Positions 1-47,901 of a stretch of 47,901 nucleotides of DNA are shown in pieces. This DNA is from Eubacterium sp. Lineage in GTDB: Bacteria; Bacillota; Clostridia; Lachnospirales; Lachnospiraceae. The stretch lies in the NCBI GenBank assembly GCA_024692605.1, contig JAILMQ010000027.1, forward strand, positions 1 to 47,901. Reading direction: 5' to 3'. Every line of letters begins with the position of its first letter. Positions within the stretch are counted from its first letter, which is position 1. The position numbers and the translations under genes are program-made. The notes under the pieces are model-generated. The model was not told where the DNA came from, searched no databases, and saw nothing but the letters and a program-made list of their open reading frames with translations.

Positions 1-190
1 CGTTTATTTTGATATTTGAACCGCTTACTGAATATGTGCCTAAAATACCTAGTTGTTCATAATATTTTTCCTTTTCTGTTACAGAATTAGACTTGGCCTG
101 TGTGTCTATTTTTGAAACAGAGAAGCAGCCAAGAAGGATTACTAATGTCAGGATAACAGAAAAGAGTTTTCTTAATCTAATACTGTTCAT
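1..190 (-). CDS. N-terminus of putative lipoprotein (partial, runs off window edge)
   Basis: Minus-strand ATG at 190 behind AGGAGG; MNSIRLRKLFSVILTLVILLGCFSVSK with lipobox-like LLGC; open to window start. Confidence 0.6.
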   Translation of the reverse strand, partial: MNSIRLRKLFSVILTLVILLGCFSVSKIDTQAKSNSVTEKEKYYEQLGILGTYSVSGSNIKIN

Positions 191-207
191 AATTTAACCT
201 CCTGTTA

Positions 208-1149
208 TTAATATTTCCAAAGTGTAAGATCGCCACCACTATATCTAGGAACAAAGTAGCTTGTTTTTTTTCTGGAACCATCTGCAAACTTTTGAACACA
301 TTTTAATTCTTTTGCACCGTGTTTTTTGAATATACTATAGGTCACAGAAGATTTATCGTATATGTTCTTATAGGAAATATATATGGAAGTATTCTTCTGA
401 AGAGAGTGGTTATAAACAACTCCTTCGGAGTAGTGTTCATTTTCTGTATAATACTGAGAAAGATTAATGTTCTTTCCGTTCTTAACTTTTTTTATTACAG
501 GTTTTCCGTTTGTTCCTGTAGTTACTACTATTATTCCTGTGATTTTATAACCCGGACTTGCAACAACCTTGAGGTTTCCACTGTCAGCAGAAACCTTTGT
601 ATTTGTTATTGTTTTGGTGGTAGCGACGCCCTTCTTATATGTAACGTTCTGCTTATAAACAACTTGCTTTCCGTAAGTTACCAGCTTATAAGGATTCTTA
701 TATGCCTGAGCAATAACGGTGTATTTATATTTCTTGCCATTTACCTTGAAGGAAATAACGAATTTACCTGCTTTTTTAGCTCTGTATCTGATTTCCCAGT
801 ATGGGATAGACTTATAGGTGTTTGTCTTATCATCCCATTTTCCGGTGGTGCTTTTAGATTCGATACTTACATCAAGAGCTTTTTTCTTGTTAACCTTAAT
901 GTTGGTAATTGTATCTGTTTCCTTTACCATATAAACATAAAACTTGTTGTGATCGTCAAGGCCACAGTAACCAATCTTATCATTTTTCCAGCTATCAGAA
1001 TCTTCATCGTATAGAGACTGATAACTGTTGGTGATGTAAACCTTGTCCTTGTGCGTTGCAGCTTCTACCTTAGAAGCCGGTACATTCAGTGAAAACGCAA
1101 TTGCAAGGGCTAGCAAAAGCGAAAACACTTTTTTGGATAACTTTTTCAT
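208..1149 (-). CDS. Secreted hypothetical protein, Lys/Tyr-rich
   Basis: Start taken at MKKLSKKVFSLLLALAIAFSLNVPASKVEAA (signal peptide) behind GAGGAG; ORF track start at 1179 is upstream of the SD. Confidence 0.75.
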   Translation of the reverse strand: MKKLSKKVFSLLLALAIAFSLNVPASKVEAATHKDKVYITNSYQSLYDEDSDSWKNDKIGYCGLDDHNKFYVYMVKETDTITNIKVNKKKALDVSIESKSTTGKWDDKTNTYKSIPYWEIRYRAKKAGKFVISFKVNGKKYKYTVIAQAYKNPYKLVTYGKQVVYKQNVTYKKGVATTKTITNTKVSADSGNLKVVASPGYKITGIIVVTTGTNGKPVIKKVKNGKNINLSQYYTENEHYSEGVVYNHSLQKNTSIYISYKNIYDKSSVTYSIFKKHGAKELKCVQKFADGSRKKTSYFVPRYSGGDLTLWKY

Positions 1150-1188
1150 TGCTTTTCTCCTCTCTTTTTGGTGTATCACACCTTATTA

Positions 1189-1223
1189 TAAAAATGATGC
1201 CATGGGGCAGTCCCCATGGCATC
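1189..1223 (-). terminator. Rho-independent terminator for the GH25 lysozyme gene
   Basis: Perfect 12-bp stem GATGCCATGGGG/CCCCATGGCATC (1196-1207/1212-1223), followed on the minus strand by ATTTTTAT. Confidence 0.75.
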
Positions 1224-1240
1224 ACCCATGAACTATTATA

Positions 1241-2848
1241 CTATTCTGACTTTTCGGTTACAATACCATTTTCATCTACTGTGTAGCCGTTTATGGTTGT
1301 ATTTCGCATAAGTCGTCCTGATGGATCGAAGTAGTAGGTCTGTCCATTTATTGATGTTGGACCTGTAGCTGCACTGCCGTTTGATGTGAGATAATAGTCG
1401 CAGCCATTATATCTTATCCATCTGTTCAAAAGAAGTACTCCGCCTCCTGAGAGGAAGTAAACTTTTCCTGATTGTCTGAGAATTCCTCGCTGAACATGTC
1501 CGGATTCATCCATGTAATAAATGTTTGAACCAACTCTGGTCCAGCCTCTGGCCATTCTTCCGTCTGAATTAAAGTAGTATCTTTCAGAACCATAATCCAG
1601 CCATCTGTTTTCATAACGGGCACCATCACTTCCAAGATAGAAAGTTCCATAAGGAAGAACCTTCCAACCGGTTTCTATATAACCCATATCATCAAAGTAA
1701 TATGATTTTCCGTTGATGTAAACCCATCTGTCTCTAGGATATGATCCCTTACCGTTATCGTACCAGATACCCATTGAGCTTTTTCTGAAGCCCTTTTTCT
1801 TTGAGTAGTAGGTTGAAGCGGCTCTTGTTCTGGAGGTTACTATTTTAGAAAAATCTCTGTAGCAGAAATCAATATCTACGCTGTTTACATCTATTCCATC
1901 CAACAGAAGAGTGCTTCCTGCCTGCCAGATATCTCTGGAGATGGCTTCATTATAAATATTGTTGTAGCGGGCAATCCATTTGTAGGTGCCCGGAAGTTTA
2001 TCTACATCGATAAAGTTAGTAGCCCAGTTTTCATTGCAGTAGATCATAGGTGTATAACCGGCAGCTCTTATCTCATCAAGAAAGGCTTTGGCTATCTTTG
2101 TGATCTTTGCTTTCCCCAAAGGTGCTACGGAATTATCTTCCATATCCAGAGCCACAGGATAATTAACTGTGTAGCCTCTCATCTGGTCGATTACCCATTT
2201 TGCATCACTTCTGGAAGCACTTTCGGATTTGGCTGTGCTGTAGAAGTATATACCTGTTTTGATTCCGGCAGCATGTGCCTTTATCATATTTCTCTGATAA
2301 TAAGGATCCACATTGTGGTTTCCGTGACCTACACGGATAAATGTGAATTTAATTCCCTGTCTTTTGGCTGCGCTCCAGTCCATACTTCCCTGATACTGAG
2401 ATACATCAATACCTTTTATGGAACCTGATTCATATTTGTTGTTAGGGATATATTCACCCATTGTATTGAAGTACATGTATCTTCCGTTTACGCGCTGCCA
2501 ACCTATGGTACGCATACCTACACGCCATGCTCCGTGTGAAGAAGGAGCAAAATAATAGGTATGGCCTTTAATTTTATGGAGACCCGTCAGCATGTATCCA
2601 CTTTTGTTGAAATAGTACCAGTTCATATTCAGATACATCCAGCGGCTTCTTACGAGACCGCTATCATCGTAGTACTGCATTTTGCCATTAGTACTTTTCC
2701 AACCTGCAGCATCTGATCTGAAACTGAAAGAGAATACCAGTATCATAAATGCTGCCAGAGTAAGTATCGCTTTTAATATTCTTTTTCTATTTACTAAAAT
2801 AATATCAACTTCCTTTCTGTAAAAATGAATTGACTTATAGATTAACAC
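1241..2848 (-). CDS. Secreted GH25 lysozyme with N- and C-terminal cell-wall-binding (WYYF/YYFD) repeats
   Basis: KGIDVSQYQGSMDW...IKFTFIRVGHG, VALDMED, GYTPMIYCNENW typical of GH25; multiple YYF-x-G-W repeats; start codon uncertain (see findings). Confidence 0.88.
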   Translation of the reverse strand: MLIYKSIHFYRKEVDIILVNRKRILKAILTLAAFMILVFSFSFRSDAAGWKSTNGKMQYYDDSGLVRSRWMYLNMNWYYFNKSGYMLTGLHKIKGHTYYFAPSSHGAWRVGMRTIGWQRVNGRYMYFNTMGEYIPNNKYESGSIKGIDVSQYQGSMDWSAAKRQGIKFTFIRVGHGNHNVDPYYQRNMIKAHAAGIKTGIYFYSTAKSESASRSDAKWVIDQMRGYTVNYPVALDMEDNSVAPLGKAKITKIAKAFLDEIRAAGYTPMIYCNENWATNFIDVDKLPGTYKWIARYNNIYNEAISRDIWQAGSTLLLDGIDVNSVDIDFCYRDFSKIVTSRTRAASTYYSKKKGFRKSSMGIWYDNGKGSYPRDRWVYINGKSYYFDDMGYIETGWKVLPYGTFYLGSDGARYENRWLDYGSERYYFNSDGRMARGWTRVGSNIYYMDESGHVQRGILRQSGKVYFLSGGGVLLLNRWIRYNGCDYYLTSNGSAATGPTSINGQTYYFDPSGRLMRNTTINGYTVDENGIVTEKSE

Positions 2849-2899
2849 ATTTGCCCTGAAGTGTCAAAAATGCAGGGACTCCGAAGGGCTCATAAAGAC

Positions 2900-2928
2900 T
2901 TGCATTTTTATTACGAAAATAGGATAAT
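2900..2928 (+). promoter_or_regulatory. Sigma-70-type promoter candidate for the YkgJ-family gene
   Basis: TTGCAT (2900-2905), 17-nt spacer, GATAAT (2923-2928). Confidence 0.45.
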
Positions 2929-2964
2929 GGCTTCATGTAATTTTACTGATTTATGGAGATTATT

Positions 2965-3804
2965 ATGCTCAGATACGAGGATTTGGATAAAATATCAGAT
3001 GGCAGGCTTTATCAGATAGATGATAAGGTGAAGGCAGGAACCGACGGCTGTGCCGGCTGCAGCAAATGTTGTGAATCGGATATGGGTAATACAATAGTGC
3101 TTACCCCTTACGACATATTTAGTATGACCTGTGGCTCTGGGAAGACCTTTGATGAACTTCTTACTAACTTTTACATAGAGTTATCCATGGTTGACGGATT
3201 AGTTCTTCCTAATCTTAAGATGGATAAGGGATGTCAGTTTCTAAAGGATGGAAGATGCTCTATTCATAGTTTCAGACCCGGGATATGCAGACTATTTCCC
3301 CTTGGGAGAATCTATAATGAAAAGGGCTTTGATTACATACTTCAGACAGGTGAATGTCCTGTAAAGGATAAGTCAGAGGTTACGGTCCGAGAGTGGCTGG
3401 GAATTGATGATATTACCAGAAATGATGCCTTTATAAATAAGTGGCACAGGTTTCTCATCTTTGAAAGGAAGAAGGTGAGTCTCATCCGTGAGATGGCGGA
3501 GCATGAGGCAAAACGTATTCTGGATATAAGTGAGTCTGATCTGGAAACCTATGCCGGAATAATTAAGGAAACAGATGCGCTGGAGCAGATAAAGGAAGCA
3601 GGTCATGAGGGTGATTACATTTCCGCATACAGAAAAGATAAGGCTGAGAGGATCCGGCAACAGGCAGAGACAGATGTGAAGGAAGTGATGAAAACTGTCC
3701 TTCGGATGATGTATATGGAAGGCTATGATTTTGAATCGGATTTTTATGCACAGTTTGATGAGAGATTGAAAAAGTGCTTCGGTGTTATCAGAAAATATAA
3801 CTAG
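2965..3804 (+). CDS. YkgJ family cysteine cluster protein
   Basis: GCAGCSKCC...DGRCSIHSFRPGICRLFPLGR; start at the second ATG, behind GGAGA (ORF track gives 2953). Confidence 0.85.
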   Translation: MLRYEDLDKISDGRLYQIDDKVKAGTDGCAGCSKCCESDMGNTIVLTPYDIFSMTCGSGKTFDELLTNFYIELSMVDGLVLPNLKMDKGCQFLKDGRCSIHSFRPGICRLFPLGRIYNEKGFDYILQTGECPVKDKSEVTVREWLGIDDITRNDAFINKWHRFLIFERKKVSLIREMAEHEAKRILDISESDLETYAGIIKETDALEQIKEAGHEGDYISAYRKDKAERIRQQAETDVKEVMKTVLRMMYMEGYDFESDFYAQFDERLKKCFGVIRKYN

Positions 3805-3819
3805 CAGGAAAGAAAAAAT

Positions 3820-4956
3820 ATGAAGAAATTAGTTGCAATGAGCGGCGGAGTGGATAGTTCTGTTGCGGCATATTTAATTAAAAAACAGGGAAATGAGCCC
3901 GTTGGCGTTACCATGATGCTGCATGATAATGACCTGGCATGTAAGGTGGGAACCCATAGCTGCTGTACCCCGGATGATATAGAAGATGCCAGAGTTGTAT
4001 CCTCTAATCTTGGGATTCCATTCCATGTGGTGAACTATCTGGAGGGCTTCAGAGAGAAGGTAATACATAAGTTTATAAAAACATATCTTGCGGGAGAAAC
4101 TCCTAATCCCTGTATAGACTGCAATCGCTATATGAAGTTCGGAAAGCTTTTTGAGATGGCAGAGGAAGAGGGGTGTGAAAAGGTAGTTACAGGACATTAT
4201 GCTACCGTTGAGCCGGATGACAAAACCGGAAGATACAGGCTGAAAAGATCTGTGGACAGAACAAAGGATCAGACCTATGTGCTTTATTTTCTGAATCAGG
4301 AGCAGCTTTCCAGGCTGGAATTTCCACTTGGCGTATATGAGAAGAATAATGTCAGAGAAATAGCAGATGAGATAGGCCTCATGGTGGCAACGAAGCATGA
4401 CAGCCAGGATATATGCTTTGTACCTGATGGGGATTATGCAGGCTACATAGAAAATGAAGGAAGAGATGAAGCTGAGAAGATACTTGGTGGTGATCCTATT
4501 CCGGGAAAGGGAGAATTCCTGGATATAGATGGAAAACTTCTGGGATATCATAAGGGGTATTTTCATTACACCATCGGACAGAGAAAGGGACTTGGTATTT
4601 CTGCAGAAAGACCTCTCTATGTGGTTGACATAATACCGGAACGGAATGAAGTTATCCTTGGTTCAAATGATGATCTTTTTACAAAAGAGGTTCATGCTAC
4701 ACAGTTTAATCTTATAAGCATGCCCGAAGAAGATAAGATTATCTCGGGGAAGAATGATGACAATGCAGATATAGTGTTAAAGGTATCGGCCAAGGTGAGA
4801 TACAGAGCGGTGGATACACCGGGTGTACTAACCTTGCATTCTGATGGTACGGCAGATATGCTTTTTGACGAACCTGTCAGGGCGGTAACCCCCGGTCAAA
4901 GTCTGGTAATCTATGATGGAGAGTATTGCCTTGGCGGAGGCATAATCAAATGCTGA
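3820..4956 (+). CDS. mnmA: tRNA-specific 2-thiouridylase MnmA
   Basis: MSGGVDSSVAAYLIKKQG, NPCIDCNRYMKFG, GHYA, SQDICFVPDGDY, FHYTIGQRKGLGI. Confidence 0.96.
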   Translation: MKKLVAMSGGVDSSVAAYLIKKQGNEPVGVTMMLHDNDLACKVGTHSCCTPDDIEDARVVSSNLGIPFHVVNYLEGFREKVIHKFIKTYLAGETPNPCIDCNRYMKFGKLFEMAEEEGCEKVVTGHYATVEPDDKTGRYRLKRSVDRTKDQTYVLYFLNQEQLSRLEFPLGVYEKNNVREIADEIGLMVATKHDSQDICFVPDGDYAGYIENEGRDEAEKILGGDPIPGKGEFLDIDGKLLGYHKGYFHYTIGQRKGLGISAERPLYVVDIIPERNEVILGSNDDLFTKEVHATQFNLISMPEEDKIISGKNDDNADIVLKVSAKVRYRAVDTPGVLTLHSDGTADMLFDEPVRAVTPGQSLVIYDGEYCLGGGIIKC

Positions 4957-4967
4957 TAAATACTGAT

Positions 4968-5005
4968 AAAGGACACTGAAAAAATCGGTGTCCTTTGTTT
5001 TTTAT
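4968..5005 (+). terminator. Rho-independent terminator downstream of mnmA
   Basis: AAAGGACAC...GTGTCCTTT stem (4968-4976/4988-4996) followed by GTTTTTTAT. Confidence 0.7.
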
Positions 5006-5009
5006 CCTA

Positions 5010-5039
5010 TTGTAATACATAATTAATGTGTGATATAAT
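5010..5039 (+). promoter_or_regulatory. Promoter candidate for the oxidoreductase operon
   Basis: TTGTAA (5010-5015), 18-nt spacer, TATAAT (5034-5039). Confidence 0.5.
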
Positions 5040-5071
5040 AACTCCGTGTGTTTTCTAGGAGGAAATGAAAA

Positions 5072-5644
5072 ATGAGTAAAGCTATTGAAATCAGATGGCA
5101 CGGTCGTGGAGGACAAGGTGCCAAGACTGCTGCACTGCTTCTGGCAGATGTTGCATTTAACACAGGAATGTATGTTCAGGGATTTCCGGAATATGGTCCT
5201 GAAAGAATGGGCGCCCCTATTACCGCCTATAACAGACTGAGTGATACAGAGATAAGAAATCACTCTAATATCTATAACCCTGATTATGTTGTGGTTGTTG
5301 ATGAAACACTTCTTCACAGTGTGGATGTCACATCAGGACTTAATAAGGATGGGGCTATAGTAATCAATACCCCTAAGAGTAAGGAAGAAATCATTCCAAT
5401 GCTTAAGGGCTACGAGGGAGAGGTTTACACCATAGATGCCCGTAAGATTTCTATGGAAACCCTTGGAAAATATTTCCCTAATTCACCTATGCTTGCAGCT
5501 ATAGTTAAAGTGTCAGGAATAATGACACAGCAGGATTTCCTTGAGCAGATGAGAGGATCCTATAATCATAAATTTGCTAAAAAGCCTGAAGTTATCGATG
5601 GAAACATGAAGGCTCTTGAGCGTGCATTTCAGGAGGTGAAATAA
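5072..5644 (+). CDS. porC: 2-oxoacid:ferredoxin oxidoreductase gamma subunit (pyruvate synthase-like)
   Basis: EIRWHGRGGQGAKTAALLLADVAFNTGMYVQGFPEYGPERMGAP. Confidence 0.9.
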   Translation: MSKAIEIRWHGRGGQGAKTAALLLADVAFNTGMYVQGFPEYGPERMGAPITAYNRLSDTEIRNHSNIYNPDYVVVVDETLLHSVDVTSGLNKDGAIVINTPKSKEEIIPMLKGYEGEVYTIDARKISMETLGKYFPNSPMLAAIVKVSGIMTQQDFLEQMRGSYNHKFAKKPEVIDGNMKALERAFQEVK

Positions 5645-5958
5645 TGGCTAATAAAGAAAGACTTGATATAACAGTTTTAACAGAGACTGCACCTTATCAG
5701 GATATTACTCCGGGAAATGCAGTATATGGTGGCGGTGGCGCCAGAAGCTTTAACACAGGTGAGTGGAGAACTCAGACTCCTGTTATTGACTGGGACAAAT
5801 GTGTTCAGTGCCTTCTTTGTGCTCCAATGTGTCCTGATTCATCAATTCCTGTAAAGGATGGTAAGAGACTGGACTTTGATCTGGAACACTGCAAGGGTTG
5901 TGGAATATGCGTAGGATGTTGTTCCTTCGGTGCTATTACAATGAAGGAGGGACTGTAA
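5644..5958 (+). CDS. porD: 2-oxoacid:ferredoxin oxidoreductase delta subunit, 2x[4Fe-4S]
   Basis: CVQCLLCAPMCPDSSI and CKGCGICVGCCSFGAI; overlaps the preceding stop. Confidence 0.9.
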   Translation: MANKERLDITVLTETAPYQDITPGNAVYGGGGARSFNTGEWRTQTPVIDWDKCVQCLLCAPMCPDSSIPVKDGKRLDFDLEHCKGCGICVGCCSFGAITMKEGL

Positions 5959-5959
5959 A

Positions 5960-7393
5960 ATGGCTTCAAAAGAAAAGAATCTTAATGCAGAAGAGCAGGC
6001 AATGCAGGCTATCGATGCAGTTAATATGAATCAGACTCCAAGTGTAGAGAGTCCATTCGATGTTGAATATAAAGCAGATAAAAAGAAGAGGGATGGTTCA
6101 AAGACCAAGGGAACAGCTTTAAAGAAGAGAGACAGAATGTCTGGTAATGAGGCTGTTGCACTTGCTATAAAGCAGGTTAATCCTGATGTTATGCCGGCTT
6201 TCCCTATTACTCCTTCAACAGAACTTCCTCAGATGGTTTCAACTTATATATCTAATGGGGAAATTGATACAGAGTTCATTCCTGTTGAATCTGAGCACAG
6301 CTCAATGAGTGCAGCTATCGGTGCTTCAGCAGCAGGTGCAAGAGCACTTACTGCAACTTCATCAGCAGGTCTCGCATTTATGTGGGAAGAACTATATATA
6401 GCAGCTTCTGACAGACTTCCACTGGTTCTCTGTCTTGTAAACAGAACACTTACAGGACCACTTAATATAAACTGTGATCATTCAGACAGTATGGGAGCAA
6501 GAGATAGTGGATGGCTTCAGGTTTATGCTGAAACCAATGAAGAAGCATATGATAACTTCATTATGGCTTACCGTGTTACTGAGCATCCGGATGTAAGACT
6601 TCCGATGATGGTTTGTTATGACGGCTTCATCACAAGTCATGCCGTAATGAATATTGAGACTATTGATACAGCATCAGTAAGAGAATTTGTAGGCGAATAT
6701 GAGCCTGATAATTTCCTTCTGAATAAGGATATGCCTATGGCCGTTGGTCCATATGCTAATTCACCATTTTACATGGAAACAAAATACAATCAGAGAAATG
6801 CAATGAAGAATGCTAAAAAAGTAATTCTTGATGTATGTGCTGAATACGAAAAGGTTTCAGGACGTAAGTATTCTCTTTTTGAAGAATATAGAATGGAAGA
6901 TGCAAAGTATGCCATAGTTATTATGGGATCAGCCGCAGGTCAGACCAAGGATGCAGTGGATAAGCTCCGTGAGTATGGTATCCACGTTGGTATGATAAAG
7001 GTCCGTGTTTTCAGACCTTTCCCTGGAGAAGAACTTGCCCAGGCACTTAAGCATTGTCTGTCTGTAGCTATTATGGACAGAGCAGAGAGCTTCTCAGGAA
7101 TGGGTGGCCCTCTTGGAAGTGAGCTTAAGGCAGCAATGTTCGATGCGGGACTTGATATACCGGTTGTTAACTATTTCTACGGTCTTGGTGGACGTGATTA
7201 CACTGTTACCGAAGCAAGAGATGTTTTCAAGGATATTCGTGAGATAGTAAGACGTGGTGCTGAACCTGTACAGTTTAAATATATCGGCCTTAGAGACAGA
7301 AATGCAAATAAGCCGGAGGATATATTTGAATTCAAGGGACCGGATCAGATGGATATCAGAGTATCCGGCGACGGCGTAAAGATTTCAGAATAA
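5960..7393 (+). CDS. porA: 2-oxoacid:ferredoxin oxidoreductase alpha subunit
   Basis: MSGNEAVALAIKQVNPDVMPAFPITPSTELPQ, EHSSMSAAIGASAAGARALTATSSAGLAFMWEE. Confidence 0.92.
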   Translation: MASKEKNLNAEEQAMQAIDAVNMNQTPSVESPFDVEYKADKKKRDGSKTKGTALKKRDRMSGNEAVALAIKQVNPDVMPAFPITPSTELPQMVSTYISNGEIDTEFIPVESEHSSMSAAIGASAAGARALTATSSAGLAFMWEELYIAASDRLPLVLCLVNRTLTGPLNINCDHSDSMGARDSGWLQVYAETNEEAYDNFIMAYRVTEHPDVRLPMMVCYDGFITSHAVMNIETIDTASVREFVGEYEPDNFLLNKDMPMAVGPYANSPFYMETKYNQRNAMKNAKKVILDVCAEYEKVSGRKYSLFEEYRMEDAKYAIVIMGSAAGQTKDAVDKLREYGIHVGMIKVRVFRPFPGEELAQALKHCLSVAIMDRAESFSGMGGPLGSELKAAMFDAGLDIPVVNYFYGLGGRDYTVTEARDVFKDIREIVRRGAEPVQFKYIGLRDRNANKPEDIFEFKGPDQMDIRVSGDGVKISE

Positions 7394-7432
7394 TTGTTTT
7401 ATTAATTTATTAGAAATAAGGAAGCGAAAGAA

Positions 7433-8368
7433 ATGGCATATAATTTAAAAGAAGTAATGAATAAACCGGAGAGACTTACTCCGGGACACAGACTCTGTGC
7501 TGGCTGTGGTGCGGCTATTACCGTAAGAACAGTTCTCAGAGCTTTAAAGGAAGAGGATAAAGCTGTTATAGGAAATGCAACCGGTTGTCTTGAGGTTTCC
7601 TCCTACTTATATCCTTATACAGCTTACGAAGACAGTTATATTCATAATGCATTTGCCTGTGCCGGTGCCACTCTTGCCGGAGTTGAAACAGCTTATAATG
7701 CATTGAAAAAGAGAGGGCGTATAGACGAAGATACAACCTATAAATTCATAACCTTTGGTGGTGATGGTGGTACATATGATATCGGTTTCCAGTCCCTTTC
7801 CGGTGCAATGGAAAGAGGACATGACATGGTTTATGTATGCTACGATAATGGTGCTTACATGAATACTGGTATTCAGAGATCATCAGCAACACCAAGATTT
7901 GCAGATACAACAACCACACCTGTTGGTTCCGTAAGTACAGGTAAGGTACAGTCACGTAAGGATCTTGCAGCTATCATGGCAGCTCACAACATTCCTTATG
8001 TTGGACAGTCAACCTTTACATCAGGAATGAAGGACCTTTATGAGAAGGCTGAGAAGGCCATCTACACACCAGGTGCTGCATTCTTAAATGTAATGGCTCC
8101 ATGTCCAAGAGGATGGAGATTCGATGCTGCTGATATGGCAAAGATCTGTAAGCTTGCAGTAGACACCTGTTACTGGCCTCTTTTTGAGGTTGTGGATGGT
8201 AAGTGGGTTCTCACTTATAAACCAAAGGAAAAGCTTCCGATCGAAGACTTCCTCAAACCTCAGGGCAGATTTAAGCATCTCTTTAAACCTGGAAATGAAA
8301 ATCTTCTTGAACAGTTCCAGGAAGAAGTAGATAAAAGATGGGAAGAATTATTAAATAAATGCGAATGA
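7433..8368 (+). CDS. porB: 2-oxoacid:ferredoxin oxidoreductase beta subunit (TPP-binding)
   Basis: GHRLCAGCGAAITVRTVLRA, ATGCLEVSS, GGDGGTYDIGFQSLSGAMERGHD, YDNGAYMNTGIQRSSATP. Confidence 0.93.
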   Translation: MAYNLKEVMNKPERLTPGHRLCAGCGAAITVRTVLRALKEEDKAVIGNATGCLEVSSYLYPYTAYEDSYIHNAFACAGATLAGVETAYNALKKRGRIDEDTTYKFITFGGDGGTYDIGFQSLSGAMERGHDMVYVCYDNGAYMNTGIQRSSATPRFADTTTTPVGSVSTGKVQSRKDLAAIMAAHNIPYVGQSTFTSGMKDLYEKAEKAIYTPGAAFLNVMAPCPRGWRFDAADMAKICKLAVDTCYWPLFEVVDGKWVLTYKPKEKLPIEDFLKPQGRFKHLFKPGNENLLEQFQEEVDKRWEELLNKCE

Positions 8369-8378
8369 GATGATATAA

Positions 8379-10070
8379 ATGATCACAAAAGACGTTAAAG
8401 CAATGATCTCCTATGCCTTTTCTTATGCAGATGAGATAGGATGGAAAAAAAACGGAACATATCCCAGAGACGCAAAGCTTACTCTTCGTAACCAGGTGAA
8501 GGATGATATGCTGGTTTTTCTGGGGTATATATATGATGAGGATAGCAGTGATCCGGATCGGCAGATTGCATTTTTGAATGACAGTCTGCAGATCGTTATA
8601 AATTATCAGAATTTTATGCGTTTCCGTGAGGATAAATGCAGCAGTTCTGATATCCTTAACAGAGTTCCACTTTCATTGCAGTATTTTGTCAGAGACGATA
8701 CGTCGCCATATTCCAGAAGAGGGGGATATGGGATTTCGTTATCCAAATATCTGGTCAATACATTTAACGATGTTGGATGCTATTTTATATCTTTTGGCGG
8801 AATCAGTAATTACGAACAGGAAAGACTTTCGAATTACATAGGAATGCTAAATAACTATCTTAACGAAAATGGTCTTATGGATCCGGGGACAAGTTATAGA
8901 TTCAGGGAGAGTCAGGCTGAAAGAGACCGTGAATATGAAAGGCTCAAAGAAAGATACCGGGCTGCCCATGAAAAACCCATCAGAAATAATGATGGTGGCA
9001 TTTTTGGATTTATGGCGAGTCCGCCTAAGAAAAAGGATAGTTTTACTCCATATACATCCTCCCAGGCTGATCTTGATGTGGCCAAAATGATGCATGATTA
9101 TAAGCAGAAAAATGCTGACAGAGGAATAGTATTTGATGATTCCATGCTTCATAGTACGCCTTCGGGAAATGTAGATACCAGTATGGGAATGAGCGGAAAT
9201 GAAGCAGTTTCCGGTATGCAGGAAGCTAACGAGAGTACTGAAAACAGAGAGTCAAACTCCACAGAAACGCTTGACATGCTGATGGATGAACTTAATTCCC
9301 TGATAGGCCTGAGTGAAGTAAAGAAAAGTCTGAATAATCTTATAAATCTTGTAAAAGTTAAAAAGATGCGTGAGGATATGGGGCTTAAGACTCCTGATAT
9401 GTCTCTTCATCTTGTGTTTTCAGGTAATCCGGGAACAGGTAAAACCACAGTTGCCAGACTTCTGGCAAAGATTTATCACCTGCTTGGCGTAGTCAGCAAA
9501 GGTCAGCTGGTAGAGGTGGACAGAGCGGGACTTGTGGAAGGATATGTTGGACAGACTGCAATAAAGACTGCAGAAGTTTGTGACTCGGCTAAAGGAGGCG
9601 TGCTTTTTATTGATGAGGCATATACTCTTACACAGTCAGAGGGTAAGGACTTTGGCCAGGAGGCAGTTGATACTATCCTTAAAAGGATGGAGGATGACAG
9701 AAAAGATCTTATCGTAATTGCTGCAGGCTACACAAAGCAGATGAAAGATTTTGTAGAGTCAAATCCGGGACTTAAATCAAGATTTAATAAATTTATAGAA
9801 TTTCCTGATTATTCAGGAGAGGAGCTTTTTGATATATTTCACTCGATGACAGACAGTCAGGATTATGTAATGAATGGCGAAGCTGAGAGGTTTGTTCGCG
9901 TATATTTACGGGATATGGCTGAAAGTGAAGATGATAATTTTGCAAATGCAAGAGAAGTTCGAAACTATTTTGAAAGGTGCGTCGAAAGACAAGCCAGCAG
10001 AGTGATAAATGAACCCAGTATTGATGCTAATAGCCTTACAACTCTTAAAATAGAAGATGTTACAGAGTAA
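8379..10070 (+). CDS. AAA+ ATPase, CbbX/SpoVK-like, with unassigned ~290-aa N-terminal region
   Basis: LIGLSEVKKSL, FSGNPGTGKTTVARLLAKIY (Walker A), GGVLFIDEAYTL (Walker B), NPGLKSRFNKFIEFPDYS. Confidence 0.88.
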   Translation: MITKDVKAMISYAFSYADEIGWKKNGTYPRDAKLTLRNQVKDDMLVFLGYIYDEDSSDPDRQIAFLNDSLQIVINYQNFMRFREDKCSSSDILNRVPLSLQYFVRDDTSPYSRRGGYGISLSKYLVNTFNDVGCYFISFGGISNYEQERLSNYIGMLNNYLNENGLMDPGTSYRFRESQAERDREYERLKERYRAAHEKPIRNNDGGIFGFMASPPKKKDSFTPYTSSQADLDVAKMMHDYKQKNADRGIVFDDSMLHSTPSGNVDTSMGMSGNEAVSGMQEANESTENRESNSTETLDMLMDELNSLIGLSEVKKSLNNLINLVKVKKMREDMGLKTPDMSLHLVFSGNPGTGKTTVARLLAKIYHLLGVVSKGQLVEVDRAGLVEGYVGQTAIKTAEVCDSAKGGVLFIDEAYTLTQSEGKDFGQEAVDTILKRMEDDRKDLIVIAAGYTKQMKDFVESNPGLKSRFNKFIEFPDYSGEELFDIFHSMTDSQDYVMNGEAERFVRVYLRDMAESEDDNFANAREVRNYFERCVERQASRVINEPSIDANSLTTLKIEDVTE

Positions 10071-10100
10071 TATATACCTTTGAAATACAAGGGGGTATTG

Positions 10101-11696
10101 ATGTTAGATAAAGAACAGAGAGGAAAAATCAATATTGTATTAATAATTCTGGCTTTTATTTGCTGGGTTATTATGGCAGTTACTACTATTATTGGTATAC
10201 CGATAGTATATGACTGGATCTGTGTTTTTGTTGGTGTTTTCTCAGGAACAGCAATTCTTCTTAAGATGCGTTACGCAGGGAGATATAAGGGTGTAAGTCT
10301 CTGCTTTGGACTGGGCTGTTTCGTCTGGGCCTTTGCGGATATTCTGTGGGCATTAAATGTGCATGCGGGATTGGGGGATGAGGTTTTTGAAAAGATAGTA
10401 GATAATATGTATCTCATTCCTGATTACATCTTTTTGATAGCGCTTGTTGTATATGCCAGGGAAATCTTTTCTAAAAATATCACGGATAAATTATTCGTAA
10501 ATGCCTTTATTATATCGGTTATAACCATTGTATTTGGTTACAGATTCGCTTCTGATTATCATAACCTCGGAAATGGTATATCAGTAGAACTGGTAGAGCT
10601 TTTGCTTTACTTCTTTGTGTCTGTATTCATGATAATTGTGCTGGCTCTTATATTCTTTAAGACCGGATTCAATCATAGCAAGGCCTTATATATGGTGGTT
10701 ATACCAATGTTCTTATTCTGTGCTGCAGAGATAAGATATACATATTACATGGTTATAGATAAAGATCCGGAGAATATTTTTATTGATATAGCATATATGC
10801 TGTTTTTGGTAATATATGCAATAGCTTTATCAAGAGATGATATAGCAAATGCAGAAGTAAAAGAAAAGATTACTTCTAAAAAAAGAAGTGGATATATATA
10901 TTGGATCAATTCAGCATTCCTTATAGGTGTTCCACTTGTCTTATATCTTGTAGGTTATTTCACATCCTACATGCTTTTCTTTATGATCGTAGCTACTCTT
11001 GGTTATATCATAATGTGTAAAACAGTGCAGGCCAATGAACTTTCGGAAGAACTTCTGGAAAGACAGAAAAGCGAAACTGCAAGACTTGAGAAAATGGTGG
11101 AAGATAAGACCAGGGAGCTTCGTGAAATGAATGAGCACCTGGAACATATCTCCAATACAGATGCCCTGACGGGGCTTTATAACAGAAGGTACGGTATGGA
11201 TCTTCTGGCTGACCTGGTTAAGAAGGGTGAAAGCTATCCCATCGCCCTTTACTCATTAGATCTTAATTACTTCAAACCTATTAACGATAATTATGGACAT
11301 GATATGGGTGATGTGGTTCTTAAGGAAGTGGGAAGAAGACTTCACAGACTTGGTCAGGAAAGGTGTACGGCAATCCGTATAGGTGGTGATGAATTCCTTA
11401 TCGTATTCAGAAATGCCACTAATGATCTGGCTGTCAGGGGTATCGGTGATCTAATCTGCGAAAAGATGGATGAACCAATTGACGCAACCGTAATTACTGA
11501 AGAAGGGGAGAGATTAAGTCATTCCTTCCAGATCTCTGCAAGTATGGGCGTTGCGATCATTCCTAATGACACAAATGACATCGAAGAATTGTATAAATTA
11601 GCTGATGATGCTCTTTATGCGGTGAAACATACCAGTGAGAAGAGTTCATATCTTCTTTATAAAGAGATGGATTCATTTTTAGCGGATAGAAAATAA
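10101..11696 (+). CDS. Membrane-anchored GGDEF diguanylate cyclase
   Basis: Multiple TM segments, coiled coil, [23 protein letters not shown]; start at MLDKEQRG behind AAGGGGG. Confidence 0.9.
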
Positions 11697-11722
11697 TTAT
11701 TTTTCATATACAGGAGGAAAAA

Positions 11723-14032
11723 ATGGTAAAACTTTTTGAAAACGGAGCATTTCTCGTAAATGGCAAGGAGCTGGTTGAAAATACAGCTGATGCAAAGTCG
11801 AAGCTTGCTTCAATGGGTATCACAACTTCAGAGGAAGAGGCAAAGAAGGGGACAATTGCTTATTCAATTCTGTCTAAGCATAATACATCCGGAGATGAGG
11901 AAAATCTTAAGATCAAGTTTGATAAAATGACATCCCATGATATTACATTTGTAGGTATTATTCAGACTGCAAGGGCATCAGGACTTGAGAAGTTTCCAAT
12001 ACCTTACGTTCTTACAAACTGCCATAATTCACTTTGTGCAGTTGGTGGAACAATAAATGAGGATGACCACATGTTTGGTCTTTCAGCTGCCAAGAAGTAT
12101 GGTGGAATCTATGTTCCTCCTCATCAGGCAGTTATACATCAGTATGCACGTGAAGAGCTGGCTGAGTGTGGAGCAATGATTCTTGGTTCAGATAGTCATA
12201 CTCGTTACGGTGCACTTGGAACAATGGCAATTGGTGAAGGCGGCGGAGAACTTGCTAAGCAGCTTCTTGGAAGAACCTATGATGTAAAGTCACCAAAGGT
12301 TATTGCTATTTATCTTGATGGTGAAGTAACTAAGGGCGTTGGACCTCAGGATGTAGCTCTTGCTCTTATCGGTGCTACTTTCAAGAATGGCTATGTTAAG
12401 AACAGTGTAATGGAATTTGTAGGACCTGGTGTTGACAAGCTTTCAAGCGACTTCCGAATTGGTGTGGACGTAATGACAACTGAGACAACTTGTCTTTCTT
12501 CTATCTGGAAGACAGATGATAATACAAAGGATTGGTTTGAGACACATTACAGACCTGAGGCTTATAAGGAGCTTAAGCCTGCTGATGTTGCTTACTATGA
12601 TGGAGTAGTATATGTAGATCTTTCAAAGATCCGTCCTATGATCGCTTTACCTTTCCACCCATCAAATACATTTACCATTGAAGAATTAAATGCAAATCTT
12701 AAGGATATTCTTCATGAGTGTGAGGAAAATGGCAAGAAACAGCTGACAGGTGATGTTGAGTTTAAGCTTACTGATAAGATTCGTGACGGAAAGCTCTATG
12801 TTGAGCAGGGAATCATTGCCGGATGTGCCGGTGGTGGATTTGAAAATATCTGTGATGCAGCAGACATCCTTAAGGGTTCATATATCGGAAATGATGAATT
12901 TACACTTGATGTATATCCTGCAAGTATGCCGGTTATGATGGAGCTTGTTAATAACGGTCGTGCAGCTGATATTATGAAGACAGGTGCTATCATCAAGACT
13001 GCCTTCTGCGGACCATGCTTCGGTGCCGGAGATACACCTGCTAATAATGCGCTTTCAATCAGACATTCAACACGTAACTTCCCTAACAGAGAAGGTTCAA
13101 AGATTCAGAATGGTCAGATCAGTTCTGTTGCACTTATGGATGCCCGTTCTATTGCAGCTACAGCAGTTAACAAGGGATTCCTTACACCTGCAACTGATAT
13201 AGATGTTGAATACACAGGACCTAAGTATTTCTTCGATAAGTCAATCTATGATAACAGAGTTTATAATGGCTGGGGAAATGCTAAGCCTGAGGAAGAACTT
13301 AAGCAGGGACCAAACATTAAGCCATGGCCAGCTATGCCAGCTCTGACAGATAATCTTGTTCTTAAGGTATGTTCGGTTATTACAGATCCTGTAACTACAA
13401 CAGATGAGCTTATTCCATCAGGTGAGACCTCATCCTTCAGATCAAATCCTATCGGACTTGCGGAGTTTACACTCTCACGTAAGGACCCTGAATATGTTGG
13501 AAGGGCAAAGGAATTCCATCAGCTGGAGGTGGTTCGTGAAGAAGGAGGACATCCTTGCGAGGTTTATCCTGAAATCAAGGATGTAATGCCGGTTATTAAA
13601 GAGAAGTTTAATGATGTAAATCATAAGAATACAGGCTTTGGTAGTACGATCTATGCTATTAAGCCAGGTGATGGTTCTGCTCGTGAGCAGGCTGCATCAT
13701 GTCAGAAGGTTCTTGGTGGCTGGGCAAACATTGCACGTGAATATGCTACAAAGAGATATAGATCAAATCTTATTAACTGGGGAATGCTTCCATTTATCAT
13801 GGATGACAGTGCAGTTGATACAACACAGGATAATCCTTATGGATTTGAAAATGGTGATTACGTATTTATCCCATCAATAAGAAAGGCTGTTGAAGAAAAG
13901 GCCGAGGTGATCAAGGGATATATTGTTAATAAGGGAATGAAAGAGATAGCTCTTAAGCTTGGTGAGCTTACAGATGATGAGCGTACAATAATCACAAGTG
14001 GATGCCTTATTAATTACTATCGTGAAAACTAA
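11723..14032 (+). CDS. Aconitase-family hydratase (YbhJ-like)
   Basis: [73 protein letters not shown]. Confidence 0.85.
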
Positions 14033-14165
14033 GAATTAATTTGCCAAAATAGAAAAATATATATTCATATTTTACTTTCATAATTATTTTATTGGAATTA
14101 AGTCTTTGGTAAAATGACGGAAATGTATCCAATGGATCTATGTAAATCATGAAAGGAGGAGAAGT

Positions 14166-14603
14166 ATGAGCTATGGTACATTTTGGGTTATAGTTGCTGC
14201 GGTAACACTGGTAATAGAGATTATTTCTCTGGGACTTTCATCTATATGGTTTACCGGTGGAGCCATTGTAGCAGCTGTAATAGGTTATATGCATGGTCCC
14301 CTTTGGCTGCAGGTAGTAGCGTTTATAGTAGTTTCAACCTTGCTTCTATTCTTAATGAGGCCGCTGGCCAAAAAGAAACTGGCAGTTGGAACAGAAAAAA
14401 CAAATACTGACAGCCTTATCGGGCGAGTGGAAAAAATCATAGTTACAGTAGATAATAATGCGGGTACAGGAATGCTGAAGATCGGAGATGTGGAATGGAG
14501 AGCGGTTTCCGTGGATGGAAGCGTCATTCCTGCCGAGACCCTTGTGAAGATTGAAAAAATCGAAGGGACAAAGCTTTTTGTAAAACGCGAAGTAGACATT
14601 TAG
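14166..14603 (+). CDS. NfeD family membrane protein
   Basis: Two TM segments then OB-like domain (SLIGRVEKIIVTVDNNAGTGMLKIGDVEWRAVS); adjacent to SPFH gene. Confidence 0.85.
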   Translation: MSYGTFWVIVAAVTLVIEIISLGLSSIWFTGGAIVAAVIGYMHGPLWLQVVAFIVVSTLLLFLMRPLAKKKLAVGTEKTNTDSLIGRVEKIIVTVDNNAGTGMLKIGDVEWRAVSVDGSVIPAETLVKIEKIEGTKLFVKREVDI

Positions 14604-14617
14604 GAGGTTTAAGTATT

Positions 14618-15601
14618 ATGACACCTGGCACAACAGTATTAATCATTTTTTTAGTAATCGCAGTTATTCTGCTTTGCAGCTCACTCAGAGTTGTAAGACA
14701 GGCAAATGCGTATGTTATTGAGAGACTTGGAACATATACAGCTACATGGGGAGTTGGACTTCACCTCATGGTTCCGGTTATTGATAAGGTTGCTCGTAAA
14801 GTTTCACTTAAAGAGCAGGTTGCAGATTTCCCACCACAGCCGGTTATTACAAAGGATAATGTAACAATGAGAATTGATACAGTTCTTTTCTTCCAGATTA
14901 CAGATCCTAAGCTTTACTGCTACGGCGTTGAGAATCCTCTTGCAGCTATTGAGAATCTTACAGCAACAACACTTCGTAATATTATCGGTGATCTGGAGCT
15001 TGACCAGACACTTACATCACGTGAGACAATTAACTCTAAGATGAGAGCTACACTTGATGAGGCAACAGATCCTTGGGGAATCAAGGTAAACCGTGTGGAG
15101 CTTAAGAATATCATGCCACCTGCTGCAATCCAGGAATCAATGGAGAAGCAGATGAAGGCAGAGCGTGAAAGACGTGAGCAGATCATCAGAGCTGAAGGTG
15201 AGAAGCAGTCAGCAATTACAGTATCTGAAGGTGAGAAGGAAGCTAAGATCCTTCGTGCAACAGCTGATAAGGAAGCTGCAATCCTTGCTGCAGAGGCAAG
15301 AAAGCAGGCTGCAATTCTTGAAGCTCAGGCTCAGCGTGAAGCTGCAATTCAGAGAGCTGAAGGTAATGCAGAAGCTGTAAGACTTGTTCAGCAGGCAGAA
15401 GCAGATGCAGTTAAGATGATGAATGAAGCTGACCCATCAAAGGGTACAATCGCAATTAAGGGACTTTATGCATTTGAAAAGGCCGCAAATGGCCCTGCAA
15501 ACAAGCTGATAATCCCTTCGGAGCTTGCCGGAGTTACAGGACTTGCAACTGCAGTAACAGAAGCTGTAAAAACCGGAAAAGAAGACCCGGCAAAAAAATA
15601 A
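14618..15601 (+). CDS. SPFH/Band 7 (stomatin/QmcA-like) protein
   Basis: VRQANAYVIERLGTYTATWGVGLHLMVPVIDKVARKVSLKEQV; Ala/Glu-rich coiled coil. Confidence 0.93.
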   Translation: MTPGTTVLIIFLVIAVILLCSSLRVVRQANAYVIERLGTYTATWGVGLHLMVPVIDKVARKVSLKEQVADFPPQPVITKDNVTMRIDTVLFFQITDPKLYCYGVENPLAAIENLTATTLRNIIGDLELDQTLTSRETINSKMRATLDEATDPWGIKVNRVELKNIMPPAAIQESMEKQMKAERERREQIIRAEGEKQSAITVSEGEKEAKILRATADKEAAILAAEARKQAAILEAQAQREAAIQRAEGNAEAVRLVQQAEADAVKMMNEADPSKGTIAIKGLYAFEKAANGPANKLIIPSELAGVTGLATAVTEAVKTGKEDPAKK

Positions 15602-15639
15602 TAGATAAAGTTATTTAACTTTTTGGTTATTATTACTAT

Positions 15640-15680
15640 AAAATCAGCCTTAAATCGTCAGATTTAAAGGCTGATTTTTG
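15640..15680 (+). terminator. Rho-independent terminator downstream of the SPFH gene
   Basis: AAAATCAGCCTTAAATC/GATTTAAAGGCTGATTTTT stem with one bulge, T tract. Confidence 0.75.
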
Positions 15681-15837
15681 ATTTAATTTGTTATAATTGT
15701 GCATATTTTACAAAGTGGCTATAAAATGGATTATATTTCAAGTGAAAATATCCAAAAAAGTATTTCAAAATTCTGTCATTAGTGTTATAATTGAGAAGAC
15801 TTGTAATATCAAGATCTTGCATAAAAGGAGTGACAAT

Positions 15838-17109
15838 ATGGTTAAGAAGGAAATGATCGCAATGCTTCTTGCTGGTGGACAAGGCTCACGCCTGGGTGTT
15901 CTAACCTCAAAGCTTGCAAAACCTGCAGTTGCTTTCGGTGGAAAGTACAAAATCATAGACTTTCCGCTCAGTAACTGTATTAACTCTGGGATTGATACCG
16001 TTGGTGTACTTACTCAGTACAGGCCTCTTCGTCTTAATCAGCATATCGGTATTGGTATGCCATGGGATTTAGATAGAAATTTCGGAGGCGTTACGGTTCT
16101 TCCACCATATGAAAGTTCAGACAATGCTTCATGGTACACTGGAACTGCAAATGCTATATACCAGAATCTGGAGTTTATGGATTATTACGATCCGGATTAT
16201 GTGCTGATTCTTTCGGGAGATCACATTTACAAAATGGATTATGAAGTAATGCTTGATTTCCACAAATCATCGCATGCTGATGTAACACTTGCTACATATC
16301 AGGTGCCGATGGAAGAAGCAAGTAGATTTGGTGTTGTTATCACAGATGACAACAACGTTATTCAGGAATTCGAAGAAAAGCCGGAGCATCCTAGAAGCAA
16401 TAAGGCTTCAATGGGTATTTATATATTCAATTGGAAGCTGCTGAAGGATAAGCTTATAGAGATGAAGGATACACCTTCATGTGACTTTGGTAAGCACGTT
16501 ATTCCTGCATGCCATGAAGAAGGCAAGAAAATAGTAGCTTATGACTATAAGGGCTACTGGAAAGATGTTGGTACTCTCGGTTCATACTGGGAAGCTAACA
16601 TGGAACTTGTTGATATTATACCGGAATTCAATCTCTATGAGGAATTCTGGAGAATATATACTAAGAGCGACAATCTTCCTCCACAGTATATCGCACCTGG
16701 CAGCAACGTTACAAAGAGTATCATTGGAGAAGGTACTGAAATATATGGAAATGTTGAGAAGTCTGTTATAGGCTCAGCTGTCAAGATTGGTAAGGGAGCT
16801 GTCATCAAGGATTCAATCATTATGAATAATGTTGAAATCGGCGATGGTGCCATAATTGATAAGGCTATTCTTGCTGAAGGCGTTAAGCTTGGAAAGAATG
16901 TTGAACTTGGTGTGGGTGAACCTGCAGAAAACGATTATAAGCCATCAGTTTATGCATTTGACCTTGTAACTATAGGCGAGAATTCAACGATTCCTGACAA
17001 TGTAAAGATTGGAAAGAATACTGCTATTCTCGGTGAGACTACCCCTGAGGATTATCCTGACGGACTTCTTCCGGGTGGTGGTTCTATAATAAGAGAGGCA
17101 GGTGAATAA
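15838..17109 (+). CDS. glgC: Glucose-1-phosphate adenylyltransferase
   Basis: [44 protein letters not shown]; start at ATG 15838 behind AAGGAG (ORF track overextends to 15697). Confidence 0.96.
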
Positions 17110-18235
17110 TATGAGAGCTATAGGAATAATTCTTGCAGGTGGAAACAGCAGCAGAATGGGAGACCTCTCGGCAAAGCGTGCAACAGCAGCTATGCCAATG
17201 GCAGGATGCTATAGAGCTATCGACTTCTCATTATCGAATATGTCTAATTCACATATTCAGAAGGTTGCGGTTTATACCCAGTATAATTCAAGATCCCTGA
17301 ATGAACATCTGAATTCATCTAAGTGGTGGGATTTTGGAAGAAAACAGGGTGGACTTTACATATTCACTCCTACGATAACAGCAACAAACAGCTATTGGTA
17401 CAAGGGTACGGCAGATGCACTTTATCAGAATATCGGATTCCTTAAAGATGCACATGAGCCATATGTTGTTATTGCATCCGGTGACGGTGTTTACAAGATG
17501 GACTACAACAAGGTGCTTGAAGATCATATAGCAAAGAATGCTGATATCACAATTGTAACTAAAGAGCTTAAAGCTGATGAAGATGACATTTCAAGATTTG
17601 GTGTTGTAAAGGTTGGTGATAATGGCAGGGTTCTTGATTTTGAAGAGAAGCCTCTGGTTGCTGAAACCTCAGTTGCATCGATTGGTGTATATGTAGTAAG
17701 ACGACGTCAGCTGATAGAACTTCTTGAAGCATGCGCTGCAGAAGGAAGGACAGACTTTGTTAAGGATATTCTTATCAGATATAAGAATGTAAAGAGAATC
17801 AATGCTTATAGTCTTGATTCATACTGGAGAAACATCGGATCAGTTGAATCTTATTTCAAGACAAATATGGATTTCCTTAAACCTGAGGTAAGAGATCACT
17901 TCTTCCGTACCAATCCTGGAGTATATACAAAGGTTGAAGATCTTCCTCCGGCAAAGTTTAATGGAGATGCCGTTACATCTAATTCACTTATTGCAAGTGG
18001 ATGTATTATTAACGGATCTGTTGAGAACTCAGTATTATTTAAGAAGGTCTATGTAGGTAATAACTGTGTAATCAAGAACTCTATAATACTTAATGATGTA
18101 CATATTGGTGACAACTGCTACATCGAGAATTGTATCGTTGAGAGTAGAGATACTATCAAGGCTAATACAGTTCACACAGGTGAAGCAGATAATCCAAAGA
18201 TTGTAATCGAAAAGAGCTTTAGATATACACTATAG
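17102..18235 (+). CDS. glgD: Glucose-1-phosphate adenylyltransferase GlgD subunit
   Basis: [56 protein letters not shown]; overlaps glgC (GTG 17102 or ATG 17111). Confidence 0.93.
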
Positions 18236-18260
18236 ATTATGTTTTTTTGGAGGGTCACAT

Positions 18261-18533
18261 ATGGAAATCACAGATGTAAGAGTAAGAAGAGTAGCAAAAG
18301 ATGGAAAGATGAAAGCTGTCGTATCTATAACTATTAATAATGAATTCGTAATTCATGATATCAAGGTTATTGAAGGCGAGAAGGGACTTTTCATCGCAAT
18401 GCCAAGCCGTAAGTCTTTAGACGGTGAGTATAGAGATATCGCTCATCCTATTAACTCAGATACGAGAAAGAGGATTCAGGATCTCATTTTAGCAAAATAC
18501 GCAGAAACACCGGAAGAGGAACCGGCACTCTAA
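18261..18533 (+). CDS. spoVG: Septation/regulatory protein SpoVG
   Basis: [51 protein letters not shown]. Confidence 0.96.
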
Positions 18534-18632
18534 TCACAATTTAATAGAACTGTATCGGTCGCGTGGTGACATATTAGAACAATTCTAAAACTAGTCGCTG
18601 CGCGGCTGATTTAAATTATAGGAGGTGATTGA

Positions 18633-19295
18633 TTGGATTTAAGGTGCATTGCAAAATACATTTTTTTGCTTGTATTTATTGTTTCGACTTCCATTCATTT
18701 GTATGCGTCTCTGAAGCAGAATAAAAAGATCAGAAACTATTCAAAACCATTTATCCTGTTGGCTTTACTAGGTTTCTATGTTCTGGCGGCCAGGTCTCTT
18801 TCCGTTGCGATTATTTTGGCTCTGATCTTCAGCTGGATTGGGGACGTGCTTTTAATCCCCAAAGGCAACAAATGGTTTACAGCCGGCGGCATTTCTTTTA
18901 TGATCGGACATGGCTGTTTTATTGCCGGATATAGCAGGGAGGTAGACTTTTCAAAAATTCCTGTCTTACTGATTGCCATACTTTCGGTATTCTTTGTTGT
19001 TGCTGTAGTTTTCATATTTTCAAAATTAAAACCGCATCTTCCTAAAGCTCTTTTTTATCCTATGTTTCTTTATCTGCTGATAAATGGAGCTATGAACTGT
19101 TTTGCTATATTCCGTCTGGTAAGTGGTCCTACAGCGGCTACAATTACAACAGCAATTGGTGCGGCTCTGTTTTTTATTTCTGATACTTCTTTGTTCTTTG
19201 TACGTTTTGATAAGGACAGTCTTCTTAAAACACATTTTATTGTAATGCTTACATATTCCATTGGAGAATTTCTGATCATATTAGGTCTTATATAA
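18633..19295 (+). CDS. YhhN family (lysoplasmalogenase-like) integral membrane protein
   Basis: TTG start behind AGGAGGTGATTGA; polytopic; SWIGDVLLIP...FMIGHGCFIAGY, GAALFFISDTSLF. Confidence 0.8.
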   Translation: MDLRCIAKYIFLLVFIVSTSIHLYASLKQNKKIRNYSKPFILLALLGFYVLAARSLSVAIILALIFSWIGDVLLIPKGNKWFTAGGISFMIGHGCFIAGYSREVDFSKIPVLLIAILSVFFVVAVVFIFSKLKPHLPKALFYPMFLYLLINGAMNCFAIFRLVSGPTAATITTAIGAALFFISDTSLFFVRFDKDSLLKTHFIVMLTYSIGEFLIILGLI

Positions 19296-19309
19296 AAGGA
19301 GAAAATCAA

Positions 19310-20125
19310 ATGAAATATTATCTTTATAATTCATTGGCTAATAATGGCATAAAGCCTGAAGTTAAACCGGGGACGGAACTGGTGGATGCAGTTGGTATGG
19401 ATTATCAGGAGTATCTGAAGTCCCTTGGCCCGGAGGATGAGGTTGTCCTTGTTGGTGGAGATGGTACTTTAAATTATTTCGTAAATGCTGTAAAGGGTAT
19501 GGAGATAAAGAATAATATATATCTTCTGGGCTGTGGAACAGGTAATGATTTTCTGACGGATATTGATAAGAAGCCGGGGGAAGAGGTGCTTGTAAATAAG
19601 TACCTATCCAATCTGCCCACAGTTTATGTGAATGATCTGGAACAGCAGTTTATAAACAATATGGGATTTGGAATAGATGGTTACTGCTGTGAAGTGGCGG
19701 ATCAGATTAAAGAGAAAAATCCACAGGAAAAGATCAATTATTCCGGGATTGCGATAAAAGGCCTTTTATTCCATTTCAAACCCTGTCATGCAGAAGTCAT
19801 AGTGGATGGTGTGAAGCATGAATTCGAAAATGTATGGATTGCACCAACTATGAAGGGTAAGTACTATGGTGGTGGAATGATGATGGCTCCCTCACAGGAC
19901 CGGTTCTCTGATAAGCTGACAGTGGTGGTATATCACTGCAGATCAAAAATTAAAGCGTTAATGGCTTTTCCGTCTATCTTTAAGGGAGAACATGTAGAAA
20001 AGAAGAATATAGTTGAAATATTTACAGGACGAGAGATAGAGGTCCGTTTCTCCCGCCCATGTGCGGCTCAGATAGATGGCGAAACCGTATTAAACGTAAC
20101 TAAATACAAGGTAATCCAGCCTTAA
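19310..20125 (+). CDS. Diacylglycerol kinase-family lipid kinase
   Basis: VVLVGGDGTLNYFVNAV, LLGCGTGNDFLTDI, ANNMGFGIDG-like INNMGFGIDGYCCEVA. Confidence 0.85.
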   Translation: MKYYLYNSLANNGIKPEVKPGTELVDAVGMDYQEYLKSLGPEDEVVLVGGDGTLNYFVNAVKGMEIKNNIYLLGCGTGNDFLTDIDKKPGEEVLVNKYLSNLPTVYVNDLEQQFINNMGFGIDGYCCEVADQIKEKNPQEKINYSGIAIKGLLFHFKPCHAEVIVDGVKHEFENVWIAPTMKGKYYGGGMMMAPSQDRFSDKLTVVVYHCRSKIKALMAFPSIFKGEHVEKKNIVEIFTGREIEVRFSRPCAAQIDGETVLNVTKYKVIQP

Positions 20126-20137
20126 ACGAACAAAGAT

Positions 20138-20166
20138 GATGCCATGGGGAATGTCCTCATGGCATC
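20138..20166. repeat. Hairpin sharing its arm with the 1196-1223 terminator
   Basis: GATGCCATGGGGA-ATG-TCCTCATGGCATC, 13-bp stem with one G.T wobble. Confidence 0.6.
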
Positions 20167-20182
20167 GTTAAATAAGGAGTAT

Positions 20183-23056
20183 ATGAGTATGAATGGAAAA
20201 ATCGGAATAACAATAATGAAGCATATTATTGGTGGATTATGTCTGATATGTTTTGTCATTTTATTTATAATAATCGGAAAGGATGTATCTGAGCCTGTGG
20301 GGATCCGCATCAAAGACGGAATGGCTCAGGAAATAATCGAATATTCTGACCCGCTGAAGGAGGATTACAATAATTCTAACAGTGAGATTCTCAGGTTCCC
20401 TGTATATGTGGAAACAGATTATGATACAGATCTTGACGGGAAACCTGATCTTATTAAGGCTCTGGTTCAACTTCCGAGACCTGCTGCAAATGGAGATTAT
20501 GCTGCACCTGTTATTTATGAGGCAAGTCCATACGTTTCGGGAACTAACTGGGGAGATCTTAACAAGAATGGTAAGGACTTTTTTGATGAGAGTCTTCTTC
20601 ATACAAAACCGGAAAAGAGAAATGTGGCTGGTTCTGCTACTTCCTTTGATGCGGCGGAGAAGGCAAAAAGGGAGGATTGGGCCTACGGCTTTTCTGATCC
20701 GGAAGATTATATGGGGGATGACGGAATAAAGAATCTGAAGGATTATGATGATTTTCTTGTGAGAGGATTTGCGGTGGTTTTATCTGCCGGTCCGGGAACC
20801 TATGGAAGTGAAGGAATTGAATGCAGTGGAAGCGTTATGGAACGCGATGCCTTTAAGTGCGTTGCTGAGTGGCTCCATGGAGATAGAATAGCCTTTACGG
20901 ATAAGGAAAATAATATTGAGATAAAGGCTGACTGGTCCAGCGGAAAGATAGGGATGATCGGCTTTTCTTATTCTGCAACCATGGCCTATGAGGTTGCATC
21001 AACTGGAGTTCAGGGAGTTGAAACCATTGTCGATAATTCCGGAATATCCAGCTGGTATGATTACGTGAATTCTCAGGGGATGTGTACGAATTTTAACATG
21101 CTGTATGATTATATGAGTATGCTGAATCTTACATGTGCCAGCAGGTTTTTTAAAGATTATGATGAGGATGCAAAGGCTGTTAATGAGAAGTATCTTTACT
21201 GGCTGCAGAAACAGCAGGATGATTTAAAGGGAGATTACGGAAAGTTCTGGGAGTCAACGGATTATTATACCCGGACTTCGGATATGCATGCATCAGCACT
21301 TTTGGTTCATGGACTTAATGACAGAAATGTAAAGACAAAACAATTTGATCTCATGAGGAAGGCATTTCTGAGATCCGGCTGCGAGGTGAAGACAATTCTT
21401 CACCAGAATGGTCATGCTATTCCATGGGACACATATGAAAATACTGAAATTATGATAGGTGATCATTCCTATACGGATTGGCTTAACCTATGGTTCACCC
21501 ATTATCTTCTGGGGGTGGATAATGAGGTTTCGGATATGTCGGACTTTATGATTCAGGATAATAAGACCGGAGAGTTTTTTGGAACGGATGACTGGGAAAG
21601 CGAAAAGACCATCAGTCTTCTTCCTGATACGGAGGGAGAAGAAACAGTTAAGGCGAAGGATGCAGCAGTTACGGATAGTGATCTTCTGGAAAACACATTT
21701 GTGGGTAAGAAAACAGAAAACTCTGCCCTTTGGAAGGCTGACATTAAAGATCCGGTAACTATTAATGGAAAAATTCCGGTTCATCTTCGGGTGAAGGCTG
21801 ATTATAAATCTGATATAGAACTGCCCCTTTCAGTTTATCTGATAGACTATTCAGAAACTCCATTTAATGCATATATTCCCTATGGAGTACTCGAAAGCGA
21901 GCCTGTAACTCTTTCCGGAGACAGCAGGGCTCCTAAAACTATTGTCAGATGGAAGACCACTGAAACAAATAGAAAAATAATAACTGCCGGAAAGCTGGAC
22001 CTTCGAAATCCTGATGCTTCTTATGAACCGGCTACCAGTGTAAAGTCAGAAAATTTTGTTAAGGCGGGAGGATACTATGATTACACGGTATTTTTAGATC
22101 CGACCTACTATACTCTTCAGCCTGGTCACAGCCTGGAATTATATATTGTTCCATTTGGAGAGTATGAAAAACCATTTCTGGTATGGGATATGTATACCCT
22201 GGAGGAAATGATAGAAATGGATATGGATCCGGAGGATTATATCAAGCTTTCCGGAAATTATTCATTCACCATTGATAATTCTAAAAGCTACGCTGCTATA
22301 CCTGTTACCAAAGAGAGCGGTGAGTTTGCACCAAAGGAAAAGGATTCCGGAAAGGATGATAAGGATTCTGATGGCTCGGGAGATGACAAAGAGAAGGATA
22401 AAGATGGAACAATAAGGACTGCAGCAGAAGCTGATGAGGCCATTACCCATATGAAGAATGATTCGGACATTAAGGGAAGCAGATATGCTCCGATTAAGCT
22501 TAGAAGTAAAGGTGAGACCGGCACATCTGTCACACTCAGATGGTCCAAATTAAGCGGTGCAGATAAATACGTGATTTACGGAAACAGCTGCGGCAAAGCT
22601 TCAAAGCCTGTGAAAATAGCCACTGTAAAGGGAGCAAAGAAGAAAATAACCAAAATCGCAGGTAAGAAGATAAAGAAAGGTACATACTATAAGTTTATTG
22701 TGGTGGCACTGGATAAGGATGATAATGTACTCAGTATATCCAAAATAGTTCACGTTGCCAGCAAAGGTGGAAATGTCACGAACCCTAAGGGCGTTACTGT
22801 GAAGCAAGGGAAAAAGACGCTATCTTCGGTAACTCTGAAGAAGGGAAAGACTATAAAAATCAAGGGCTTTGTGAGAAAAAGGTCAAAGAATCTGAAGCTC
22901 AGTACTCATAGGAAGATTAAGTATGAATCCGACAATAATAAGATATGCAGTGTAAGCAGCAGCGGCAGGATTAAAGCCTTAAAAAAGGGGACATGTTACA
23001 TATATGTATATGCGCAAAATGGTCTGTCAAAGAAAATAAAAGTTAAGGTAAAGTAA
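20183..23056 (+). CDS. Membrane-anchored/secreted X-Pro dipeptidyl-peptidase-like (CocE/NonD) hydrolase with C-terminal FN3/Big-like repeats
   Basis: KIGMIGFSYSATMAYEVA nucleophile elbow, VHGLNDRNVK, HQNGHAIPWD; C-terminal NNKICSVSSSGRIKALKKGTCYIYVYAQNG (Big_2-like); start at MSMNGK behind AAGGAG. Confidence 0.85.
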   Translation: MSMNGKIGITIMKHIIGGLCLICFVILFIIIGKDVSEPVGIRIKDGMAQEIIEYSDPLKEDYNNSNSEILRFPVYVETDYDTDLDGKPDLIKALVQLPRPAANGDYAAPVIYEASPYVSGTNWGDLNKNGKDFFDESLLHTKPEKRNVAGSATSFDAAEKAKREDWAYGFSDPEDYMGDDGIKNLKDYDDFLVRGFAVVLSAGPGTYGSEGIECSGSVMERDAFKCVAEWLHGDRIAFTDKENNIEIKADWSSGKIGMIGFSYSATMAYEVASTGVQGVETIVDNSGISSWYDYVNSQGMCTNFNMLYDYMSMLNLTCASRFFKDYDEDAKAVNEKYLYWLQKQQDDLKGDYGKFWESTDYYTRTSDMHASALLVHGLNDRNVKTKQFDLMRKAFLRSGCEVKTILHQNGHAIPWDTYENTEIMIGDHSYTDWLNLWFTHYLLGVDNEVSDMSDFMIQDNKTGEFFGTDDWESEKTISLLPDTEGEETVKAKDAAVTDSDLLENTFVGKKTENSALWKADIKDPVTINGKIPVHLRVKADYKSDIELPLSVYLIDYSETPFNAYIPYGVLESEPVTLSGDSRAPKTIVRWKTTETNRKIITAGKLDLRNPDASYEPATSVKSENFVKAGGYYDYTVFLDPTYYTLQPGHSLELYIVPFGEYEKPFLVWDMYTLEEMIEMDMDPEDYIKLSGNYSFTIDNSKSYAAIPVTKESGEFAPKEKDSGKDDKDSDGSGDDKEKDKDGTIRTAAEADEAITHMKNDSDIKGSRYAPIKLRSKGETGTSVTLRWSKLSGADKYVIYGNSCGKASKPVKIATVKGAKKKITKIAGKKIKKGTYYKFIVVALDKDDNVLSISKIVHVASKGGNVTNPKGVTVKQGKKTLSSVTLKKGKTIKIKGFVRKRSKNLKLSTHRKIKYESDNNKICSVSSSGRIKALKKGTCYIYVYAQNGLSKKIKVKVK

Positions 23057-23095
23057 AAATGACCTGTAAAAGTTAATGTAAAGAAAAAATTTCTG

Positions 23096-23124
23096 TTGTT
23101 GTTTATTACATTTTTTGATATAAT
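23096..23124 (+). promoter_or_regulatory. Promoter candidate for glmU-like/pth/mfd cluster
   Basis: TTGTTG (23096-23101), 17-nt spacer, TATAAT (23119-23124). Confidence 0.45.
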
Positions 23125-23162
23125 TACTCGGCTTATGATTTTTTGATTGTGAGGAGAGAATT

Positions 23163-23915
23163 ATGGAAAAGTTTAAGGCTGTCATTCTGGCGGCTGGTAA
23201 AGGTACAAGGATGGAATCTGATCTTCCTAAGGTGCTCCACAAGGTTTGTGGTCAGACGATGGTTCATTATACCATTGCCGCAGCAAAGGAGGCCGGCGCT
23301 ACAGATGTTATTGTGATAGTCGGATATCAGAGTCAGCTTGTAAAGAGAGAAATCATTGATTATGTTGAATATGCTGAACAGAGAGAGCAGCTTGGTACCG
23401 GCCATGCAGTAATGTGTGCCCAGGAGCAGATCGGTGAAGAAGGCGATGTAATAGTACTGTGTGGAGATACACCCCTTATAACTGCCCAGACTATTACAAA
23501 ACTTAAAGAGAAGCATAAAAAAGAATCTAATGGTGTGACTGTACTTTCAGCGATAGTTGATGATCCTACAGGATATGGAAGGATTATTCGTGATGAGGAT
23601 GGGAACTTCATTAAGATAGTAGAACATAAGGATTGTACAGAGAAAGAGCTTCTTGTAAATGAAATCAACTCAGGTATGTATGTTTTCAATGCTGAAGCTC
23701 TGAGTTCCAGTCTTAAAAGACTCACAAACAATAATGCCCAGGGTGAGTATTATCTTACAGATACAATTTCCATCATCAAGACAGCAGGTCTTAAGGTTAA
23801 TGCCATGCCTGTGGATGATGTAAATGAAATCCTTGGAGTTAACACTGTTAAGCAGCTTGCTGAGGCTGAAGAGATAATGAAAGCAAGACAGGGGCTGAAG
23901 GAAGAGACAGAATAA
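23163..23915 (+). CDS. N-acetylglucosamine-1-phosphate uridyltransferase, GlmU N-terminal domain only
   Basis: AVILAAGKGTRMESDLPKVLHKVCG, EQLGTGHAVMCA, VLCGDTPLI, GYGRIIRDEDG, EINSGMYVF; stops at 250 aa with no left-handed beta-helix domain. Confidence 0.88.
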   Translation: MEKFKAVILAAGKGTRMESDLPKVLHKVCGQTMVHYTIAAAKEAGATDVIVIVGYQSQLVKREIIDYVEYAEQREQLGTGHAVMCAQEQIGEEGDVIVLCGDTPLITAQTITKLKEKHKKESNGVTVLSAIVDDPTGYGRIIRDEDGNFIKIVEHKDCTEKELLVNEINSGMYVFNAEALSSSLKRLTNNNAQGEYYLTDTISIIKTAGLKVNAMPVDDVNEILGVNTVKQLAEAEEIMKARQGLKEETE

Positions 23916-23917
23916 TA

Positions 23918-24475
23918 ATGAAGATTGTAGTAGGACTTGGTAATCCGGGAATTAAATATGCAGGTACTCGCCATAATACAGGCTTTTCCGTGGCTACAGC
24001 CATTTCTGACAAGTATAGAATTCCTATTAATAAAAAGGAATGTAAGGCCATAACAGGACATGGCATTATAGCCGGCGAAAAGGTAGTACTTGCTATGCCG
24101 CAGACCTATATGAATCTCAGTGGTGAGTCAGTTCGGGCACTTATGGATTTTTATAAATGTACCGCGTCAGATATTATCGTTATTTATGACGATGTTGATC
24201 TGGATGTGGGAACTATTCGTATCAGAAAACAGGGAAGTGCCGGCGGTCATAATGGTATAAAAAATATAATTCTTCATACAGGTGGAGAAGTATTCGACCG
24301 TGTAAAAGTAGGAGTCGGACATAAACCTGAGAATTGGGATATGGCTGATTATGTGCTGAGTAGATTTCCTAAGGATGATCTGGTGGCTGTAAGGGATGCT
24401 GTTTCCAGAGCCGCAGATGCGGTAGAAGAGATTATAGCAAATGGTGCTGAGTCAGCTATGAATAAGTACAATTAA
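23918..24475 (+). CDS. pth: Peptidyl-tRNA hydrolase
   Basis: MKIVVGLGNPGIKYAGTRHNTGF, MPQTYMNLSGESV, IYDDVDLDVG, GSAGGHNGIKNI. Confidence 0.96.
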   Translation: MKIVVGLGNPGIKYAGTRHNTGFSVATAISDKYRIPINKKECKAITGHGIIAGEKVVLAMPQTYMNLSGESVRALMDFYKCTASDIIVIYDDVDLDVGTIRIRKQGSAGGHNGIKNIILHTGGEVFDRVKVGVGHKPENWDMADYVLSRFPKDDLVAVRDAVSRAADAVEEIIANGAESAMNKYN

Positions 24476-24492
24476 TAAAAGAAGGTGCGTGG

Positions 24493-27400
24493 ATGGAAGC
24501 TCTTTTAAAACCCTTCCGGGAAAGCACTGAACTAAGTAGGATTAACGAACTGAAAGCCCCTGTAAATGTATGGGGCATTACAAGAAGTGCGAGACCTTTG
24601 GTCTCAGAGTGCATCAGAGGCGGGAGTAATTTTGCTCTTGTAGTAACATATGATACTGCCAGAGCTGAAAAACTGTATCAGGACTACAGGTTTTATAACA
24701 AAAATGTTTTTCTTTACCCTGCGAAGGATGCGCTTTTCTATTATGCGGATGTTCATGGGAATCTTACATCAGCCAGGCGACTGGAAATCTTAAAAAGAAT
24801 ATATAAGAATGAACCGACAGTTATTATAACCACGATTGATGGTGTAATGGACAGGTTACCGGATCTTAAATACTTCGAAAGGCATGCTTTCACATTGGAG
24901 GTAGGTCAGGAAGTAGATATGGATAAGATCAAAGCCGAGCTTACCATGCTTGGTTATGAAAACTCCGGAATTGTCGAATCAAGAGGGCAGTTTTCTGTCA
25001 GAGGAGGAATACTTGATATATACCCCCTGACAGAAGAGTGCCCTTGTCGTGTTGAATTCTTCGGGGATGAGATAGAATCCATCAGATACTTTGATGAAAA
25101 TTCCCAAAGGTCTATCGAGCAGTGTGAGTCCATAGAGGTGCTACCTGCCAGTGAATATGTTTTAAGTCCCGCAAGAATAAGGCGAGGAATAAATGAGATA
25201 GATGAGGAAAGTGAAAGGGTTGCCGGTGCATTTAAAAAGGAATTCAAAACCCAGAGCTATGCCCGTCTTACTTCATACATAAAGCATGTTAAGGAAGAGA
25301 TTCAGGAATATAACTCTACTTCGGGTTTGGATAGTTTTGTAACATATTTCTTTACTGACACAGTTTCTTTTCTTGATTATCTCCCTAAGGATACCCCGGT
25401 TTTTGTTGATGAACCTTCACGGGTTTATGAAAGACTGATAGGTTATGCAAGAGAGTTTGCTGTTTCCATGGAATCGCGTCTGGAAAGTGGATATATTCTT
25501 CCGGGACAGGCGGAGGTTCTTTTTAGTGACAAAGAAACACTGGCAAGGCTTTGCATGACAAGGCTGTATCTGCTTTCTGATTTTTACCGTAAGGAAACAG
25601 ACTGGAATGAAAACTCAAATATTAATATAGAACTTAAGGGTATTGGCTCCTATAGAGGTGATACCTCCCTGTTGATATCGGATATAAAAAAATGGAGAAA
25701 AGATGATTATAAGATCATAATTCTTTCTCCATCCCCTACAAGAGGTAAGAGATTATCCCAGTTTTTGATGGATGAGGATATTCCTGCATTTTTCACAACA
25801 TCAACCAACCGTATTTTAAAAGAACGGGAAGTGATGATCACAACCGGAAGTCTTGAAGAGGGCTTCAGGATTCCTGAAGCAGGACTCGCCATAATTAGTG
25901 AAAATGAGATCTTTGAAGGGGAGAAAAAGAAGAGAAAAAAGCTTCGTAAAAAATATGAAGCACCTAAGTATTCCAGCCTAGATGAAATAGGCGTCGGGGA
26001 CTATGTGGTCCATGAAAGACACGGAATTGGAATATATAAGGGTATAGAAAAAGTAAAAACCTCTGATGGAAGAGAGAGGGACTACATAAATATTGATTAT
26101 GCCGGCGGTGGAAGGCTGTTTATTCCTATTGAACAGCTCAGTCTTATTGGCAAATATTCCAGTAAGGATTCAAGACCTCCGAAGCTGAATAAGCTGGGTG
26201 GAAGTGAGTGGTCGAAGACCAGATCCAGAGTTAAGTCAAATGTAGATGACATCGCAAATGAACTTATAGAGCTATATGCCATCAGACAAAACAGAAAGGG
26301 CTATGCCTTCTCTGAAGATACCGTATGGCAGAAGGAATTTGAAGAACTATTTCCGTATGAAGAAACACCGGATCAGGTAAGTGCAATAGAAGACACAAAG
26401 CATGATATGGAGAGTGATCATATCATGGACAGACTTATCTGTGGAGATGTTGGCTTTGGAAAGACCGAAGTTGCAATCCGTGCAGCCTTCAAAGCAGTTC
26501 AGGATGGAAAGCAGGTGGCATATCTGGTGCCTACCACCATTCTTGCAGAACAGCATTTTGAAACATTTGTCCAGAGAATGAAGGACTATCCGGTGAATAT
26601 TAGTGTGCTTTCAAGATTCTGTACCGCAAAGCAGACTAAAGAAACTCTGGAAGGGCTAAAAAAGGGCTCCGTAGATATAGTAATAGGAACCCATAGGCTT
26701 CTTTCAAAGGATGTGGGTTATAAAGCACTTGGACTTCTTATAATAGATGAGGAACAACGCTTTGGTGTTAAACATAAGGAGACCATAAAACAGCTGAAGA
26801 ATACAGTTGATGTATTAACCCTTACTGCAACACCTATTCCACGTACACTGCATATGAGCCTTATTGGAATAAGGGATATGAGTATACTGGAAGAGCCCCC
26901 GGTGGACAGACGTCCTATCCAGACCTATGTTATGGAATATGATAAGGAAATCGTGAAGGAAGCGGTCTCCAGGGAGCTGGCCAGAAATGGACAGGTTTAT
27001 TATGTATATAATCGTGTGGATGATATAGAAAGAGTGACCCTGGAACTCAGGAGTCTGCTTCCGGATGCTGTTATAGAATTTGCCCATGGTAAGATGAAGG
27101 AACGGGAACTGGAAAATATAATGCATGCATTTATCAATAAAGAGATTGATGTTCTTGTATCCACTACCATTATTGAAACAGGCCTTGATATTCCAAATGT
27201 AAATACAATGATAATTCATAATGCAGATAACTTCGGACTGGCTCAGCTCTATCAGTTGAGAGGGCGTGTGGGAAGATCTGACAGATCTGCCTATGCATTT
27301 CTGATGTATAGAAGAGATAAGGTCATAAAGGAAGTTGCTGAGAAGAGACTATCTGCCATTAGAGAATTTACTGAACTGGGTTCAGGATATAAGATATCCA

Positions 27401-28026
27401 TGAAGGATCTGGAAATAAGAGGTGCGGGAAATGTACTTGGCAGCAGTCAGTCCGGTCATATGGAGGAAATAGGATATGACCTCTATGTTAAACTTCTTAA
27501 CAAGGCAATAAAGGCGAAACTAGGTGAAGAGGAGGTTCAGGATTTCGACACCTCCATCGATATACCTGTTGATGCATATATTCCGGATGAATATGTGAGA
27601 AATGAATATCTGAAGCTGGAGCTTTATAAAAGGATATCTCATATAGAGAATCAGGAGGATGCTGAAGATATAGTTGCTGAAGCTGAAGACAGGTTCGGTA
27701 CAGTACCAAAACCTATGGAAAGACTTATTCAGGTTGCAATTATAAGGGCAAAAGCACATCAGGCGAGTATGACATTTATTCGCTATGCAAATGGCTTCGT
27801 TCAGTATATAATAAGGGATGGTACAAAGGTAAGGGTTGAGAAAATACCTGATTTCATGAAGAAATATAAAGGTGAGATAAGACTTATTACCACCAAAGAA
27901 TCAGGCTTTGCAATTAAGACCTCCAGCCTGATACAGGAAAATATGCTTGCTGCCATTGAGAAATCAGTTGATGACATATATAGCGAGCTTATAGTGAAAG
28001 AGAAAGAAAATGAGAAAGATAAATAG
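24493..28026 (+). CDS. mfd: Transcription-repair coupling factor
   Basis: 1177 aa; GDYVVHERHGIGIYKGIEK, ICGDVGFGKTEVAIRAAFKA, IIDEEQRFGVKHKE, LTATPIPRTLHMS, QLRGRVGRSDR. Confidence 0.98.
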   Translation: MEALLKPFRESTELSRINELKAPVNVWGITRSARPLVSECIRGGSNFALVVTYDTARAEKLYQDYRFYNKNVFLYPAKDALFYYADVHGNLTSARRLEILKRIYKNEPTVIITTIDGVMDRLPDLKYFERHAFTLEVGQEVDMDKIKAELTMLGYENSGIVESRGQFSVRGGILDIYPLTEECPCRVEFFGDEIESIRYFDENSQRSIEQCESIEVLPASEYVLSPARIRRGINEIDEESERVAGAFKKEFKTQSYARLTSYIKHVKEEIQEYNSTSGLDSFVTYFFTDTVSFLDYLPKDTPVFVDEPSRVYERLIGYAREFAVSMESRLESGYILPGQAEVLFSDKETLARLCMTRLYLLSDFYRKETDWNENSNINIELKGIGSYRGDTSLLISDIKKWRKDDYKIIILSPSPTRGKRLSQFLMDEDIPAFFTTSTNRILKEREVMITTGSLEEGFRIPEAGLAIISENEIFEGEKKKRKKLRKKYEAPKYSSLDEIGVGDYVVHERHGIGIYKGIEKVKTSDGRERDYINIDYAGGGRLFIPIEQLSLIGKYSSKDSRPPKLNKLGGSEWSKTRSRVKSNVDDIANELIELYAIRQNRKGYAFSEDTVWQKEFEELFPYEETPDQVSAIEDTKHDMESDHIMDRLICGDVGFGKTEVAIRAAFKAVQDGKQVAYLVPTTILAEQHFETFVQRMKDYPVNISVLSRFCTAKQTKETLEGLKKGSVDIVIGTHRLLSKDVGYKALGLLIIDEEQRFGVKHKETIKQLKNTVDVLTLTATPIPRTLHMSLIGIRDMSILEEPPVDRRPIQTYVMEYDKEIVKEAVSRELARNGQVYYVYNRVDDIERVTLELRSLLPDAVIEFAHGKMKERELENIMHAFINKEIDVLVSTTIIETGLDIPNVNTMIIHNADNFGLAQLYQLRGRVGRSDRSAYAFLMYRRDKVIKEVAEKRLSAIREFTELGSGYKISMKDLEIRGAGNVLGSSQSGHMEEIGYDLYVKLLNKAIKAKLGEEEVQDFDTSIDIPVDAYIPDEYVRNEYLKLELYKRISHIENQEDAEDIVAEAEDRFGTVPKPMERLIQVAIIRAKAHQASMTFIRYANGFVQYIIRDGTKVRVEKIPDFMKKYKGEIRLITTKESGFAIKTSSLIQENMLAAIEKSVDDIYSELIVKEKENEKDK

Positions 28027-29098
28027 TATCTGCAAACTGAAAAGGGTAATGGCTGCCGGACTTACACTTATTATGTGTCTGGGAGCGGCTTCCTGTGGAT
28101 TTAGAGAGGAAGAGGCTGCCAGTCCGGAGGATACGGTATTTAGTTTTGCCGGAGAGGATGTTTCCTTTGGTGAGGTTTTTCTGTATGCAAATAGTGTGAT
28201 TGAAGACTATGATAAGACCTACGGAGATGCTATCTGGAAAACTGATATATCCGTTACCAGAGATCAGAGTGCCAATATGGAGGATGTTACCCGTAAAGAT
28301 ATTATTGAAGACATCGTCCATGTAAAGATGCTGGCAAGCAAGGCTAATGAATATAAATGTGCCCTTTCCGAGGATGAAACAAAGAATGTGGATAAAGAGG
28401 CGGATGCCTTCTATGAAGAGCTGACAGATAAGCAGATTGAAGAGATGCAGTTGAACTATGATATGGTTCATGAGGTTATGCAGGAGAATGCGCTGGCTAA
28501 AAAAGTTTATGATACCATTATAGAAGGTGCCGGAATTGAGGTTTCAGATGAAGATGCAAGAGAAACCACATTCTATGATCTTTATTTTGAATGCTATGCG
28601 GTGGCGTCAAACGGAGATGTGACGAAGTTCTCCGATGACGAAAAGGAGTCCCAGTATGAAAGGGCGCTTCAAGCTTATAATACACTTATAAATCCTATTG
28701 ACAGTGGCTCCAATGACGGTACGTCTTCAACAGGTGCCAACAGCACAAATATTGAGGGACTGGCAGAATACTATGGTTTACATAATGCGGCGTACTATAC
28801 CATGACCCCTGGTGAGATATCAGGAATCTACGGTGATAATGTGGCTGAACAGATATATAGTCTTGAGGATGGATCCTACAGTCTGGTAATTGAGTCTGAG
28901 TATGGTTATCATATATTCTATATGAAAGCTCTTACAGATAGAGAGGCTACGGACAAAAGAAAAGAGGACCTTATAGTCAGCAAGAGAAGAACCTATATGG
29001 ATTCCCTTTATACAGAGTGGGCGAAGGACATGGACCCCAACTACAGTTATGAAAAATCAGTGGATTTCGGAGTTTATGATTCAATTAAGTTTGAGTGA
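28010..29098 (+). CDS. PrsA/SurA-like foldase lipoprotein
   Basis: Lipobox CLGAASC; SurA-N-like helical region; C-terminal GEISGIYGDNVAEQIYSLEDGSYSLVIESEYGYHIFYM; 17-bp overlap with mfd. Confidence 0.75.
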   Translation: MRKINSICKLKRVMAAGLTLIMCLGAASCGFREEEAASPEDTVFSFAGEDVSFGEVFLYANSVIEDYDKTYGDAIWKTDISVTRDQSANMEDVTRKDIIEDIVHVKMLASKANEYKCALSEDETKNVDKEADAFYEELTDKQIEEMQLNYDMVHEVMQENALAKKVYDTIIEGAGIEVSDEDARETTFYDLYFECYAVASNGDVTKFSDDEKESQYERALQAYNTLINPIDSGSNDGTSSTGANSTNIEGLAEYYGLHNAAYYTMTPGEISGIYGDNVAEQIYSLEDGSYSLVIESEYGYHIFYMKALTDREATDKRKEDLIVSKRRTYMDSLYTEWAKDMDPNYSYEKSVDFGVYDSIKFE

Positions 29099-29102
29099 TA
29101 GA

Positions 29103-29135
29103 TCAAAAAAGTGAGGCGTTGCCTCACTTTTTTGA
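29103..29135. terminator. Bidirectional rho-independent terminator
   Basis: TCAAAAAAGTGAGGC-GTT-GCCTCACTTTTTTGA perfect palindrome between convergent genes. Confidence 0.9.
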
Positions 29136-29150
29136 TTATTATGTTATATG

Positions 29151-30350
29151 TTAATTCGGGTCATTGTTATCTGTTTTCCGGGCTAACTGATCCAGTGTCA
29201 GGCAAAGGGGTTCTAATGATTCCAGATTCGATGGGATGTTCGAACATATTGCTATGACATATGGAGCCGAGCAGCCTCCTGCAGATACATCGGGATAAAC
29301 GATACCACCATCATTTGAGGAGGCGTATTTACTTTCGTTCTGCCATCCGGCCTTTGACTGTGTATGTTTTTTTGCTCCAATGGCTGTATACACCGGTGAC
29401 TGGTTTGGCTGTTCATACCAGCTGCTTATGGAGCGGCCTGTGTCATCTGTATTGAAAAAGAAATAATTTTTAACCCAGAGTTTAGATAAGATTCTTGGAC
29501 TTATTCTCGGATAGTTGTAGGTACAGAAGCCCTCATCTATATTCAGATCACCAATCCATTTCTTTAAGTGCTCCCTGCCATAGGTTCTTCTGTAGGAACT
29601 GTATAGCTTATTGTCTGAGTACATCAGAATCTGAATCATATTATTTTTCTGACGCTCGATCAGTTCCGGCTGGTCTGAAACCAGACTTGCGATATAAGGC
29701 CCTTTGATACAACTGGCTGAATAAACATCCAGATCACAGTTATAAGCTAATCCTTTTCCCGTATAAATATTTATCAAAACAAATCCAATCTGATAGGAAG
29801 AGTTTCCCTTCGCTTTCTGAAGGGCCTGATTTATATATATATTATCCTCACTGTCAGGTGTATATCCGCCTATTCCATAAAGGGAATGCTCTGAAGAATC
29901 TTCTTCGGGCACAGCATCTATCTTTTCAACGAGACCGGCTTTACTTACTATCTGACCATTATCATCAAAGACAAAAGGCCTTCCGTCTATCTCCCTGTAT
30001 CCTGTGGCCAGCATTCCGCTATCGTAAAAATAATAGCTTTTGCCCAGTATATTCTGCCAGCCTGTCAGCATTACACCATCGTTATCAAAATAGTATTTAT
30101 GGTCATAAAGAGTCTGCCATCCGGTGGCATTTTTTCCTTCTTCGATTTCGTAGTATTTATTACCGTTTTCAGTTTTCCAGTGTGGGGAAAAAGCTTTTGG
30201 TTCTGCGTCAGTTTTAGTTGCAGCATCTGTAGGGGTTTCTATATTTATATCTTTGTTTTGAGTATGAAGAAAATGTATACCAAAACCGGCTGCTCCCACT
30301 ATGATCAGCCCGATGATACAGCATATGATAACTTTGATTTTAAAACTCAT
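29151..30350 (-). CDS. Membrane-anchored protein with cell-wall-binding repeats fused to a class A beta-lactamase-like serine hydrolase domain
   Basis: N-terminal TM; GWQTLYDHKYYFDNDGVMLTGWQ repeats; SCIK (SxxK), YSDN (SDN), SKAG (KTG-like). Confidence 0.75.
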   Translation of the reverse strand: MSFKIKVIICCIIGLIIVGAAGFGIHFLHTQNKDINIETPTDAATKTDAEPKAFSPHWKTENGNKYYEIEEGKNATGWQTLYDHKYYFDNDGVMLTGWQNILGKSYYFYDSGMLATGYREIDGRPFVFDDNGQIVSKAGLVEKIDAVPEEDSSEHSLYGIGGYTPDSEDNIYINQALQKAKGNSSYQIGFVLINIYTGKGLAYNCDLDVYSASCIKGPYIASLVSDQPELIERQKNNMIQILMYSDNKLYSSYRRTYGREHLKKWIGDLNIDEGFCTYNYPRISPRILSKLWVKNYFFFNTDDTGRSISSWYEQPNQSPVYTAIGAKKHTQSKAGWQNESKYASSNDGGIVYPDVSAGGCSAPYVIAICSNIPSNLESLEPLCLTLDQLARKTDNNDPN

Positions 30351-30387
30351 ATTAAAACTCCGAGAGTAAGTAAGAATTCGTTTTTAG

Positions 30388-30577
30388 TGTGTCATGAGAC
30401 ATCTATGACATACGGATTGCTCCGTTTCTTACGAAACTCACGCAATCCTTAAAACATTCGGAATCCGCTGTTTTTCTATGAAAAACGCTACTTCCTCATG
30501 TTTCAGCGTGTCATGAGATCAACATACTCTCCCTGCGAGCAGGAGAGTATGTTGATCTATGACACTTATGTCATAGT
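30388..30577. repeat. Intergenic hairpin array / possible MITE with GTGTCAT...ATGACAC ends
   Basis: GTGTCATGAGA at 30388 and 30508; H1 GGATTGC/GCAATCC (30414-30448); H2 AAACAT/ATGTTT with GTTTTTC/GAAAAAC (30452-30503); H3 GTGTCAT.AGATCAACATACTCTC...GAGAGTATGTTGATCTATGACAC (30508-30565); CTATGAC/GTCATAG (30558-30577). Confidence 0.65.
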
Positions 30578-30602
30578 ATCATCTGGAAATTATCTGTGCA
30601 AG

Positions 30603-30641
30603 GCTTTTATATCTTGCGATTTTATGGTAGAATATAAAAGC
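30603..30641. repeat. Inverted repeat upstream of jetA
   Basis: GCTTTTATAT (30603-30612) / ATATAAAAGC (30632-30641), perfect 10-bp arms, 19-nt spacer. Confidence 0.6.
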
Positions 30642-30710
30642 TTATGTACACTATGTTGTGGAATGAAAAATCGCATTTATATATGAGATATAAATCAGAA
30701 AGAAGAAGCT

Positions 30711-32288
30711 ATGGCTGAGAATTACGTCCTGATAGACGATATCATTAAAAACCATACTGAGAGAATGCTTAACCTGAGGAAATTCTATCCTTTTTTTTCG
30801 CTGGCTGAAAATACATTTGGTCAGTATAAAGAGGGTCGTTTTAGATTTCTGGATATGGGTTATATTACTCTTGCTGTACTCAGATTCTTCATTAATGAAA
30901 ACAGCTTTAATGACAGACCTGTCAGGTATAAGGACTACGAGGATTTTTGTCTTGAAACCCTGAGACGTGATTTTGACCTGTATGCAGGTGGCAGAGTCAT
31001 AGGTTCTCAGTCAGATAGTGAGGATATATATTCTGCTCAGGAATTGGAAGAACTGGTCAGATATATCTTCGATAAGATAAGAAACTACGGCAAGGCCTTT
31101 GAGTTTTCTTTCTATGAGCCTGCCGAAAAGCAGACAAGAATTTCCAGGGTCAGATTCATCGACAGTGCCGTTCAGGAGAAGGATGTGGTTTATTCCATTA
31201 CTGAAGATGGAATAGAGTTTTACCTGACCACCAAGGAAGTCAGAGATGAAAGCCGTATAAATGTTCAGCAGCTTCTGCTGGAGAAACTTATTAAGTCTGA
31301 AAACTTCAAGGGCAGTATGGATGTTATCCAGAGGATCAATATTGAAGTTAAGGCTTTGGAGAAACATAGAAAGGAAGTAATGAAGCTTCTGCTTACAGAT
31401 GTACACGCCGGTACCCAGGCTGTGGATGAATATATGGAAAGAACTTCCAGATGGTTTGCAGAGGAACATAAATCCTTTACAAGAAACAGAGAGCTGGTGG
31501 ATAAGGCGGTTACAAGACTTACAGCCGGAGATAATTCCAGAGCTGCCTCAGATATTCTTAAGCTGCAGACTATGCTGAAGCAGACCATAGAAAATCATAG
31601 TTCACTTATTGCAGCAACTGCGGAGCTTTCCAGATTCTCTGATGAGATGGTAAGAAGAAGCAGGACAAGAAGCCTGCGTAATTCCTTTGATTATGAGGCA
31701 TTTCTCAATAGGATAATATCAGAAGACAGGCCCGATATTCTGGAAATGGTAGTTAATCCATTTATGCTTCCCAGAAGAAGAAAGAGCATGGCTATTGCTA
31801 CGATTGATAATCTGGTTCTTCAGAAAACCGGTGATTCACTTAAGGGTGAGGAACGAGAAGAATTAAAGGCTGACCTGGATTTCAGATATGAGGATGAAAT
31901 CTTAAGTGAAAGTGTCGGAAAGAATTTTGCAAAGCTTTTCGAAGAGCTTCTTGGCAGACTCAGCAGATGGGACAGAGTTACTCTTGAAGAATATGCTGCA
32001 ATACTTGAGGTAAAGTTCGGAAAGGATGTTTATAAAAACCGTGATTATTATTCCTTCCTTACTCATCTTGCAGGAAAGAAGATATACAAGATTTCAGAGC
32101 TGAGAGACGGTGCGGAAACATTTCTTGAAGATGCAGTGGTTAAATATATGAAGGAAAGCAGTTTTGATGAATATGATGATATCTGCTTTGAAATAATATT
32201 TGAAAAAGATGAAATAAAATTCACCTCCGAAGAAGGTTCGGAGCTGGCAGAAATGTCAAAAATAGTTTTTGAAAGGAGGCGCGACTAA
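30711..32288 (+). CDS. jetA: JetA/MksF-like subunit of a Wadjet-type SMC complex (kleisin position)
   Basis: 525 aa helical protein heading an operon with JetB- and JetC-like proteins; resembles the Firmicutes JetA family by eye; assignment relies partly on gene order. Confidence 0.72.
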   Translation: MAENYVLIDDIIKNHTERMLNLRKFYPFFSLAENTFGQYKEGRFRFLDMGYITLAVLRFFINENSFNDRPVRYKDYEDFCLETLRRDFDLYAGGRVIGSQSDSEDIYSAQELEELVRYIFDKIRNYGKAFEFSFYEPAEKQTRISRVRFIDSAVQEKDVVYSITEDGIEFYLTTKEVRDESRINVQQLLLEKLIKSENFKGSMDVIQRINIEVKALEKHRKEVMKLLLTDVHAGTQAVDEYMERTSRWFAEEHKSFTRNRELVDKAVTRLTAGDNSRAASDILKLQTMLKQTIENHSSLIAATAELSRFSDEMVRRSRTRSLRNSFDYEAFLNRIISEDRPDILEMVVNPFMLPRRRKSMAIATIDNLVLQKTGDSLKGEEREELKADLDFRYEDEILSESVGKNFAKLFEELLGRLSRWDRVTLEEYAAILEVKFGKDVYKNRDYYSFLTHLAGKKIYKISELRDGAETFLEDAVVKYMKESSFDEYDDICFEIIFEKDEIKFTSEEGSELAEMSKIVFERRRD

Positions 32289-33001
32289 TGGAAAAAAGTC
32301 TGGAAAAGGCACTTGAAATATATAGTGTACTTGCAGTGGGCAAAAATATATCCCTTAAGGATAAAGAAACCAGTGAGCTTTATAACGCCTTCTATTCTGA
32401 TTCAGAAACCTATGACATAGTAAGCGAACTTCTGTCAAAGCTTAACCTTCGTCTTTATGAATATAATGAAACCTTATTTGTAACAGCAGGTTCCGGAAAT
32501 AAGGTTTTTGGCTATACGAATGATGATCTGAAGAAGCAGATGGGACTGAGACTTAATAAGGAGTTGTATCTTGTTTATTTTATTGTTTACGAGGCGCTTC
32601 TTCAGTTTTATAAATCTTCAGACACATATCAGATAAAGGAATATATGCGATTGGATGAACTGGTTGAAGCGGTGTCTGCCGATCTGAAGAGGATAGGCGA
32701 TGAGAATGTCAGCTATACTGAGGATGAAGCTAATGACAGCTCCATGACAGCCGTTGCACTTCTGTGGGACAGTCTTCCTCCCTTTATTTCTGAGGACAAG
32801 GACAGAAACAAGGCTTCCAGAGGCTCCAGAATGGGATATGCAAAGCTTACCGCAAACTTCATGTGTGGTGAGGATATGTTTGTTATGGTGGAAGACCGTC
32901 TTTATCCTACGGACAGATTTCATGCAATTGCAGAAAATTATTTTGAGAGTAGTGCCATATATGATTACTTCTCCAATGAGGGAGGTGATCTGAATGCCTA
33001 G
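32288..33001 (+). CDS. jetB: JetB/MksE-like (kite) subunit
   Basis: 237 aa; start overlaps jetA stop (TAATG); wHTH-type acidic protein between jetA and jetC; assignment mostly by context. Confidence 0.68.
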   Translation: MEKSLEKALEIYSVLAVGKNISLKDKETSELYNAFYSDSETYDIVSELLSKLNLRLYEYNETLFVTAGSGNKVFGYTNDDLKKQMGLRLNKELYLVYFIVYEALLQFYKSSDTYQIKEYMRLDELVEAVSADLKRIGDENVSYTEDEANDSSMTAVALLWDSLPPFISEDKDRNKASRGSRMGYAKLTANFMCGEDMFVMVEDRLYPTDRFHAIAENYFESSAIYDYFSNEGGDLNA

Positions 33002-36000
33002 TATAAACAGGATAAGAGTTAATAATGTAAAATACAATTTCGGTACTCAGAGCTATGATGATTTTTCCATGAGAATGTATGGTCGTAATACATTATATGA
33101 CCTTGCAAACGGTGGTGGAAAAAGTGTTCTTATGCTGCTTCTTATGCAGAACCTGATCCCTAATTCTACACTGGATGACAAGCAGCCTATTGAAAAGCTT
33201 TTCAGGGATTGCGGAAATACAGTTATTCATTCTCTTATTGAGTGGAAGCTGGACGAATGTGACATCAAGGATGGCCTGAGATACATGACAACAGGCTTTG
33301 CTGCAAAAAGAGCTGCGACTACAGATGAAGAGCGCGAGGATGGTACTGCACAGATAGAGTATTTCAACTATGTAATATTCTATAGGGATTACAATAGAAA
33401 TGATATTGTGAACCTTCCGCTTACCAAGGAGAAGGAGAATATATCCTACAAGGCTCTCAGGAATTACCTTCATGATCTGGCGAGAAATGATAAGAATATA
33501 ATTGTCAGACTTTTTGACAGGAAGGGTGAGTATCAGAAGTTTATTGCTGAATACGGACTCTATGAAAGCCACTGGGAGATAATCCGTGGTATTAACAAAA
33601 CTGAGGGTCACGTACGTACTTATTTTGAAACAAACTATAAGACCACCAGAAGAGTTATCGAGGACCTTCTTATTGAGGAAATAATAGAGAAGGCATATCT
33701 TGCAAAGACAGACAGGGAAACAGATAAAACCGAAAGTACGGTTTCTCTTCTTATGACTATTCAGGAAGAGCTGAAGGTTCTGGCTGAAAAGAAGAGAGGA
33801 ATTCAGGTTTATGATCATGAACAGGAACTGATTCAGCTTCTGATAGACAGAATTGAATCCTTTATGGAACTCTACAGGGAACAGGAAGGGCTTGCACAGG
33901 AGTGTGGCAAGGTTTACGTGACTCTTGAATCCGAAAAGGAGAAGAGAGAAGAAAGACTGAATGCTGCCAATGCAAATGTAGAAAATGCGGAACAGAATCT
34001 GAAAAACACCAAGCTACAGCTGGACATTATCAGTATCGTTAAGGAACTGAGAGAATATGAAAATCTGAAGCGGAAATCAGACGAAATCTCCGGCTATATT
34101 GAAAAACTTGAAGAGGAAATAAAATCAGAGGACGAAAATTACAGATTCAGACAGGCGGCATCGGAATACACCGAGCTTAAAAAAGCTATTGAGCAACTGG
34201 AGAAGATAAGCATTAAGAGAGATGATATATCTAAAGAAGCCGGTGACATCTATGCTGTCGTTGCAAATATCAGAGACAGATTAGATAAGAATAAAGAAAA
34301 GTCAGAGACCCAGCTTAAAGCTCTTTCGGAAAGGGCAAATGCACTTGAGGAAGATATTCAGCTGAAAAAGAAACAGCTTGCTGAGGGTGAAACAGAACTT
34401 GCCGTCATCAGAAGCAGACAGGAATACATAAAGGATGACCTTAAGTCCAGAAACAGTTCTCTTAGCGAGCTTGAAAAGGGACTTAGTCAGGTGATGATCG
34501 GAAAACCTGCGGAGCTGATAACTGAAATGCAGACAAAGCTCGGCGGGCACGAAAAAGAACTTCAGGAAACTGATGCAAAGCTTATAAGTATTCGTCAGGA
34601 ATCTGATGAGATCAGACAGAAGCTGGAGGATGAAAAAATCAATCTTTCAATACTTCATCAGCAGATTGAAGAGTTGGAAGAAAAGTCCGTGGAATTCGGA
34701 AAGAATAAGAATAAGTTTAAAGCAATAAGCAAGATATATACCGGAAATGAAGCTGCATCACCTGAGGTTCTTGCAGAAGAATTAAGTGAAAGAGTAACTG
34801 CGGGAATCGTAAAGATATACGAGATGAAGCAGAAGATGGAAGTACTGAATAAGAAAGAGGCCAGTCTTAGGGAGGGCAGACTTATTCAGCCTACATCATC
34901 AGTGGAAAAGGTGAAGGAGTATCTGTCCACCAGACATGGGGCTGATGCTATGTTCGGTATGGATTACATATCCGCTCTTCCTGATGATATGAAATCCAGA
35001 ATACTTGAACGTCTTCCGGGAATTCCTTATGGTGTGGTGGTTAGAAATCTTGACAAAATATGCGATGATCCGGGAATCAAGGAACTGGATATTGATGAGG
35101 AAATCGTACTCTATGATAGAGATGGACTGGAGAATGCTTCACTTATAGCCGGTGAAGGCGTAGAAATAATAAGACGTGAAAAGGAATTCTTTATCAGTCC
35201 AAAGAGCGTGGTTACAAAACTGGATATTCTTGGTGAAGAGCAGACCACCTTCGGTGAGGAAATAAGAAGTAATGAGGATACTCTGGAAACTCTGAGAGAG
35301 GATCTTGATTTTGTTCGCATGTACATTGCGGGAGGATATGATAAGCTGACTCAGAGACTGGAGGAGGCCAGAATCCGGGAAAGAGATATGGAAAGACTTC
35401 TCGGTGATCTGGAAGCGAAGCTGAAGGATAACGAAAAGCAGGAAAGAACTCTGGCAGAAAAGGAAGAAACTATCCGAAAGAATCTGGAAATTTCTCTGAA
35501 TGATATATCGGTTCTGAATGAAATGGCTTCATACTATAATCTTATCAGTGACCTTGAAAAACAGGATAAGAGTCTGGAAGCAGATAAAAACAGGATCAGA
35601 AAAAATATTGAGAATATCTCTGATGAGCTTGGAAAGCAGGAGATAAAGCTTCTGGAGCTTAAAACAGCATGTGATAATCTGCGTGAAGAACTTGCTACCC
35701 AGGAAAACAGATGGGAAAACAGATTTGCTGCATATTATGTAGAGGATACGGCATTTCCAATGATTAATAAGTCTCTTCCTGAGCTTGAGACAGCCTTTGA
35801 TAATGCTCTTGGAAATGACCTGAATAATCCGCTTTCCCTCGAAAAAGAAAAGATGCTTCGTGACAATCTGAATAACACTATCGAAAAGCAGGAGAGCATC
35901 ATAAGAAATCTTGGAGTTGATATTGAAAGATTACGTTCGGCAGATGATGAAAATGCACTTCCTGTGGTTAGCCGTGAGCTGCTTGAAAAGAGCAGGGCAG

Positions 36001-37391
36001 GTCTGGAAGAATTAAGCTCGAAAAAGAAGAATTCAGAAAAGGCATTTAACGATTATTCAACCAAACAGGCAAGACTGGACGGAAGTATCAGCTATGCAAA
36101 GGAACGCCTTGTAAACGAATATGGAAACGAGGCTCTTATAGAATTGGAAAAAGGAGATCTTCCGGAGGATATTGAAACCCTTGCAAAGGAGAAAAAGGCT
36201 GTTCTGGATAGATGTAATGATGACCTCATTAATGCCAGAAAGAAGCTGAAGGAGTTTAATGAACTATCAAGAGGAAATGATGATCTTCTCAGACTTGCTT
36301 CCAGAATAGTAGAGACCAACAAGATAGATGTTTCAAGAATAGATGTCAGAGACAATATGGAAGGAATAAGAGAAGACTTTGATGCCTTCCTCCTTAAGTA
36401 TGACAAGGTTACAAAGACCATCGACAGAGCAAAGTCAGATATGCTGAAGGTTAAGCTTAAGGTTTATGAATCTCTGAATGAGTTAAATGTATCGGAACTG
36501 GCTGCATCAATAAGGGATGATGTGGTAATTCCTGAAAACTTCAAAGATGCAGAAGGACTTCTTAAGAGACTTAACGAGGTTATCGAGATTATTGTTCTTG
36601 AAAAGGAAAGAATCGAGAAGAGTCTTGAAGGAATGCAGCAGCTTAAGGACAGCTTTGTTGAACAGTGCGTTGAGAGATGTCTGGATGTCAGAACTGAACT
36701 TGATAAGCTCACAAAGCTTTCTGAAATCAGTGTAGGTGATACCAGAGTTCAGATGATAAAACTCAGCATTCCATACGTAAAGGATGAATTCATTAAAGAC
36801 AGAATGTCTGAATATATTGATAAGATTGTTGACGAAGTTGATAAGAAGGATACCGACAGCGAGAGACTTAAGCTTCTGAACAGCAGTCTTTCAATGAAAA
36901 AGATGTTCTCTGTAATTGTTACAGATATGTCCAAGATAAGGCTTATGCTTTATAAGAGAGAACGAATCAAGGAACAGAGCAGATATCTGAAGTATGAGGA
37001 GGCTGTAGGAAGTACAGGTCAGTCTCAGGGTATTTACATACAGTTCCTGATCTCAATAATCAATTATATTGCAGGAATGTATGCAGTTACAGATACTACA
37101 TCCAGATCAAAAACATTATTTATAGATAACCCCTTCGGTGCTGCGAAGGACATCTACATATGGGAGCCGATCTTCAAGCTTCTGGAGGAGAATAATTGTC
37201 AGCTAATAGTTCCTGCCCGTGGAGCAACACCTGAGATCACAGGCAGATTCGATATCAATTATATCCTTGGCCAGCAGATGACAGGAAACAGAACAACTAC
37301 GGTTGTTGTTGATTTCAGCAGCAAGACAAAGGGTGAAGAACTGGAGTATAAGGATCTGGATTATGAACAGCAGACCTTTGACTTCATCTAA
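32994..37391 (+). CDS. jetC: JetC/MksB-like SMC ATPase
   Basis: 1465 aa; LANGGGKSVLMLLLMQN Walker A near N-terminus, two long coiled coils around a central hinge-like region, C-terminal STGQSQGIYIQFLISIINYIAG and KTLFIDNPFGAAKD. Confidence 0.85.
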   Translation: MPSINRIRVNNVKYNFGTQSYDDFSMRMYGRNTLYDLANGGGKSVLMLLLMQNLIPNSTLDDKQPIEKLFRDCGNTVIHSLIEWKLDECDIKDGLRYMTTGFAAKRAATTDEEREDGTAQIEYFNYVIFYRDYNRNDIVNLPLTKEKENISYKALRNYLHDLARNDKNIIVRLFDRKGEYQKFIAEYGLYESHWEIIRGINKTEGHVRTYFETNYKTTRRVIEDLLIEEIIEKAYLAKTDRETDKTESTVSLLMTIQEELKVLAEKKRGIQVYDHEQELIQLLIDRIESFMELYREQEGLAQECGKVYVTLESEKEKREERLNAANANVENAEQNLKNTKLQLDIISIVKELREYENLKRKSDEISGYIEKLEEEIKSEDENYRFRQAASEYTELKKAIEQLEKISIKRDDISKEAGDIYAVVANIRDRLDKNKEKSETQLKALSERANALEEDIQLKKKQLAEGETELAVIRSRQEYIKDDLKSRNSSLSELEKGLSQVMIGKPAELITEMQTKLGGHEKELQETDAKLISIRQESDEIRQKLEDEKINLSILHQQIEELEEKSVEFGKNKNKFKAISKIYTGNEAASPEVLAEELSERVTAGIVKIYEMKQKMEVLNKKEASLREGRLIQPTSSVEKVKEYLSTRHGADAMFGMDYISALPDDMKSRILERLPGIPYGVVVRNLDKICDDPGIKELDIDEEIVLYDRDGLENASLIAGEGVEIIRREKEFFISPKSVVTKLDILGEEQTTFGEEIRSNEDTLETLREDLDFVRMYIAGGYDKLTQRLEEARIRERDMERLLGDLEAKLKDNEKQERTLAEKEETIRKNLEISLNDISVLNEMASYYNLISDLEKQDKSLEADKNRIRKNIENISDELGKQEIKLLELKTACDNLREELATQENRWENRFAAYYVEDTAFPMINKSLPELETAFDNALGNDLNNPLSLEKEKMLRDNLNNTIEKQESIIRNLGVDIERLRSADDENALPVVSRELLEKSRAGLEELSSKKKNSEKAFNDYSTKQARLDGSISYAKERLVNEYGNEALIELEKGDLPEDIETLAKEKKAVLDRCNDDLINARKKLKEFNELSRGNDDLLRLASRIVETNKIDVSRIDVRDNMEGIREDFDAFLLKYDKVTKTIDRAKSDMLKVKLKVYESLNELNVSELAASIRDDVVIPENFKDAEGLLKRLNEVIEIIVLEKERIEKSLEGMQQLKDSFVEQCVERCLDVRTELDKLTKLSEISVGDTRVQMIKLSIPYVKDEFIKDRMSEYIDKIVDEVDKKDTDSERLKLLNSSLSMKKMFSVIVTDMSKIRLMLYKRERIKEQSRYLKYEEAVGSTGQSQGIYIQFLISIINYIAGMYAVTDTTSRSKTLFIDNPFGAAKDIYIWEPIFKLLEENNCQLIVPARGATPEITGRFDINYILGQQMTGNRTTTVVVDFSSKTKGEELEYKDLDYEQQTFDFI

Positions 37392-37408
37392 TTATTAACG
37401 GAGTAATT

Positions 37409-38278
37409 ATGTATATTATTGAAAGCCGAAATATTCTTACACCACAAAACGGACTAAACTTATATCGTGGCCGGACTCAGGACAGTATTCTGCTTACGGA
37501 GATAGCGGGAAGCGATTCCATGGACCTGGGAGTGAAAACTGATGCTCCTGAGCTTCTTGCCGGGGTATTAAAAGCCAGACGTAATAAAGGAATCATAATT
37601 CTGGGAAATATGGGAGATCCATATAATAAATACGAGGAAGAATATTTACTTACCCGAAATTCCCTTAAGGTTATAGAGAATTATGATCATGGTGTAATAA
37701 TAAGTACATATCAGAATAGAATACTTAGAGATATTGATGTACTGAAAGGAATATCCCGAAAGACAAAATGTGTTGTAGAAATCAAAATTCCAACCCTTGA
37801 TGATGATAAACTAAAAAAGATTGACGGACCGGAGACACTGGGAAGTGAAGACAGACTTAGACTCATTAGGAATCTCAGGAAAGAGGGGATTGATGTTATT
37901 GCAACCATGTATCCTATAATACCTTTCGTAAATGATGATGAAAAAGATATTATTAATTTGATTCAAAAACTTGCGGAGTGTGATATTATTGGAATAGACC
38001 TTGCAGACATGAGACTGGCGGTTAAAAAATCCGTAAGGGATTTCTTCTATAAGCAGTACGAGAAAAGATTTCCTAAGGAATATGAGATGTATGTCAGCAG
38101 GAATGATAAACCGGGAGAACTTCTTCCGGAGAACAGAACAGCTATTCTTGCTGAAACAGAAAAGATATGTAAAGAACTGGGCATAATGTATGAGTCCAAA
38201 ACAATAAAAGCCTGGAAACGGCAGTATGAGAATAAAACTACAGGAGAGCAGATGTCCCTTTTTGACTTTGCTAAGTAG
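37409..38278 (+). CDS. Cysteine-motif-less homologue of SPL-family radical SAM proteins (predicted pseudoenzyme)
   Basis: TPQNGLNLYRGRTQDSILL aligns by eye with the family pattern NLYRGCTHGCIYC; downstream GNMGDPYNKYEEEYLLTR, NRILRDIDVLKGI, PIIPFVNDDEKDI and C-terminal GEQMSLFDF retained; starts 17 bp after jetC. Confidence 0.78.
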   Translation: MYIIESRNILTPQNGLNLYRGRTQDSILLTEIAGSDSMDLGVKTDAPELLAGVLKARRNKGIIILGNMGDPYNKYEEEYLLTRNSLKVIENYDHGVIISTYQNRILRDIDVLKGISRKTKCVVEIKIPTLDDDKLKKIDGPETLGSEDRLRLIRNLRKEGIDVIATMYPIIPFVNDDEKDIINLIQKLAECDIIGIDLADMRLAVKKSVRDFFYKQYEKRFPKEYEMYVSRNDKPGELLPENRTAILAETEKICKELGIMYESKTIKAWKRQYENKTTGEQMSLFDFAK

Positions 38279-38319
38279 TTGATTATATATAGCAATTGAT
38301 TGTAATTAAGGAGGAAAAA

Positions 38320-39495
38320 ATGGATTACAACAAGGCAAGTTTAAAGATGCACGAGGATAACAGTGGAAAGCTTGAGGTAGCTCTTAAGGTGAAACTGGAG
38401 AATAAAGATGATCTGTCAACAGCCTATACCCCGGGCGTGGCAGAGCCTTGCAGAAAGATTGCAGAGAACCCTGACGATGCATACAAGTATACTCTTAAAG
38501 CCAATACTGTAGCAGTAGTATCAGACGGAACAGCTGTACTTGGATTAGGTGATATCGGTCCTTTGGCAGCAATCCCTGTAATGGAAGGTAAATCAGTACT
38601 TTTCAAAAAGTTTGGAAATGTAGACGCATTTCCTATCTGTATAGATACAAAGGATACTGAGGAAATAATAGAGACAGTTAAGAGACTGGCACCATCTTTT
38701 GGTGGTATCAATCTCGAGGATATCTCAGCACCAAGGTGCTTTGAGATAGAGAGAAGACTTAAGGAAGAACTTGATATCCCTGTATTTCATGATGATCAGC
38801 ATGGTACTGCAATTGTAGTTGCTGCAGGCCTTACTAATGCTTTTAAGATAGTAAACAAAAAATGGGAAGATATAAGCGCAGTAATAAGTGGAGCGGGTTC
38901 AGCAGGAATTTCAATCTGCAAGCTCCTTCAGAGCTTCGGAATCGGAAATGTAGTACTTGTTGACAGTAAAGGAGCACTTGTTGATGGTGATCCAAGACTG
39001 AATCCGGCAAAGCAGGAAATTGCCGCAGTTACAAATAAGAATAAGGAAAGTGGAAGTCTTGCAGATGTATTAAAAGGTAAGGATGTATTCATCGGTGTTT
39101 CTGCTCCGGGACTTGTTACAGCTGAGATGGTACGCAGCATGGCTGATGATCCTATTGTCTTTGCCATGGCTAATCCAACACCTGAAATAATGCCTGATGA
39201 AGCAAAGGCGGGTGGGGCAAGGATTATTGCTACAGGAAGATCAGATTTCCCTAACCAGATTAATAATGTTCTGGTATTCCCGGGAATCTTCAGAGGTGCT
39301 CTTGATGCAAGAGCAACGGCTATTACAGAACCTATGAAGGAGGCTGCAGCAAGAGCAATCGCTTCAATAGTTAAAGATGATGAATTAAACGAGGAGTATA
39401 TTATTCCGGATGCATTTAATGAAAATGTTGCTAAGGTGGTTGCGGCAGCAGTAGCCGAAGAAGCAAAGCGTTCCGGGATTTCGAGGATCTCATAA
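38320..39495 (+). CDS. NAD(P)-dependent malic enzyme
   Basis: LSTAYTPGVAEPCRKIAENPDDAYKYT, FHDDQHGTAIVVAAGL, ISGAGSAGISI; start at MDYNKAS behind AAGGAGG. Confidence 0.95.
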   Translation: MDYNKASLKMHEDNSGKLEVALKVKLENKDDLSTAYTPGVAEPCRKIAENPDDAYKYTLKANTVAVVSDGTAVLGLGDIGPLAAIPVMEGKSVLFKKFGNVDAFPICIDTKDTEEIIETVKRLAPSFGGINLEDISAPRCFEIERRLKEELDIPVFHDDQHGTAIVVAAGLTNAFKIVNKKWEDISAVISGAGSAGISICKLLQSFGIGNVVLVDSKGALVDGDPRLNPAKQEIAAVTNKNKESGSLADVLKGKDVFIGVSAPGLVTAEMVRSMADDPIVFAMANPTPEIMPDEAKAGGARIIATGRSDFPNQINNVLVFPGIFRGALDARATAITEPMKEAAARAIASIVKDDELNEEYIIPDAFNENVAKVVAAAVAEEAKRSGISRIS

Positions 39496-39514
39496 AGGAT
39501 AGTGAGGTTAATCA

Positions 39515-41566
39515 ATGTCTTTAGAACTATATGAAAAAGCCAGGAAGATGGGGCTTAAGGCGTACAAACAGGATGTGTCTAAACAGAAACAGCCATATCT
39601 TCCGGTTCTGGATGAATTAATAAATAAGGATGATGTTTCCAGTGATGTGTCTCTGGGTCTTGTTGATATACCTTTGGACAGAGTTGTGGGAACCAGTAAT
39701 GCCGGAAGAACCCAGGCCTTTGCATCCAACTTCATGCCACTTATGGATGAAAAGACAGAGTTCTGTGCCAAGTGGTCATCACTTTGCGATTCACATCTTG
39801 AGGAGGGTATTCATGATGCCATCAAGGTATATGAGTATCTGAACTATTATTATGTCGTTGAAGGTAATAAAAGAGTCAGTGTTCTGAAATTCTTTGAAGC
39901 AGATTCAATTCCTGCTTTTGTTACCCGAAAGGTTCCTAAATACGACGAAACAAATAATGAAATAAAAATATATTACGAGTTCATGGATTTTAATAAGAAG
40001 ACCGGAGTGAATTTTATCTGGTTTTCAAAACCGGGCAGCTATAGCCAGCTTATAGAAGAAGTAAATATCGCTGAGAAGCATGGTGGAGAAGTTGGAGTTT
40101 CTGAGGAGATTTCCAGTATAGGAACGGCAGCTGATACAGCTGATGGCTCGGGAATTGCCCTTAGATCACAGGAATCAAAGATATGGAGTGAGGATACACT
40201 TCTGGAACTGAAGGCGGCCTACAGGAGATTCGACAAGGCCTTTAAGGCCAGAGGTGGACAGCATCTGGAGAATATTACAACAGGTGACGCGTTCCTTACA
40301 TTTATCAAACTTCAGGGCTTTGATACCATCTGCGACATGGGACTGGAGGTAATCCAAAGTGAGATAACTGCCATGTGGCAGGAGTTTCTTGTTATAAATG
40401 ACAGCAACGATGTTGAGGTTTCACTCACACCGCCGGAAGAAAAGAAGAAGGTATTTTCTCATATTCTTTCTTCCATGTATTCAGCTTCAAGACCACTTAA
40501 AGTTGCTTTCGTTTATAGTACAGATCCTTCTCAGTCAGACTGGTTTTATGGACATGAACTGGGAAGAAATCATATAAAAGAAAAGTTTGGAGATAAGATA
40601 GTAACCTATAAGGTTACGACAGCGGTTAATGAGCAGGATGCCATCGAGATAATGGAAAACCTGATTGAAAAACAGAAGGTGGATGTTATCTTTACTCCTA
40701 TTACCCAGCTTGTTGATGCCAGCCTGAAATGTGCCATAAAGTATCCGAATGTTAAGATACTGAACTGTTCACTTAATACATCTCACAGATATATCAGAAT
40801 GTATGATGCCAGGTTGTATGAAGCAAAGTTCCTTTCGGGAATGGTTGCAGGGGCACTGACAGAAACAGATAAGATTGGTTATCTTGCAGAGTATCCGGTG
40901 TTTGGTATAACCGCAAATATTAATGCATTTGCTCAGGGGGCTAAAATGGTTAATCCCCGGGCGAAGATTTATTTGAAGTGGAGAGCACTGAAGAGTACAG
41001 AGTTAGTAGAAGACCTTTACCATGAGTTTTATGAGGAAGGAATTGATTTTGTATCAGATCAGGATATGATAACTCCTAACAGAGCTTCAAGGAATTTCGG
41101 ACTTTACAGGGTTACTACAGAAGGCCCTCTTAATATGACCATGGCTACCTATAACTGGGGAGTTATGTACGAACGGATAATCAATATGATCATGCGTGGA
41201 GAATGGGACAATGCTGATGCTGAAAGTGAAAGTACACCTATCAATTACTGGTGGGGACTTTCTGCGGGAGTTGTGGATCTTATCCTTTCCGGAAAGGTTC
41301 CGGCCGGTACAAGGCGTCTTGTTAATACCATTAAAGAATTGATCATTGAAGACAGATTTCCGGTTTTTGGAGAAATATATTCCCAGGATGGAAAGCTTCG
41401 AAATGCCGAAGGTAATAAATTCGAAGTAGAGGATGTCATAAAAATGAACTGGCTCGCCGATAATGTGGTAGGTACTATTCCTGAGATAGATGAATTAAAG
41501 GAAGATGTAAAAGAAGTAGTTGAAATGAAGGGTATTCAGACTGAGAAAACTGATTCAGAGGAGTAG
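39515..41566 (+). CDS. Predicted cytoplasmic fusion: N-terminal ParB-like domain and C-terminal BMP/Med-type ligand-binding domain
   Basis: YYVVEGNKRVSVLKFFEADSIPAFVTRKVP (ParB-like); LKVAFVYSTDPSQSDWFYGHELGRNHI...VDVIFTP...GYLAEYPVFGITANINAFAQGAKMVNPRAKIYLKW (BMP-like); no signal peptide. Confidence 0.75.
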   Translation: MSLELYEKARKMGLKAYKQDVSKQKQPYLPVLDELINKDDVSSDVSLGLVDIPLDRVVGTSNAGRTQAFASNFMPLMDEKTEFCAKWSSLCDSHLEEGIHDAIKVYEYLNYYYVVEGNKRVSVLKFFEADSIPAFVTRKVPKYDETNNEIKIYYEFMDFNKKTGVNFIWFSKPGSYSQLIEEVNIAEKHGGEVGVSEEISSIGTAADTADGSGIALRSQESKIWSEDTLLELKAAYRRFDKAFKARGGQHLENITTGDAFLTFIKLQGFDTICDMGLEVIQSEITAMWQEFLVINDSNDVEVSLTPPEEKKKVFSHILSSMYSASRPLKVAFVYSTDPSQSDWFYGHELGRNHIKEKFGDKIVTYKVTTAVNEQDAIEIMENLIEKQKVDVIFTPITQLVDASLKCAIKYPNVKILNCSLNTSHRYIRMYDARLYEAKFLSGMVAGALTETDKIGYLAEYPVFGITANINAFAQGAKMVNPRAKIYLKWRALKSTELVEDLYHEFYEEGIDFVSDQDMITPNRASRNFGLYRVTTEGPLNMTMATYNWGVMYERIINMIMRGEWDNADAESESTPINYWWGLSAGVVDLILSGKVPAGTRRLVNTIKELIIEDRFPVFGEIYSQDGKLRNAEGNKFEVEDVIKMNWLADNVVGTIPEIDELKEDVKEVVEMKGIQTEKTDSEE

Positions 41567-41571
41567 AGGAT

Positions 41572-42162
41572 ATGAGAATCCTTGCGTTGGCAGATGTTGA
41601 ATCTAAGTACTTATGGGATTTTTTTGAAAAAACTAAATTAGAGGGTATTGATCTCATTTTGTCAGCAGGGGATCTGGCACCGCAGTATCTGGAGTTTCTG
41701 GCTACATTTTCCGTTGCTCCTATTCTTTACGTGCATGGAAATCATGATGGATGTTATAAAGATACGCCGCCCCTTGGATGTATATGCGTGGATGATAAGA
41801 TATATGAATACCAGGGACTGAGAATTATGGGATTAGGCGGAAGCATGTGCTATAATTACAGTGGTTATCAGTATACAGATCGTCAGATGTGGTTAAGATA
41901 TGTTAAGCTCAGACCTAAAATAAGAAGGATTAAGGGAATAGATATTCTTCTGACACATTCCCCGGCGAAGGGCTTCCATGATGGATCTGATCTTCCTCAT
42001 ATGGGATTTGAATGCTTTAATTATATTCTGGATAAACATAAGCCCCAGCTTTTTGTTCATGGACATGTTCATCTGAGTTATGGGCGTGAGTTTAAACGAG
42101 AAGATGTTTACAATGATACAAGAGTAGTAAACGCATTTGAAAGATATATTATAGAAATATAA
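41572..42162 (+). CDS. Metallophosphoesterase
   Basis: ILALADVES, ILSAGDLAP, YVHGNHDG, LLTHSP, FVHGHVHL. Confidence 0.85.
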   Translation: MRILALADVESKYLWDFFEKTKLEGIDLILSAGDLAPQYLEFLATFSVAPILYVHGNHDGCYKDTPPLGCICVDDKIYEYQGLRIMGLGGSMCYNYSGYQYTDRQMWLRYVKLRPKIRRIKGIDILLTHSPAKGFHDGSDLPHMGFECFNYILDKHKPQLFVHGHVHLSYGREFKREDVYNDTRVVNAFERYIIEI

Positions 42163-42184
42163 AACATTAAATAAGGAGTGTTTT

Positions 42185-43537
42185 ATGGAACAGAAATTTG
42201 AATTTGATAACTGGATAAAAGAATATGCCGGAAAATTCGGTGCAGATAAGATAGAACCGTCCCTTTATACAAAGTATGATGTTAAAAGAGGACTTCGTGA
42301 TTCAGATGGACGAGGTGTTCTTACCGGTCTTACCAATATATCTGACGTTTCCGGTTTCCGTGTGGAAGGAAATGAAAGAGTTCCTATTCCGGGTGAGCTT
42401 TATTACCAGGGTATAGATGTAAGAAAGCTGGTTAAAGGATTTCATGAAAGCAGACATGGTTTTGAAGAAACCGTATTCCTGCTCCTTTTTGGAGAGCTTC
42501 CTACACAGAGTGAACTGGATACATTTCTCCATCTTTTAGGTCAGATGAGACCTCTTCCGGAAAATTTCAACAGAGATGTTATCATGAAAGCTCCCAGTAA
42601 AAATATTATGAATATAATGCAGAGATGTGTGCTAACACTTTATTCATATGATGATAATCCTGATGATATAAGCATTGAACATGTACTGGCTCAGTCTCTC
42701 GGACTTATAGCCAGATTCCCGGTAATTGCAGCATATGGTTATCAGAGCTACAGACATAAGTTTATGGATTCCAGTCTTGTTGTTCATAGACCAAAGGCTG
42801 AGCTGTCTACAGCTGAAAATATCCTGAGACTTCTCAGACCGGATCCATCCTTCACAGATCTTGAAGCACAGGTTCTGGATATTGCATTGGTACTTCATGC
42901 CGAGCATGGTGGAGGTAATAACTCTTCCTTTACTACTCACGTTATTTCTACTACAGGTACCGATACCTATTCCACAGTTGCAGGTTCACTTGGTTCTCTT
43001 AAAGGACCAAGACATGGTGGTGCCAATCTTAAAGTTCAGCAGATGATTGCTGATCTTAAGGCAAATGTAACAGATACCGAAAGTGATGATCAGGTAAGAG
43101 ATTATCTGAGCAAGGTATTGAACAAAGAAGCATTTGACAAGAGAGGCCTTATATATGGAATGGGCCATGCTATCTATACCATATCAGATCCAAGAGCTGA
43201 GATACTGAAGGAATATGCCTGCAAGCTTTCAGAAGCAGAGGGATATGAAAAAGAGTTTGCACTTTATGACAGAGTGGAAAGAATTGCAAAGGATCTTATA
43301 ACAAACAGAAGAAATGTTCATAAGCCTGTCTGTGCAAATGTGGATCTTTACAGTGGATTTGTATATTCAGTACTTAAGATTCCTGTAGAGCTATTTACTC
43401 CTATATTCGCAATAGCACGTATAGCCGGTTGGTCAGCTCACAGAATTGAAGAGATTTCAAATAATGGAAAGATTATTCGTCCTGCATATAAATATGTAGG
43501 TCATCATAAAGATTATGTCCCAATTGATGAGAGGTAA
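42185..43537 (+). CDS. Citrate synthase family protein
   Basis: GLTNISDVSG, ALVLHAEHGGGNNSSFTTHVISTTGTDTYSTVAGSLGSLKGPRHGGAN, GMGHAIYTISDPRAEIL. Confidence 0.94.
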   Translation: MEQKFEFDNWIKEYAGKFGADKIEPSLYTKYDVKRGLRDSDGRGVLTGLTNISDVSGFRVEGNERVPIPGELYYQGIDVRKLVKGFHESRHGFEETVFLLLFGELPTQSELDTFLHLLGQMRPLPENFNRDVIMKAPSKNIMNIMQRCVLTLYSYDDNPDDISIEHVLAQSLGLIARFPVIAAYGYQSYRHKFMDSSLVVHRPKAELSTAENILRLLRPDPSFTDLEAQVLDIALVLHAEHGGGNNSSFTTHVISTTGTDTYSTVAGSLGSLKGPRHGGANLKVQQMIADLKANVTDTESDDQVRDYLSKVLNKEAFDKRGLIYGMGHAIYTISDPRAEILKEYACKLSEAEGYEKEFALYDRVERIAKDLITNRRNVHKPVCANVDLYSGFVYSVLKIPVELFTPIFAIARIAGWSAHRIEEISNNGKIIRPAYKYVGHHKDYVPIDER

Positions 43538-43549
43538 GGAGGCAGAAAG

Positions 43550-45295
43550 ATGTTTTGTACTAAGTGTGGAAATAATATTCCTGATGGGGTTATGTTTTGT
43601 ACTTACTGTGGCAATGCAGTGAAAGCGCCGGTTTATAAAGAGGCAGTACAGCAGGGAGCTCAGCAGCAGGGCTTTAATCAGCAGGGAGCTCAGCAGCAGG
43701 GTTTTAATCAGCGTGGACCACAGCAAGGATTTAGTCAGCAGGCCGGATCACAGATGGGACAGCAGCCAAAACCGCTTACTGCAGAACAGAAGAAACTGTT
43801 TAAAACCGTTGGAATCATATGCGCAGTAGTGATCGTTCTGTCTCTGGCAGTTTTACTTTTCTTTAATCTGTTCTGGACACCAACAGTAAATCTGAATAAG
43901 TATGTAAGCATCACATCAGAAGGCTATGATTCAATTGGTTCTGCTTCAGCGAAGTTTATGCTTGAAGACTTCACAAGAGACTATGGAAATAAGATTAAAT
44001 TCAAAGGGGCATCAATGCCTGACAATGCCAGCAGCTACAGCTGTCCTGCAGAATATATGTTTAGTAATTACATTTCCGGTTCGCTGAACAATTCATCTAA
44101 TCTTTCAAACGGAGAAACAATTACCTTTGAATGGAATGTAGATGAAACTTCGATTGCTGATAGTTTTAAAGTTAAGTTAAAGTATGAAAATATTGATTAT
44201 GCAGTTTCCGGTCTGAAGAAGGCGGATACATTTGATATATTCAGCAAGGTAAATGTTACCTTTGAGGGATCATCTCCAAACGGAACTGTTTCCATCACAA
44301 ATGAAAATGATGATTACCCGGTATCTTATTGGAGCTTTGTTGCTGATAAGGACAGCGGTCTCAGCAATGGTGATAAAATAACAGTTAGTGTTGACGGCGA
44401 TGATGCTATGATTCAGGAATGTCTTAATGAGACCGGAATGATTCCTGATTCATTATCAAAAGAATATGAGGTCAGTGGTCTGGATAGCAATATCACAAAG
44501 CTGGAACAGATTCCTGATGATATCATGCAGAAAATGAAGAAGCAGGTTGAGGATAAGCTGGAGTCAACAGCAGCATCTGACTGGGAGAAAGGAATAGACA
44601 TATCCAAGATGACTTATGCGGGTGCATATCTTCTTACTGCTAAGGAAGGCGTGGATTCTGAATACAACAACCGCGTGATCTTAGTTTATGCTGTAGATGT
44701 TTCTGCTGATACTGAGATTGATGACACAAATTACACCGGTAAATTCGGATATTATTATTACGGTGAATTCAGTAATCTGGTTCTTCTGGATGACGGAACA
44801 GTTTCCCTTGACCTGAATAATATCGAGACACCAAGAGAAACAGTGGAACTTAATACCCACGTTGAAAGCTGGTGGTCTGAAGTAGTTTATAATTTTGACG
44901 GTTATTCAGACCTGGATACATTATTCAATAAAACAGTAGTAGCCTTTAAGGATCAATATGAATATGAGTCATCAGTAGATGACAGTATCGCTCCTCAGAA
45001 AGCCAGTGGAGAAGCTTCATCAAAAAAGGTTAGTTCAGGTGGAGAGATCTTCCCTGACAGTAGTTCAAGACTTCTTTCGGAATCTGAGGTGAGCAGACTC
45101 TCAAAGGCTGATGTGCAGACAGCAATAAATGAAATCTATGCCAGAAATGGATATAAGTTTAAAGATAAGTCCATCCTTGCATATTTTGAGGAATATGACT
45201 GGTATGATCCTGATACCACTTCACAGGATGTGGCAAAATCAAGGTTTAACAGTACTGAGAATGCGAATGTCCTTCTGCTTTCAGAATACAAATAA
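43550..45295 (+). CDS. Zinc-ribbon membrane protein with Q/G-rich linker and C-terminal YARHG-type domain
   Basis: MFCTKCGNNIPDGVMFCTYCGNAV; QQGAQQQGFN repeats; one TM; C-terminal EIYARNGYKFKDKSILAYFEEYDWY. Confidence 0.85.
   Translation: MFCTKCGNNIPDGVMFCTYCGNAVKAPVYKEAVQQGAQQQGFNQQGAQQQGFNQRGPQQGFSQQAGSQMGQQPKPLTAEQKKLFKTVGIICAVVIVLSLAVLLFFNLFWTPTVNLNKYVSITSEGYDSIGSASAKFMLEDFTRDYGNKIKFKGASMPDNASSYSCPAEYMFSNYISGSLNNSSNLSNGETITFEWNVDETSIADSFKVKLKYENIDYAVSGLKKADTFDIFSKVNVTFEGSSPNGTVSITNENDDYPVSYWSFVADKDSGLSNGDKITVSVDGDDAMIQECLNETGMIPDSLSKEYEVSGLDSNITKLEQIPDDIMQKMKKQVEDKLESTAASDWEKGIDISKMTYAGAYLLTAKEGVDSEYNNRVILVYAVDVSADTEIDDTNYTGKFGYYYYGEFSNLVLLDDGTVSLDLNNIETPRETVELNTHVESWWSEVVYNFDGYSDLDTLFNKTVVAFKDQYEYESSVDDSIAPQKASGEASSKKVSSGGEIFPDSSSRLLSESEVSRLSKADVQTAINEIYARNGYKFKDKSILAYFEEYDWYDPDTTSQDVAKSRFNSTENANVLLLSEYK
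43649..43708 (+). repeat. In-frame 30-bp tandem repeat (2 near-identical copies, degenerate third)
   Basis: CAGCAGGGAGCTCAGCAGCAGGG(C/T)TTTAAT twice. Confidence 0.9.
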
Positions 45296-45322
45296 TGATT
45301 AACACTATACTTGAGGCGATTA

Positions 45323-46231
45323 ATGAAAATTATTAATAAAAAATCTAAAATAAAAATAGTATTTATTTTGATGATGTCCTTGGGACTTTTGGTGGCCTGT
45401 GGAAATAAAAAGACAGATTCTACTGTTGAAAAAGAAGTATTAATGACAGAGGAAAAAACAGAGGAAACCATTGAAGATGCAACACCGGGAGTTGCTGAAG
45501 CAACTCCGGAAGATGCTACACCTTCAGGGGCAGTGGCTGAAAATGCTACTCCTCAGGATTCTGAAGAAAGTACGACAGAATCTACGGAACCAAAGACAAA
45601 TGGAAAAATAATAGTTATAGATCCGGGACATTCTTCAGTAGTTTCTGGAAATATGGAGCCTAATGGTCCGGGGTCATCAGAGATGAAGGCTGCAGATTCA
45701 GGTGGAACCAGAGGAGTAAGTTCAGGACTTACAGAGTATGAACTGAACATGATCATAGCAACTCAGCTTAAGGATGAACTTGTTGAAAGAGGATACACGG
45801 TAATCCTCACCAGAGAAGATAATGTTACTCCTATATCCTGTGCTGAAAGAGCAGCAATAGCTAATAATAATAACGCTGATGTATTCTTAAGACTTCATGC
45901 AGACGGTTCAGATAACAGTAGTGCCAGTGGTCCCATGGGGATCTGTATAACTGCATCAAATCCTTATATCTCCAGTATGTACAGTGAGAGCAGGGTTCTT
46001 TCGGATGCCATACTTAATTCTTACTGCGCTGAAACCGGAATGACCGGCAGAGGTGTTTGGGAAACAGATACAATGACCGGAAATAACTGGAGTCAGGTTC
46101 CAACTACGCTTTTGGAGATGGGATTTATGACCAATCCGAATGAGGATCTTATGATGGCGGATCCGGCCTTCCAGGTTAAGATGGTTACAGGAATTGCCAA
46201 CGGAATAGATCAGTACTGTTTTACAGATTAA
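45323..46231 (+). CDS. N-acetylmuramoyl-L-alanine amidase lipoprotein (Amidase_3)
   Basis: Lipobox GLLVACG; IIVIDPGHSS, LTEYELNMIIATQLKDELVERGYTVILTRED, VFLRLHADG, TTLLEMGFMTNPNED. Confidence 0.9.
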   Translation: MKIINKKSKIKIVFILMMSLGLLVACGNKKTDSTVEKEVLMTEEKTEETIEDATPGVAEATPEDATPSGAVAENATPQDSEESTTESTEPKTNGKIIVIDPGHSSVVSGNMEPNGPGSSEMKAADSGGTRGVSSGLTEYELNMIIATQLKDELVERGYTVILTREDNVTPISCAERAAIANNNNADVFLRLHADGSDNSSASGPMGICITASNPYISSMYSESRVLSDAILNSYCAETGMTGRGVWETDTMTGNNWSQVPTTLLEMGFMTNPNEDLMMADPAFQVKMVTGIANGIDQYCFTD

Positions 46232-46254
46232 GATAATGATGGAGGTTGATCATT

Positions 46255-46884
46255 ATGAATGAAAATGAAAGAAAGAGAAATGAGCTTTTAGCAAAGACAG
46301 TAATAAAGGGATTGGAATCAAGAAATATGACAGGCTACTATGCAGCCGATAAAGAGGAAGCTTTAAAGCTTGCGCTTAGTATTATTCCTGAAGGCTCATC
46401 AGTCACTATGGGTGGTGCAATGAGTGCCCGTGAGATCGGTCTTGTAGATGCCCTTAAAGAAGGAGAGTATAATTTTATTGACCGTGATAATTATGAAGAT
46501 AAGAGAGCAGCAATGCTTGCAGCATATGATGCGGATGTCTTTCTTTCAAGTGCCAATGCCATCACCAATGACGGAGTAATGGTGAATATTGATGGTAATT
46601 CCAACAGAGTATCAGCCATAGCACAGGGACCTAAAAAGGTGCTTTTCATAGTTGGAATGAATAAGGTTTGTGATGACCTTGATGGTGCCATGAAGAGAGC
46701 CAGAAATGTAGCTGCTCCTATAAATGCACAGAGATTTGGTCTGTCCACACCATGCTGTAAAACCGGAGCATGTATGGATTGTAAATCACCTGACACAATC
46801 TGCTGTCAGTTCCTTATAACAAGATTTTCAAGACACGAAGATAGAATTCATGTAATACTTGTAAATGATTCACTTGGATATTAG
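46255..46884 (+). CDS. LUD domain (lactate utilisation/DUF162-type) protein
   Basis: SVTMGGAMSAREIGLVDAL, DVFLSSANAITNDGVMVNIDGNSNRVSAIAQGPKKVLFIVG. Confidence 0.88.
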   Translation: MNENERKRNELLAKTVIKGLESRNMTGYYAADKEEALKLALSIIPEGSSVTMGGAMSAREIGLVDALKEGEYNFIDRDNYEDKRAAMLAAYDADVFLSSANAITNDGVMVNIDGNSNRVSAIAQGPKKVLFIVGMNKVCDDLDGAMKRARNVAAPINAQRFGLSTPCCKTGACMDCKSPDTICCQFLITRFSRHEDRIHVILVNDSLGY

Positions 46885-46925
46885 ACTTGTAAATACAGTG
46901 TTTCAGATATAGATGGGAAAGAAGA

Positions 46926-47534
46926 ATGGCAAAAAAGAAATACTATGCAGTGGTAAACGGTGTTGTTCCGGGAATTTATACAACCTGGGATGAATGTAAA
47001 AAAAATGTAGATGGATTTCCCGGAGCGGTGTTTAAAGGCTTTGTAACAAAAGAAGAGGCTGAAGCTTTTATGAGAGGTGAAGCGGAAATTCCCCTTGAAG
47101 AGTTTATGAAGTCCCTTCAGAAAAGTGAAGCAATATGCTTTGTGGATGGAAGCTATAATACTGAAACCGGTGAATATGCATATGGACTTGTGCTTTATCA
47201 TAGTGGTATTATTTATGAAGATTCAGATAAATTCTATGATGAAGAAATGTCTGAAATGAGAAACGTTGCAGGAGAACTTGAGGGTTCAATGCATGCCATC
47301 CATTATTGTCTGGATAATGGAATAAAAAGTCTTGACCTTTACTATGATTATCAGGGCATAGAATCCTGGGCAACGGGAGCATGGAAGACCAACAAAGAAG
47401 GTACGAGACTTTACAAAGAGTATTATGATAATATAAAAGATAAAATAAATGTTAACTTTTGTAAGGTGAAGGGGCATTCCGGCAACGTTGGTAATGACAG
47501 AGCAGATGCTCTTGCAAGAGGCGCATTTAAATAA
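46926..47534 (+). CDS. Ribonuclease H1-type with N-terminal viroplasmin (HBD) domain
   Basis: KKKYYAVVNGVVPGIYTTWDECKKNVDGFPGAVFKGFVTKEEAEAFM; CFVDGSYNTETGEYAYGLVLY; CKVKGHSGNVGNDRADALARGA. Confidence 0.92.
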   Translation: MAKKKYYAVVNGVVPGIYTTWDECKKNVDGFPGAVFKGFVTKEEAEAFMRGEAEIPLEEFMKSLQKSEAICFVDGSYNTETGEYAYGLVLYHSGIIYEDSDKFYDEEMSEMRNVAGELEGSMHAIHYCLDNGIKSLDLYYDYQGIESWATGAWKTNKEGTRLYKEYYDNIKDKINVNFCKVKGHSGNVGNDRADALARGAFK

Positions 47535-47573
47535 TTAAAGGAGTATGTTTTTAAGTATTAAGGAGGAAACAAA

Positions 47574-47901
47574 ATGGGCTATTATGACAATAATGATGGA
47601 AATGTACCATCAAACGGTAATCCATATTATCAGGATAATGATGTGAATACCGCAAATAGTAATCCTTACGGAAATCAGTACAGCAATCAGTACAGTAATC
47701 CTTACGGAAATCAGTACAGTAATCAGTACAGTAATACTTATGGTAATCAGACTAATAGTCAGTATGGTGAACCACTCAATGAGGATTATTATCGCTCTTC
47801 CGTACAGCCACAGAGAGGCGTGGGAGTAGGAAGCTTTGTTACTGCAGATGTTCTGAATTCTGTTCTGACAAAGTCGTTTATGTATATGTTTATGGCACTT
47901 C
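47574..47901 (+). CDS. Probable Bax inhibitor-1/YccA family membrane protein (partial, runs off window)
   Basis: ATG behind AAGGAGG; N/Y/G-rich repeats then VTADVLNSVLTKSFMYMFMAL. Confidence 0.65.
   Translation, partial: MGYYDNNDGNVPSNGNPYYQDNDVNTANSNPYGNQYSNQYSNPYGNQYSNQYSNTYGNQTNSQYGEPLNEDYYRSSVQPQRGVGVGSFVTADVLNSVLTKSFMYMFMAL
47658..47729 (+). repeat. In-frame 36-bp tandem repeat (2 copies plus partial)
   Basis: AGTAATCCTTACGGAAATCAGTACAG(C/T)AATCAGTAC twice, third degenerate. Confidence 0.9.

Follow-up and report, generated by a model that had tools for sequence, protein, structure and literature searches.

A window of 47,901 nucleotides from a Eubacterium sp. of the Lachnospiraceae (the whole stretch of DNA that was analyzed) contains a compact array of hairpins between two divergent genes, upstream of jetA. 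What is this array, and to which of its neighbors does it belong? An earlier note, made from the sequence alone, had offered several answers: a MITE, a structured leader or terminator, or a cruciform target or regulator of the SMC operon.

The hairpin array matches RF01699

The gap that holds the array (30351-30710, 360 bp) is, as had been claimed, the largest truly non-coding one in the window; a longer candidate at 18236-18632 (397 bp) was ruled out, as it contains a 90-codon spoVG-like ORF. The repeats and hairpins described were present, but the first copy of GTGTCATGAGA occupies 30389-30399 (within GTGTGTCATGAGA, which begins at 30387) and is shifted by one base from the 30388 given for it. 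The second copy lies at 30508-30518, within a last hairpin (30508-30565) whose arms are indeed near-perfect and whose ATGACAC has its final base at 30565. The array folded far more stably than shuffled sequences did: none of 200 shuffles reached its stability, and z was −10.9 for the plus and −12.5 for the minus strand.

A cmscan search of the whole window gave a single Rfam match above cutoff, to RF01699 (Clostridiales-1), on the minus strand at 30573-30406, with 124.6 bits (cutoff 48) and over the full length of the model (1-166). Other Rfam matches at the array (microRNA families and rliG) were under cutoff and were dismissed as chance. By its full-length covariance-model match, the array is one copy of the Clostridiales-1 family. 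The unit that had been described is real, but its bounds differ: the conserved core, on the minus strand, extends over 30406-30573, and what was seen as a GTGTCATGAGA copy at 30389 corresponds to an eroded right terminal repeat beyond that core. The parts of the window copy and its surroundings are as follows.

30406..30573, minus strand: RF01699 core with four helices, P1 to P4 (full-length covariance-model match, 124.6 against a cutoff of 48)
30567..30573, minus strand: 5' arm of P1, TGACATA, which the left terminal repeat TGACATAAGTGTCAT has as its outer part (from sequence; homologous to mapped left ends in relatives)
30508..30565, minus strand: P2, a long near-perfect hairpin with a conserved TGCTYGCA apex
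30450..30505, minus strand: P3, a hairpin with conserved purine-rich internal loops (ATGAG..GTAGC / GCGGA..CGAAT)
30416..30448, minus strand: P4, hairpin GGATTGC..GCAATCC with a conserved internal loop
30406..30412, minus strand: 3' arm of P1, TATGTCA
30389..30405, minus strand: eroded right terminal hairpin/repeat TAGATGTCTCATGACAC, outside RF01699 (located where intact copies have their right terminal hairpin, TATGGTGTCAAAAGGTACTTTTGACACCCACATCA)
30573..30601, minus strand: putative promoter TTGCAC-N17-TACTAT with extended −10 (weak, 7/12; placed as the strong promoters of same-genus leader-type copies)
29151..30350, minus strand: gene for a choline-binding-repeat protein of 399 aa, downstream of the RNA
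30606..30633, plus strand: putative promoter for jetA, outside the element (9/12, as many as shuffles give)
37392..37408, plus strand: empty site, a spacer of 17 nt that separates jetC from the gene after it (RF01699 copy there in relatives G001 and G007)

RF01699 is a mobile element with terminal inverted repeats

The array is not single-copy: five dispersed copies of RF01699 above cutoff were found in the window's own genome, and copies were present in 30 of 61 relatives (one genome per species) and in 57 of the 295 genomes sampled from the order. None was found in 14 control genomes, and a search of a phage collection gave no match. Relatives carried up to dozens of copies, some of them near-identical; G008 had six (near-)identical full copies and at least 26 exact right ends, many at contig breaks. 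Terminal inverted repeats of about 18 bp were identified in G008, G282, and G313. In the last two, which belong to another genus, complete copies were 190 bp long, had as ends TGACGTAAGGGTCAAAAG and the inverse of TGAGGTAGGTGTCAAAAG, and were flanked by 5-bp duplications of TNNNA. Flanking 5-mers were identical in 21 of 29 complete copies (seven genomes), against a mean of 2.6 and a maximum of 11 in 10,000 shuffled pairings. The genus of G282 and G313 is probably Butyrivibrio, since a plasmid of B. fibrisolvens carries a copy 98.6% identical to their element.

Duplications also flanked short variants that consist of the ends only (39 to 49 bp) and long ones (241 and 248 bp). The long variants (L257 and L258 in G313, and L260 in G282) had an extra hairpin within a loop region. 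Since the 5-bp duplications were intact at L257 and L260, inserts in the element are tolerated. A search for an autonomous element in G282 and G313 found no matching end pairs 0.5 to 4 kb apart, and solo ends in these genomes were truncated copies; a partner IS would bear TGANGTANGNGTCAAAAG ends and make 5-bp duplications.

With multiple dispersed non-coding copies, terminal inverted repeats, 5-bp target site duplications, and empty sites (short spacers at junctions occupied in other genomes), it is well supported that RF01699 is a MITE-like element of roughly 190 to 205 bp and, as a family, a tiny mobile element of gut and rumen bacteria. The proposal of a MITE was thus borne out for the family; for the window copy, with an eroded right end and without a recognizable target duplication, it rests on homology. 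REP/REPIN sequences with a RAYT, which make no target duplication and have GTAG-/CGTC-tagged palindromes, were ruled out by the 5-bp duplications and terminal inverted repeats.

In Rfam, RF01699 has the type label Gene; sRNA. It was described from Clostridiales and human gut sequences and rated as probably RNA and probably not cis-regulatory, and the passages found in the main text of that paper give no function for it (Weinberg et al. 2010, PMC2864571). Judged by title and abstract, the further papers found to carry the accession do not have its function as a subject. Sequence and structure are common to the published family and the elements described here over the full model, but the family was published as a candidate RNA only; its mobility, with the terminal repeats and the target duplications, is what the present analysis adds. 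The curated model ends before the right terminal hairpin/repeat, which may be why the element went unrecognized as transposable.

Helices covary and one strand is favored

In an alignment of 34 diverse copies (RNAalifold), 24 of 28 predicted pairs had compensatory changes. Over 110 copies, the arms of P1 were complementary at 6.6 of 7 positions and shuffled arms at 3.5, a difference that is partly built in, as the model fitted the ends. The internal loops of P3 and P4 were conserved and purine-rich. In 201 of 202 copies the annotated strand was the more stable of the two, with a mean advantage of 9.6 kcal/mol. Helix covariation and the stability advantage of the annotated strand point to selection on RNA, and the strand asymmetry argues for an RNA over a DNA cruciform, which would not need asymmetry. 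The suggestion of a terminator was not sustained: the array lacks a U-tract, and terminator-like sites were equally rare on both strands.

Old copies lie mostly in sense with the surrounding genes

We compared the orientation of young (near-identical) and old (divergent) copies between co-directional genes, with genes called as simple ORFs and the two classes separated by hand. Young copies were in sense in 6 cases and antisense in 9; old copies, collapsed to one per orthologous site via shared k-mers, were in sense at 35 and antisense at 8 independent sites (P = 4e-5 with these ORF calls and hand-made classes; Fisher test of old versus young, P = 0.006). One of the eight antisense sites (L045), between hbd and bcd, later proved to be a sense site. 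In a second sample, of 80 copies picked before their context was viewed, 42 were in sense and 5 antisense, with orthologous sites counted separately. Old copies are thus likely to be retained in sense. P1 started no more than 10 nt from the stop codon of the upstream gene at 23 of the 35 sense sites and at 19 of 42 in the second sample, and at intercistronic sites the next start codon was typically 20 to 60 nt away. This sense bias and stop-codon anchoring are absent from the main text of the original description (PMC2864571).

Certain junctions recurred. Within the window's genus, the junction of V-type ATPase subunits K and E accounted for 10 of the 20 best-matching loci; the junction of F-type c and b accounted for 7 of the 20 best-matching loci, and another genus had a copy after an F-type c gene; c-subunit junctions in relatives without the element had short spacers. 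Further recurrent junctions were pflB-pflA, sufB-sufD, hbd-bcd (two genera), rplL-rpoB, and ptb-buk (the last two genes named by sequence motif only). A junction that had been guessed to be mcsB-clpC proved to be purD followed by a Clp-ATPase-like gene. Several of the upstream products at recurrent junctions are needed in larger amounts than that of the next gene. In the same genus, other structured repeats that are not RF01699 were seen after ntpK or atpE (L293, L295, L300, L309, L323, and L326), as if several repeat families shared the niche at the ATP-synthase c-subunit junction.

The window copy probably belongs to a leader

The RNA of the window copy points away from jetA, to the minus-strand gene at 30350-29151, and the copy lies 55 nt before the start codon of this choline-binding-repeat gene. 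Leader-type copies in the window's genus often have the final T of a −10 box as their first base, and 15 of the 28 strong promoters found there were at offset 0, with the −35 box 17 bp upstream. In the window, likewise, the last T of the promoter-like TACTAT is the first base of the element. A fixed promoter offset was rejected as a general rule (1 of 22 in the second sample) and was kept for the window's genus and a few others. The structured leader envisaged before is hence the likely state of the window copy, which is probably part of the 5' leader of the choline-binding-repeat gene and not of the jetABC transcript.

A proposed cis-acting role in mRNA stability

On balance, we think it rather probable that RF01699 is a transposon-dispersed element with a conserved four-helix RNA that acts in cis to protect mRNA ends or to direct processing. 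A transposase acting on the terminal inverted repeats would mobilize the element, duplicating 5-bp TNNNA; insertion would occur in both orientations, and old copies would stay in sense, in intercistronic gaps or 5' leaders, where the P2 to P4 hairpins would set the stability of flanking cistrons. In Firmicutes, a 5'-terminal hairpin shields mRNAs from RNase J. Transcription of leader-type copies from the left edge would leave P2 as such a hairpin against a 5' exonuclease, and in the window copy a start about 7 nt past the −10 box would put the 5' end of the RNA at the base of P2. Between cistrons, the element would be a barrier or processing point, with the upstream gene expressed above the downstream one; a handful of junctions suggests this dosage idea. 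What had been an orphan Rfam "sRNA" would so become mobile, with its ends defined and a role in cis that can be tested.

The left end of the element starts T-G-A. A more specific form of the proposal, which we offer as a real but tentative possibility, is that the element brings a ready-made mRNA-tuning RNA cargo that has been repeatedly domesticated across Lachnospirales to adjust the dosage ratio of cistrons, with T-G-A completing a −10 box (TATAA/T) or giving a stop codon on arrival, particularly after V-type and F-type ATP-synthase c-subunit genes and pflB. The random orientation of young and the sense orientation of old copies are a natural experiment on the recruitment of transposed RNA structures into operons, and the recurrent sites after genes with products needed in excess are named junctions at which stability and processing can be measured in gut and rumen bacteria.

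The element might instead be a purely selfish MITE without host function, its antisense copies in operons purged as more harmful and its structure kept for transposition. We consider this unlikely but worth serious weight: the hallmarks of transposition are clear, and the end-only variants of 39 to 49 bp also duplicate their target, so the cargo is not needed for movement. That very dispensability, however, means that the covariation of old copies needs another reason, as does their retention at orthologous junctions across species; moreover, the antisense strand has no excess of terminators, and the anchoring of P1 on the stop codon is hard to obtain from purging alone. An independent, trans-acting small RNA gene, which would agree with the Rfam type and with the published rating (PMC2864571), strikes us as very unlikely. 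The majority of old copies occupy narrow gaps between cistrons, where P1 is on a stop codon and the following gene starts 20 to 60 nt off, and mostly they do not stand alone as units that have a promoter and a terminator of their own.

A DNA-level operator or cruciform, for instance one that regulates the SMC (jetABC) system or is its target, has in its favor the site between divergent genes next to that system and the frequency of the palindrome TGACATAAGTGTCA in some relatives. We nevertheless regard it as very improbable. The element is absent upstream of jetA in four syntenic relatives (L077, L079, L081, and L082), by comparison with which the window copy is a lineage-specific insertion; the family adjoins unrelated genes elsewhere; many isolated palindromes are truncated element ends; and strand asymmetry and the conserved purine-rich internal loops indicate RNA. 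Regulation of the SMC operon, as the earlier note had it, was accordingly not supported, the array also being outside the predicted jetA transcript, and the strand asymmetry argues against its cruciform target.

The preferred reading, a cis-acting mRNA element, has precedents that make a stability role of P2 to P4 plausible by analogy. The bcr1-bcr3 repeats of the Bacillus cereus group are likewise MITE-like, structured, intergenic, and often within UTRs or between operon genes, and the presence of bcr3 in B. cereus correlates with longer mRNA half-life (PMC3446304). They are confined to that group according to the same paper, and a sequence relation to RF01699 is not expected. ERIC/IRU and Correia (NEMIS) elements are also MITEs of small size that are transcribed together with genes, and their hairpins change what becomes of the mRNA by way of RNase E or RNase III (PMC10969869), but they are proteobacterial, have other ends, and lack such a conserved multi-helix RNA. 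BOX elements of Streptococcus pneumoniae (PMC3049150) are interspersed structured repeats, too, and partly transcribed, but differ in their modular boxA/B/C array and in their unrelated sequence and hosts. The sense position expected of cis mRNA elements of the bcr3, ERIC, and Correia type was seen in RF01699 as a strong bias, read from gene orientation alone.

Other observations around jetABC

The SMC operon at 30711-37391 was identified with PADLOC models as Wadjet type III, jetA-jetB-jetC. Judged by the named relatives of jetA, the host is probably a Lachnospiraceae of the rumen. The gene that follows the operon (37409-38278) has a homologue in G001 that is a weak radical-SAM match and, there too, comes after jetC. 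At this junction, a 17-nt spacer in the window, the copies in G001 and G007 had P1 beginning on the jetC stop codon. Another copy (L055, in G008) lay between homologues of the window genes 37409-38278 and 39515-41566; together with the other copies of the jet region, this makes three junctions that have received an RF01699 insertion in one species or another.

One locus (L074) carried, in the roughly 350 bp before jetA, another kind of structured repeat in tandem, CTCCATGAGGTAAATG..GCGGATTTACCGAATGG, the core of which resembles the P3 hairpin of RF01699. The palindrome TGACATAAGTGTCA was strongly over-represented in G008, G021, G000, and G007, often just upstream of genes; as the main reading of these sites, an operator was dropped, many solo sites being truncated element ends; others may be operators. 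In G008, 36 such sites were present, against 1 for the reversed pattern.
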